DNA from: Chloroflexota bacterium
GTDB lineage: Bacteria > Chloroflexota > UBA11872 > VXOZ01
DNA: 44,404 nucleotides
NCBI GenBank assembly: GCA_022824225.1
Contig: JAJEAH010000035.1
Span: 1-44,404 of the forward strand
Reading direction: 5' to 3'
Shown piece after piece: positions 1 to 44,404 of the stretch (positions within the stretch are counted from its first letter, which is position 1; every line of letters begins with the position of its first letter). The position numbers and the translations under genes are program-made. Under the pieces are notes generated by a model. The model ran no database searches, was not told the DNA's origin, and saw only the letters and a list, made by a program, of their open reading frames with translations.

Positions 1-1
1 G

Positions 2-1366
<1,365 letters not shown>

Positions 1367-1368
1367 CC

Positions 1369-1803
1369 ATGGCAGCGATTCGCCTTGAGATCATTACCGC
1401 CGAGCGCGTCGTGCTGACCGAAGAGTCCGTTACGTCTGTCCGGGTGCCCGGGACCGACGGCCAACTGGGAATCCTGCCGCGGCACGCCCCGCTCATGACG
1501 ACTCTGGCGCCAGGCGAACTCATCTTGCGCAAGGAAGATGAGGAGGAATCCTTTTTCGTTACGGGCGGTTTCTTGGAAGTGCGCGACAACCACGTGGCCG
1601 TTCTGGCGGATGCGTCCGAGCGGGCGGAAGAAATCGACATTGAGCGCGCGGAGGAGGCCCGCCGCCGGGCACAAGAGGCCATGGCGGAGAAGTTGGACGG
1701 CGCTCAGCTTCTGGCTGCCGAAGCGGCACTGCGGCGCGCGCTCATCCGCTTGCGACTGGCTCAACAAGCTAGACGCAGGCGAGGCGCCCGGCAGTCGAGA
1801 TGA
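1369..1803 (+). CDS. atpC: F-type ATP synthase epsilon subunit
   Basis: Epsilon subunit of F1, linking the gamma stalk to the c-ring and inhibiting wasteful ATP hydrolysis. The 144-residue protein has the N-terminal beta-sandwich signature (GTDGQLGILPRHAPLMTTL, then FFVTGGFLEVRDN) and a C-terminal helical part rich in Glu, Arg and Ala (ERAEEARRRAQEAMAEKL). Its start ATG lies 2 bases after the atpD stop, so the two are co-transcribed and probably translationally coupled. The very basic tail (RRRRGARQSR) is slightly longer than usual. It is the last gene of the atp operon here. Confidence 0.95.
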   Translation: MAAIRLEIITAERVVLTEESVTSVRVPGTDGQLGILPRHAPLMTTLAPGELILRKEDEEESFFVTGGFLEVRDNHVAVLADASERAEEIDIERAEEARRRAQEAMAEKLDGAQLLAAEAALRRALIRLRLAQQARRRRGARQSR

Positions 1804-1986
1804 CGGCTGGCGCCGCAGCTTGGCCGGCGCGATAGACTGCGGCACTTGCGCTTGTTGCCTGCCCATGGCGCCTGTGCGAGCGCAACGCGCGATCATCTCT
1901 GATTGGAGACTCACCCTCGCAACGCTGTCGCATTATTGCCCTAAGGGCGCGCCGGCGCGTGCGATCGTCTGCAGGAGCAGTTCACT

Positions 1987-3267
1987 ATGACACTGCTGGC
2001 GCAGCATAGGCAGCCCGGAACGGTCGTCGTCCATGGCGGCCGGCGACTGGCGGGAGAGGTGCGGGCGCGGGGATCCAAGAACTGCGCGCTGCCGCTCATG
2101 GCCGCCGCGTTGCTGACGGATGAAACGTGCGTACTGCACAATCCCCCCTTCATTCGTGACATCGGCGCCATGGCCGAACTGCTCACCAGCTTGGGCGCTC
2201 GCGTCGAGGCGAATGAAAAGGACAGTACCCTCGCGATTACGGCAGATAGCCTCACGTCCACGCGCACGCCCACCGAGACCGCGTCCAGTTTTCGCGCCTC
2301 CTTTCTGGTAACCGGCCCGCTGCTTGCGCGCATGGGGGAGGCATCTTCCGTGCACCCCGGCGGCTGCAAGATCGGCGAACGCCCGGTGAACGTCGATTTG
2401 TTGGGCTTCAGGACAATGGGCGCCAGCGTGGAGAGCGAGGAGCAAGAATACCGGCTCTCTGCCAAGCGCCTGCGCGGCGCCCGGCTCTATCTGGATTACC
2501 CCAGCCATACCGGCACGGAAAACCTCATGCTCGCCGCCACGCTGGCAGAGGGCGTTAGCGTCATTCGGCACGCATCATCCGAGCCGGAGGTGGTGGCGTT
2601 GGCGGACTGCCTCAATCAGATGGGGGCGCGTATTCGCGGCGCGGGCACGAACACTATCGAAATCGAAGGGGTGGAGCGGCTCCACGGCGCCGAGTGGCAG
2701 GTGATTCCCGACCGTCACGAAGCGGGGACATTTGCCCTGGCCGCCGCAATCACCGGCGGAAACGTGACTATTCACAACGTGAACTACGACCACCTGGAGC
2801 CCGTTCTCTACAAACTTGCCCAGTGTGGTGTTACCATACAAGGGGCTGGCGATCCGATTAGTGTCTCGGCTCCCAATGCTCTGCGCGCTGTGGAAGTGCA
2901 GGCCATTCACTTTCCAGGTTTTCCCACGGATTTGCAGCCACAGATCTGCGCGCTGCTCACGCAGGCCCATGGGGAAAGCGTCATCCACGAGCGCGTCTTC
3001 GAGGCGCGATTCAATTACGTTGATGAACTGCGGAAGATGGGGGCGGACATACAAGTGGCCGGTGAGAAAGCCTACGTTCGCGGGCCAACTGCGTTGCGCG
3101 GCGCGGCGCTGCAGGCGCTTGACATTCGCTCCGGCGTCGCTCTCCTGTTGGCGGCTCTTGCCGCGGACTCCACAACGCGGGTATCGGAAATGCACCACGT
3201 CTACCGCGGGTATGAATCACTGCCGGAAGACTTGATAGCTCTCGGCGCCAACGTAACGATGGAATAG
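1987..3267 (+). CDS. murA: UDP-N-acetylglucosamine 1-carboxyvinyltransferase
   Basis: First committed step of peptidoglycan synthesis: transfers enolpyruvate from PEP to UDP-GlcNAc in the cytoplasm; the fosfomycin target. Length 426 aa, normal for the family. Visible residues: K31-N32 in GSKNCALP (the active-site Lys-Asn), R103 in FRASFLV, C127 in HPGGCKIGERPVN (the mobile-loop cysteine attacked by fosfomycin; Asp there would give resistance) and the catalytic Asp in FPTDLQPQ. An AGGAG ribosome site sits about 10 bases before the ATG. It lies between the atp operon and mreB with only 8 bases to mreB, so murA and mreB are probably one transcript. Confidence 0.97.
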   Translation: MTLLAQHRQPGTVVVHGGRRLAGEVRARGSKNCALPLMAAALLTDETCVLHNPPFIRDIGAMAELLTSLGARVEANEKDSTLAITADSLTSTRTPTETASSFRASFLVTGPLLARMGEASSVHPGGCKIGERPVNVDLLGFRTMGASVESEEQEYRLSAKRLRGARLYLDYPSHTGTENLMLAATLAEGVSVIRHASSEPEVVALADCLNQMGARIRGAGTNTIEIEGVERLHGAEWQVIPDRHEAGTFALAAAITGGNVTIHNVNYDHLEPVLYKLAQCGVTIQGAGDPISVSAPNALRAVEVQAIHFPGFPTDLQPQICALLTQAHGESVIHERVFEARFNYVDELRKMGADIQVAGEKAYVRGPTALRGAALQALDIRSGVALLLAALAADSTTRVSEMHHVYRGYESLPEDLIALGANVTME

Positions 3268-3275
3268 CTCCGCTC

Positions 3276-4286
3276 ATGTTTGGGGCACAGCAAATCGGCA
3301 TCGATCTGGGCACCGCAAACGTGCTGGTGTATGTGCCCGGCCGCGGCATTGTGATCAATGGCCCTTCCGTGGTGGCGATTTCATCGGAAGACTACCACGT
3401 CGAGACGATTGGCGATGAAGCCCGCCAGATGCTTGGCCGCGCGCCCGGCAACATTGCCGTGGTGCGCCCCATGCGGGAAGGCGTGATCGCAGACTACGTG
3501 GTTACCCAGGAGATGATTCGGCACCTCATCCGCCGGGTGTGCGGACGCGTCCGCTTTTTCAAACCGGACGTAATGGTTTCCGTGCCAACTGGCATAACTA
3601 GTGTCGAGCGACGAGCGGTGCACGACGCCGTCATCTCCGCCGGCGCCGGCAACGCCTACCTCATTCAAGAGCCGCTAGCCGCGGCCCTGGGCGCTAACGT
3701 CCCCATTTCCTCGCCCAGCGGCAGCATGGTCATAAACATCGGCGGCGGCACCACCGAGGTGGCCGTCTTGTCGCTGAATGCCATAGTCGTGAGCGACTCC
3801 ATCCGTATCGGCGGCAGCCGCCTCGACTCTACCATAAATAGTTATGTCAAGCGCCACTACAACCTCTTGATCGGTGAGGGCACGGCTGAAGACGTGAAAA
3901 TCGCCGTCGGCAGCGCGTTGCCCTTGGACCAACCCCTGACTATGGAAGTGCGGGGGCGCGACCAGGTGGCGGGTCTGCCGCGCACCATTACCGTCTCTTC
4001 GGACGAGATCACCGAGGCTATTCAAGAGACCCTCGGCCAAGTCGTGAAATGCGCCCGCGACGTATTGGAACGAACGCCGCCGGAACTTGCCTCGGACATC
4101 ATCGATCGGGGCATTGTGATGACGGGCGGCGGCTCGTTGCTCCGCAATCTCGATGGCATGCTCACGCAGGAAACCGGCATCCCCTGCTTTGTGACCGATA
4201 GCCCGTTGACCAGCGTGGCGCTGGGCACGGGCGTCGCCTTGCAGTATTTCGATACCCTCAAGCGCAGCCTGGTCAGCTTTCGCTAG
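3276..4286 (+). CDS. mreB: Rod-shape actin homologue MreB/Mbl
   Basis: Bacterial actin that forms membrane-bound filaments guiding lateral cell-wall synthesis. The 336-aa protein shows the actin-fold ATPase motifs in order: phosphate-1 GIDLGTANVLVY near residue 8, VVRPMREGVIADY, SVPTGITSVERRAV, phosphate-2 INIGGGTTEVAVLS near residue 155, and the adenosine motif MTGGGSLLRNLDGML near 285. It starts 8 bases after the murA stop. In Bacillus subtilis the paralogue mbl sits a few genes beyond atpC and murAA, so this could be called mbl; sequence alone does not separate the two. Its presence suggests a rod or filament shape. Confidence 0.95.
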   Translation: MFGAQQIGIDLGTANVLVYVPGRGIVINGPSVVAISSEDYHVETIGDEARQMLGRAPGNIAVVRPMREGVIADYVVTQEMIRHLIRRVCGRVRFFKPDVMVSVPTGITSVERRAVHDAVISAGAGNAYLIQEPLAAALGANVPISSPSGSMVINIGGGTTEVAVLSLNAIVVSDSIRIGGSRLDSTINSYVKRHYNLLIGEGTAEDVKIAVGSALPLDQPLTMEVRGRDQVAGLPRTITVSSDEITEAIQETLGQVVKCARDVLERTPPELASDIIDRGIVMTGGGSLLRNLDGMLTQETGIPCFVTDSPLTSVALGTGVALQYFDTLKRSLVSFR

Positions 4287-4314
4287 ACACGGGGCACATG
4301 CCCAAGCTCCGTGT
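4287..4314. other. Hairpin directly after mreB
   Basis: ACACGG (4287-4292) pairs with CCGTGT (4309-4314) around an inner GGGCA/TGCCC stem, starting one base after the mreB stop. No T-run follows, so it may be a weak terminator or an RNA-end stabiliser. Confidence 0.35.
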
Positions 4315-4484
4315 TGGCCTCACCACTGTTATATTGCCCAGCATGTCCTACCCTCTTTCGCTGCTGCTGTAAGTGACGGCAGATTCGCCGTTGCCGCCCA
4401 TGTCTTTGCCGCCACGGCGATTTTGTGCCGGCCGCTTGCCGTTCGCCAGTGCGGAAGTGCCAAGCACTCGGGAATCAGTAGCTC

Positions 4485-4513
4485 TTGACTTGATTACCTT
4501 GTTGGGCTAGATC
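4485..4513 (+). promoter_or_regulatory. Sigma-70-like promoter candidate with no gene downstream
   Basis: TTGACT (4485-4490) and TAGATC (4508-4513) are separated by 17 bases, close to a housekeeping consensus. It reads into the repeat zone, where no coding sequence can be supported. It could drive a non-coding transcript, be a chance match, or be the relic promoter of a lost gene. Confidence 0.28.
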
Positions 4514-4516
4514 TCA

Positions 4517-4731
4517 TGTCATTTGTATGTTGTAGAAGGCGGGGAGACGGGGGGGGGGTGAAGAGGTAGCGTGAAGGGTGTATCGAATGTCATTCCGAAC
4601 GTAGCGACTAATCCAATGTCATTCCGAACGGAGCGCAGCGCAGAGAGGAATCTAAGGAGCCGCGCCAAGCGGGCGGCACGTTGCGCGGGCGTTAGATTCC
4701 TCGCTGCGCTCGGAATGACAAGAGACAGGGG
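4517..4731. repeat. Dispersed palindromic repeat, copy A (about 200 bp)
   Basis: Nearly identical to 44223-44404, starting with the same TGTCATTTGTATGTTGTAGA and ending at ACAGGGGA. The core is an inverted repeat: left arm TGTCATTCCGAACGGAGCGC... (4617-4654) and right arm TAGATTCC...GGAATGACA (4693-4720), around a loop with GGAGCCGCGCCAAGCGGGCG. Copy A carries a 29-base internal duplication (second GTCATTCCGAACG block) and a longer G-run than the 44 kb copy. No open frame looks like a real protein; the structure resembles a non-autonomous, MITE-like or REP-like element. Confidence 0.8.
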
Positions 4732-4740
4732 ACGCACATC

Positions 4741-4788
4741 CACGCCAAGCCGAACGCGGCACGCGCCCATGCCACGCCGATCGCTGCC
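4741..4788. repeat. 27-bp unit, one full and one partial copy
   Basis: CACGCCAAGCCGAACGCGGC... (4741-4767) followed by a partial second unit. This is the same 27-base unit that is tandemly repeated at 5004-5078. It sits between two palindromic-repeat copies, so unit and palindrome appear to travel together. Confidence 0.55.
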
Positions 4789-4793
4789 CCCAA

Positions 4794-4983
4794 TGTCATT
4801 CCGAACGGAGCGCAGCGCAGTGAAGAATCTAAGGTGCCGGGGCAACTGCGACGGTTGAGACGTGGACTCAATGTTCCGCGAACGATATTGCTCGCTCCGC
4901 TAGGAGCGTGGGGTCTGGGGTGCGAGCCGCTGCGGCCTGGTTAAGAAACGGACTCTAGATTCCTCGCAGGGCTCGGAATGACA
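4794..4983. repeat. Dispersed palindromic repeat, copy with long loop
   Basis: Left arm TGTCATTCCGAACGGAGCGC... to AATCTA at 4794-4831 and right arm TAGATTCCTCGC...GGAATGACA at 4956-4983, facing each other across about 125 bases of unrelated loop. Same family as 4517-4731, with a different interior. No gene is visible inside. Confidence 0.65.
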
Positions 4984-5003
4984 AAAGACAGGGAACCCAC
5001 ATC

Positions 5004-5078
5004 CATGCCAAGCCGAAGGCGGCACGCGCCCACGCCAAACCGAACGCAGCGCGCGCCCACGCCAAACCGAACGCTGCA
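5004..5078. repeat. 27-bp tandem repeat (about 2.8 units)
   Basis: Units at 5004-5030, 5031-5057 and 5058-5078 share the pattern CAYGCCAARCCGAASGCRGC with a GCGCGCC tail. The period of 27 is a multiple of three, so the minus strand reads as repeated AFGLAWARA. I read this as a consequence of the period, not a gene. Confidence 0.75.
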
Positions 5079-5085
5079 CCCCCTA

Positions 5086-5142
5086 TGTCATTCCGAACGG
5101 CAATCAACGTCATTCTGAGGAGTGCAGCGACGAAGAATCTAG
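5086..5142. repeat. Dispersed palindromic repeat, left-type arms, interrupted by the IS
   Basis: TGTCATTCCGAACGGCAATC, then a second arm variant CATTCTGAGGAGTGCAGCGA ending in GAATCTAG. The terminal CTAG (5139-5142) is exactly where the insertion sequence begins, and no matching right arm is seen beyond the IS. Confidence 0.6.
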
Positions 5143-5159
5143 GAAACCTCTGAACAAGT
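5143..5159 (+). repeat. IS terminal inverted repeat, left
   Basis: Seventeen-base end GAAACCTCTGAACAAGT, differing by one base from the other IS end at 6346-6362. Confidence 0.8.
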
Positions 5160-5310
5160 GGATGCCAGACTGTTGGTGTGGTTGTTGGGTGCTTTAGTAG
5201 GCTTGTGGTCGAGTTTGCTTGGTCTGAGTGTGCCGTGTACGAGGCTGTTTTCCCCTGTGTTTCCGCCCGTTTCTGCCGTTTTCCGGCTGGTGGGCGCACT
5301 GCGCCCCAGA

Positions 5311-6285
5311 TCAGCCGCTCATGGCCCGTTGCGCCGTCAGCAGATTGGCTAGTCCCAGCAAGACGGCTAACCGCTCCGTGTTCTTGGCCAAGCCCCGGTA
5401 GCGTACCGTGGCATAGTGAAACCGCCGCTTCACGTACAGAAACGGGTGTTCCACTTTCGCTCGCATCGAGGCTTTCTCCCGCTCTGCTACGGCCGCTGCG
5501 CTCCCTTCTGCCAGCTTGCGCCGCTGCCCCGGCTTCAGCGCTACCTGCCAGGTCACGGCGCGCCCCTGATGCTCCGCCCGCTTCTGCACCCCAACGTACC
5601 CCGCGTCTCCCCACACCTGCCTCTCCCCACCGTGCAGCAGCCGGTACGCTTGCGTCACGTCGTGCACGTTCGCCGGCGTCGTCGCAAAGCTGTGTACCAG
5701 ACCCGTGGCCGCGTCCGCTCCTACGTGCAGCTTCATCCCGTAGTGATACTGCTTCCCCTTCTTCACCTGTCGCATCTCCGGGTCCCGCTCCCCCCTCCGG
5801 TTCTTGGTCGATGACTGCGACCGGCTGCCGGTCGACGATGGCGCCGCGATGATGGTCGCGTCCATGATCGTGCCTGCCTTCAGCTTCAGCCCCTGCGCCG
5901 CCAGATACCCGTTGATCTCCCCATACAACTCACGCCCCAACTGGTGCTTCTCCAGCAAATGCCGAAAGTGCAGGATCGTGCTCTCGTCGGGTAGCGCCTC
6001 GGACAACCGCAACCCCACGAACCGCCGCACCGACGCTGCTTCGTACAACAAGTCCTCCATCCCAGGATCGCTCAGGTTGTAGCAGAGCTGCACCAGGTGC
6101 ACCCGCAGCATCACCGACAACGCATAGGGCGGTCGCCCGTTGCCCGCCTTGGGTTAGTGCGGCTCGATGCGCGCCTCCAGCCGCTCCCATGGCACCAGCG
6201 CTTCCAGCCGCTCCAGAAACTTCTCCCGCCGCGTCTTGTGCTTCTTGTGCGCATACTCCAGCTCGGCAAACGTGGGCTGCTCCAT
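5311..6285 (-). pseudogene. IS5-family transposase with an in-frame stop at codon 44
   Basis: DDE transposase that would cut and paste the surrounding element. Read from ATG at 6285 the frame gives MEQPTFAELEYAHKKHK..., matching the IS5 InsH N-terminus, and stays open to the TGA at 5311 except for TAA at 6154-6156. That codon falls in IEPH*PKAGNGRPPY, where InsH has a Tyr (FYPKAGNGRRPY). Full length would be about 324 codons, normal for IS5. Catalytic signature: first Asp in MDATIIAAPSS, second Asp in GDAGYVG, Glu in RAKVEHPFLYVKRRF. A single substitution explains the stop, so the decay is recent, or it is an assembly error. Reinitiation at the ATG at 6120 would give a 269-aa product lacking the N-terminal helical region. 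Confidence 0.85.
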
Positions 6286-6345
6286 GAAACCCTTCCTCCT
6301 CAACCACAATTTCCGCTCTATCCAGAGTATGTCATACTAGGCAGG

Positions 6346-6362
6346 ACTTATTCAGAGGTTTC
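6346..6362 (-). repeat. IS terminal inverted repeat, right
   Basis: Reads GAAACCTCTGAATAAGT on the minus strand. It lies about 60 bases upstream of the transposase start codon. Confidence 0.8.
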
Positions 6363-6442
6363 TTAGTATGCTCACCGAGATTGAGTTCAGCCTGCATGCC
6401 AGTTAGTCTAGACATTGGAAGACCCTACAAGGTGGCCTACAC

Positions 6443-7597
6443 TTGAGACCTAGACTTCTGCAACTTCTAGCCGTCCTATCGGGCATTCTTGCCCTCCTTG
6501 TCGTAGTCGTTGGCTGTCAGACCGCGCCTGTGCCATCCGGTTCAGCGTCGGAAATCCCCTCCGGCCGGGAGCCGAACGCGGTGGTGAGTGGTACGGTGAC
6601 GTATCGCGAGCGGATTGCGCTGACGCCGGGGGCGCGGCTGGTGGTGGATTTGCTGGACGTGTCCTTGCAGGACACGGCGGCGCCGCTGATTGCGCGGCAG
6701 ACCATCGAGAACCCCGGTCAAGTGCCGATAGATTTCAGGATTGAGTACAGCCGCGACGACATCAATTCCCGGAACACGTACGCGATTCTGGGCAGAATCA
6801 TCGAATCCGACGGGCGGCTCGCATTCACCAACGATACCGTCTATGAGGTGATCACGCGCGGCTATCCGAATTCCGTAGACATGTTGCTGGTGCTCGTGGA
6901 ACCGCCGCCCGATCAGGTGGAGGAAGGGCAGGACTGGCGCACGTGGGTGGAGGCGCCGGCGCCGGTCGTTTGGGCGAACCTGCTGCCGAACGAGGAAGTG
7001 CCCTACCTGCGGATTGCCTACTACCAGTCAACCATCGAGGGCTGCGCCCGCCCCGGCACTGAGGAACTGCGGGTCGAGGGTACTGACATCATTGCCAGGG
7101 TCACGCTGATGCAGCCGCCGCCTACCCCGTGGGCTATCCCGTGCCATGAAGAGGTGGTGGAACTCGACACGATTCTGCCAATCAACGCAACGCTGGAACC
7201 GGCGCAAACGTACCGCGTGATTGTCAACGGTCGGGTAACGACGACGTTTTCGCTTCCAAGACCCGGTTTTCCCGATTCTGAACTACGTGAGTCTCCGGTT
7301 GAGCTCGTAGAATTCGAGGAGTTGGGCAGCGCTCCGCCCAAATACCAACTGCGCGTGGTTTCCGGGATGCCCAGCGGCAGTTGCTCGCACTTCAATGGCT
7401 ACGAAATCCGGCGGGACAATGCGAACACCATAGACGTCCGCATCACCCATCACTACGTTGTAGCGGAAGGCATCGCTTGCACCACCGACTTTCCCATCAT
7501 CGAGACCGTGGTCCCGCTGGATTCCGACTTTGAGCAAGGTGTGGAATACACCGTGAGTGTAAACGGGGAGAATAGTAAGACGTTCGTCGCGCGTTAG
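6443..7597 (+). CDS. YbaY/YscW-like lipoprotein with two C-terminal repeat domains
   Basis: Predicted surface lipoprotein of 384 aa; function unknown. Residues 1-25 form a lipoprotein signal (hydrophobic run ending VVVGC, lipidated C25). Residues about 48-140 resemble the YbaY/YscW beta-sandwich family: SGTVTYRERIALTPGARLVV, LIARQTIENPGQVPIDFRI and NTYAILGRI are the usual strands. The rest holds two similar units of about 85 residues (about 178-255 and 300-384). Each starts YLRI/YQLR, carries two spaced Cys (GCARPG...IPCHEE and GSCSHFN...IACTTD) and ends in TYRVIVNGRVTTTF / EYTVSVNGENSKTF. The paired cysteines suggest disulfides outside the cell. Start TTG at 6443 is preceded by AAGGTGG (about 6430), a good ribosome site. 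The gene stands alone. Confidence 0.75.
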   Translation: MRPRLLQLLAVLSGILALLVVVVGCQTAPVPSGSASEIPSGREPNAVVSGTVTYRERIALTPGARLVVDLLDVSLQDTAAPLIARQTIENPGQVPIDFRIEYSRDDINSRNTYAILGRIIESDGRLAFTNDTVYEVITRGYPNSVDMLLVLVEPPPDQVEEGQDWRTWVEAPAPVVWANLLPNEEVPYLRIAYYQSTIEGCARPGTEELRVEGTDIIARVTLMQPPPTPWAIPCHEEVVELDTILPINATLEPAQTYRVIVNGRVTTTFSLPRPGFPDSELRESPVELVEFEELGSAPPKYQLRVVSGMPSGSCSHFNGYEIRRDNANTIDVRITHHYVVAEGIACTTDFPIIETVVPLDSDFEQGVEYTVSVNGENSKTFVAR

Positions 7598-8190
7598 CCA
7601 GTCTCGGTACGTTCCTTGAGACGGTCTTCCGGCGTGGGTTTGCAGGGCGTTTGGGCTCTGAGAGCGTGTTTGCGCTGTCTGCAAGAACCGTTCAAGTTTC
7701 GCCAGGGACTTGGCAAAGCCGCCTCAGCACGAACGGTTTCTATCAGCTTTGTGGATTCCCTCTAGGAAGAACGTGAACAGGCTCTAAGGGATACTAACAT
7801 CCGATCGCCCTGAGCGTGTGGAAGGGCGGACGAACGTAGTACCCCACAGCGTCTACACAAACACCGGCAAAGCCTCTTAGTCTTCCCGGGTTGAGCTGCA
7901 GGCAAATATGAAGTGTGTGACCTTTCGCAGGGCTTCGCGCTGCCCAAGATGTTGGCGAATCTACGTCTTCTCTACATGCGGCAGAGACGAGCCCGGGCCT
8001 GAGCGAATATGCTCAAGCTAGATTGCTTCAACGTACTCTCCTCGGTCGTGCACTCCAAGCGACCGTAGAAAACATGCCGACCGAGACCCCACACCGCGAC
8101 ACCCCCACCGTGGTTGCTTTGTCCTGTGTAGAAACAGTCCAGTGAATCCGCTAGATTAGTCGCCCCGTTTGCTGGGGCGTTGGAGGCCAC
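7598..8190. other. Gene-free stretch, 593 bp
   Basis: No convincing frame on either strand; the short minus-strand frames lack family signatures. Two small hairpins are visible: CGCCCT/AGGGCG (7806-7811 with 7823-7828) and CGCCCC/GGGGCG (8161-8166 with 8174-8179). The second ends 2 bases before the GGAGG ribosome site of the next gene and could affect its translation. Confidence 0.5.
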
Positions 8191-8781
8191 ATGATCGATC
8201 TATCGCAGCATCCAGAACTCTACGTGCGTCAGGAAATCGAGCACCTGGAGATCTTTACGGGGCTGGAGACCCAGAATCGCTATAGCGTGCGAACGCCCGA
8301 CGGCCAACAACTCCTCTACGCATTTGAGGACTCGGGCCTGCTGGGTCGCAACGCGCTTGGTTCACACCGTCCACTGACCATCCACGTCGTCGACCGGAAC
8401 AACACAAACGTTATTACGGCCAGCCGGAGCTTCTTCTGGTTCCTCTCGCACCTGCACGTGAGCGACGGCGCCGGGCAGCGCATCGGCTCGATGCAGCGGC
8501 GGTTTTCATTCCTGAACCGGAAGTTCGACCTGATGGACGCAGCCGGCAGCGTAGTCGCGGAAATGCGCGGCCCGATCTTCCGCCCCTTCACGTTCATGGT
8601 CTACCAGCAGGGACAGGAAATCGGGCGCGTAACGAAACAATGGAGCGGCCTCGGCCGGGAGGCGTTCACCGACGCCGATACGTTCAAGGTAGAAGTGGAC
8701 ACCGGCAGGATGGGCCAAGACTTCTCAATGCTCATGCTGGCCAGCGCCATTGCGATAGACTTGGACTTCTTCGAGAAGTAG
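8191..8781 (+). CDS. Scramblase / LURP-one-like beta-barrel protein
   Basis: A 196-aa soluble protein resembling the phospholipid scramblase / LOR (tubby-like) superfamily; no enzymatic role is established for bacterial members. Supporting pattern: repeated short strands such as NRYSVRTPDGQQLLYAFEDS, GQRIGSMQRRFSFLNRKFDL, SVVAEMRGPIFRPFTFMVYQ and GQEIGRVTKQWSG, plus the hydrophobic C-terminal helix MLMLASAIAIDLDFFE that this fold buries in its barrel. GGAGG lies 4 bases before the ATG. It converges with the methyltransferase gene, whose end is 38 bases away. Confidence 0.7.
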   Translation: MIDLSQHPELYVRQEIEHLEIFTGLETQNRYSVRTPDGQQLLYAFEDSGLLGRNALGSHRPLTIHVVDRNNTNVITASRSFFWFLSHLHVSDGAGQRIGSMQRRFSFLNRKFDLMDAAGSVVAEMRGPIFRPFTFMVYQQGQEIGRVTKQWSGLGREAFTDADTFKVEVDTGRMGQDFSMLMLASAIAIDLDFFEK

Positions 8782-8819
8782 GCCGGCGCAAACAGCGCTG
8801 CGCCATGGGTTTGGCCGAA

Positions 8820-9641
8820 CTAGACTTTCGTCCCCGTGCACTCACCAAACGCAAGCGCCGCAAAGCAGCCCGGCGTTTGTCTCCACTCTTCCAGGTCGTC
8901 GCGCCACTGGTCGAACTGCGCGCGGGTGGCCAGTCCGTGTTTGACCGCCACTTCCACGATTTCGGGCGCGATGAACCAGTCCAGCACAAACTGGCAGAAG
9001 AAACCCGCTTCCTCCGTCGTGCCGAAAGAGTCGAAAGAGGCTATCCCACGTACATCGGCAAGGCCCGCGGCGAGAAAGTGCGACCGCAACTCCTTACCCA
9101 TCTCCGGATGTCCGCCGTTACCCGCGAGCAGCTTGGCAAACGTGTTCCAGGCGGAGCGCATCTTATCCTCGCCCGGCTCGATAAAGGAAGAAGATACGGT
9201 GAGCTCACGGCTAAAGATCAAGCCGCCCGGCTTCAGCACGCGTTTTGCCTCATTGAGTGCGGCGGCGGTGTCGGGGACATGCGTGAGAACGGTGTGGCAG
9301 AACGCAACGTCGAAGTACCCATCCTCAAAGGGGGTGTCCGTGACGTCACCAACGTGAAACGTCGCGTTCGCATGTCCGCCCGCCTCGGCGGCAGCGCGGG
9401 CAATGGCAATCTGTGACTCTTCCATGTCGATGCCGTGAAACTCTCCCGGCTCGACCGCCTTGGCTAGCCCCAACGAGATCGTGCCCGGACCGCAGCCGAA
9501 ATCCAGCACCCGCAGACCCGGCCGGAGATGAGGCAGCAGCCCGGCTGCGTGGGTCTGCGCGCTGCGCCGGTCGAGAAGCTGCAAGAATTCGTCGCCATAG
9601 CCCATCGTATATGTGGATTCCGCCCCGGTCTGCTCGGTCAC
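8820..9641 (-). CDS. Class I SAM-dependent methyltransferase
   Basis: A 273-aa Rossmann-fold methyltransferase; substrate unknown. Motif I is VLDFGCGPGTISLGLA, motif II the acidic GIDMEESQIAIA, then HVGDVTDTPFEDGYFDVAF and the post-motif VLKPGGLIFSRE, all in the UbiE/COQ5-like order. The C-terminal about 100 residues (SFDSFGTTEEAGFFCQFVLDWF, EEWRQTPGCFAALAFGE) resemble small-molecule methyltransferases of this type. I chose GTG at 9641 because GAAGGAG stands 8 bases before it; an upstream in-frame start at 9713 would add 24 residues with no family match. It is convergent with the scramblase-like gene and has no operon partner. Confidence 0.85.
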   Translation of the reverse strand: MTEQTGAESTYTMGYGDEFLQLLDRRSAQTHAAGLLPHLRPGLRVLDFGCGPGTISLGLAKAVEPGEFHGIDMEESQIAIARAAAEAGGHANATFHVGDVTDTPFEDGYFDVAFCHTVLTHVPDTAAALNEAKRVLKPGGLIFSRELTVSSSFIEPGEDKMRSAWNTFAKLLAGNGGHPEMGKELRSHFLAAGLADVRGIASFDSFGTTEEAGFFCQFVLDWFIAPEIVEVAVKHGLATRAQFDQWRDDLEEWRQTPGCFAALAFGECTGTKV

Positions 9642-10130
9642 TGTTCGCGCTCCTTCGTTGGTGGCTACAAAACCGCTGCCCCGCACACCTATGTGCAAGG
9701 CCGCCTTCCTCAATGTTAAGTGACATATCCTCGCGTGTCTACGGCGCTGCCGCGAGAGTCATGGCCTGACCGCCCGCGGGGTGAACCGGTCACAGACACA
9801 GTACACGTTGGCGCACAGCCATTCCGCACGCCTGGATGAGAATACACACACTTTTGGCCTGCTAGCGGCAGACCGCCAGGTTCTCGCGCAACCCCAAGGG
9901 ATGCGGTACACTGATTCTGTAGGGGATGATGCCGATCGCCTAGTCTGAGAGTAACTGCGCCGGGCGGCCCGGCCGGACGAACACATCTCACGGGCACGCG
10001 ATCCCATCGTTGGCGAGCGATGCCAGCGTGGATTCCGGCACGGCGCGTCCATCCGGCGTGACGCGCGGGACGCACCGGCCCACATGACTTTCAATGCCCC
10101 GTACCCAAAAACCCCGCTGCGGAGGAATCT
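9642..10130. other. Divergent intergenic stretch, 489 bp
   Basis: Lies between the starts of the methyltransferase (minus) and the VOC gene (plus), so it should hold both promoters, but no clear -35/-10 pair stands out. A GGAGGA ribosome site sits just before 10131. Longer minus-strand frames here are out-of-frame readings with no signature. Confidence 0.4.
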
Positions 10131-10553
10131 ATGCCACTCAACGTATATTTGACATTCACCGATAGCTGCCGTGAGGCATTCGACTTCTATCGTGACGTTT
10201 TTGGGGGCGAATTCGCGGTCATCCAGACGTTTAGCGACGCCCCGGAGGACTTCGAGGTACCGCCGGGAGAAGGCGACAGAATCATGCACGTCACGCTCGC
10301 ATTTGGTGACTGCATATTGATGGGTAGCGATACGCCATCAACGTTCACGCCGCCGCCAGCGCCAGGCGACAACTTCTCCCTCTCGTATTCGCCGTCCAGC
10401 CGCGAGGAAGCCGATTCGCTGTTTGCCAAGCTCTCGGCCGGCGGCACAGTCACCATGCCCCTGCAAGAGACTTTCTGGGGCGCATACTTTGGCTCCTGTA
10501 AAGACCAGTTTGGCATTAACTGGCAGTTGAATTGCGAGTTGTCAGCCGAATAG
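10131..10553 (+). CDS. VOC-superfamily (glyoxalase/PhnB-like) protein
   Basis: A 140-aa member of the vicinal-oxygen-chelate superfamily, PhnB-like type. The order is typical: LTFTDSCREAFDFYRDVFGGEF, IMHVTLAFGDCILMGSD, NFSLSYSPSSREEADSLFAKL, then WGAYFGSCKDQFGINWQLNC. The family includes metal-dependent lyases and resistance proteins, but PhnB-like members mostly lack known activity and no specific substrate can be assigned. Strong ribosome site GGAGGA. It is followed after 157 bases by the large Tat lipoprotein gene on the same strand. Confidence 0.85.
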   Translation: MPLNVYLTFTDSCREAFDFYRDVFGGEFAVIQTFSDAPEDFEVPPGEGDRIMHVTLAFGDCILMGSDTPSTFTPPPAPGDNFSLSYSPSSREEADSLFAKLSAGGTVTMPLQETFWGAYFGSCKDQFGINWQLNCELSAE

Positions 10554-10710
10554 CCGGCGGCACGAGACCTAGCGCCGCAACGTGCTCGTGCGCCGAATCC
10601 AGTGCCCGCGTGGGCTGTCCGCGGCACGTGAGCCGGCTTGCGGCACGTGGCGTTGCGCGGACCCGTGGGCATCCATCGCCCCCATCGATTCTACGAGGTA
10701 ACCGCTGACC

Positions 10711-12864
10711 ATGGCGCCAAATCCACTCTTCAGTCGCCGGGAGTTGCTCGCGAGCGGGGCTGCCCTCGGCCTGGCAGCCTGTGGCGGTCCCGCGCGCGGC
10801 CGCGACCCGCTGGCGTCCATCGAACAAGGGCTGGCGGCCACGCCGTTGCCCGCACCGTGGCGGCCAATCGTAGTCAGCGGCACGGCGGTGGAAGTCGCCG
10901 GCCACCGCTTCCGGTTCGATGCCGGCCCCATGCCCACAAGCCTGGAAGTTAACGCCGCCGAACTCCTTTTCGATGCCGTGAAGCTGGACATTCGCGTGCA
11001 GGACGAACTGCTGGTCTGGCAGCGGGCGCGCACCATTTCCGTGGACGCGGCACACGTGGAGTTGCTGGCCCGGGGCAACGCGGGCGACCTCATCGCGCAG
11101 TCCCGCGTCACCATCGGCTACGACGGCATGTGCCACTTCCGCGTTAGCCTCATTCCCCAGGGCATCGTAACAATCGACTCTGTCTTGCTAGACGTCCCCA
11201 TCCTCCGATCGGAAACCCTCCACTACGCGCATCACCTGCTGGGCGGCGATCTCTTCACGCACACCATGTTCGGCTTTTCCACGCCGCCGCAGGACTATTG
11301 GGGCGGCGGCGCAGTGCCGGAAAACGGCTGGTCCGGCGCCATGACGCCACACTTTTGGGTGGGCAATGCCGACCGGGGTATCGTCTGGTTTACGGAACTC
11401 ATCCAATCCTCCGAACGCCAGGCGGCGGCCGCCCAACTGCAGTTGCGGCCGGTTGAAGGCGCCATGCGTCTGCTGGTGGAACTCATTTCCGATCCGCTGG
11501 ACATGCCGGACACGGTGCACCTGGACTTTGGTCTACAGCCCACGCCGGTGCGCCCGCCGAGCGCCCGTTCGCCCGTCGTGAGACCGACACCCGTCTCGTG
11601 GTCGAACACGGGTCTCAGCGCGCCGCCTGCGCAGGCGCGCGCTGGGGCCGGTACGCCGGAGACTCTGGCGGCCCTGCGGGATCAGGGCGCCACGGCGCTG
11701 GTGCTGGATCAAAACTGGTCGGATATTCCGGGATTTCCCTACATCGCCAGTGCTGACCGCGCCCGGGCATTCCAAGACCTCATCGACCAAGCCCACGGCG
11801 CGGGGCTGAAGGTTCTCCCCACCATTTCCGCGCTTACGCTCTCCACCAGAGCCCCCGGGGCTGTGGCCGCCATCGACCAGATGCCGTTGCCAATCGATTC
11901 AGTGGTGGAGAACGACTCGCCGCCCGAACGGGTGCACCCCCTTTTCCACAACGACGCAACCGTGTCCTTCTTCACAGAAGCCGTCCGGTCATTTGCCACG
12001 GAGTTTCCCATCGACGGCGTCTTCGTTCAGCTTGGCGACCCGGCCGTGCGGCTGCTCCCGCAAACCGAGCGCGTAACGGGAGCGGAAGCCGCCCTGGATA
12101 TCCGGGGCAGGCGCGACCTGCTGCGCAGCCTCTATGCGCTCTTTCACGGCGGACTGCGGGAGCGCGATGAGGACGGCATCGTGATTGCCCAGACCAACAT
12201 ACCTTGGAGCATGATCCACGGACACGCCGACCTGGTTGTTACGGGGCTCAACCTCTATCGCGGCATTGCCGCGGGCCGTCGGAGTGGCGGCGGATTGGCG
12301 GAGCGGTGGCAACCTGACGCCTTCCCATTCCTCTTTGGCGACATCCTACACCGGGTACCCACGCATTTCCACGTGCCGCCGCCTGACTCCCGCTTTGCCG
12401 GCGTTCTAGCGAATTACCGTCGTGCGGAACTCCTGAGCGACGAGGAACTCATTGGGCTCGCGGTGGTGCACGCCATGCCGCTTTGGGCAGAAGACGGCGC
12501 GCCCGCGGACGCTCAAGAGAGTTTTGCGCGCCTGGAAACACTGAGGCGGGACTTGGGGTTCGGAAACGCCACGTGGCATCCCTACTGGCAACGTGAGCGC
12601 AACCTATCCGTGCAGCCGCCGGGCACGATGTATGGCTACTGGCAAAGCGCCGCCGGCGAACTGCTCGTGCTGGCGCTCAATGGGGCTGACCTCACCCAGG
12701 ATGTGCTGATCGAGCTGGACGGCGCCGGTCCATCTGAGAGCGCCGGGCTCGCGGTGGAAGACGTTTGGGGCGGCGCGCCCGTGCGCACGCGGGACAACCT
12801 GGTGTTCACCACGTTGGAACGCGCGCAACTGGCGGCGCTCCACGTGCGCGGCGGCGAGCGGTAG
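10711..12864 (+). CDS. Tat-type lipoprotein with glycoside-hydrolase-like domains
   Basis: A 717-aa exported protein, probably acting on sugars outside the cell. The N-terminus has twin Arg (FSRRELLASGAALGLAACGG) with lipobox Cys C24. Residues about 50-285 look like a beta-sandwich (GHRFRFDAGPMPTS, FRVSLIPQGIVTIDSVLLDVPI), with NGWSGAMTPHFWVGNADRGIVWFTE, a stretch reminiscent of GH123/DUF6067-type proteins. Residues about 320-620 read as a (beta/alpha)8 barrel: LRDQGATALVLDQNW, AHGAGLKVLPTISAL, FPIDGVFVQLGD. The last about 70 residues (GELLVLALNGADLT, ERAQLAALHV) resemble a C-terminal beta domain. I cannot point to catalytic acids with certainty. No transporter or other sugar gene is adjacent. 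Confidence 0.6.
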   Translation: MAPNPLFSRRELLASGAALGLAACGGPARGRDPLASIEQGLAATPLPAPWRPIVVSGTAVEVAGHRFRFDAGPMPTSLEVNAAELLFDAVKLDIRVQDELLVWQRARTISVDAAHVELLARGNAGDLIAQSRVTIGYDGMCHFRVSLIPQGIVTIDSVLLDVPILRSETLHYAHHLLGGDLFTHTMFGFSTPPQDYWGGGAVPENGWSGAMTPHFWVGNADRGIVWFTELIQSSERQAAAAQLQLRPVEGAMRLLVELISDPLDMPDTVHLDFGLQPTPVRPPSARSPVVRPTPVSWSNTGLSAPPAQARAGAGTPETLAALRDQGATALVLDQNWSDIPGFPYIASADRARAFQDLIDQAHGAGLKVLPTISALTLSTRAPGAVAAIDQMPLPIDSVVENDSPPERVHPLFHNDATVSFFTEAVRSFATEFPIDGVFVQLGDPAVRLLPQTERVTGAEAALDIRGRRDLLRSLYALFHGGLRERDEDGIVIAQTNIPWSMIHGHADLVVTGLNLYRGIAAGRRSGGGLAERWQPDAFPFLFGDILHRVPTHFHVPPPDSRFAGVLANYRRAELLSDEELIGLAVVHAMPLWAEDGAPADAQESFARLETLRRDLGFGNATWHPYWQRERNLSVQPPGTMYGYWQSAAGELLVLALNGADLTQDVLIELDGAGPSESAGLAVEDVWGGAPVRTRDNLVFTTLERAQLAALHVRGGER

Positions 12865-13169
12865 CGAAGGGCCGCAAACCGCGCCCGCCAAGGCGATGCC
12901 GCACGTGCCCGGCGGCTAACCCAGCTTAGAACCGTCCTATTCCGCCCTCTGCCGTGCTGCGCCACGCGCGGCGAGTCTACGCGGCGATGACCAAGACCCC
13001 AAACCGTTCCGGCGCCCCAGGTGAGCGGCCCATCCTAGCCAACGCCAAGAACGAGCCTGCGCGGGAACTACATACCTCCGGCAGCCCGATGGGCGTCACC
13101 GCACCAATTGCCGTCGTCTCCCATGCGGCCGGCGCGGCGCCGGGCAGCGTTGGCCCCAGGCCGCCCGAC
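12865..13169. other. Convergent intergenic stretch, 305 bp
   Basis: Between the ends of the Tat lipoprotein gene and tpiA. GC-rich with no supported gene; frames crossing it are shadows of tpiA or of the lipoprotein gene. I see no clear terminator. Confidence 0.4.
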
Positions 13170-13967
13170 TCAGCCCGCGACCTGCGCCGAGTCGCCGGAG
13201 TCCGCAGTGGCGGCCTCTTGAGTCTGTTCGGCGAGAGCGACAAAATCGGCGGCAACCAGGCTCGCGCCGCCCACCAGGCCGCCGTCCACTTCAGACTGCG
13301 CGATGGTCTCGGGCCACACGCTGGGATTGATGCTGCCGCCATAGAGGATGCGAGTCGCCGTTGCCGTCGCCCCGCCGCACTCCCGGCGGATAACATCGCG
13401 CACCGCCCCGATGGTGGCATTGGCTTGTGCCGGGGCCGCCGAGCGGCCGGTGCCAATGGCCCAGACGGGCTCGTAGGCCAGAATGACTGCCGCGGCCTGC
13501 TGGGGCGGTAGGCCCGCGAGGGCCCGCGCAGTTTGCCGGTCGATGACGTCGCGGGTCTTGCCGGCGCGGTTTTCGGCGTCGGTTTCGCCTACGCAAACGA
13601 TGGGCGTTAGACCGTGAGCTATCGCCGCTATGACTTTCCGGTTGACCGCTTCGTCGGTCTCGCCAAAGTGGCCTCTCCGTTCCGAATGGCCGATAATCAC
13701 GTGGGAACAGAGCTGCCGGAGCATCTGCGGGGAGACCTCGCCCGTATAGGCTCCTTCCGCTTCCCAGTGCATGTTCTGCGCGCCAAGCGCAACCGCGGAG
13801 TCCGCCAAGACGGCCTGCACAGCGGCCAGGGCTACAAACGGCGGACAGACTACAATGTCTATTTCCCCCAGGGCGGTCACCCCCGCGCTCACGTCCTGCG
13901 CCAGCGCGTTGGCCTGCGCCAGGACCTTGTTCATCTTCCAGTTTCCGGCAATCACGAATCTCCGCAT
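13170..13967 (-). CDS. tpiA: Triosephosphate isomerase
   Basis: Interconverts dihydroxyacetone phosphate and glyceraldehyde 3-phosphate in glycolysis and gluconeogenesis; cytoplasmic. The 265-aa protein has all active-site elements: N9 and K11 in AGNWKMNK, H94 in IIGHSERR, E166 in AYEPVWAIGTG, and the phosphate loop ILYGGSI plus VGGASL. The C-terminal extension of about 15 residues (AATADSGDSAQVAG) is beyond the usual end. It stands alone on the minus strand, divergent from the cysteine desulfurase; gap and pgk are not in the window. Confidence 0.97.
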   Translation of the reverse strand: MRRFVIAGNWKMNKVLAQANALAQDVSAGVTALGEIDIVVCPPFVALAAVQAVLADSAVALGAQNMHWEAEGAYTGEVSPQMLRQLCSHVIIGHSERRGHFGETDEAVNRKVIAAIAHGLTPIVCVGETDAENRAGKTRDVIDRQTARALAGLPPQQAAAVILAYEPVWAIGTGRSAAPAQANATIGAVRDVIRRECGGATATATRILYGGSINPSVWPETIAQSEVDGGLVGGASLVAADFVALAEQTQEAATADSGDSAQVAG

Positions 13968-14244
13968 GTCAATCCCTATCTTGCCTTTCGACTAGACTCA
14001 TCTAGAATTGCCTCTTGCGCAGGGAGTCACGCGAACCGCGCCCCACGCTCCGCCACCTACCGGCTCACGTCTCTCTGAATTGGGGCTCGTGGTATAGTTA
14101 GAGCATACTACACAGCACAATCCTCCACTGCGCCATGCGCGCACACGCGTCGTATGTTTTTCTTTACAAGGCTTGCCTGTATTTTTATTACCTGAAGCCG
14201 TGCGCTTCGAGACTGTTCCCATTGCCGCCGTTCGTGCGACAGAG

Positions 14245-15441
14245 ATGTCACAGCAGAGAATCTACCTCGACTACGCTGCCACCACGCCCCTGGATTCGCG
14301 CGTGGCGGCAACCATGTTGCCCTACTTGACCGACCACTTCGGCAATCCCTCCAGCCTGCACGCGACAGGCAGGCGCGCGCGCCGCGCCGTGGAAGACGCC
14401 CGCGAGACCATTGCGCTGACTCTTGGCTGCCAGCCTACCGAAGTCCTGTTTACCAGCGGCGGCACGGAGAGCGACAACACGGCCATTCTGGGTATCGCCC
14501 GGGCCCAGCGCGCCGCGGGCCGGGGCAACCACGTAGTGGCAAGCCAGATCGAACACCACGCCGTGCTCCACGCGTGCGCGCGGCTCGAAGCTGAAGGGTT
14601 TCGGGTTACCTATGCCCCGGCTAACGCGGAAGGCATCGTGGACCCTCTCGCGGTCGCCCGGTCTCTGACCCCGGACACCGTGCTCGTTTCTGTCATGGCA
14701 GTGAATAACGAAATCGGCACGATCCAGCCGGTGCGGGAAATTGCCGCGGCGTGCCGCCAGCGGGGAATTCTCGTTCACACCGATGCTATACAGGCCTTTG
14801 GCAGCCTGCCGGTGGATGTTCCCGCATGGGGCGTTGACTCGCTCTCGCTCACGGCGCACAAGTGCTACGGTCCGAAAGGCGTAGGGGTCCTTGTCTTGCG
14901 CCACGGCGTACCGTTGCAGCCGCTTCTGGCAGGCGGCGGCCAGGAGCGGGAGCAGCGGCCGGGCATCGAAAACGTCGCCGCAATCGTGGGTATGGCCGAG
15001 GCGCTGCGGCTGGCCCACGCAGAGCGCGCGCCGCGCGCGGCGCACGCGCTCGCTCTGCGCCGGCGCTTGGAAGACGGCATCGCCGCCCGCATGCCCTGGA
15101 CCCACCGCAACGGTCACCCTACGGAGCGCGTGCCCGGCATTGCCAATGTCTCGTTTCCCGGCATTTCAAACGAAACGCTCTTGCTCAACCTCGACCTGGC
15201 CGGCGTTGACGTGTCGAACGGCGCGGCATGCACCGCCGGGACCGTCGAGCCGTCCCACGTGCTTCTCGCCCTGGGCGAGTCCCCCGCGGCGGCGTCGAGC
15301 GCGCTTCGCTTCAGTCTCGGCAAGGAGACAACCGGAGAGGAAATCGATCGCGCACTCACCATTCTGGAGCGAACGGTTGGCGCACAGTCTCCTGACCGGC
15401 ACACACCGTCCGCGCCGCTCCCAGCCGGAGGAGGACGTTGA
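14245..15441 (+). CDS. Cysteine desulfurase (NifS/IscS class V aminotransferase)
   Basis: PLP enzyme that removes sulfur from cysteine as an enzyme-bound persulfide for Fe-S clusters or thiolated RNA. Numbered from ATG 14245 (398 aa): IYLDYAATTPLD at the start, H104 in IEHHAVLH over the PLP ring, NNEIGTIQP, K206 in TAHKCYGPKG (Schiff-base Lys) and C329 in NGAACTAGT (persulfide Cys). The frame extends upstream to a TTG at 14173, but family members begin just before the YLDYAATTP motif, so I prefer 14245, although its ribosome site is weak. No iscU, sufU or mnmA gene is adjacent, so the sulfur acceptor is unknown. The C-terminus ends in a Pro/Gly-rich tail. Confidence 0.93.
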   Translation: MSQQRIYLDYAATTPLDSRVAATMLPYLTDHFGNPSSLHATGRRARRAVEDARETIALTLGCQPTEVLFTSGGTESDNTAILGIARAQRAAGRGNHVVASQIEHHAVLHACARLEAEGFRVTYAPANAEGIVDPLAVARSLTPDTVLVSVMAVNNEIGTIQPVREIAAACRQRGILVHTDAIQAFGSLPVDVPAWGVDSLSLTAHKCYGPKGVGVLVLRHGVPLQPLLAGGGQEREQRPGIENVAAIVGMAEALRLAHAERAPRAAHALALRRRLEDGIAARMPWTHRNGHPTERVPGIANVSFPGISNETLLLNLDLAGVDVSNGAACTAGTVEPSHVLLALGESPAAASSALRFSLGKETTGEEIDRALTILERTVGAQSPDRHTPSAPLPAGGGR

Positions 15442-15689
15442 GTTGAACTGGCGTTTCGGCACATGGGCTAACCCATTGCGCCTGGGGTATTACTCTGTGC
15501 GAAACGCGATTGAAGGTCACGTCCAACCCGGCTGCATCGAGTGAGACTACGTGAGTTCTCGCCCAGTGCTCTGCCCACAGTGAGTCTATGGCCGATTGTG
15601 CCCGCTCGGACATCCCAAACGGACTCATTGCCTGCGCCGGGAGGATAGGTGTATTGATTGAGACTGCCTTGCGCCACGCCTGTTAAGCT

Positions 15690-15995
15690 ATGGAAATTTT
15701 GGAATTCGAGCTGTTCTCACACACGGTTGCGGACTACCTGTCGCTCGCGCCGCCGGTGGTGCTGTTGGGCGTGCTCCTCGGCACTCTAGAATCTACGGCC
15801 TATCACGTGCTCTTCGGTCGCGGCGATCGCTCGACGGTTTGGTATCTAGGGGTGGGGCTGACGGGGTTTTGGCTCGGGCACTTTGCCGGCGAGTACATCG
15901 GTGCGTTCTTTCAGCCGGTTGGTCTCCTTCACGCCGCTGAAGCATCCATGGCGTGCGTTACCCTTCTCTATATTGCGGACTACGTACGCAGTTGA
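15690..15995 (+). CDS. Small three-helix membrane protein
   Basis: A 101-aa protein of unknown function. Three hydrophobic segments are visible at about residues 18-40 (PPVVLLGVLLGTLESTAYHV), 49-71 (TVWYLGVGLTGFWLGHFAGE) and 77-97 (GLLHAAEASMACVTLLYIAD). Short charged loops (GRGDRS) separate them. It is followed 66 bases later by a second small membrane-anchored protein on the same strand; co-transcription is possible. Confidence 0.6.
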   Translation: MEILEFELFSHTVADYLSLAPPVVLLGVLLGTLESTAYHVLFGRGDRSTVWYLGVGLTGFWLGHFAGEYIGAFFQPVGLLHAAEASMACVTLLYIADYVRS

Positions 15996-16061
15996 TACAA
16001 TTTAAGGGTAATAATCGGCGTAAACGGTTCGCAAGAACAACTTACTAGAGGAAGGCTCAGC

Positions 16062-16364
16062 ATGACCAGGAATTTGGGGAGCTTCGTTTTTGGCCTGACG
16101 TTTGGCGCGCTGTGCGGCGTCATCTTGGCCCTGTTGCTCACGCCCCAAAGTGGTGAAGAGACGCGCGATCTGCTCGGCAAGAAGACCGAAGACTTGCGCA
16201 GAGGCGCGGAAGACGCGGTTGGCCGGGCGCGCGAAGGCACGGCCGGTTTGGTGGAACGCGGCCGCCACATGGCGGAAGAGGCGCAGTCCCGCATTCATAG
16301 CCGACATGAGGCCGAGCCGGAGGCTGCCGCCGAGGAACCGGAGACCGTCCAACCGCAGGTCTAG
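16062..16364 (+). CDS. YtxH-like membrane-anchored protein
   Basis: A 100-aa protein of the YtxH/gas-vesicle-GvpP-like type, often linked to general stress. One N-terminal membrane helix (about residues 6-27, FVFGLTFGALCGVILALLLT) followed by the usual PQSGEETRDLLGKK motif, then a long charged amphipathic helix (EDLRRGAEDAVGRAREGTAG) and an acidic Glu/Ala/Pro tail. AGAGGAAGG lies about 10 bases before the ATG. The molecular role is not established for the family. Confidence 0.8.
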   Translation: MTRNLGSFVFGLTFGALCGVILALLLTPQSGEETRDLLGKKTEDLRRGAEDAVGRAREGTAGLVERGRHMAEEAQSRIHSRHEAEPEAAAEEPETVQPQV

Positions 16365-16786
16365 TCCCAACGCGCAGTTGCAGTCGCCGGCCCGAAGCGG
16401 GCTGACGCGAAACGGGCTGGCAGCGGCCGGCTCGCGCTCGGCGGCACATAGCGCACAAGCGCGTGGGTGGTTGGCGCCGGATGGGGACGCGTGTGCGGCA
16501 AGATGAGCGGCCGCCAGTCCTGGGATGGCCGCAATTTGACTGCCATTGCACGCGCGGAACAGAACGGCCTTTCACAACGACAATCGGGAGAGAGCGCAAC
16601 CCACTGAACGCGACTCTCCCCGCCTTCCCGTGGCGGCACGGGAAGGCGTCGTACATTAAGGTTGGGCGTAGTCCTGCACACAGGCGTGCGCAAATCGATT
16701 GCGGCAATGCCTGAGCGAAGGTGGTGGACTGCCTAGACAGGGCCCAAGTCCGCTAGGCGAAGCGTAAGTGGTAAGCTAGAGTAACT
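16365..16786. other. Gene-free stretch with two consecutive hairpins, 422 bp
   Basis: Lies between the YtxH-like gene and mtnA. I see no supported gene. It contains GGGAGAG/CTCTCCC (16586-16592 with 16614-16620) followed directly by a perfect 12-bp hairpin (16621-16648). I looked for SAM-I, SAM-II and SAH riboswitch landmarks because of the downstream SAM genes and recognised none. Confidence 0.45.
16621..16648. other. Perfect 12-bp hairpin
   Basis: Arms CGCCTTCCCGTG (16621-16632) and CACGGGAAGGCG (16637-16648) with loop GCGG. No T-run on either side, so a classic terminator is unlikely; a REP-like element or an RNA-stability stem fits better. Confidence 0.6.
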
Positions 16787-17896
16787 ATGCGAACAGTCGA
16801 GTGGTCAGCGGCGGGAGTTCGCCTGATCGACCAGCGGCGGTTGCCGCAAGACCTTGTGGTGACAGTCTGCCGTACCGTAGATGAGGTAGCCGCGGCAATC
16901 CGCACCATGCAGGTCCGGGGAGCGCCCGCCATCGGCGCCTGTGCCGCATTCGGCTTGACCCTTGCGGCGCAACAGAGCCCGGCGACGTCACCGCCCGACC
17001 TCCTGGCCGACTTGGAGCGCGGCGAGCGTCTCTTGGCCGCTACGCGGCCCACGGCGGTCAATCTGACCTGGGCGCTTGGGCGTGTCATGCAGGCCGTGAC
17101 CGCTGCCTGCGAATGCGGCGTAGCCGCCATGCGCGCCGCCGCGTTGGCAGAGGCGCAGGCCATTGCCGAGGCGGATGTCTTTGCCAATCGGCGCATTGGC
17201 GCCGCGGGCGCGCCGCTCATTGCCGACGGCGACACCGTGCTCACCCACTGCAACGCCGGCGGCTTAGCGTGCGTGGACTACGGCACCGCGTTGGGCGTGA
17301 TCCGCGCCGCACACGCCGATGGCACGGACCTGCACGTACTGGTCGACGAGACCCGCCCATTCTTGCAGGGCGCGCGCTTGACCGCCTGGGAATTGGGACA
17401 ACTCGGCATACCGCATACGCTTATCACGGATAGCATGGCAGGACACTTCATGCAACGCGGCAACGTGCAGAAGGTCGTCGTGGGCGCTGACCGCATAGCG
17501 GCAAACGGTGACGCGGCCAACAAGATTGGCACGTATACCCTCGCCGTCGTGGCGCAACGCCACGGCGTCCCCTTCTACGTGGCAGCGCCGACGTCCACCG
17601 TAGACCTCAGCGTTGCCTATGGCAACGATATACCCATCGAAGAGCGCAGCGCCGCCGAAGTGGCGCGCTTTGCCGGTGTGCAGATTGCGCCGGAGGCCAC
17701 ACCCGCCGCGCATCCCGCCTTTGACGTTACCCCCCACGAACTGATTACGGCGATCATTACGGAAGCAGGGGTGCTCCGCCCGCCGTTTGGCCCCAGCCTC
17801 GCCGCCGCGGTCACCGCAGGCGCCGGTGTCCTGGCGGAACGTGAGCGGCCCGTGAGCGTGGACGCCCTAGCGACGGCGGGGAGGGCTTCCGTCTAA
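16787..17896 (+). CDS. mtnA: S-methyl-5-thioribose-1-phosphate isomerase
   Basis: Converts methylthioribose-1-phosphate to methylthioribulose-1-phosphate in methylthioadenosine salvage. The 369-aa protein has the family pattern: TMQVRGAPAIGACAAFGL, RPTAVNLTWAL, THCNAGGLACVDYGTALG with catalytic C155, VDETRPFLQGARLTAWEL, and VVGADRIAANGDAANKIGTY with D235. The related eIF2B-like proteins lack this Cys/Asp pair, so the isomerase call is firm. It overlaps mtnP by one base (TAATG), giving tight coupling. Later steps of the full methionine salvage pathway are not in the window, so the fate of the product is open. Confidence 0.95.
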   Translation: MRTVEWSAAGVRLIDQRRLPQDLVVTVCRTVDEVAAAIRTMQVRGAPAIGACAAFGLTLAAQQSPATSPPDLLADLERGERLLAATRPTAVNLTWALGRVMQAVTAACECGVAAMRAAALAEAQAIAEADVFANRRIGAAGAPLIADGDTVLTHCNAGGLACVDYGTALGVIRAAHADGTDLHVLVDETRPFLQGARLTAWELGQLGIPHTLITDSMAGHFMQRGNVQKVVVGADRIAANGDAANKIGTYTLAVVAQRHGVPFYVAAPTSTVDLSVAYGNDIPIEERSAAEVARFAGVQIAPEATPAAHPAFDVTPHELITAIITEAGVLRPPFGPSLAAAVTAGAGVLAERERPVSVDALATAGRASV

Positions 17897-18768
17897 TGGG
17901 GATGCCAGCCGCGGCCAGGGTCGGTGTCATTGGCGGCACGGGATTCGCAGACATCGAAGGGCTGCAGGACCGCCGCGAGGTGCACATCGCTACGCCCTTC
18001 GGCCCGCCGAGTGACGCCTATACGTTGGGTTCGCTGCAAGGCATCCCGCTGGCATTTCTCCCCCGGCACGGGCGCGGACACCACGTGCAGCCCACAGACG
18101 TGAACGCGCATGCCAATATCTTTGGCTTCAAGCGGCTGGGCGTGGAATTCTTGATCTCCGTTTCCGCTTGCGGTTCCTTGCGCGAAGAATTCGCGCCCCA
18201 GCACATCATCGTGCCTGACCAGCTCTACGACCATACGAGGCACCGCGTAAGCACGTTCTTCGGCAACGGCATCGTGGCCCACGTGAGCTTTGCCCAGCCG
18301 TACTGTCCGGCCCTCGGCGACGTGCTCTTCGAGAGCGGGCAAGACGTGGACGTGGCGCTGCACAAGGGCGGCGCGTACATTTGCATGGAAGGCCCGCAGT
18401 TTTCCACGAAAGCGGAATCAGAAGTCTACCGCCGCTGGGGCATGGACGTCATCGGCATGACGGCCGTGCCGGAGGCAAAGCTGGCTCGAGAAGCCGAGAT
18501 CTGCTACGCCACGCTGGCCTGCGTTACCGACTACGACGTCTGGCACGATACGGCCGGTGAAGTGACGGTGGAAATGGTGGTTGAGAACCTCCACCAGAAC
18601 GTAGACCATGCCAAGGAAATCGTGCGGCGCGCCATCACCGCTCTGCCGGCTGAGCGCGAGGGATGCCCCTGTCCTACCGCACTTGCCAACGCCATCATCA
18701 CGGCCCCGGAGAGTGTGCCGCCGGCACAGCGCGCTACGTTAGACTTGCTCGTCGGAAAGTACCTGTAG
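17896..18768 (+). CDS. mtnP: S-methyl-5'-thioadenosine phosphorylase
   Basis: Splits methylthioadenosine with phosphate into adenine and methylthioribose-1-phosphate, the substrate of mtnA just upstream. In the 290-aa protein: phosphate loop VIGGTGF (about 11-17), LPRHGRGHHVQPTDVNAHAN, SVSACGSLRE, MEGPQFSTKAES, MTAVPEAKLAREAEICYA and TDYDVW. The last group separates MTA phosphorylases from purine nucleoside phosphorylases. It begins on the last base of the mtnA stop. A sugar kinase follows after 96 bases, then ahcY and metK. Confidence 0.95.
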   Translation: MGMPAAARVGVIGGTGFADIEGLQDRREVHIATPFGPPSDAYTLGSLQGIPLAFLPRHGRGHHVQPTDVNAHANIFGFKRLGVEFLISVSACGSLREEFAPQHIIVPDQLYDHTRHRVSTFFGNGIVAHVSFAQPYCPALGDVLFESGQDVDVALHKGGAYICMEGPQFSTKAESEVYRRWGMDVIGMTAVPEAKLAREAEICYATLACVTDYDVWHDTAGEVTVEMVVENLHQNVDHAKEIVRRAITALPAEREGCPCPTALANAIITAPESVPPAQRATLDLLVGKYL

Positions 18769-18864
18769 CCCGTGCCCGGTAGCCGGTCTTGGCGCAACGT
18801 GCACACGCCCGCTTGCGGGTACCGGCTGGGATGCCGCCAACCTGAAGAGAGACACTAGACAGAC

Positions 18865-21073
<2,209 letters not shown>

Positions 21074-21141
21074 GCAACCCCGGTGGCGCCGATGCGCCGC
21101 CCTCCCCAAGTTAGGCTTGAGAGGACGAGAAGGAGATTACT

Positions 21142-22365
21142 ATGAGTTTGGGCATGGCTTCATCCGGGAAAGTGCTCTTTACATCGGAGTCGGTGACCGA
21201 GGGTCATCCCGATAAGATGTGCGACGCGATCTCGGATGCGGTATTGGATGCGTACATCGGCCAGGACCCTCAGGCGCGGGTCGCCTGCGAAACGGCTACG
21301 ACCACGGGGCTCATCCTCGTTTTGGGCGAGATTACCGGACGCGCCAACGTGGACATTGCGAAGACTGCCCGCGGCGTCGCGGCGGATATTGGGTACACGT
21401 CAAGCGATTTTGGCTTTGACAGTGAGACTTGCGCCGTGGCCGTCTCCGTGAAAGAACAGTCCGCCGACATCGCTTTAGGCGTGGATTTGGCTTTGGAAGC
21501 CAGGGACGGCGACGGTGACGACCTGCTCGCAACCGGCGCCGGGGATCAGGGCATGATGATCGGCTATGCCTGCAACGAGACATCCGAACTCATGCCCATG
21601 CCCATCATGTTGGCGCACCAACTGGTCCAGCAGCTTGCCGCGCTGCGCCATGACGGCAGCCTTGACTACTTGCGCCCCGACGGCAAGTCGCAGGTAACCG
21701 TGGAGTACCACCACGGCAAACCCGTTCGGGTGGATACCGTCGTCCTCTCCACCCAGCACCATCCCGATGCGGACCACGAGACAATTAGCCGCGATCTCAT
21801 CGAACTATGCGCGCGCGAAGTGCTGCCGACGGCGTTGCTGGATGACACCACCCGGTTCCTCGTGAATCCGACGGGTCGCTTTGTCACCGGCGGACCCATG
21901 GGCGACGCCGGGCTGACCGGGCGCAAGATCATCGTCGACACCTACGGCGGCATGGCCCGCCACGGCGGGGGCGCGTTCTCGGGCAAGGATCCGACCAAGG
22001 TCGACCGTTCCGCGGCCTACGCCACGCGCCACGTGGCAAAAAACATCGTGGCGGCCGGGCTGGCCGACCGGTGCGAGATCCAGATTGCCTACGCCATCGG
22101 CACGGCCAATCCCGTCTCCATCATGGTGGACACCTTCGGCACGGGGCGTGTTTCGGATGAGGCTTTGGTTGCGCTCATTCACGAGCACTTCGACTTGCGC
22201 CCCGCGGCCATCATCCGGGACCTGGATCTGCGGCGGCCAATCTACCGCGCTACGGCGGCCTACGGCCACTTCGGACGCACAGACATCGACGCTCCTTGGG
22301 AAGCGACAGACAAGGCTGAGGCTCTGCGCAGCGCAGCGGGGAAACTCTCCGGCGCGACTACATGA
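21142..22365 (+). CDS. metK: S-adenosylmethionine synthetase
   Basis: Makes SAM from methionine and ATP; cytoplasmic. The 407-aa protein has all signatures: [20 protein letters not shown] with the catalytic His and Asp, [46 protein letters not shown], and the P-loop-like [25 protein letters not shown] precedes the ATG. With ahcY and the two mtn genes it forms a SAM production and by-product recycling block. A short GC hairpin (GGTGGCGC/GCGCCGCC, about 21080-21100) lies between ahcY and metK and might modulate read-through. Confidence 0.97.
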
Positions 22366-22447
22366 CCGTTAGCGCCGCCACGCCACTCTCGCCCACAGCC
22401 GGTCGCGCCTGCGCCTTTGGCTGCGGGGCAGTCTCCGGTGCCCGGCT

Positions 22448-23482
22448 GTGAGCGGCCGGTCGCCACGCGACGCGCGGACCCGCGTCACGCAGTTAGCGCG
22501 CCTGGCCGTCGGCCTTGCCATAACGGCCGTTACGCTCTATATCGTCTACCGGGACGCGGATCCCCGGCTGATGCTGGAAGCGCTCGGGGACTTCAACCTG
22601 GTGATGCTGGCGCCCTTCGGCTTGCTCTACGCCATTCAGCTTTGGGCAAAGACGGAACGATGGGCGCAACTACTCGAACGGGGGTCCGTTAGCCTGCGGA
22701 TTCTCTTCTCCTCCATGATGGTTGGGTACACCGTCAATACGCTCCTGCCGGCCCGCCTCGGCGAAGTCGCCCGCGTGTACCTGCTGCAGAAGCGAGCAAA
22801 CGTGCCGGCCGGTCGCACGCTCTCCACCATCGTCGTGGAGCGTTTGCTGGACGTAGCCACCGTGGTGCTCATTCTCGGCATCGCGTTGCTGGCCGTAGAC
22901 CTGCCGGATTGGATGCGGTCGTCGGTGCTGCTTGGCACGGGGTTGCTGGTGGCGGGCCTGATCGTGCTCCTTGTGATTGCGTATCTCCCAAGACGGGTGC
23001 TTACCCGAGCACAAGCGGCCGCGCCCGTTCTGGAACGCTTGCCGTTTCGGGGCACAATCGAGTCCGGCTTTGCCTTGCTGGTGGAAATGGTGCGAACGCG
23101 GCGGGGCCTGTGGGCCTTCGCGTGGTCGCTGCCGTCGTGGGCGTGCGTGGTGGCCGGCACGCACGTCATCCTGCTCGGCTTCGGCTTCGACGTGCCTATC
23201 TGGGCGAGTATGGTGCTCGTCGGCGCGACGACGCTCGGCATGACGATACCGTCATCACCGGGCTACGTGGGCGTCTTCCACTTGCTCGCAGCCGAAGCGC
23301 TGGAACTGTTCGGCGTGGCGGAGAGCCCGGCGGAAACGGCGGCGCTACTCATTCACGTGGTCAGCTTCACGCCGGTGACGCTGCTGGGCCTCTATTACCT
23401 CTGGGCAGACGGACTGGGTTCCATCGGCGGACTGGCCCAAGAGAGCGCGAGCATCGGCCAGCCACGGGACACTGGCAGTTAG
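22448..23482 (+). CDS. Flippase-like integral membrane protein (LPG synthase TM domain / UPF0104)
   Basis: A 344-aa polytopic membrane protein of the lysylphosphatidylglycerol-synthase transmembrane family, without the soluble lysyltransferase domain. About eight hydrophobic helices are visible. Typical features are the conserved MVGYTVNTLLPARLGEVARVYLL-type region (about residues 91-113), STIVVERLLDVATVV and MTIPSSPGYVGVFHLLA. Stand-alone members are thought to move glycolipids or isoprenoid-linked sugars across membranes. It converges on the inositol-lipid cluster that ends 550 bases away, so a role in moving those lipids is conceivable but unproven. GTG start at 22448. Confidence 0.82.
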   Translation: MSGRSPRDARTRVTQLARLAVGLAITAVTLYIVYRDADPRLMLEALGDFNLVMLAPFGLLYAIQLWAKTERWAQLLERGSVSLRILFSSMMVGYTVNTLLPARLGEVARVYLLQKRANVPAGRTLSTIVVERLLDVATVVLILGIALLAVDLPDWMRSSVLLGTGLLVAGLIVLLVIAYLPRRVLTRAQAAAPVLERLPFRGTIESGFALLVEMVRTRRGLWAFAWSLPSWACVVAGTHVILLGFGFDVPIWASMVLVGATTLGMTIPSSPGYVGVFHLLAAEALELFGVAESPAETAALLIHVVSFTPVTLLGLYYLWADGLGSIGGLAQESASIGQPRDTGS

Positions 23483-23646
23483 CGGGTTCAAGGCTTGGGT
23501 GGGCAAGAGGCGAGACGTGTGGTCGTCTCTTGGCCTGAACCAACAGCCAATTGACTTTGAGGGTAGTCCCATGGCAGGCCCGTCTTGCGCGCGCCGGGGG
23601 GACTGGGACGTGCCCCGCAACGAAAGTCTGGGATTGGCAGGTCTCT

Positions 23647-23730
23647 TAGATTCCTCGCTCCGCTCGGAATGACAGTACGCCGCGCTCGGTCTGACTTGTC
23701 ATTCCGAACGGAGCGCAGAGAGGAATCTAG
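23647..23730. repeat. Dispersed palindromic repeat, outward-facing arms
   Basis: Right-type arm TAGATTCCTCGC...GGAATGACA (23647-23674) precedes left-type arm TGTCATTCCGAAC...AATCTAG (23697-23730), the reverse order of the copies near 4.6 kb. It is still a palindrome, with a 22-base spacer containing GCCGCGCTCGG. Confidence 0.7.
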
Positions 23731-23767
23731 TGGTTCAGCCACTCTGAGGCGATGAACTGAGACAACG

Positions 23768-23794
23768 AGAGCGCAGGTTGCAGACCTGCGCTCT
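23768..23794. terminator. Hairpin between convergent genes (possible bidirectional terminator)
   Basis: Arms AGAGCGCAGGT (23768-23778) and ACCTGCGCTCT (23784-23794), an 11-bp perfect stem with loop TGCAG. The following sequence is only weakly T-rich, so termination efficiency is uncertain. Confidence 0.45.
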
Positions 23795-23881
23795 TCCCAG
23801 TCTTAGCGGGCAATCGCGTAGTACGATAGCCTCGTCAAGGCACTTCTGTCCAACTAATGGTGCAATGCGCCAACTGCGCCG

Positions 23882-23907
23882 GCGGAATCCCGGTCTTCGG
23901 ATTCCGC
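23882..23907. other. Second hairpin between convergent genes
   Basis: Arms GCGGAATCC (23882-23890) and GGATTCCGC (23899-23907) around an 8-base loop. No T-run. Confidence 0.4.
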
Positions 23908-24029
23908 GAACATGACCCGACGCCCCGCCCGAATTCACACCAAGCCGCCTAAAATGTCCATTTGCCGCTGTTGCCCTGCCGCAAAGGAACCCCATCCCGC
24001 ATGGGCGAGACTACCTTCACGGATTCCGC

Positions 24030-24623
24030 CTAGTCACTCAACTGCCGCCACACATGGACCACGCGCTGCAGCGTGGTCAGCAGCGTCAAGACGGCCAACA
24101 GCCAGATGACGATCTTCAATACGATGAGCAACGAGACCGGCAACAGCAAGGCTATGCCAAGGGCGATAACGCGTTCCGGACGCTGGAACCAACCGATGCT
24201 GCAGGAAAGCCCCAGGCCCTCCGCGCGCGCCCGCGTGTAGCTCACCATCTGAGACCCTATCAGCATGACGGCCGTGCCCACAACCATCGGGTTGTCCTGG
24301 CGGCTGAGAAAAAACCCGATCAAACCCAGGCAGATTGCAGCCTCAGACAGCCTATCCAACGTCGAGTCAAAGAAGGCGCCGAAGGTTGTGCCACCATCGC
24401 TCACGCGCGCCAACGCGCCGTCCACCATGTCGAACGCGCTGGCCACCAATACGAGGATTGCGGCCCACGGCCACACCCCTTGCCAAACGGCCGCGGCGGC
24501 CACGAGGCTCAACATGAAGCCGAACGTCGTAACCGTGTTCGCTTGAATCCCAAGTCGGGCCAGCGGGCGTGCCAGTGATTCCATTGCGCCCTGTGCCCAA
24601 TCGCGAACCCCAGGATGTATCAT
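24030..24623 (-). CDS. CDP-alcohol phosphatidyltransferase, probable phosphatidylinositol-phosphate synthase
   Basis: Integral membrane enzyme of 197 aa that joins a CDP-diacylglycerol lipid to an alcohol. It carries the complete family motif D-G-x2-A-R-x8-G-x3-D-x3-D, as VDGALARVSDGGTTFGAFFD then STLD, near residue 67, with several hydrophobic helices after it. The family includes PGP synthase, PS synthase and PIP synthase. Sequence alone does not settle the alcohol, but location at the end of a run with ino1, a PimA-like transferase and a PatA-like acyltransferase points to inositol-1-phosphate, as for mycobacterial PgsA1. The PimA-like gene ends 69 bases upstream. Confidence 0.85.
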   Translation of the reverse strand: MIHPGVRDWAQGAMESLARPLARLGIQANTVTTFGFMLSLVAAAAVWQGVWPWAAILVLVASAFDMVDGALARVSDGGTTFGAFFDSTLDRLSEAAICLGLIGFFLSRQDNPMVVGTAVMLIGSQMVSYTRARAEGLGLSCSIGWFQRPERVIALGIALLLPVSLLIVLKIVIWLLAVLTLLTTLQRVVHVWRQLSD

Positions 24624-24692
24624 GGTTCCGCTATCTCCATTAGCTTGCCGCCCGGTCTTGAACGACTCCGTCTGCCCGGGAAGAATCCAGCT

Positions 24693-25883
24693 CTACTTCC
24701 GCCGTCGCGGAATCCTCGCCCAGTTATACCGTCGCGTACGCGGCGTCTTGCGCGCAATGCACTCCTCGTAATAGGAGACAATCTGCGTCGCGACTTTTTC
24801 CCACGAATAGTCCTTGGCTGCCGCCAAGCCGCTCGCTCCCGCATCCTCCCGCAGCGACTCCTGTTCGAGAAACCGCAATAGGGCGCGGGCCAAGGCCCCG
24901 TCATCCTCCGGGGGCACCAGCAGCCCCGCGCCGGTGTCTGCCAGAACGCCATGGTAGCCCTCGATGTTGGAGGCCACGACCGGCCTACCGGCTGCCATGG
25001 CTTCCAGGAGCACAATGCCCTGGCTCTCGCCGCCGGTGGATGGCGCGCAAAAGACGTGGCACGACTTGTAGTACCGCACTTTGTCTTCCCTGCTCACGAA
25101 CCCCACGAATACGACGTTGGCGAGTCCCAATTGGGCAACCTTCTTCTCATAATCGGCGCGTTGTTCCTCCGTGAAGGCTCCCACCACGATGAGGCGCACC
25201 GGTTGGGGGCAGTGCCGCTGCACCGTTTGCAGCGCCTGCAGGAGATAGGTCAAACCCTTGCGCTTCTCAAGCCTTCCCACGAACAGCACGTTGAGCATGC
25301 CGTCGTTCAAGTGGGAGAATGGCGCCAGGCCGCCCTGAAACAAGCCGGCATCGATGCCGTTGGGAATAATGCGGTACTGGGCCGGAAAGTAGCGCTCGAT
25401 CAACTGGCGGGCCGCGGCGGAAACGGCGATGTGTCCTTGCAGCCGGCTGAAGTATCGCTTGAGGAGCGGTTTGCCGTAGAGATAGGCAAAGTGCGAGCGC
25501 CGGTACGTGTGAAACGTGCCGACGTTTACCGTGCGGGCATGCCGCAAGACCGTTATCGGCAACGCCGGCGCCAACGGTTCATGCAGGTGTACCACGTCGA
25601 ACCGCTCCTGGGCAAGGATCTGCTTTACCTGGCGCGAGAGCGTGAGCGAAAGCGAAATGCGGGCCACAGACGCATTCGTCGGGACTCTAACGATTGTCTT
25701 GCCGACGCGGTAGAGATTGTCGTACGGCAGTTCCTCTTCCGGTTGAGACGATGGGGCGAGGATGCGCACCTCATGGCCCATCTCCCGAAATTGCACATTG
25801 AGGTGACTGATGTGCTCAGTCACACCGCCGGGATATGCATAGTCGTAGGGCGAAACGAGGGCGATCTTCACGTTTGGCCTCAC
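24693..25883 (-). CDS. GT4 glycosyltransferase, PimA-like
   Basis: A 396-aa GT-B glycosyltransferase. The N-terminal IALVSPYDYAYPGGVTEHI matches the acceptor-side start of PimA, which adds the first mannose from GDP-mannose to phosphatidylinositol on the inner membrane face. The C-terminal nucleotide-sugar domain has VLFVGRLEKRKGLTYLL, VVFVGFVSREDKVRYY and the E-x7-E region GGESQGIVLLEAMAAGRPVV. The GTG at 25883 overlaps the PHP gene stop by 4 bases; a second GTG at 25871 would give a MKIALVSPYD start and is equally plausible. The basic tail (RRYNWARIPRRRK) could contact the membrane. The mannose acceptor role is inferred from the cluster. Confidence 0.87.
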   Translation of the reverse strand: MRPNVKIALVSPYDYAYPGGVTEHISHLNVQFREMGHEVRILAPSSQPEEELPYDNLYRVGKTIVRVPTNASVARISLSLTLSRQVKQILAQERFDVVHLHEPLAPALPITVLRHARTVNVGTFHTYRRSHFAYLYGKPLLKRYFSRLQGHIAVSAAARQLIERYFPAQYRIIPNGIDAGLFQGGLAPFSHLNDGMLNVLFVGRLEKRKGLTYLLQALQTVQRHCPQPVRLIVVGAFTEEQRADYEKKVAQLGLANVVFVGFVSREDKVRYYKSCHVFCAPSTGGESQGIVLLEAMAAGRPVVASNIEGYHGVLADTGAGLLVPPEDDGALARALLRFLEQESLREDAGASGLAAAKDYSWEKVATQIVSYYEECIARKTPRTRRYNWARIPRRRK

Positions 25884-26617
25884 TTCTGCGGAACAAACGC
25901 CTGCCCCAGCCAGTCCGCATACCGCCGCATCTTGCGCCGGAAGTAGGTCATTGATTCATCAAAGTCGAAGTAGCCCCCCCGCGCGAGCGTGGCGCGCTGC
26001 CCGATTGCCGCGCGGAGATCGGCTGCCGTAGAACCCGGAAAGAGCGTGTGCGCCTTGCCAATCCCTTCCAAAATGTGCGCGTCGCTGCCGCCAACCTGGG
26101 CGATACCCAGCCTCTGCTGGATTTCCAGAGCCTTCTCATAGCTCATCTTGCCGGCGGGACTGGCATTCATGACTTCGATGGCGTCGAAGGTGTAGCCCTT
26201 GCGCGCCAGCCGCTTGAACGTAAACTGCCGGAAACTGAGGGTCAGCCAGGACATGGGATGGGGCACGATGACGACTCCTCCCTGCTCTCGAATCGCGTCG
26301 ATGGTCCATTCGGCGCTGCGCAAGACGGGGAATGCCGTCTCTACCCACAAGCCGACCAGATGCCCGTCAAACGTCGACACTTCCACCCCCGGTATCACTT
26401 CCACGCCGGGGAATTGCGCGGCAAGGTCCGCGGCCTCCAGCGCGCCGTGAATCTCATCGTGGTCGGTAACGGCCAACACCGCAATATCCGTCTCCGCGCT
26501 CACGTATTGCAGCATCTGGTAAGGCGAAAACGTGCCGTCGCTGGCATTGGTGTGAATGTGCAAGTCCGCCTTGCTCATGGCAGGGGGGTTCGCATGTGTT
26601 CCCAGATACCGGCGCAT
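25880..26617 (-). CDS. PHP-domain metal-dependent phosphoesterase
   Basis: A 245-aa PHP-fold protein, the group containing histidinol phosphatase and the TrpH/YciV 3',5'-nucleoside bisphosphate phosphatases. Metal ligands are all present: H20 and H22 in DLHIHTNASDG, D27, VTDHDE (D52, H53), E79 in IPGVEVS, H120 in VPHP, and D179/H181 in GGSDAH. It is therefore probably an active phosphatase or nuclease. It sits inside the inositol-lipid cluster, overlapping the PimA-like gene by 4 bases. In the PIP route a phosphatase is needed to turn phosphatidylinositol-phosphate into phosphatidylinositol, so this protein is a candidate; a housekeeping nucleotide role is the main alternative. An ATG at 26578 is a possible later start. 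Confidence 0.83.
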   Translation of the reverse strand: MRRYLGTHANPPAMSKADLHIHTNASDGTFSPYQMLQYVSAETDIAVLAVTDHDEIHGALEAADLAAQFPGVEVIPGVEVSTFDGHLVGLWVETAFPVLRSAEWTIDAIREQGGVVIVPHPMSWLTLSFRQFTFKRLARKGYTFDAIEVMNASPAGKMSYEKALEIQQRLGIAQVGGSDAHILEGIGKAHTLFPGSTAADLRAAIGQRATLARGGYFDFDESMTYFRRKMRRYADWLGQAFVPQK

Positions 26618-26632
26618 GCCTAGCCTATCCCT

Positions 26633-27544
26633 TTACATCCGGCGGGCAGGGGGTTCCGCCACGGACAATGGCCGGAGCCACATGGGCCGAAACATGTACC
26701 ACTGTTCGGGGCACGATCGAATGATCTCCTCCAATGTGTCCGTAAGCACTTGCATAACGACTTGAAGGTCACGCTCCTCATCGTCGCTGCGGACCGCATA
26801 GACCGGCGGATAGACGGTAACCGACAGACCGTTGTCCTCGCCCCGCCGGCACTGGCACATTACGAGCGGCGCTCCCGTTCGCAAGGCGAGCGCCGCCGGG
26901 CCCACCGGCAAAAACGCTTTGCTGCCAAAGAACGTGACCGGCACACCGCGCCCCTCCATGGGTCGGTCGAACAGCAAGCCAACCACGCCATTTGCCTGCA
27001 ACTGCCGCAACATCGCGCGCAGCCCTCGCTCTACCGGCACGGTATCGAAACCCAGCCGCTGCCGCACGCGCCCAACAACCCAATCCAGTGCGCCGTTGCT
27101 GAACGTGTCCACCGGGATGAGCACCGGGAAACGCTGCGCCAACATCGCGCCGCCGAGATCCCAAAGGCCAAAGTGGCCGGATACGAATATCGCGCCTTTG
27201 CCGGCCTGCAGCGCTTCGGTGAGGTGTTCTTCGCCGTGGAACTCCCGCACGCGCCGCTGCAAGCGCTCGGGGGTAATGCGCAGCCAGCCCAAGAAATCAG
27301 CCAGGTACCAACCGTAATTCTCCATGGACTTCTTAGCCAGCGCACTCGTCTCGGGATCCTCAACCGGCCGGCCAAGCACGTGGGACATGTTGGCTACGGC
27401 GTTCTCTCGTCCCGTACGCCACAGGGCAAACGCCCCTCGCGCCGCCAGGCTTGCGACGCCATACTTCACCGTCTGCGGTATTGCGCTGTCGAGAGCGGCG
27501 CCCGTCAGCAACAAGAGCCGTCCCGTAAGGCCGGCCAACGACAT
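26633..27544 (-). CDS. LpxL/PatA-like phospholipid or glycolipid acyltransferase
   Basis: A membrane-associated acyltransferase of about 303 aa in the lauroyl/myristoyl family. Catalytic H-x4-D is present in SGHFGLWDLGG; further family marks are GLLFDRPMEGRGVPVTFFG and PVGPAALALRTGAPLV, with EQWYMFRPMW near the end. In mycobacteria the homologue PatA acylates the mannose of phosphatidylinositol mannosides and sits between pgsA1 and pimA. The open frame extends to 27598 inside ino1; I chose ATG 27544, four bases after the ino1 stop, because MSLAGLTGRLLLLTG starts the expected N-terminal helix. The PHP gene begins 15 bases downstream. Confidence 0.87.
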   Translation of the reverse strand: MSLAGLTGRLLLLTGAALDSAIPQTVKYGVASLAARGAFALWRTGRENAVANMSHVLGRPVEDPETSALAKKSMENYGWYLADFLGWLRITPERLQRRVREFHGEEHLTEALQAGKGAIFVSGHFGLWDLGGAMLAQRFPVLIPVDTFSNGALDWVVGRVRQRLGFDTVPVERGLRAMLRQLQANGVVGLLFDRPMEGRGVPVTFFGSKAFLPVGPAALALRTGAPLVMCQCRRGEDNGLSVTVYPPVYAVRSDDEERDLQVVMQVLTDTLEEIIRSCPEQWYMFRPMWLRPLSVAEPPARRM

Positions 27545-27548
27545 AGCA

Positions 27549-28673
27549 CTAACCCGATTCCGAACCCACCTCGCCCTGGAGAACGTGCTCCGCGTCATTG
27601 CCGGCTCCGGCGATGAACTCTTCCAGCAGCGTCCGCGCGCGATCGTCCGTGATCTGGCGCGGCGGCGACTTCATCAGATACGCCGAAGCGGCCATGAGGT
27701 TGCCGCTCAAGCTGCGGTCCAGCCCAATCTTGGCCAACCGCACGGCGTCGATGACGACACCGGCCGAATTCGGCGAATCCCACACTTCCAGCTTGATTTC
27801 CGCCCGCAACGGCACGTCGCCGAACGACCGCCCATTCATGTAGATGTATGCCCACTTGCGGTCTTGCAGGAACGGCACGTGGTCGCTGGGCCCTATGTAA
27901 ACGTTGTCATCACCGGGGTCGTAGTCCAAGAGCGAGGTCACCGCGTTCGTCTTGGACTCTTTCTTCGAGCTCAGCCGCGCGCGTTCCAGCATATTGAGGA
28001 AGTCAGTGTTGCCCCCCACGTTGAGCTGGCTGGTCTCTTCCAAGCGCACGCCGCGGTCCCGGAACAAGCGCGCCAGCGTGCGGTGCACGATGGTAGCGCC
28101 CACCTGAGACTTGATGTCGTCGCCAATGATGGGCACGCCCGCTTCGTGAAAACGGCGCTGCCAATAAGGCTCGCGTCCAATGAAAACGGGTATGCAGTTC
28201 ACGAAGCCGCATCCGGCCCGCAGCACCTGCTCAACGTACCACTTGGTCGCCTCTTCACTGCCCACCGGCAAGTAGCTCACCACAACGTCGGTGCCGGTGT
28301 CTTTGAGTATGCTCACAATGTCGTCGGTTGCGCCGGGCGCCTTGTGGACGACTTCGCTGACGTAGCGACCGATGCCGTCGTGGGTCATGCCGCGCTTCAC
28401 CGTCACGCCGATCGATTCCACGTCGGCGAACTTGATGGTGTTGTTCGGCGCTTCCCAGATGGCCTCGCCTAAGTCCTTGCCTACTTTATTCTGGTCCACG
28501 TCAAAGGCGGCCGAAAACTCGATATCGCTAATGTGGTAGTCGCCTAGGCGCACGTGCATGAGACCGGGAACGAAATCCGTGTCTGCCGCGTCCCGGTAGT
28601 ATTGCACCCCCTGGATGAGGGATGACGCGCAGTTTCCTACGCCTACAATCGCAACCCGTACCTTACTACTCAC
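27549..28673 (-). CDS. ino1: Inositol-3-phosphate synthase
   Basis: NAD-dependent enzyme that cyclises glucose-6-phosphate to inositol-phosphate, the only de novo route to inositol. The 374-aa protein matches the bacterial/archaeal form: [108 protein letters not shown] and [22 protein letters not shown] start at 28673 has AGGGAGAG about 10 bases upstream. It is the first enzyme gene of the minus-strand cluster and lies 108 bases after the arsR-type regulator, which may control it. Confidence 0.97.
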
Positions 28674-28781
28674 CGGTTCAACTCTCCCTGACGCCGTTTA
28701 CAATACTTCCTGCTGTTTCTTGCGGTGTGCGGTCACCATGCCGCGCCCGTTCATACCCCAATCGTGCCCTGCTTGCTTTCG

Positions 28782-29114
28782 CTAAGATGAGCTTGCAGCC
28801 TGCTTCGCAAGCGCCGGATCCGCATCGGCATCCGGTTCCGTTCCAAGCAGGCTATCTAGTCCTCGGGAGACCCGCTGCAGCCCGGAGCGATTGACCGCGT
28901 AGCGGACTTGCCGTCCATCTTTCGTTGCGTCCACCAACCCCGCGCGCCGCAATATGCTCAAGTGCCACGAGAGCAACGGCTGGCTGATATGCACTTGCTC
29001 ACGCAATTCGGTCACCGTCATGGTCTCTCCAGCCGCCAAGAGTTGGAGTATCTCCAAACGCGATCGACTGGCAAGGGCACGCAACTGTCTCCTGAGTTCA
29101 CCAACCGATTGCAT
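28782..29114 (-). CDS. ArsR-family winged-helix regulator
   Basis: A 110-aa DNA-binding repressor. The wHTH region reads LRALASRSRLEILQLLAAGE, TVTELREQVHISQPLLSWHL, SILRRAGLVDATKDGRQVRYAV. No metal-binding CxC pair is present in helix 3 or elsewhere, so it is not a classic arsenic or zinc sensor, and the signal is unknown. It is directly upstream of ino1 on the same strand, so it may autoregulate and control inositol-lipid synthesis. An inverted TCAA-N6-TTGA lies 43 bases before its start. The Ala/Asp-rich tail is probably disordered. Confidence 0.88.
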   Translation of the reverse strand: MQSVGELRRQLRALASRSRLEILQLLAAGETMTVTELREQVHISQPLLSWHLSILRRAGLVDATKDGRQVRYAVNRSGLQRVSRGLDSLLGTEPDADADPALAKQAASSS

Positions 29115-29554
29115 TACCTCTCCTAGCGACTAAGCAACCACCACTTCCCAAACATATCAATTATCGTTGAAGTGATTTTTCTTTATATTATCGTCTGCTA
29201 GTGGTTCCGTCAAGAGAGAGACAGAATCTAGTGCAGCGCCTCAGCCGCTATCGCAGAGCGCTCCGGAGCAAAAACGAGCAGGCACAACTGGTAATACAAA
29301 GCACTGATCCGACCCGCCATCAAGAATTCATGAAGTATCTAACAACCGCTGCGACGTTTGAGAGACGAAGGCTAGTTTCTCGACAAAATCAAGGCGGCTG
29401 GGATGCTAGTCAATGCCTGAAGTCGAGGGTGCCGCCAAGTAGGCAAAGCCATTCCAGTACTTGGGATGAGACACCGCAATCAGGAACTAACACCCCTGGT
29501 GCTCATTTGTACGTGCCCGCGAGGGCTTCAGCCTTGAAGGCAAGACAGAAGGCA
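29115..29554. other. AT-richer stretch, 440 bp
   Basis: Clearly less GC-rich than the neighbours, with an ATTTTTCTTTATATTATC block at about 29174-29191. It should contain the arsR promoter on the minus strand. The only long plus-strand frame (29201-29677) overlaps the protease gene and has no family signature. I see nothing else. Confidence 0.45.
29157..29170. promoter_or_regulatory. Possible operator upstream of the arsR-type gene
   Basis: Inverted repeat TCAA-TTATCG-TTGA within an AT-rich context, 43 bases upstream of the regulator's start codon. ArsR proteins often bind such dyads. The half-sites are short, so this is only suggestive. Confidence 0.3.
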
Positions 29555-29935
29555 TCATTGCACAGGGGACAATTCCTCAATCGTCACCTCTCCGTCAGTC
29601 AAAGTATCCATCGTTACTTTACTGCCCCAGAGCAGTGTCATGCCGAGCAACGGAGCGCTGTCAGACTTCAGCACTAGCACATCTCTGAGGCGTCCGTGCC
29701 AAGAGACAGCGGCAAGAAACGCCTCGAACGCGAACAATTCTCCATTAGCTAGCTCAAATGTCCGTTCACCCACGAAGCGCAGCCCGAGTCGTTGGATTGA
29801 ACCTGTGGGCAACGTCAAGTCTCCAGTGAATCCGGTGTCCAAGACTACCTCCAACGACCGGATATTACCTTCACCATCAATGACATCTATAGTGACCAGC
29901 GCTTGTTGGCTGCTGTCCATCTTTCCCTTAATCAT
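29555..29935 (-). CDS. Retropepsin-like clan AA aspartic protease
   Basis: A 126-aa single-lobed aspartic protease that would act as a dimer, like retroviral proteases. The active-site loop is VVLDTGFTGDLTLP with catalytic D33; a strand-flap region (FELANGELFAFEAF) and the C-terminal LLGMTLLWGSKVTMD complete the fold. I chose ATG 29935 (MIKGKMDSS), because this family usually begins MI.G and because it overlaps the stop of the upstream small gene by 8 bases (ATGATTAA). An earlier in-frame start at 29992 would overlap more. Biological target unknown. Its GC is below that of the neighbouring genes. Confidence 0.85.
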   Translation of the reverse strand: MIKGKMDSSQQALVTIDVIDGEGNIRSLEVVLDTGFTGDLTLPTGSIQRLGLRFVGERTFELANGELFAFEAFLAAVSWHGRLRDVLVLKSDSAPLLGMTLLWGSKVTMDTLTDGEVTIEELSPVQ

Positions 29936-30203
29936 CGGAGTCAGGCGACCGAAATCCGCCAACATGGCTGTATGCTGCCCGATGACCGACACGCACTCCG
30001 TAGGTCACAGCGGATGGCCTCCGGTCGAGTAATCGCCGCGTGGCCGCAGCATCACCTACGTCAACCTCGTAGTCTCCAGTTTCAATGTCAATGACCACAA
30101 AGTTTCCTCTTGCCACCGACCCAAGTTTAGCCTGAACCTTGTCCCGGTAGATTGCTTCTCCACGGGCCGCAATCTCCCCCAAACTATAGACCCTGGCTGC
30201 CAT
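29928..30203 (-). CDS. Small conserved partner of the clan AA protease
   Basis: A 91-aa protein whose pattern (EIAARGEAIYRDKVQAKLG, RGNFVVIDIETGDYEV, then a C-terminal YGVRVGHRAAYSHVGG) I recognise as the small protein often encoded just upstream of such proteases in Chloroflexota and cyanobacteria. AAAGGAG 6 bases before ATG 30203 fixes the start; the longer upstream frame has no ribosome site. It overlaps the protease start by 8 bases, so the pair is co-translated. It could be a substrate, inhibitor or antitoxin-like partner; the function is not established. Confidence 0.72.
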   Translation of the reverse strand: MAARVYSLGEIAARGEAIYRDKVQAKLGSVARGNFVVIDIETGDYEVDVGDAAATRRLLDRRPSAVTYGVRVGHRAAYSHVGGFRSPDSDD

Positions 30204-30362
30204 GGCGTACTCCTTTGACAACAGTGAAGGGTCTCGCCTATAGGCCAAAGATACGCCCTGAGTTGCCCCTTGGTCAATGTTGGGTAGGGTTAGGCTGTTC
30301 TCTTGTTCGGCGGTATCCGCCCTATGTCTCTCAGTGCGTCTTTTTGCTAGCATAGAAGCAAC

Positions 30363-31484
30363 ATGCGAGTGGCACTAGCGCACGATTACTTCTATACGTT
30401 GGGTGGCGCAGAGCGGACCGTGGCGGTCATGCACGGGCTGTGGCCGGAAGCGCCGGTCTATACCTCGTTTGTCGATCCCGATAGATTGCCGTTGGACCTG
30501 ACCGGCTGGGACGTGCGCGCATCGTTTCTCCAGCGCGTTCCCAATCCCGGCCACTGGCAGAAGCATCTCACCCCGCTGTACCCCCTCGCGTTTCGCGGCG
30601 TAGACGTAGGGCCCTACGATGTTGTAGTCTCCTCGGCAAGTTTCGCCGCCAAGGGCATTCCCCGCCGCCCGCGCACGTTGCACGTTAGCTACTGTTACAC
30701 GCCGCCGCGTTTCTTGTGGGGCTTGACACCGGCCACTGACCGCGATCGCATCTCCTGGCCGCTCCGCGGCGCGGACGCGCTGCTGCGCCCGCCGCTGCGC
30801 CGCTGGGACCGCTGGGCGGCGGCCCAACCGCACCGGCTCGTCGCCATCTCTCAAACAGTCGCGGCGCGCATCCACCGCATCTACGGCCGGCGCGCCGCCG
30901 TCATCTATCCGCCCGTTGCCACCCGGCGCTTTCATTCGCAACCGACGCGCAATGAGGGGTATTATGTATGTGTCGGACGATTGGAAGCCCACAAACGCAT
31001 CGACCTGGCGATCGCCGCGGCAACGGCAGTCCAAGCCCCGTTGCGCATAGTCGGCGACGGTCCTCTCCGCGACCAACTCTCGCGGGCCGCGCCAACCAAT
31101 GTCTCGTTCTTGGGCTGGCTCTCTGACGAGGAACTCGCGGCACAGCTTGCCGGCAGCCGCGCCCTGCTCTTTCCCGGTGAGGAAGACTTCGGCATCGCCA
31201 TAGTCGAGGCGCTCAGCGCGGGCAAGCCCGTAATCGCTTACGGCAGAGGCGGCGCCACAGAAATCGTCCAGCCGGGCGTGACGGGCGTGCTGGCGCCGGA
31301 ACAGACAGTCGCGGCGTTTGTCCATGCGCTGCGTACCTGTGCGGAAACTACCTATTCCCCCGCCGCCTGCCGCGACTCCGCCGCACAATTCGATGAATCC
31401 GTATTCACCCAGCGTTTCAGGTCCTATGTGGAAGATTCGTGGCTGGAATTCGCTCAGAAACTTCCCCAGAGCCCATCGGCTTGA
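30363..31484 (+). CDS. GT4 glycosyltransferase
   Basis: A 373-aa GT-B glycosyltransferase for an envelope glycan or exopolysaccharide. N-terminal acceptor domain: RVALAHDYFYTLGGAERTVAV, then ISYCYTPPRFLWG-like VSYCYTPPRFLWG. C-terminal donor domain: GYYVCVGRLEAHKRIDLAI, NVSFLGWLSDEELAAQL, and EEDFGIAIVEALSAGKPVIAY with the E-x7-E motif. The VSYCYTPPRF element is common in transferases acting at the start of lipid-linked or secreted polysaccharide assembly; the sugar is unknown. It overlaps the next gene (WecG/TagA type), so both form a unit. Confidence 0.88.
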   Translation: MRVALAHDYFYTLGGAERTVAVMHGLWPEAPVYTSFVDPDRLPLDLTGWDVRASFLQRVPNPGHWQKHLTPLYPLAFRGVDVGPYDVVVSSASFAAKGIPRRPRTLHVSYCYTPPRFLWGLTPATDRDRISWPLRGADALLRPPLRRWDRWAAAQPHRLVAISQTVAARIHRIYGRRAAVIYPPVATRRFHSQPTRNEGYYVCVGRLEAHKRIDLAIAAATAVQAPLRIVGDGPLRDQLSRAAPTNVSFLGWLSDEELAAQLAGSRALLFPGEEDFGIAIVEALSAGKPVIAYGRGGATEIVQPGVTGVLAPEQTVAAFVHALRTCAETTYSPAACRDSAAQFDESVFTQRFRSYVEDSWLEFAQKLPQSPSA

Positions 31485-32233
31485 ATACCGCGCCTCCACG
31501 ATCGGCGTCCGTGCTGGGCGTGCGCGTGGACTGCGTGGAATTCACACAGGCCCTGGCGCGCTGTGTCACACTGCTCGGCGCCGACGGGCCTCACAACGTT
31601 GTAACCCTAAACCCTGAATTCGTCATGCTCGCGCAGCATGATTCGGGCTTTCGCGCGCTGGTGGCGGCAGCCGATCTTGTGGTGCCCGACGGCGCGGGAG
31701 TCGTCTGGGCCTTGCGCCGCCAGGGACTGGAGAATGTCGAACGGGTCACCGGTATCGACCTTATGCGCGCGCTGTGCGTTGAGGCCGCGCGCCTGGGCGC
31801 CTCGGTCTTCTTGCTCGGCGCCGCGCCCGGTGTCGCGGCACGCGCCGGCCGGGTCCTCCAGGAGCAAATTCCAGGACTAGTCGTTGCCGGTTCGGCTGCC
31901 AGCACACCCGCTCCCGAGCACGCGGCCGCCCTCTGCGAGAGGATTCGCGCAACGGGGGCCGACATTCTCTTCGTGGCGTTTGGCTGTCCGGCGCAAGACT
32001 TCTGGATCGAGCGTTTTCAAGCAGAGACCGGCGCGCGCTTGGCCATGGGCGTCGGCGGCAGTTTCGACTACATTTCCGGCAAGGTGCCGCGCGCGCCCCG
32101 CTGGCTGCAGTCCGCCAATTTGGAGTGGCTCTATCGCCTCTTGCGCCAACCGTGGCGGTGGCGGCGCCAGCTAGCGCTCATAGGGTATCTCTGGCAGGTT
32201 GTGCGCCAGCCTCAAGTTGATACGCAAGACTAG
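31439..32233 (+). CDS. WecG/TagA/CpsF-family glycosyltransferase
   Basis: GT26 transferase, about 250-264 aa, adding a second sugar (for example ManNAc or ManNAcA in wall and O-antigen linkage units) to an undecaprenyl-linked sugar on the inner face of the membrane. Signature: VLGVRVDCVEFTQAL, HNVVTLNPEFVMLA, LVVPDGAGVVWALR, ERVTGIDLM, VFLLGAAPGVAARA, LFVAFGCPAQDFWI and GVGGSFDYISGKVPRAP. GTG 31439 (GGAAGA nearby) overlaps the upstream gene by 46 bases; a TTG at 31481 overlapping its stop by 4 bases is an alternative start. Partner of the GT4 gene. Confidence 0.93.
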   Translation: MAGIRSETSPEPIGLNTAPPRSASVLGVRVDCVEFTQALARCVTLLGADGPHNVVTLNPEFVMLAQHDSGFRALVAAADLVVPDGAGVVWALRRQGLENVERVTGIDLMRALCVEAARLGASVFLLGAAPGVAARAGRVLQEQIPGLVVAGSAASTPAPEHAAALCERIRATGADILFVAFGCPAQDFWIERFQAETGARLAMGVGGSFDYISGKVPRAPRWLQSANLEWLYRLLRQPWRWRRQLALIGYLWQVVRQPQVDTQD

Positions 32234-32295
32234 TCAGAACGGGAGCGCCAGCGCGGGCTCGGCGCTGGGAAGAGACTCAGGAAGGCAAGGCAGCG

Positions 32296-33321
32296 ATGGC
32301 GGCGACTGGGGCGAATCCGGCTGACAACGTCCGGGCTTGTGTACCCCTGGCCCGCCCGGACGTGTTGGTGGTGGGCAGCGTCAACACGGACCTGGTGGTG
32401 GCGGTGCCCGCACTGCCCGACGCGGGCGAGACCGTGCTGGGTGACGACTTGCAGCGCATTGGGGGCGGCAAGGGCGCGAACCAAGCCGTGGCGGCTGCGC
32501 GCTTGGGGGCTCGGACCGCGTTGCTCGCCTGTGTGGGCGTCGATGGCTTGGGCGATGCCCGGCTGGCAGAGCTGGCCGCCTATGGCGTGGATGTGAGTGG
32601 AGTGGTAACAGACCCGGTTCGCCCTACCGGCGCGGCGCTTATTCTGGTGGATTCGGCCGGCGAGAACGTCATTGCCGTGGCTCCCGGGGCCAATAGCGCG
32701 CTGTCGCCGGCGCACGTCGCTGCCGCCGAAGCCAGTCTAGCCGCGTGCCGTGTGTTGGTGTGCCAGTTGGAGGTCCCGGCGCCCACGGTGCAGGCTGCCC
32801 TCGAACGGGCGCGGGACAACAACACCACGACGATACTAAACGCGGCTCCCGGCAACCCGGCAGCAGACGCGCTGCTCCCGTCCACGGATGTCCTCGTGGT
32901 CAATCGCGCCGAGGCTGCGAGTTTGGTGGGGCACGAAGTGGATTCGCCGGCGGCCGCGCGCCGCGCCGCGGCCGGATTACAGAAAAGAACCCGCCAAGCC
33001 GCCATCCTCACGCTCGGCGCGGAGGGCAGCCTGCTTGCTACCCCGGAGGCTATTGAGCACTTTCCGGCATGGCAGGCGCCTACCGTTGACGCCACTGCCG
33101 CCGGCGATGCATTTGTCGGCGCGCTGGCGGTGGAGCTGGCCCGGGACTCCGCGCTGCCCAGCGCGGCCCGCTTCGCCACCGCTGCCGCCGCCATCACCGT
33201 CGGCAGGTTTGGGGCCCAGCCCGCCCTGCCGTCTCGAGCGGAAGTCTCGGCGTTCCTGCGTCACCCGCCTGTTGCCGCTAGGACTGAAGCCTGCCACGAT
33301 AGTACAGGCGGTTGTGTGTGA
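32296..33321 (+). CDS. rbsK: Ribokinase-type PfkB kinase
   Basis: Phosphorylates ribose (or a related sugar) at O5 with ATP. In the 341-aa protein: VLVVGSVNTDLVVAVPALP, RIGGGKGANQAVAAARLG, LNAAPG, VVNRAEAA, and the anion hole VDATAAGDAFVGAL. Ribokinases such as E. coli RbsK also have Ala in place of the first Gly here. No ribose transporter is adjacent; instead it stands between two glycosyltransferase genes and two heptose genes, so a sugar-phosphate for glycan synthesis is possible. The N-terminus has about 20 extra residues before the first strand, so a later start could be used. Confidence 0.85.
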   Translation: MAATGANPADNVRACVPLARPDVLVVGSVNTDLVVAVPALPDAGETVLGDDLQRIGGGKGANQAVAAARLGARTALLACVGVDGLGDARLAELAAYGVDVSGVVTDPVRPTGAALILVDSAGENVIAVAPGANSALSPAHVAAAEASLAACRVLVCQLEVPAPTVQAALERARDNNTTTILNAAPGNPAADALLPSTDVLVVNRAEAASLVGHEVDSPAAARRAAAGLQKRTRQAAILTLGAEGSLLATPEAIEHFPAWQAPTVDATAAGDAFVGALAVELARDSALPSAARFATAAAAITVGRFGAQPALPSRAEVSAFLRHPPVAARTEACHDSTGGCV

Positions 33322-33343
33322 CCTCCGGAGCGGAGCGCATTCC

Positions 33344-34366
33344 ATGGAATCATTGACCTGGCAAGACGCATTGGCGCGTATGCCAAATCAGCGCATCCTC
33401 GTGATTGGCGACATGGTGGCCGACGAGCACATCTTCACCCGCGCCAGCGGCATGTCGCGCGAGGCGCCGCTGCCGGTACTGCAATTTGTCGACCGTAAGC
33501 TGGTACCCGGCGGCGCCACAAACGTTGCCCGCAACGCGCGCGCCCTGGGCGCCCAGGTCTGGGTCTCCGGCGTCACCGGCAAAGACAGCGCCGGCCAAGA
33601 CTTGCGCCGCTTGCTTACTGAGGATGGCATCCAGTGCGACGAACTGTACGCGGTGGACGGACACGCGACACCCGTCAAGACCCGCATTTGGGCCGGCGGC
33701 GACCAGCAACCGGTACAGCAGCAAGTCTGTCGCATCGACCGAGTCGAGCGCGTTTCCACTGCGCCCGCGCTGTGCGAGCGGGTGGTCGCAGACCTCGCGT
33801 GCCGCATTCCCCAGACGGATGCCGTCATCGTCGCCGACTATGAAATCTGTATGGTAGACGACGCCATCACCGCCGCCGTGCTGCGCTGCGCCCGCGCGGA
33901 GCGCAAGCCGGTTACGGTGGACTCCCACGGCAACCTCAAGCGCTTCCCTGGCGCCGCCGTATTTACACCGAACCAGCCGGAGGTGGAATTCACTCTGGGC
34001 CGCGCCTTGAGATCGCGGGACGATCTCGAGGCGGCTGGCTCGCGATTGCGGAAAGTGCTGGACACACAGGTGCTCCTCATTACGCGGGGCAGCGAAGGCA
34101 TGTCGCTCTTTGCCGCCGGGTCGGACCCCGTGCACATTCCGGCGCTCGGCGACAGCCGCGTAATCGATCCCACCGGCGCCGGTGATACCGTCTCAGCAGT
34201 GCTCACACTGGCGCTTCTCGTTGGTCTGCCGCCGCCGCGCGCTGCTATGATGGCAGCAGCGGCAGCCGGCGTTGTTGTGCGCAAACTCGGCGCCGCCGTC
34301 GCCGCACCGGCAGAGATCATGGAGGCGCTGGCTTCCACAGAGGGACCTGAGCGTGACCGCGTCTAA
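33344..34366 (+). CDS. D-glycero-beta-D-manno-heptose-7-phosphate kinase (RfaE domain I / HldA)
   Basis: PfkB-fold kinase of 340 aa that makes heptose-1,7-bisphosphate on the way to nucleotide-activated heptose. Signs: RILVIGDMVADEHIFTRASG, MSREAPLPVLQF, LVPGGATNVARNARALGAQV, VTVDSHGNLKRFPGAAVFTPN and the catalytic VIDPTGAGDTVSAVL. In many bacteria domains I and II are fused (HldE); here they are separate overlapping genes, as in HldA/HldC systems. The frame runs upstream into rbsK, but that part is a shadow; ATG 33344 has GGAG-rich sequence 8 bases before it. gmhA, gmhB and hldD are not in the window. Confidence 0.87.
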   Translation: MESLTWQDALARMPNQRILVIGDMVADEHIFTRASGMSREAPLPVLQFVDRKLVPGGATNVARNARALGAQVWVSGVTGKDSAGQDLRRLLTEDGIQCDELYAVDGHATPVKTRIWAGGDQQPVQQQVCRIDRVERVSTAPALCERVVADLACRIPQTDAVIVADYEICMVDDAITAAVLRCARAERKPVTVDSHGNLKRFPGAAVFTPNQPEVEFTLGRALRSRDDLEAAGSRLRKVLDTQVLLITRGSEGMSLFAAGSDPVHIPALGDSRVIDPTGAGDTVSAVLTLALLVGLPPPRAAMMAAAAAGVVVRKLGAAVAAPAEIMEALASTEGPERDRV

Positions 34367-34838
34367 AGTCCTGACCGAAGCGCTGCTGAGCGAGCACTGC
34401 CGCCGCCTGCGGCGGCGTGGTCGGACAACTGTCTTCACCAACGGCTGTTTCGATTTGCTGCACCCGGGTCACGTCAGCTACCTGGAAGCAGCGCGGGGCC
34501 TCGGCGACGCGCTCATCGTGGCCGTGAATAGCGATCGCTCCGTACAAGCGCTGAAGGGACAGGGACGGCCTATAGCGCCGGAGCAGGACCGTGCGCGCCT
34601 GCTCGCGGCGCTGGCGTGCGTGGACTACGTCACAATCTTCGATGACGACACCGCGGCGCGGCTGCTCTCCGCGCTGCGGCCCGATACGTACGTCAAGGGT
34701 GGAGACTACGCCCACGACGCGCCGGTGGAAGCTCCGGTGGTGCAAGCATACGGCGGCCGTGTGCACATCCTGCCGCTTGCGGCCGGCTACAGCACCACGG
34801 ACCTTGTAGCGCGCATCAAGTCTCACGACCAAATCTAG
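34353..34838 (+). CDS. Heptose-1-phosphate nucleotidyltransferase (RfaE domain II / HldC)
   Basis: A 161-aa cytidylyltransferase-fold enzyme that transfers AMP (or GMP) to heptose-1-phosphate. The nucleotide site is TTVFTNGCFDLLHPGHVSYLE with the HxGH pair at H37/H40; LIVAVNSDRSVQALKGQGRP, PEQDRARLLAALACVDYV and YVKGGDY are standard. GTG 34353, preceded by AGAGGGA, overlaps the kinase stop, so kinase and transferase are translated together. Base specificity (ADP or GDP heptose) cannot be read from sequence. Confidence 0.9.
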   Translation: MTASKVLTEALLSEHCRRLRRRGRTTVFTNGCFDLLHPGHVSYLEAARGLGDALIVAVNSDRSVQALKGQGRPIAPEQDRARLLAALACVDYVTIFDDDTAARLLSALRPDTYVKGGDYAHDAPVEAPVVQAYGGRVHILPLAAGYSTTDLVARIKSHDQI

Positions 34839-34877
34839 GAATGGTAATTCGTAATCGTAGAAGGAGAATTGCAGACT

Positions 34878-35333
34878 GTGGCGCAACGAACGCTCATTAT
34901 TGTCAAGCCCGACGGGGTCCAGCGGGGGCTCGTCGGCGAAATCCTCGGCCGCTTCGAACAGCGCGGTCTCAAGCTGGTAGGCCTGAAGCTCGTGTCCGTC
35001 TCCCGCACGCTGGCCGAAACTCACTATGCGGTGCATAGGGAACGGCCCTTCTTCGCCGACTTGATAGACTTCATCACCGCCGGACCCGTTGTGTGCGCGG
35101 TAGTTGAAGGCCCGGAAGCCATAGAGGTCGTGCGCAACCTGGTCGGCGCCACGCGCTTCACGGAGGCCGCGCCGGGTTCCATACGCGGCGACTATGCGCT
35201 GGACCTCACCATGAATCTCGTCCATGCTTCAGATGCGCCCGAGACCGCGGCGCAAGAGGTATCGCTCTTCTTCGAACCAGACGAACTCGTGGCGTACGAG
35301 CGCGCCGGCGACCGCTGGGTGACCGGCAGCTAG
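34878..35333 (+). CDS. ndk: Nucleoside diphosphate kinase
   Basis: Exchanges the terminal phosphate among nucleoside di- and triphosphates. In the 151-aa protein: RTLIIVKPDGVQRGLVGEI, catalytic H116 in TMNLVHASDA, ERPFFADLIDFITAGPVV and GATRFTEAAPGSIRGDYA. GTG 34878 is 11 bases past GGAG (34863-34866); an in-frame TTG at 34869 is too close to that site. The usual NxxHGSDS motif is slightly altered (NLVHASDA). It follows the heptose genes by 39 bases, perhaps in the same transcript. Confidence 0.95.
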   Translation: MAQRTLIIVKPDGVQRGLVGEILGRFEQRGLKLVGLKLVSVSRTLAETHYAVHRERPFFADLIDFITAGPVVCAVVEGPEAIEVVRNLVGATRFTEAAPGSIRGDYALDLTMNLVHASDAPETAAQEVSLFFEPDELVAYERAGDRWVTGS

Positions 35334-35636
35334 CCCGAAAGCGCTACGAGTGGGCGCACGTAGAGTGCGAGCGCTCGTGAAATGCGGACCCGGCCTGTAG
35401 TCCCGCCGCCTGCCGCGAGCACGCGTTGCGTACGCACAGTGCTGGACAAGCCGCACGATTGCGTGCACCATACTACTGACGAATTCGCGCGGGCTCACGA
35501 CGAGCGGCGCTGCCCGCATATAGAATTGGTGAGTGTCGAAGCGGCTGCGCGGTACGCAGTTGCATTCTCACGCCCGACAGTCTCACAATGCGGCCGGCGC
35601 GCCTTGGCAAGTCGCAACAGGGGAGGTTCAAGCACC
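35334..35636. other. Intergenic stretch, 303 bp
   Basis: Follows ndk. The sulfatase-like frame is open through most of it, but the 85 residues it would add match no part of the family, and the best start (GTG 35637 with GGGGAGG upstream) lies at its end. Only a short GCGAGCGCTCG palindrome is visible. Confidence 0.5.
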
Positions 35637-37049
35637 GTGAAAGACACGCGACCGAACATCATTCTCTATACCACCGACCAGCACAGGGGCGACCATCTCA
35701 GTATCGCCGGGCACCCGGTTATTGAAACGCCCAACATTGACGCGTTCGTCGAGCACGGGGCGTACTTCCCCAACGCCTATACGGAAATACCGTCCACCAC
35801 CGGCGCGCGGCGTTGCCTGCACGGCGGCCAGGCCAGCTATGACTGCGGCCTCATCGGGTACGCCGCCACGGAGTGGCATGAGGCGAACACCTTGGCGGCG
35901 GTGCTTGCCGACGCCGGCTACCACTGCATCAACGTGGGCTGGCGCAACATGCACCCGCGCCGCAAGCTCTACGGCTTCCATACGGTCATCCCCCACGAAA
36001 TCCGGGAGGGCGACGACGACTATTGGGAGTGGCTGCGCCAAGAGCTAGGCCCCTACGCCCACGAGCGCATCGCCGGTTCCGACGCCAACGGCTGGCTGGC
36101 GCGCCCCTGGGCCTATGACGAGCGCTACCACTGCACGAATTGGACCGTAGACGTCACCATGGAACAGATCAAGAAGCGCGACCCCACCCGGCCCGTCTTT
36201 GTCTGGTGCTCGCACCTGCGTCCCCACTCGCCCTATGACCCGCCGCAGTTCTTCTGGGATATGTACATCAACCGGGAACTGCCGGAGATTCCCGTGGGGG
36301 ATTGGGCCGAGCGGTACAACGTGCCGCAGCCCGGCCTCCCGCGCCAGGCCTGGCACGGGCGTTTGACCGACGAGCAATTGCAGCGCATGCGGGCCGGGTA
36401 CATGGGCTGCATCACCCACATCGACTATCAGCTTGGCTATCTGCTTGAACTGGTGCAAGGGGCGTTGGACCGCAACCTCATGCTCGTCATGACGGCCGAT
36501 CACGGCGACATGATGGGTGACCACAACCTGCTGCGGAAGACCTACGCCTACGAGGGTTCAGCGCGCATTCCGTTCCTGGTCAGGTACCCGAACAGCCTCG
36601 ACGCGCCCACCGGCACGTTCGAGCACCCGGTCGGTCTGCAAGACGTCATGCCGACGATTCTCGAAGCGACCGGCACGCCTATTCCGGATTCCGTTACCGG
36701 CACGAGCGTCCTGAAGGCCGCACGCGGCGAACCGTGGCGCGAGTATATCCACGGTGAGCACTCCCCCACCTACAGCGCGGACAACGCGGTGCAGTACCTC
36801 ACTGACGGCAAGGAAAAGTACCTCTGGTACCCGGTGCGCGGCGAAGAACAGTTCTTCGATCTCGCCAACGACCGCCAGGAGCTCCACGACCGAGCAAACG
36901 ATCCAGCGTATGCCGACCGCGTATCACTCTGGCGCAACCGACTCATCGAGCACTTGGGCCAGCGCGGTGACGGCTTCTCGGATGGCGAGCAGTTGCTCGT
37001 GCGTCCCGAAGGGTACGGGCCGGAGGCAGTGCCGCCTCAGGCAAGCTAG
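35637..37049 (+). CDS. Sulfatase-superfamily hydrolase with Thr at the nucleophile position
   Basis: A 470-aa alkaline-phosphatase-superfamily hydrolase. N-terminal NIILYTTDQHRGDHLSIAGH supplies metal-binding Asp; MTADHGDMMGDHNLLRKTYAYEG supplies the distal Asp-His and Lys, all as in choline-sulfatase-like enzymes. The activation motif expected as C-x-P-x-R or S-x-P-x-R reads T-T-G-A-R (IPSTTGARRCLHGG), so Cys/Ser is Thr and Pro is Gly. Formylglycine cannot form there, and Thr nucleophiles are typical of phosphodiesterases and NPPs in this superfamily. It may therefore hydrolyse a phosphoester or phosphonate instead of a sulfate. No signal peptide, so probably cytoplasmic. GTG 35637 is supported by GGGGAGG. 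Confidence 0.83.
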   Translation: MKDTRPNIILYTTDQHRGDHLSIAGHPVIETPNIDAFVEHGAYFPNAYTEIPSTTGARRCLHGGQASYDCGLIGYAATEWHEANTLAAVLADAGYHCINVGWRNMHPRRKLYGFHTVIPHEIREGDDDYWEWLRQELGPYAHERIAGSDANGWLARPWAYDERYHCTNWTVDVTMEQIKKRDPTRPVFVWCSHLRPHSPYDPPQFFWDMYINRELPEIPVGDWAERYNVPQPGLPRQAWHGRLTDEQLQRMRAGYMGCITHIDYQLGYLLELVQGALDRNLMLVMTADHGDMMGDHNLLRKTYAYEGSARIPFLVRYPNSLDAPTGTFEHPVGLQDVMPTILEATGTPIPDSVTGTSVLKAARGEPWREYIHGEHSPTYSADNAVQYLTDGKEKYLWYPVRGEEQFFDLANDRQELHDRANDPAYADRVSLWRNRLIEHLGQRGDGFSDGEQLLVRPEGYGPEAVPPQAS

Positions 37050-37187
37050 GAACGGCGCCATACGCTTTCAATGCCGCCCTAGGCCGGTATCGAGGGGTGG
37101 AGAAGCCCCAGAGAACCGTCCAGGTCACCGATGACCTAGCGCTAGATTTGCACGAATAGCAAGTGGCCCACGGGGAGGGGGTGCACA

Positions 37188-38963
37188 TTGGCCGAGACCG
37201 AGTCTCTCGATCCCATCACCTTCGAAGTCGTGCGCCATGCCCTCACGGAGGCCACCGAGGAAATGGCGGTCGCGCTGCGGCGCAGCGCGTACTCGACCAA
37301 CATCAAGACCCGCGCCGACTTTTCCTGCGCTTTCTTCGACCGCGACCTCAACGTCGTGGCCCAGGCGTTCTGCCAGGCCGTGCATCTGGGCTCTTTGGTG
37401 CACCTGGTGCCAATCGCCGTGCGCGCGTACGGGGCGGAGAACCTCGCGCCCGGCGACGCCATTCTCTGCAACGATCCCTATCTCGGCGGCGTGCACCTGA
37501 ACGACATCAGCCTGATTTCGCCGGTCTACTGTGAAGGCGAACTCTTTGGCTACGTCGCCAACATGGCGCATCACGTGGATGTCGGCGGCGGCGCGCCGGC
37601 CAGCGTCGGCGCGTTTCGCGAGGTCTACCAGGAAGGCATCATCATTCCACCGGTCAAGCTGGTGGCAGGCGGCGAGATTGTCGAGGACGTATTCCGCCTC
37701 ATCCTGGGTCAGATCCGCTCGAAGCGGGAAACAGCCGGCGACTTTCGCGCCCAGATGGCTGCCAACGCGACCGGCGCGCGCCGTCTGGCCGAGCTTATGC
37801 AGCAGACCGGCATCGAAACGGTCAATCACTACATCAAGGAACTGATGGCCTACGCCGAGCGGCGCACCCGTGCCGAGATTGCCAAGCTGCCCCAGGGAGA
37901 GTTCAGCGCGGAAGGCTACGTGGACAACGACGGCTACACCGACGAGCCGGTTCGTCTCGTAGCCAAGGTCCGCATTGACGATGACGGCGTACTCTTCGAT
38001 CTCAACGGCAGCGACCCGCAACGCCGCGCGCCGGTGAACTCCACGTTCGCTCAGACCTTCTCCGCTTGCGCCTACAATCTCAAGTGCCTGATGGATCCGG
38101 ATATCCCGCCCAATCAGGGATTCTACCAGATGGTGCGCATCGCTGCGCCGGAAGGCACGGTGGTCAACTGCAAGCCGCCTGCGCCCGTGGTGGGTGGCTG
38201 GGAAACTCACGCGCGCCTCAATGAGGTGATCTTCAAAGCGTTGGCGCCCGTGCTGCCGGAGTGCGTGCCCGCGGGCGGCAAGGCGATGCAGTGCCACGCC
38301 GGGTTCGGCGGCATCGATCCACGCACCGGCGAGTATTACTGCTTCTTGGAAACGCTCGCAGGCGGGTACGGCGCGAGATTCCAGAGCGACGGCCCGGACG
38401 CCGTGCAAACCCACGGCCAAAACACCGAGAACGCCCCTATCGAAGAGACCGAACGCTATTACCCGGTGCGAATCTTGCGCTATGAGTTGGTAGACGACTC
38501 AGAAGGCCCCGGCAAGTATCGTGGCGGACTGGGACTGCGCCGTGACTACGTTTTCCTCGACCACGACGTCACCTTCACCGTATTGGCGGACAGAGATAAG
38601 GCCGGTCCCTGGGGGCTCTTTGGCGGTGAACCCGGCCGCCAGGCCTACTACATCCACGATCACGACGGTGAGGCGGAGGTCTTAAGCTCCAAGACCACGA
38701 TCGACGTGCGCCCCGGCGAGATGATTCGCTACGAGACGTGCGGCGGCGGCGGCCACGGTCCGCCTTGGCAGCGGGACCCCAAGCGCGTACTTAACGACGT
38801 GCGCCAAGGGAAAGTGAGCCTGGAGCGCGCGCGCACTGCCTACGGGGTGGCAATTGACGCTGAGCAATGGACGGTCGACACCGACGAAACTGCATACCTG
38901 CGCGCGACAATGCAGCACGACGGCCCTCACGACGAGGCTAGTAAGACGGGAGCCGCGCAGTGA
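37188..38963 (+). CDS. hyuB: Hydantoinase B / oxoprolinase-family subunit
   Basis: A 591-aa subunit of an ATP-dependent hydantoinase/oxoprolinase or acetone-carboxylase-like complex; acts with the HyuA protein encoded next. Family marks: DPITFEVVRHALTEATEEM, ILCNDPYLGGVHLNDISLI, MAHHVDVGGGAPAS, YQEGIIIPPVKL, FRAQMAANATGARRLAELM and the C-terminal GPGKYRGGLGLRRDY and CGGGGHGPPWQRDP. TTG 37188 is about 10 bases past GGGGAGGGG; the call of a TTG start rests on that. Its last 4 bases overlap hyuA (GTGA). Substrate unknown. Confidence 0.92.
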   Translation: MAETESLDPITFEVVRHALTEATEEMAVALRRSAYSTNIKTRADFSCAFFDRDLNVVAQAFCQAVHLGSLVHLVPIAVRAYGAENLAPGDAILCNDPYLGGVHLNDISLISPVYCEGELFGYVANMAHHVDVGGGAPASVGAFREVYQEGIIIPPVKLVAGGEIVEDVFRLILGQIRSKRETAGDFRAQMAANATGARRLAELMQQTGIETVNHYIKELMAYAERRTRAEIAKLPQGEFSAEGYVDNDGYTDEPVRLVAKVRIDDDGVLFDLNGSDPQRRAPVNSTFAQTFSACAYNLKCLMDPDIPPNQGFYQMVRIAAPEGTVVNCKPPAPVVGGWETHARLNEVIFKALAPVLPECVPAGGKAMQCHAGFGGIDPRTGEYYCFLETLAGGYGARFQSDGPDAVQTHGQNTENAPIEETERYYPVRILRYELVDDSEGPGKYRGGLGLRRDYVFLDHDVTFTVLADRDKAGPWGLFGGEPGRQAYYIHDHDGEAEVLSSKTTIDVRPGEMIRYETCGGGGHGPPWQRDPKRVLNDVRQGKVSLERARTAYGVAIDAEQWTVDTDETAYLRATMQHDGPHDEASKTGAAQ

Positions 38964-41074
38964 GCGAAGCGCGCTTTCGGCTGGGTGTGGACATAGGCGG
39001 CACATTTACCGATGCTACGTTAGTCGATGAGAGCACGGGCCACCTATGGAATGCCAAAGTTTCCTCCACACCGGGCGATCCCTCGCAGGGCTTTCTTACG
39101 GTCACGCAACATATCCTCGACCGCGCCGCGTTGGCTCCGGGGACTCTGCGCTATGTCGTTCACGCCACCACGGTAGCGACAAACGCCATTATCGAAGGCA
39201 GGGTCGCGCCCACCGCGCTCATCACAACAGAGGGCTTTCGCGACATCTTGGAGATCGCCCGGCAGATTCGCCCTTCGCTCTACGACACGCAATTTGAAAA
39301 ACCCACACCCCTCGTGCCGCGCGATCGCTGTTTCGGCGTGCGCGAACGTTTGGACGCCGCCGGCGCGGTGGTTGCGCCGTTGGACGAGTCCGCGATTCCG
39401 CGCATCGCCAATGTCATCCAGGCAGCGGAGATAGAATCTGTTGCCGTCTGCTTCCTGCATTCGTATCTCAATGCGCAGCACGAGCAGCGAGCGGGCGAGA
39501 TTCTGCAGGCGCACGCGCCGGACGTTGCCATTTCCCTGTCGTCAGACGTAGCGCCGGAGATCCGCGAGTACTTTCGTGCCAGCACGACGGTCATCAATGC
39601 CGCGCTGCGACCCATCGTCTCGCGGTATCTGGAGAAAATTGAAGCGCGACTTCGCGCCCAAGGCATAGTTTCGGAGTTGCTGGTCATGCAAAGCAGCGGC
39701 GGGCTTATGACGTTTGCCGACGCGCGTAGCAGGCCGGTCTTCATGGTGGAATCCGGCCCGGCTGCCGGTGTTATCACGGCGGCGCACTTGGCAAAAGCGC
39801 TGGGTAAGCGCAACGTCATTTCATTCGACATGGGCGGCACGACCGCCAAAGTGGGGCTCGTGCAAGACGGTGCCCCGCGCATAACCAAAGACTATGAAGT
39901 TGGCTCAGTCGCCCAGCCTGGCAGCGGCGGCTTTCGGGCAGGCGGCTATCCCATTCGGACGCCCGTTATCGACCTGGTAGAAATCGGCGCCGGCGGCGGC
40001 TCGATTGCTTGGGTAGATCCCGGTGGCGTCCTGCGCGTGGGGCCTCAGAGCGCTGGGGCCGATCCCGGGCCGGCCTGCTACGGTAAAGGCGGCTCAGAGC
40101 CAACGGTAACCGACGCAAATCTCGTCTTGGGCCGCCTTAATCCAGGTCACCTGCTCGGGGGAGACCTCAAGCTGGATGGCGCGCTCGCGCATGCGGCAAT
40201 TGAGGAACGCATCGCCAAGCCGCTGGGGTTAGATGTGGTCAGGGCCGCACATAGCATTGTGGAAATCGCCAACGTGGCCATGATCAACGCGCTGCGCCTC
40301 GTGTCGGTACAGCGCGGGCACGATCCCCGCGACTTCGCGCTGACCGCCTTTGGCGGCGCCGGGCCGCTGCACGCCAACCGCTTAGCGCACGAGATGAATA
40401 TCCCCGTCACTATCATCCCAACCAGCCCGGGCACGGCCTCGGCGCTGGGTCTCCTGGTCACCGACATTACCTATGATTACGCCACTACACTCATCGAACG
40501 CGTCGATCGCCTTGAGCCGGGAGTGGTAGCGGATGTCTTTGCGGACCTCAGACTGCAAGGTACCGCAGCGCTTGCAGCAGCGGGCGTCGCCGCAGTCGAC
40601 ATGGCCTATGTCCAGCAGGTCGACTTGCGCTACGTCGGGCAGAGCTACGAGCTCACGTTGCCATACCCCCATGGCGAGACCACCGGCAGTGACTTTAGTG
40701 GCCTATTGCAGGAGTTTCATGATGAACACAATCGCGTGTACGGCCATAGCGTGCCCGGCGAGCCGGTCGAGACCGTAAACTTGCGGCTCACAGCGCTTGG
40801 CACCATCGTCAAGCCGCCATTGCTGGCAAAGAGCGGCGCCGCGCGCGGCCTTCAAGAGGCCCAATATGGCGCGAGACCGGTCTACTTTGGCGAAGCGGAC
40901 GCCTTCGTAGATTCCCCGATCTACGATCGCAACTTGCTCACCGCCGGGACGGAGGTGCCCGGTCCTGCGATTGTCGAGGAATACGATTCTACTACGGTTA
41001 TTCACCCAGGATACTACGCAGCGGTCGATCAATACGGTACACTTCTACTATCTAAGCAACCTAGTCATCCCTGA
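38960..41074 (+). CDS. hyuA: Hydantoinase A / oxoprolinase-family ATPase subunit
   Basis: A 704-aa actin-fold ATPase subunit partnering HyuB. The N-terminus LGVDIGGTFTDATLVDESTG is the phosphate loop; further marks are HATTVATNAIIEGRVAPTAL, ITTEGFRDILEIARQIRPSL, QSSGGLMTFADARSRPVFMV, ESGPAAGVITAAHLAKALG, SFDMGGTTAKVGLV, EIGAGGGSIAWVDPGGVLRV, GPQSAGADPGPACYG and FGGAGPLHANRLAHEM. It overlaps hyuB by 4 bases. The pair may open a cyclic amide such as hydantoin or 5-oxoproline, or carboxylate a ketone; neighbours do not decide which. Confidence 0.94.
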   Translation: MSEARFRLGVDIGGTFTDATLVDESTGHLWNAKVSSTPGDPSQGFLTVTQHILDRAALAPGTLRYVVHATTVATNAIIEGRVAPTALITTEGFRDILEIARQIRPSLYDTQFEKPTPLVPRDRCFGVRERLDAAGAVVAPLDESAIPRIANVIQAAEIESVAVCFLHSYLNAQHEQRAGEILQAHAPDVAISLSSDVAPEIREYFRASTTVINAALRPIVSRYLEKIEARLRAQGIVSELLVMQSSGGLMTFADARSRPVFMVESGPAAGVITAAHLAKALGKRNVISFDMGGTTAKVGLVQDGAPRITKDYEVGSVAQPGSGGFRAGGYPIRTPVIDLVEIGAGGGSIAWVDPGGVLRVGPQSAGADPGPACYGKGGSEPTVTDANLVLGRLNPGHLLGGDLKLDGALAHAAIEERIAKPLGLDVVRAAHSIVEIANVAMINALRLVSVQRGHDPRDFALTAFGGAGPLHANRLAHEMNIPVTIIPTSPGTASALGLLVTDITYDYATTLIERVDRLEPGVVADVFADLRLQGTAALAAAGVAAVDMAYVQQVDLRYVGQSYELTLPYPHGETTGSDFSGLLQEFHDEHNRVYGHSVPGEPVETVNLRLTALGTIVKPPLLAKSGAARGLQEAQYGARPVYFGEADAFVDSPIYDRNLLTAGTEVPGPAIVEEYDSTTVIHPGYYAAVDQYGTLLLSKQPSHP

Positions 41075-41093
41075 AGCGGAGGAACACTAAGGG

Positions 41094-41315
41094 ATGGCGA
41101 TACAAGGCATCCATAGGGCATTCGAGCATCTTATCGCCGCAGGGCTCAGCAAGGAGAAGGCGGAAGCCTTGCTGGATTCTCTCGCAGACTCGCGCGACGC
41201 CCTGGCGACCAAAGCCGACCTGCGCGAACTGGAATTGCGCATGACCATAGAACGCGGCGCGACGTTTTATGCGCTGGCGGGTTTGCTCATTGCGATGCAG
41301 TACTTCTTACCCTAA
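41094..41315 (+). CDS. Small DUF1640/CCDC90-like coiled-coil membrane protein
   Basis: A 73-aa protein. HRAFEHLIAAGLSKEKAEAL followed by LATKADLRELELRMTIE is the head and coiled-coil start typical of bacterial DUF1640 proteins. The last 17 residues (FYALAGLLIAMQYFLP) form a membrane helix. It is far shorter than usual family members. AGCGGAGGA stands about 8 bases before the ATG at 41094, and it lies 19 bases after hyuA, so it is probably co-transcribed. Function unknown. Confidence 0.65.
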   Translation: MAIQGIHRAFEHLIAAGLSKEKAEALLDSLADSRDALATKADLRELELRMTIERGATFYALAGLLIAMQYFLP

Positions 41316-41402
41316 GCCAAGAGCAGAGCCGAATGGCTGAAACTACCGCCACTCTGTCGTGCCCAGCAGTATTCAGTCTTACCGAGCGAAGCAGGGAATC
41401 TC

Positions 41403-42581
41403 ATGGCCGAAACCGCTGACGTTGTCGTCATTGGCGGCGGCAGTACCGGCACGAGCATTGCCTGGCAACTGGCAAACATGGGAGCCGGCAAGGTCGTCTT
41501 GGTCGAACGGCGGGGTCTCGCCGCCCAGGCCACCGGCGTCACCGCCGGCATCGTGCGTACGCACTACACGCATGAAACGCTGGCGCGCATGGCCCTGCGC
41601 GCACGGCAGATCTTTGAGAACTTCGACGATGAGGTGGGCGGTGACGCCGGTTTTCGCCAGACCGGCTTCCTGGCCCTGCTGGGGCCGAACGATGTCGATA
41701 CGGTTGCCGCCAACGTGACTATGCACCGCAGCCTTGGCATAGACACCTTCATACTTTCGCCTGACGAGATCCGCGAAATAGAGCCGCGTTTGGCCTTGTT
41801 CGACATTGGCGCCGCCGCTTGGGAACCGGAATCGGGCTACGCCGATCCGGTGCGCACCACGCTCAGCTTTGCCAACGCGGCGCGGCGGCACGGCGCAGAC
41901 CTGCGCATCGGCGTGGGCGCGGAGCGGTTGGTCGCTGACGAGAGCGGCATTACCGGAGTCGAGACAAACGTAGGGTCTCTTTCCACACGATCCGTCATCG
42001 TGGCTAACGGCTTCTCGTCCCGCGGTTTGGTGGCTCCCCTCGGCATCGAGCTGCCCCTCACGCCCATACGACATGCGGTGGCGTTCATGCAGCGCGCCGC
42101 GCACTTTGGCAAGTCTCATCCCATCATCTCGGATCGCGTTCTGGGCAGTTACTACCGGCCCCGCGAGGACGGCCACACCATGGTGGGCAAGACCGCGCCG
42201 CACGATGGAGATGAAGACCCGGACGCCGACGCCTGGCCCGCTCCCCGTCCGGAATTTCTCCAAACGGTAGCCGAGCGCTATCGACGGCGATTCCCAAACC
42301 AAGGCGCCCCCGTCGTAAACAGCGCTACGTCCGGCCTCTACGACTGTTCGCCGGACCTGCAACCGCTGCTCGGCGCGGTGCCGGACGTACCGGGTCTCCA
42401 CCTTGCCGCCGGTCTGAGCGGCCACGGCTTCAAGCTCAGCCCCGTATTCAGTCAGATGCTGGCAGAACAGTTGCTGACAGGCCATAGCACACAGTTTGAC
42501 ATTACGCTGTTTAGTCCGGCACGCTTTATCCAGGAACAGCGCATCGTGCCGCAACACGCTTACTCGGTTTCCACACTGTAG
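41403..42581 (+). CDS. FAD-dependent amine/amino-acid oxidase (DAO family)
   Basis: A 392-aa flavoprotein like sarcosine oxidase beta or glycine/D-amino-acid oxidases, oxidising a secondary amine and making peroxide or passing electrons on. The dinucleotide fold is VVVIGGGSTGTSIAWQLANM with VVLVERRGL; SGLYDCSPDLQPLLGAVPDV and AAGLSGHGFKLSPVFSQMLAE are the C-terminal FAD-contact motifs. The substrate cannot be told. It starts 87 bases after the small coiled-coil gene, in the same direction as the hydantoinase genes, fitting a pathway that first opens a cyclic amide and then oxidises the amine; that link is inference. Confidence 0.9.
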   Translation: MAETADVVVIGGGSTGTSIAWQLANMGAGKVVLVERRGLAAQATGVTAGIVRTHYTHETLARMALRARQIFENFDDEVGGDAGFRQTGFLALLGPNDVDTVAANVTMHRSLGIDTFILSPDEIREIEPRLALFDIGAAAWEPESGYADPVRTTLSFANAARRHGADLRIGVGAERLVADESGITGVETNVGSLSTRSVIVANGFSSRGLVAPLGIELPLTPIRHAVAFMQRAAHFGKSHPIISDRVLGSYYRPREDGHTMVGKTAPHDGDEDPDADAWPAPRPEFLQTVAERYRRRFPNQGAPVVNSATSGLYDCSPDLQPLLGAVPDVPGLHLAAGLSGHGFKLSPVFSQMLAEQLLTGHSTQFDITLFSPARFIQEQRIVPQHAYSVSTL

Positions 42582-42718
42582 ATAGCAACTTTGGGGTCGC
42601 GTGAAAGGGTCAGAGGATCACATTCCCAAACAGCGCATAGAGCGGGCAGAGCAGAGAGAGGAGGGCGATTGAGTGGTCAAGCCAGCGCCCGCGAGAGACC
42701 AAATGTGATGTAGTCTGA

Positions 42719-42744
42719 GTGTGTCAATCAGAGGATTGGCACAC
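42719..42744. promoter_or_regulatory. Inverted repeat before the ABC substrate-binding gene
   Basis: GTGTGTCAATC (42719-42729) and GATTGGCACAC (42734-42744) are complementary over 11 positions with one G-T pair and an AGAG spacer. It ends 29 bases before the ATG. It could be a repressor operator or a short 5'-UTR hairpin. Confidence 0.4.
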
Positions 42745-42773
42745 GTAGCGAAGACCACGGGAGGTCACAAGCA

Positions 42774-44147
42774 ATGTCTATGGGCAATGGGTTTACTACG
42801 CGACGGCGTTTCCTGGCCGCAGTTGCCGGTCTGACCGGCGCAGCGTTCGCCGCAGCCTGCGGCGCGGTACCGGTTGCGGACACCGAGGAAATGATGGAGG
42901 AGGAAGCGCCCACGGAAGCTGAAGCAGCGCCGGAGGCGGAAATCGTAGAAGTGGTGTGGGCCTGCTACGACCTGCAGGAGCACCGCAATGCCACGCTGCG
43001 TCAGATGGCGGAAGTCTGCAACAACACCTTGGAAAACCGAGTCACGAAACTCGAGATCGTCACCGAGAACTTCTTGGAAAAGATTCGCACCGAGTTTGTC
43101 GCCGGCACAACGACCTACGACATTGTCGTGAACCAGATCAACTGGGTGCAGGCCGGCGCGCGTACGGGCATGTTCTTGCCCATCAGCGACTACATGAAGC
43201 GCGACGGCGTATCGCGCGATGACTACCTTGACTCCTCTTCCTGGGAAGTCAATGGCATCATGTACGGCCTGGCCTTCCTCGGCGGCGGCGACGCCATCTA
43301 CTACAACAAGGACCTCTTCGACAACGACGGCGTCCCGTATCCCGAGTTGGGCACAACCTACGAGCAACTGCTCGATGGCGCTGCCAAGATGACGAAGCGC
43401 ACCGGCGATGAGACCACCCAATGGGGCTATAACTTCGGGTACTCCTCGCTGGAGGTCAACCTGGGCAGTTTCATCCTCGATTCCGGCGGACAAGTGCTCA
43501 ACGAGGCGCGTGACATGGCCCTCTACGGTGAGGACCAAAACTCTATCGCGGGCGCCCAGTTCTACGTGGACATGATTCTCAAGCACCGGGTGGTGCCGTG
43601 GGGTGAAGAACGGCAGGCCCTGCGCGAAGAGGGCGGCAGCGGCCGCCACATCGGCACCGGCAAGGTCGCCATGTCGCAGATTACGTTGATCCCGCTCAAG
43701 GGCGCATACGAGGTGCTCGGCGACCGCCTGGGCATCGCGCCGCTCGCCACCGGGCCGGCAGGCACCCGCAGCCCGGCCACCGGCAGCAACGCCTGGAGCA
43801 TCATGTCGCTCACCGAAGTGCCCGACGCGGCCTGGGACGTGTTCTACGTCCTTTCTCAGAAGGAGGCGCAGGACCTTTACGCCGTGCACGCCCACCCCGG
43901 ACTCTTTGCCTCAGCCGACGTGTTCTTGGGCAACTACCCGGGTATGGACTGGCCCACCGTCCTCGACCATTGGCGGGACGGCGGACGCGACTTCTTCCTG
44001 ACGCCGGAGACCGGCGAGTTCTGGACGACCGCCAACCAGCATCTCCAACCGATGTACACCGGCGAATCTACCGTCCAAGAGGCGATGAAGACCTCCGCCG
44101 ACGCTGTGAATGAGCTCTTCGCACAGCGCCCGGACGACTGGAAGTAG
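42774..44147 (+). CDS. ABC transporter substrate-binding lipoprotein (family 1, sugar type)
   Basis: Extracellular solute-binding protein of 457 aa. The N-terminus combines a twin-arginine motif (TTRRRFLAAVAGL) with a lipobox ending at C29 (AFAAACGA), so it is probably Tat-exported and lipidated. An acidic linker (EEMMEEEAPTEAEAAPEAE) follows, then the two-lobe binding fold: EFVAGTTTYDIVVNQINWVQ, GMFLPISDYM, WEVNGIMYGLAFLGGGDAI, YYNKDLFDNDGVPYPELGTT, and AWSIMSLTEVPDAAWDVFYV near the end. The ligand is probably a sugar or polyol. No permease or ATPase gene follows: a strong hairpin and a repeat close the unit, so its transporter must be elsewhere. Confidence 0.9.
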   Translation: MSMGNGFTTRRRFLAAVAGLTGAAFAAACGAVPVADTEEMMEEEAPTEAEAAPEAEIVEVVWACYDLQEHRNATLRQMAEVCNNTLENRVTKLEIVTENFLEKIRTEFVAGTTTYDIVVNQINWVQAGARTGMFLPISDYMKRDGVSRDDYLDSSSWEVNGIMYGLAFLGGGDAIYYNKDLFDNDGVPYPELGTTYEQLLDGAAKMTKRTGDETTQWGYNFGYSSLEVNLGSFILDSGGQVLNEARDMALYGEDQNSIAGAQFYVDMILKHRVVPWGEERQALREEGGSGRHIGTGKVAMSQITLIPLKGAYEVLGDRLGIAPLATGPAGTRSPATGSNAWSIMSLTEVPDAAWDVFYVLSQKEAQDLYAVHAHPGLFASADVFLGNYPGMDWPTVLDHWRDGGRDFFLTPETGEFWTTANQHLQPMYTGESTVQEAMKTSADAVNELFAQRPDDWK

Positions 44148-44157
44148 CCGTCTTGGA

Positions 44158-44194
44158 AGAGGGGTGCGCCGAGGCGCACCCCTCTACTACTTTT
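44158..44194 (+). terminator. Rho-independent-type terminator after the substrate-binding gene
   Basis: Perfect 13-bp stem AGAGGGGTGCGCC (44158-44170) / GGCGCACCCCTCT (44173-44185) with a 2-base spacer, 10 bases after the stop codon, followed by ACTACTTTT. The T-run is short but the stem is the strongest in the window. Confidence 0.75.
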
Positions 44195-44222
44195 CGCGAG
44201 TCCCAGTAGTGCTAGACTGAAC

Positions 44223-44404
44223 TGTCATTTGTATGTTGTAGAAGACGGGGAGACGGGGGGTGAAGAGGAAGCGCGAAGGGTGTATCGAATGTCATTCCGA
44301 ACGGAGCGCAGCGCAGAGAGGAATCTAAGGAGCCGCGCCAAGCGGGCGGCACGTTGCGCGGGCGCTAGATTCCTCGCAGGGCTCGGAATGACAAAAGACA
44401 GGGA
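44223..44404. repeat. Dispersed palindromic repeat, copy B (runs to the window edge)
   Basis: Matches 4517-4731 almost base for base over its whole length, apart from a few substitutions, a shorter G-run and lack of the 29-base internal duplication. Left arm 44290-44327, right arm 44366-44393. It probably continues past the window. Confidence 0.85.

Follow-up and report, generated by a model that had tools for sequence, protein, structure and literature searches.

A PHP-family phosphoesterase as a candidate phosphatidylinositol-phosphate phosphatase in a mannoside-type lipid gene cluster of Chloroflexota

We analysed a 44,404-nucleotide stretch of DNA from a Chloroflexota bacterium (the window; contig JAJEAH010000035.1 of assembly GCA_022824225.1) and found a cluster of five genes at positions 24030-28673, all on the minus strand and preceded by a regulator gene. 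From 5' to 3' on that strand, the features are:

28782..29114, minus strand: ArsR-family winged-helix regulator (PF01022; NF033788 75.3 bits, above the cut-off of 55)
27549..28673, minus strand: ino1, inositol-3-phosphate synthase (TIGR03450; 1gr0)
26633..27544, minus strand: PatA-like phosphatidylinositol mannoside (PIM) acyltransferase (PF03279; PRK07920; 5oce)
25880..26617, minus strand: PHP-family phosphoesterase, candidate phosphatidylinositol-phosphate (PIP) phosphatase (Pfam PHP and PHP_C; ligands; AlphaFold2 fold; tree)
24693..25883, minus strand: PimA-like GT4, putative phosphatidylinositol (PI) mannosyltransferase (solved PimA relatives 2gej and 4n9w)
24030..24623, minus strand: CDP-alcohol phosphatidyltransferase, PIP-synthase-like (NF040950, NF045883; 6h53)

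An earlier note on this DNA had described five genes with overlaps or short gaps, and profiles and motifs bear this out. The ino1 and acyltransferase genes are ~4 bp apart and the acyltransferase and PHP genes 15 bp, PHP and GT4 overlap by 4 bp (GTGA), and 69 bp separate GT4 from the phosphatidyltransferase gene. The set occurs together in 6/6 genomes of the genus, the window's own included, and was found repeatedly across Chloroflexota; given this recurrence, the grouping exceeds chance. The ArsR gene is probably the first gene of the operon, which its product may control. Of 86 INO1-bearing loci, some of which are near-duplicates, 37 have an ArsR relative in the same orientation no more than 700 bp upstream of ino1.

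We compared the four non-PHP proteins with curated profiles and solved structures. Ino1 scored 528.8 bits on TIGR03450, below the curated cut-off of 638, and its best solved relative is the inositol-3-phosphate synthase 1gr0 (E 7e-145). The acyltransferase, which likely starts at the ATG at 27544, just past the ino1 stop, in a frame open from 27598, matched PF03279 (161.5 bits) and carries the H-x4-D motif as HFGLWD. On the NCBIfam PIM acyltransferase profile PRK07920 it reached 164.3 bits, short of the cut-off of 209. Its best solved relative is PatA (5oce, E 1.5e-28; next, a lipid A acyltransferase, 1.2e-11), so that family, motif and nearest structure agree on a PatA-like enzyme. The GT4 carries E-x7-E and is closer to solved PimA (2gej, E 5.4e-62; 4n9w, E 7.6e-62) than to other GT4 enzymes (next non-PimA chain, 3.7e-21). 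From this likeness, its sugar would be mannose and its acceptor PI.

The phosphatidyltransferase has the motif D-x2-DG-x2-AR...G-x3-D-x3-D (DMVDGALARVSDGGTTFGAFFDSTLD at residue 65), and its best solved relative is 6h53, the CDP-DAG-inositol 3-phosphatidyltransferase PgsA1 (E 2.9e-28). It scored 162.6 bits on NF040950 (cut-off 180) and 150.4 bits on NF045883 (cut-off 170). Because the latter cut-off is not reached, as in all 301 Chloroflexota genomes, we call the enzyme PIP-synthase-like, a function predicted from its sequence. Identity as a phosphatidylglycerophosphate (PGP) synthase, which the earlier note had named as a way in which its reading could fail, was dropped: the protein scored only 31.9 bits on TIGR00560 (pgsA; cut-off 109.1), far less than on the PIP synthase profiles, and the window's genome has a separate pgsA at 131.2 bits. 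Since that pgsA exists, the cluster enzyme is best read as the PIP synthase that the note had proposed. Its description of a PIM-type cluster is likewise supported, the nearest solved relatives of all four proteins being enzymes of the mycobacterial pathway.

The fifth protein belongs to the PHP superfamily by domain profile, ligands and predicted barrel fold. It matched PF02811 (28.9 bits) and PF13263 (46.9 bits) above their cut-offs and retains H20, H22, D27, H53, E79, H86, H120, D179 and H181, which we take, from the PHP family, to be metal ligands. The last eight are invariant in 35/35 PHPs, and H20 is kept in 29 and replaced by Q in 6. The AlphaFold2 model (mean pLDDT 93.8) is a PHP barrel whose best structure matches (VIA-align) have Z 22.6 (3e38) and 21.6 (2anu). 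TM0559 (2anu), BVU_3505 (3e38), BAD_1165 (3e0f) and RNase AM (7ug9, 9etk) share this fold with Z 22.6 to 19.3 over 177-198 residues, but the PHP protein is 19-28% identical to them. By the titles of the matches listed, none of its solved-structure relatives is a lipid phosphatase, and we know of no earlier lipid phosphatase in the PHP superfamily. A short basic amphipathic helix at the C terminus (residues 219-240) may aid membrane seating.

We also scored the protein against narrower functions. It resembles the CehA/McbA metallohydrolases on the broad domain model NF038032 (84.5 bits, cut-off 80), but the match is limited to residues 16-182, and the linked PHP of Ktedonobacter racemifer stays below that cut-off at 66.3 bits. 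On the 3',5'-nucleoside bisphosphate phosphatase and RNase AM profiles it scored 70.2 bits against 400 and 65.3 bits against 375, in both cases over the first 100 residues only, and it lacks the ~80-residue insert of RNase AM (9etk, 7ug9), an RNA-acting enzyme by its entry titles. With the full-length equivalog profile unmatched and the insert missing, this identity was rejected. Histidinol phosphatase (PRK06361, 22 bits vs 117) and nucleotide phosphatase were also dropped on profile scores. A paralogue of nucleotide/RNA type lies elsewhere in the genome (C52:14561; NF041577 168.6 bits, NF047791 169.6 bits, neither cut-off reached with the 225-residue fragment scanned).

In the pathway that we propose, Ino1 would convert glucose-6-phosphate to inositol-3-phosphate, and the phosphatidyltransferase would join this to CDP-diacylglycerol to give phosphatidylinositol 3-phosphate (PIP). 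The PimA-like GT4 would then place mannose on PI and the PatA-like enzyme would add an acyl chain, the cluster thus yielding PI and a first PI mannoside. Because the other enzymes of the series ino1 to PIP, PI, PIM1 and acyl-PIM1 are in the cluster, the remaining step is hydrolysis of a phosphomonoester and the remaining protein is a phosphoesterase, we assign the PIP step to the PHP protein by elimination. With metal ions on the nine residues listed above, it would cleave the inositol phosphate monoester of PIP, its predicted substrate, to release PI. We consider it rather likely that the PHP protein is the PIP phosphatase of this PI/PIM cluster. The earlier note's candidate is the best one available by linkage, tree and profile comparison (below), and its PIP activity is a prediction.

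To assess linkage we fetched 96 PIP synthase regions across Chloroflexota, of which one (L102) did not give a PIP synthase again, leaving 95. Greedy gene calling was too noisy in GC-rich loci and was not used for counts; later counts rest on open frames. A PHP lies within ~7 kb of the PIP synthase in 26 of the 95 loci, from 22 of 92 sampled genera and 12 families, against a chance expectation of ~2% by a rough uniform estimate; in the other 69 no such PHP is visible, for some of them because the contig stops short. The order ino1, one or two acyltransferases, PHP, GT4, PIP synthase occurs in 17 of the 26 (ino1 out of view in two), and seven have PIP synthase, in some cases ino1, two acyltransferases, PHP and GT4. 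Two have PHP and PIP synthase without GT4 or acyltransferase, a bare pairing also seen in K. racemifer (L237) and in L251. A Candidatus Goldbacteria MAG (L188) has a fourth order. In family f3, which belongs to the same class as the window's bacterium, PHPs of another subgroup are encoded on the strand opposite the PIP synthase and within ~2.5 kb of it in 4/4 fetched genera.

PHPs of some kind (E<=1e-5) occur in 289/301 Chloroflexota genomes, so simply scoring presence or absence across Chloroflexota is uninformative. We therefore looked at a cluster-type PHP profile, which was trained on linked PHPs and hence is partly circular. PIP synthase lay within 6 kb of 14 of 15 PHPs at or above 260 bits and of 1 of 29 below it, among the 44 named loci (of 80) with at least 4.5 kb on both sides and with a cut picked after seeing the data. 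The sole exception at or above 260 bits (L189, 264.8 bits) is in a genome without PIP synthase at E<=1e-15. At that threshold, PIP synthase was missing from five of the eight genomes entered via an unlinked PHP, present in the other three, and present in 2/2 entered via a linked one. The earlier note had taken PHP orthologues lying mostly outside such clusters as grounds for giving up its proposal; one clade lies mostly inside, and the wider PHP family does not.

A tree of 96 PHPs, made by a quick method with many weak forks, is less circular than the profile. We called a PHP linked when its locus held a cluster-type ino1, GT4 or PIP synthase; four rows at contig ends (L201, L202, L217, L245) count through ino1 or GT4 alone, L185 (acyltransferase only) and L194, L223 and L230 (weak GT4, 83-114 bits) were scored free, and L224 was omitted. 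The linked label needs 3 changes, against a shuffled mean of 30 (0/500 as low). It needs 3 with or without the three acyltransferase-GT4-only rows, and the free label needs 5. An earlier tree omitted two short PHPs (L105, L006). In both trees the window's PHP adjoins the PHP-B branch (support 0.915; SH-aLRT 91, not starred). PHP-B is a second PHP in family f21 that travels with two acyltransferases and a GT4 away from the PIP synthase, so linkage does not single out PIP synthase alone.

These associations raise the question of whether the PHP protein serves another step, such as a phosphodiesterase or esterase trimming or turning over PI, PIM or a lipid by-product beside PimA and PatA. Several observations agree with this: the PHP gene is directly 5' of GT4 in 24/26 linked loci, PHP-B keeps with its partners where PIP synthase is out of view (L170, L171, L173), and PHP-B faces an acyltransferase gene in Actinoplanes (L185). 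PHP relatives also include diesterases (PMC11656708) and the CehA/McbA hydrolases. However, PHP pairs with PIP synthase where no GT4 or acyltransferase is in view (L100, L101, L237, L251), PHP clusters without acyltransferase exist (L158, L181, L184), and the pathway requires a phosphomonoesterase, of which the cluster offers no other. We regard a role in another step as unlikely.

Some genomes have ino1 and PIP synthase without such a PHP. In f25, 7/7 genomes have both and no PHP relative at E<=1e-5; the best PHP-profile scores are just 28-47 bits in the four genomes searched, and a PimA-like GT4 sits beside the PIP synthase in the two genomes read. The same holds for G234 (f73; best score 28.5 bits) and three f16 genomes (G091, G218, G260; 53-57 bits). 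Among 18 neighbours scanned in PHP-less clusters we found no replacement phosphatase, which neither helps nor refutes the PHP reading. Ten recurring-neighbour representatives were purA, a DNA polymerase III delta subunit, an ABC ATPase, lgt, ftsK, S1 proteins, truB, rbfA, DUF1611 and one without family; eight further f25/f16 neighbours were parA, two parB, two pfkB-type proteins, an alpha/beta hydrolase and two without family. An inositol-monophosphatase-family gene (PF00459) is present in the window's genome (G000:C52:3700-4437) and in each of 6/6 genomes of the genus; the earlier note's statement that there is none holds for the window and fails for the genome.

An unlinked enzyme (inositol-monophosphatase-like, HAD, PAP2 or other) might thus dephosphorylate PIP, leaving the PHP protein a general nucleotidase or a passenger. 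The PHP-less genomes, the PF00459 gene and the 69 loci without a linked PHP in view are compatible with this, but linkage that holds through rearrangements across 12 families, the absence of PIP synthase from most genomes entered via an unlinked PHP, and the separate nucleotide/RNA-type PHP make it improbable. Small phosphate monoesters are common substrates of PHP enzymes, and ino1 shares an operon with the PHP gene, as would suit release of free inositol from soluble inositol phosphate. This we consider very improbable: PIP synthase consumes inositol phosphate directly, as a passage of PMC6506517 states, so that the substrate would be wasted, the PF00459 gene is already there, and PHP stays with PIP synthase where ino1 is not in view (L100, L101, L237).

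In mycobacteria, pgsA1, patA and pimA are adjacent. The Chloroflexota cluster likewise groups a PIP synthase with PatA-like and PimA-like enzymes, whose nearest solved relatives bear those names, but has ino1 and PHP inside it and an ArsR regulator ahead; it is a new variant of an already known PI/PIM pathway. It suggests that Chloroflexota may also have acylated PI mannosides, usually regarded as actinobacterial. As the missing phosphatase of mycobacteria the PHP protein is an improbable candidate: 164 of 198 sampled Actinomycetota lack such a PHP at E<=1e-20, and scores above 200 bits occur in just 4 genomes.

A 2019 passage (PMC6506517) describes the PIP phosphatase of mycobacteria as "yet-unidentified", and a passage of a 2022 review (PMC9385802) calls the bacterial enzyme unidentified. 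To the earlier note's knowledge it was not firmly assigned, but text in PMC9246714 assigns it in Bacteroides to the PgpA-like BT_1525. This was the one named bacterial PIP phosphatase we found, and within the PubMed Central papers searched we found no PHP-type one. According to the same text, the genes for MIP synthase, PIP synthase and the PIP phosphatase also sit together there, in the cluster BT_1522-1526. Unlike there, the PgpA family (PF04608) had no match in the window's genome (G000) at E<=1e-5 and matched 3/301 Chloroflexota genomes, with no match in 298 (control: 4/14 known genomes).

The enzyme for PIP dephosphorylation is thus known from few bacteria, and the PHP protein adds a candidate that is conserved and whose active site is defined. 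With moderate confidence we propose that this PHP subfamily is the PIP phosphatase in part of Chloroflexota and at least one Candidatus Goldbacteria genome. It would be the first lipid phosphatase known to us in the PHP superfamily and a second answer, unrelated to BT_1525. If so, PI synthesis took up unrelated phosphatases in different phyla. K. racemifer and Thermogemmatispora tikiterensis are cultured hosts of the candidate and make the PIP step testable. In another cultured member of the phylum, Dictyobacter halimunensis, PI is a major polar lipid according to a passage of PMC12453558.

The earlier note described a five-gene cluster with a PHP phosphoesterase gene embedded in it, and we observed just this arrangement, with all five genes on the minus strand in an operon-like run, on contig C12 of a 3.37-Mb genome (87 contigs, completeness 95.4%). 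The features are:

28782-29114, minus strand, ArsR-family regulator, upstream of ino1
27549-28673, minus strand, ino1
26633-27544 (or to 27598), minus strand, PatA-like acyltransferase (AT)
25880-26617, minus strand, PHP phosphoesterase
24693-25883, minus strand, PimA-like glycosyltransferase (GT4)
24030-24623, minus strand, CDP-alcohol phosphatidyltransferase

The PHP and GT4 genes overlap by 4 bp (GTGA), and 15 bp separate the AT gene from PHP and 69 bp GT4 from the phosphatidyltransferase. On the other side of the cluster, a flippase-like membrane protein gene (PF03706, 22448-23482) is transcribed toward it. Nearby, at 30363-32233 on the plus strand, a GT4 gene is followed by a WecG/TagA-type glycosyltransferase gene, a pair hinting at a surface glycan locus.

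We compared the partner enzymes with solved structures by sequence. The closest chains were inositol-3-phosphate synthase 1gr0 for Ino1 (E 7e-145), the phosphatidylinositol mannoside (PIM) acyltransferase PatA 5oce for AT (E 1.5e-28, ahead of a lipid A acyltransferase at 1.2e-11) and PimA 2gej for GT4 (E 5.4e-62; next non-PimA chain 3.7e-21), all three of which we take to be mycobacterial. For the phosphatidyltransferase it was PgsA1 6h53 (E 2.9e-28), a phosphatidylinositol-phosphate (PIP) synthase described as mycobacterial in PMC6506517. The enzyme carries the D-x2-DG-x2-AR...G-x3-D-x3-D motif and has SYTRARAE and QRPERV at the positions of SYIKARAE and ERPERL in PgsA1. The alternative named in the earlier note, that it is a PGP synthase, is not supported, since it scored 150-163 bits with models of PIP and AIP synthases, short of the 170- and 180-bit cut-offs, versus 31.9 bits with the pgsA model, and a separate pgsA gene lies elsewhere in the genome (131.2 bits, above the cut-off of 109.1). 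The cluster is a variant of the known phosphatidylinositol (PI)/PIM pathway and not a new kind of system.

Of 301 genomes of the phylum Chloroflexota, 289 gave a PIP-synthase match at E<=1e-20, and no score reached the curated cut-off. From the best-ranked listed matches, each genus contributed one ~14-kb region and the window's genus four further genomes; this gave 96 regions from 92 genera, some truncated where contigs end, and the PIP synthase gene was recovered in 95. A cluster-type PHP gene was present in 26 of these 95 loci (22 of 92 genera, 12 families), where ~2% would be expected by chance given uniform scatter of the genome's four PHP relatives, the genera not being independent. At the other 69 of the 95 loci no linked PHP is in view, in some of them because the contig ends. 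Within the 26 linked loci, PHP lies directly 5' of GT4 in 24 and pairs with the PIP synthase gene, with no GT4 or AT in view, in two. The order ino1-AT(-AT)-PHP-GT4-PIP synthase occurs in 17 (ino1 out of view in two) and PIP synthase(-ino1)-AT-AT-PHP-GT4 in seven. In 37 of 86 loci that have ino1, some of them near-duplicates, an ArsR-family gene on the same strand precedes ino1 by at most 700 bp or, in the alternative order, stands before the PIP synthase gene; the encoded protein is a candidate conserved regulator of the inositol-lipid operon.

Loci fetched around PHP matches, a sample of 39 biased toward high scores, held a PIP synthase gene in nine and GT4 in view in six more (in one of them a 55-bit stub where the contig ends). 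Among the best 80 of 473 PHP relatives in a scan of named genomes, we found AT-AT-PHP-GT4-PIP synthase in Thermogemmatispora tikiterensis, ino1-AT-AT-PHP and then a contig end in a Thermoflexus hugenholtzii MAG, a PHP-PIP synthase pair in Ktedonobacter racemifer and, in one genome outside the phylum, PIP synthase-ino1-AT-GT4-AT-PHP (a Candidatus Goldbacteria MAG). In the 44 of these 80 loci where PHP is flanked by 4.5 kb or more on each side, a PIP synthase gene lay within 6 kb for 14 of 15 PHPs of at least 260 bits and for 1 of 29 below, with a cut picked after the fact and a profile trained on linked PHPs. The one exception above the cut (L189) belongs to a genome with no PIP synthase match at E<=1e-15. 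Ten genomes behind the named loci were also searched: PIP synthase was present in both entered via a linked PHP, and absent in five and present in three of the eight entered via an unlinked one. When 96 PHPs were placed on a tree, linkage as a label required 3 changes, against an average of 30 in shuffles (0 of 500 as low).

Bacterial PIP synthases yield PIP, from which one phosphate must then be removed. The mycobacterial phosphatase was unidentified as of 2019 (PMC6506517), and a 2022 review says the same of the bacterial enzyme (PMC9385802). The Bacteroides PIP phosphatase is BT_1525, a PgpA-family protein (PMC9246714). We found PgpA (PF04608) matches in 3 of the 301 genomes and none in the window's genome, and the PHP protein was the sole phosphoesterase found within the cluster. 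On genomic context, the best-supported reading is the one proposed in the earlier note, that the PHP protein is a candidate PIP phosphatase, a role that we consider somewhat probable. If true, this would fill a named gap in the pathway and add a lipid substrate to the PHP superfamily. Several observations count against it: the 69 loci where no linked PHP is in view; the genomes, described below, that have ino1 and PIP synthase but at most low-scoring PHPs; an inositol-monophosphatase-family gene in all six genomes of the window's genus; the scarcity of matches in Actinomycetota; and the position of the window's PHP, on both trees, near a second subgroup, PHP-B, which in family f21 accompanies AT-AT-GT4. 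The cultured Chloroflexota Dictyobacter halimunensis is presumably a Ktedonobacterium. PI is a major polar lipid in it by TLC, alongside unidentified glycolipids (PMC12453558).

The window's PHP has the full ligand set, and in its alignment with 34 linked relatives H22, D27, H53, E79, H86, H120, D179 and H181 are invariant, with H20 replaced by Gln in 6 of the 35. This Gln, at the first His of the HxH motif, occurs in L198, L202, L213, L215, L226 and L248. The AlphaFold2 model is a PHP barrel (pLDDT 93.8), nearest to 3e38, 2anu, 3e0f, 7rty and RNase AM (Z 22.6 to 19.3). RNase AM carries an ~80-residue insert between two matched stretches; since the window's PHP lacks it, access to its active site is probably less restricted. 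Its basic C-terminal helix (net charge +1 to +4) is also amphipathic (mean moment ~0.4-0.5), a weak hint that it might touch the membrane. A nucleotide/RNA-type PHP is encoded in the same genome at C52:14561; the 225-residue fragment scanned scored 168.6 and 169.6 bits, under both cut-offs.

All seven genomes of family f25 have ino1 and PIP synthase and no PHP relative at E<=1e-5, and profile searches of four gave top scores of only 28-47 bits; ino1 and PIP synthase also occur in G234 (f73) and in f16 genomes G091, G218 and G260, where PHPs score no more than 28-57 bits. PIP dephosphorylation in all these genomes must need another enzyme. The two f25 neighbourhoods read, L273 and L274, show a parA-parB-GT4(PimA-like)-PIP synthase run (parA and parB by Pfam scan, L273 only). 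A further nine genomes that were tested carry their PHPs (109-228 bits) at other sites, and these may or may not have the same role. Among Actinomycetota, 34 of 198 genomes had a PHP match at E<=1e-20, four exceeding 200 bits.

In family f21, PHP-B accompanies AT-AT-GT4 in three genomes (L170, L171, L173), and a first PHP pairs with PIP synthase in two others. Family f3, of the window's class, has a distant PHP subgroup near PIP synthase on the opposite strand (L064, L076, L082, L129), at ~20-40 bp in two loci and ~2 kb in two, possibly an independent association. In three of the four (G039, G202, G245) a search for ino1 at E<=1e-30 gave no match, and PHPs with better scores lie elsewhere in G039 and G202. 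Thermogemmatispora has one PHP of each type, linked at L231 and unlinked at L210, and PHP-B in Actinoplanes (L185) faces an acyltransferase gene.

Follow-up and report, generated by a model that had tools for sequence, protein, structure and literature searches.

The stretch of Chloroflexota DNA analysed here (44,404 nucleotides, 'the window') carries, at 35637..37049 on the + strand, an open reading frame with a GTG start at 35637 and a stop at 37049 that encodes a 470-residue protein of the sulfatase fold; its frame, coordinates and nucleophile-site motif were all verified. A ribosome-binding site, GGGGAGG (35620..35626, +), can be read directly 10 nt 5' of the GTG, and the start residue is common to the orthologues. 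The protein matches the Pfam families Sulfatase (3.3e-32) and SGSH_C (2.2e-13), and its closest solved relatives are BT1918 (7OZ8, family S1_46) and EfAS (9KOQ). Strand 1 of the fold runs from residue 7, leaving no room for a signal peptide and no residues ahead of it for the helices of an N-terminal membrane domain; the protein is apparently a cytoplasmic enzyme that acts alone.

Genes for hydantoinase B and A, a DAO-family oxidase and a solute-binding protein lie 3' of this gene, in an order kept in the same-genus loci (in one, L057, an overlapping ORF was picked over the oxidase). An earlier, sequence-only reading of the window had remarked on the adjoining hydantoinase and oxidase genes. 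They are indeed there, but they have no bearing on function, being conserved within the genus only: among 17 loci outside the genus no partner gene is common to more than two, and the context therefore gives no substrate. Considered by itself, the block at 37188-44147 (hydantoinase B and A, FAD oxidase, lipoprotein-type solute-binding protein) is conserved across the genus; its hydantoinase B/A are nearest to the NCBIfam caprolactamase beta/alpha models, at scores under cut-off, and it is possibly a catabolic unit for lactam or N-methyl compounds.

At the nucleophile site the protein has T54-T-G-A-R58 (35796..35810, +) in place of C/S-x-P-x-R. The central observation of the sequence-only reading, Thr instead of the Cys that gives formylglycine (FGly), is thus correct: T54 falls on the nucleophile column in alignments to 9KOQ (...PSCVPAR...) and 7OZ8 (...PSSTPAR...), and the motif region is gap-free in both. 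The metal-binding segments are intact, as had also been claimed, with the metal-ligand Asp and its adjoining Gln at D14-Q15 (35676..35681, +; EfAS D20/Q21) and the ligands D288-H289 (36498..36503, +; EfAS D311/H312) within an unbroken DHG288-290 segment. The segments around the conserved leaving-group acid H197 (36225..36227, +; EfAS H220, SmCS H201) and the conserved K301 (36537..36539, +; EfAS K324, SmCS K309) are likewise preserved; H197, D288 and H289 recur in every compared row. A second substitution had been overlooked. The GKxH segment (GKMH in 7OZ8 and 9KOQ), whose Lys and His bind FGly and sulfate, reads G-W-R-N, with W102-R103-N104 (35940..35948, +) in place of K-x-H. In EfAS numbering, T54 is C61, R58 is R65, W102 is K110 and N104 is H112.

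Both substitutions are fixed in a family of proteins. The suggested check of whether homologues share the Thr gave an unequivocal answer, since it is present in 20/20 core members (63-92% identical) and in 3/3 divergent ones (23/23). T54, T55, G56, R58, R103, N104, D14, Q15, H197, D288, H289 and K301 are invariant across the 20 core sequences, and position 102 is always aromatic (17 Trp, 3 Phe). By comparison, the 29 near Cys-type relatives have Cys at the nucleophile in all 29, Lys (26) or Arg (3) at position 102, and His (28) at position 104. Homologues with Cys or Ser, which the sequence-only reading had named as grounds for abandoning its idea, occur outside this branch and never inside it. 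The branch is also set apart by an identity gap, its members being at least ~56% identical to the window's protein while everything else found is at most ~47% identical, with Cys in the 29/29 compared. In some Cys-type relatives (L028, L005, L032 and others) the motif Pro is gone and the Cys kept, as C-x-G-x-R or C-x-A-x-R. Two further positions are invariant Cys specifically in the Thr family: C70 (35844..35846, +), which is His in most Cys-type relatives, and C97 (35925..35927, +), which is Thr in 27/29 of them; together they may form a second metal site or a structural site near the nucleophile. The same residue comparison of family against near relatives revealed no family-specific invariant Asp or His of the kind that would act as second-metal ligands.

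Core members are on record from Chloroflexota, Armatimonadota/Zipacnadia, Lentisphaerota, Poribacteria and KSB1. Five species of the same genus have orthologues at 85-92% identity, and a scan of named genomes recovered orthologues at 66-75% identity in records labelled Chloroflexi, Armatimonadota, Zipacnadia, KSB1, Lentisphaeria and Poribacteria. Sampling by phylum found a family member in 12/201 genomes from the phylum of the Armatimonadota genome; the Chloroflexota sample confined the family to the window's genus, and for the other three phyla sampling yielded no genome with it beyond the starting one. Occurrences in one genome on short MAG contigs may reflect binning error; those on contigs of 416 kb (L062), 4.88 Mb (L093) and 1.29 Mb (G001) are secure. 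A scan of viral contigs contained no Thr-family member, and plasmid records contained no match to the window's protein at >=60% identity.

The three divergent members (L073, 1477-2937; L098, 1144-2898; L105, 1492-2946) retain T54, D14, N104, H197, D288, H289 and K301, but have lost R58 (to Gln or His) and, in two of them, Q15 (DT). L105 shares a genome with another locus, L091, 3.2 kb away. At a Zipacnadia locus (L065, 3864-5208) a frameshift falls immediately past T-T-G-A in a frame that is otherwise well preserved, so a misassembly or a recently formed pseudogene could account for it. The genome containing the window encodes one formylglycine-generating enzyme (FGE) and has 21 sulfatase-domain matches, of which ~15 are Cys-type; it includes Cys-type paralogues 40-47% identical to the Thr protein, the one at C30:145662-147062 at 47%. 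The presence of FGE rules out adaptation to its absence. Five of the 21 matches (L012, L016, L018, L019 and L021, on contigs C24, C57, C39, C57 and C22) form a second, distinct Thr group with T-[VI]-P-x-R and no GKxH Lys; the four that were scanned score far under the NCBI arylsulfatase cut-off.

In a tree built with the active-site columns masked, the Thr family forms one clade (bootstrap/SH-aLRT 100/100, stem 0.57), and when BT1918 and EfAS are added it is still one clade, placed among Cys/Ser-type rows. This position among Cys-type rows, BT1918 and EfAS marks it, on the topology, as sharing descent with the S1 enzymes. The simplest account is thus that Thr arose from an FGly ancestor, a direction of change that is a strong inference with the root placed by more distant Cys-type rows. 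By alignment, C54T and the loss of K102/H104 are coupled changes in residues of common role. Across 15 pairs from six same-genus species dN/dS is 0.031-0.077; these values are approximate, several dS exceeding 1, and still far under neutrality. Because dN/dS within the genus is this low (0.03-0.08), the protein is evidently maintained. A pseudogene or sequencing error is out: dN/dS is low, and the same Thr recurs in 17 more distant genomes as well as in five species of the genus. The sequence-only reading had proposed a new branch that acts on phosphoesters; the separate branch stands, as one clade with Thr fixed, whereas action on phosphoesters, or catalysis of any kind, is putative. We found no earlier description of a Thr clade nested in the S1 sulfatases in the literature searched, most subscription papers lying outside that search.

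The predicted structure (pLDDT 83.5, pTM 0.89) was obtained from an input alignment of 11 close homologues and nine distant sulfatases from viral contigs, the 11 homologues alone giving pLDDT 47.5. In the model the nucleophile helix begins at T54, and strand 96-101 stops just ahead of W102. Fold matches (Foldseek, VIA-align) place 7OZ8 (Z 49.1) and 9KOQ (Z 46.7) at the top; LtaS is absent from the best 50 fold matches listed, which is not evidence against a likeness to it.

That such proteins are labelled as sulfatases, as the sequence-only reading said, is borne out. NCBIfam NF010322/PRK13759, a curated model named 'arylsulfatase', gives the protein 481.5-481.7 bits, barely over its cut-off of 481, and is matched by all 11 aligned family members. 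An FGly sulfatase is what that name implies; the protein is unlikely to be one, and the score is a label rather than evidence of activity. The protein shares with FGly sulfatases (SulfAtlas S1) the sulfatase fold and the metal-binding Asp...Asp-His/Asn; a convertible Cys/Ser and the GKxH Lys and His are missing.

Its relatives show what has changed. BT1918, a GlcNAc-3-O-sulfatase of S1_46 and the top match in both structure and sequence (37% identity), has S-T-P-A-R and GKMH where the window's protein has T-T-G-A-R and GWRN without a signal peptide; unlike the latter, it is a periplasmic exo-sulfatase of heparin fragments (PMC10154612). EfAS, the Mn2+-dependent S1 arylsulfatase of Enterococcus faecium (NF052527), is alike in fold over residues 4-464 (33% identity) and has in common the D/Q/D/H metal set, the H197/K301 pair and R58, but its C61, K110 and H112, all needed there, are T54, W102 and N104 here. 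The C61A and K110A mutants of EfAS are dead, and K110Y and H112A leave trace activity (PMC12421950); it is therefore improbable that the Thr family consists of ordinary FGly sulfatases. In SGSH the FGly hydroxyl is contacted by Arg74, Lys123 and His125, and in the phosphonate monoester hydrolase BcPMH the Lys/His pair is replaced by Tyr105/Thr107 (PMC4014121). Enzymes of this PMH/PehA type (2W8S, 2VQR) resemble the window's protein in their Asp...Asp-His metal set and in having an aromatic (Tyr105) and a polar (Thr107) residue for Lys/His, and they have a broad phospho-substrate range; yet they keep Cys57 as FGly and are ~25% identical to it. It does not have the PMH signature (Thr for Cys57, W/N for Y/T), scoring 144.7 bits on NF045661 against a cut-off of 900.

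LtaS, EptA and NPP already exemplify separate branches of Thr-type enzymes with the sulfatase fold. Thr in PF00884 proteins is itself familiar, occurring in 30/59 Pfam seeds (PMC5066984), and LtaS provides the precedent, anticipated by the sequence-only reading, for a superfamily member with a Thr nucleophile: it uses one metal and Thr, passes through a covalent phospho-Thr intermediate and acts on phosphoesters (PMC4192460). LtaS, EptA/MCR and OpgB share with the window's protein a Thr at the nucleophile site and, as predicted here, one Mn2+; the Thr beside an Asp-His metal site that typifies LtaS/EptA is present here by sequence alone (T54, D288-H289), and profile alignment to LtaS-type proteins of the phylum puts T54 on their Thr. 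In LtaS, Trp360 and Arg362 bind phosphate. The likeness of the W-R-N loop to the LtaS W-N-R loop is no more than a lead, hhalign leaving a four-residue gap in aligning them. These proteins differ from ours in being membrane transferases, with ~20% identity and other loops, and the NCBIfam LtaS and MCR models match 2/11 and 1/11 family members weakly (best E-values 1.5e-07 and 7.2e-05).

We think it somewhat probable, from residue patterns, that the protein is a former sulfatase that has given up FGly chemistry and uses a metal-activated Thr as LtaS does; its activity would probably be directed at phosphate (di)esters or be that of a transferase. D14, D288 and H289 would hold one divalent metal ion, probably Mn2+. 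T54, which opens the nucleophile helix and would lie beside this metal, would attack the phosphorus of its substrate, a phosphate ester that is probably of the diester or phosphonate type, and H197 and K301 would together give the leaving group its proton. From phospho-Thr, the intermediate, transfer would follow to an acceptor alcohol or to water, the route taken by LtaS. The Lys and His with which sulfatases hold FGly and help to expel sulfate would then have been dispensable, free to become Trp/Phe and Asn. In favour of this reading, L073, L098 and L105 keep the Thr even without R58, and the metal site and H/K pair are invariant; EfAS itself already hydrolyses phosphate and phosphonate esters (PMC12421950). 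This reading must be tempered by the retention in the core family of R58, which stabilises FGly, and by the EfAS changes in the same loop (K110A/Y, H112A), which also destroy its phosphatase and phosphonatase activities (PMC12421950). Hydrolytic turnover of phospho-Thr also lacks an explanation, since there is no sign of the second metal that activates water in alkaline phosphatase and NPP.

The main rival, which we consider unlikely, is a pseudoenzyme whose fold and metal site bind a sulfated or phosphorylated ligand, in regulation or transport, without turnover and with Thr as a passive metal ligand. The joint loss of C, K and H, essential in their EfAS counterparts, would fit such a dead protein, as would a sub-branch that has drifted further (R58 gone, Q15 gone in two) and the lack of an operon partner to define a reaction; against it, the metal ligands, H197 and K301 are invariant even in that sub-branch, and the W/F, R and N replacements are fixed rather than drifting. 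Low dN/dS is compatible with an active enzyme and a pseudoenzyme alike. Less probable still is a Thr-dependent sulfatase or sulfotransferase, in which T54 would attack a sulfate ester and O-sulfothreonine would pass its sulfate to an acceptor or water. The nearest relatives are all sulfatases, and the Thr and Cys groups share many conserved C-terminal positions, so that a similar leaving-group pocket may exist; the sulfate-binding Lys, however, has become Trp, and with the geminal hydroxyl missing the sulfo-enzyme could not resolve by hemiacetal collapse; Cys-to-Ser and Cys-to-Ala mutants serve to trap sulfatase complexes. An ordinary FGly sulfatase with Thr or another residue modified in place of Cys is very improbable, even in a genome with one FGE and ~15 Cys-type sulfatases and a protein that keeps R58: oxidation would turn Thr into a ketone and not into FGly (PMC5066984), GKxH has lost its Lys and His, and the sole nearby Ser, S53, sits a residue away from the nucleophile column.

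Overall, the residues point to a real, conserved branch, probably with changed chemistry. It is quite possible, if a shade short of probable, that an S1-descended clade has abandoned FGly catalysis entirely and re-evolved an unmodified Thr nucleophile, together with a W-R-N loop that binds phosphate, in convergence on phosphotransfer of the LtaS type. The concrete annotation problem is that a curated model names such a protein arylsulfatase. For the superfamily, the finding is that FGly gave way to Thr within a clade of S1 sulfatases, accompanied by coordinated change of the residues that serve FGly, and it makes the evolution of nucleophile choice testable by three-residue swaps between real relatives. 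If the preferred reading is true, the path by which a sulfatase becomes a phosphodiesterase or phosphotransferase would be documented in one clade with living Cys-type sisters.
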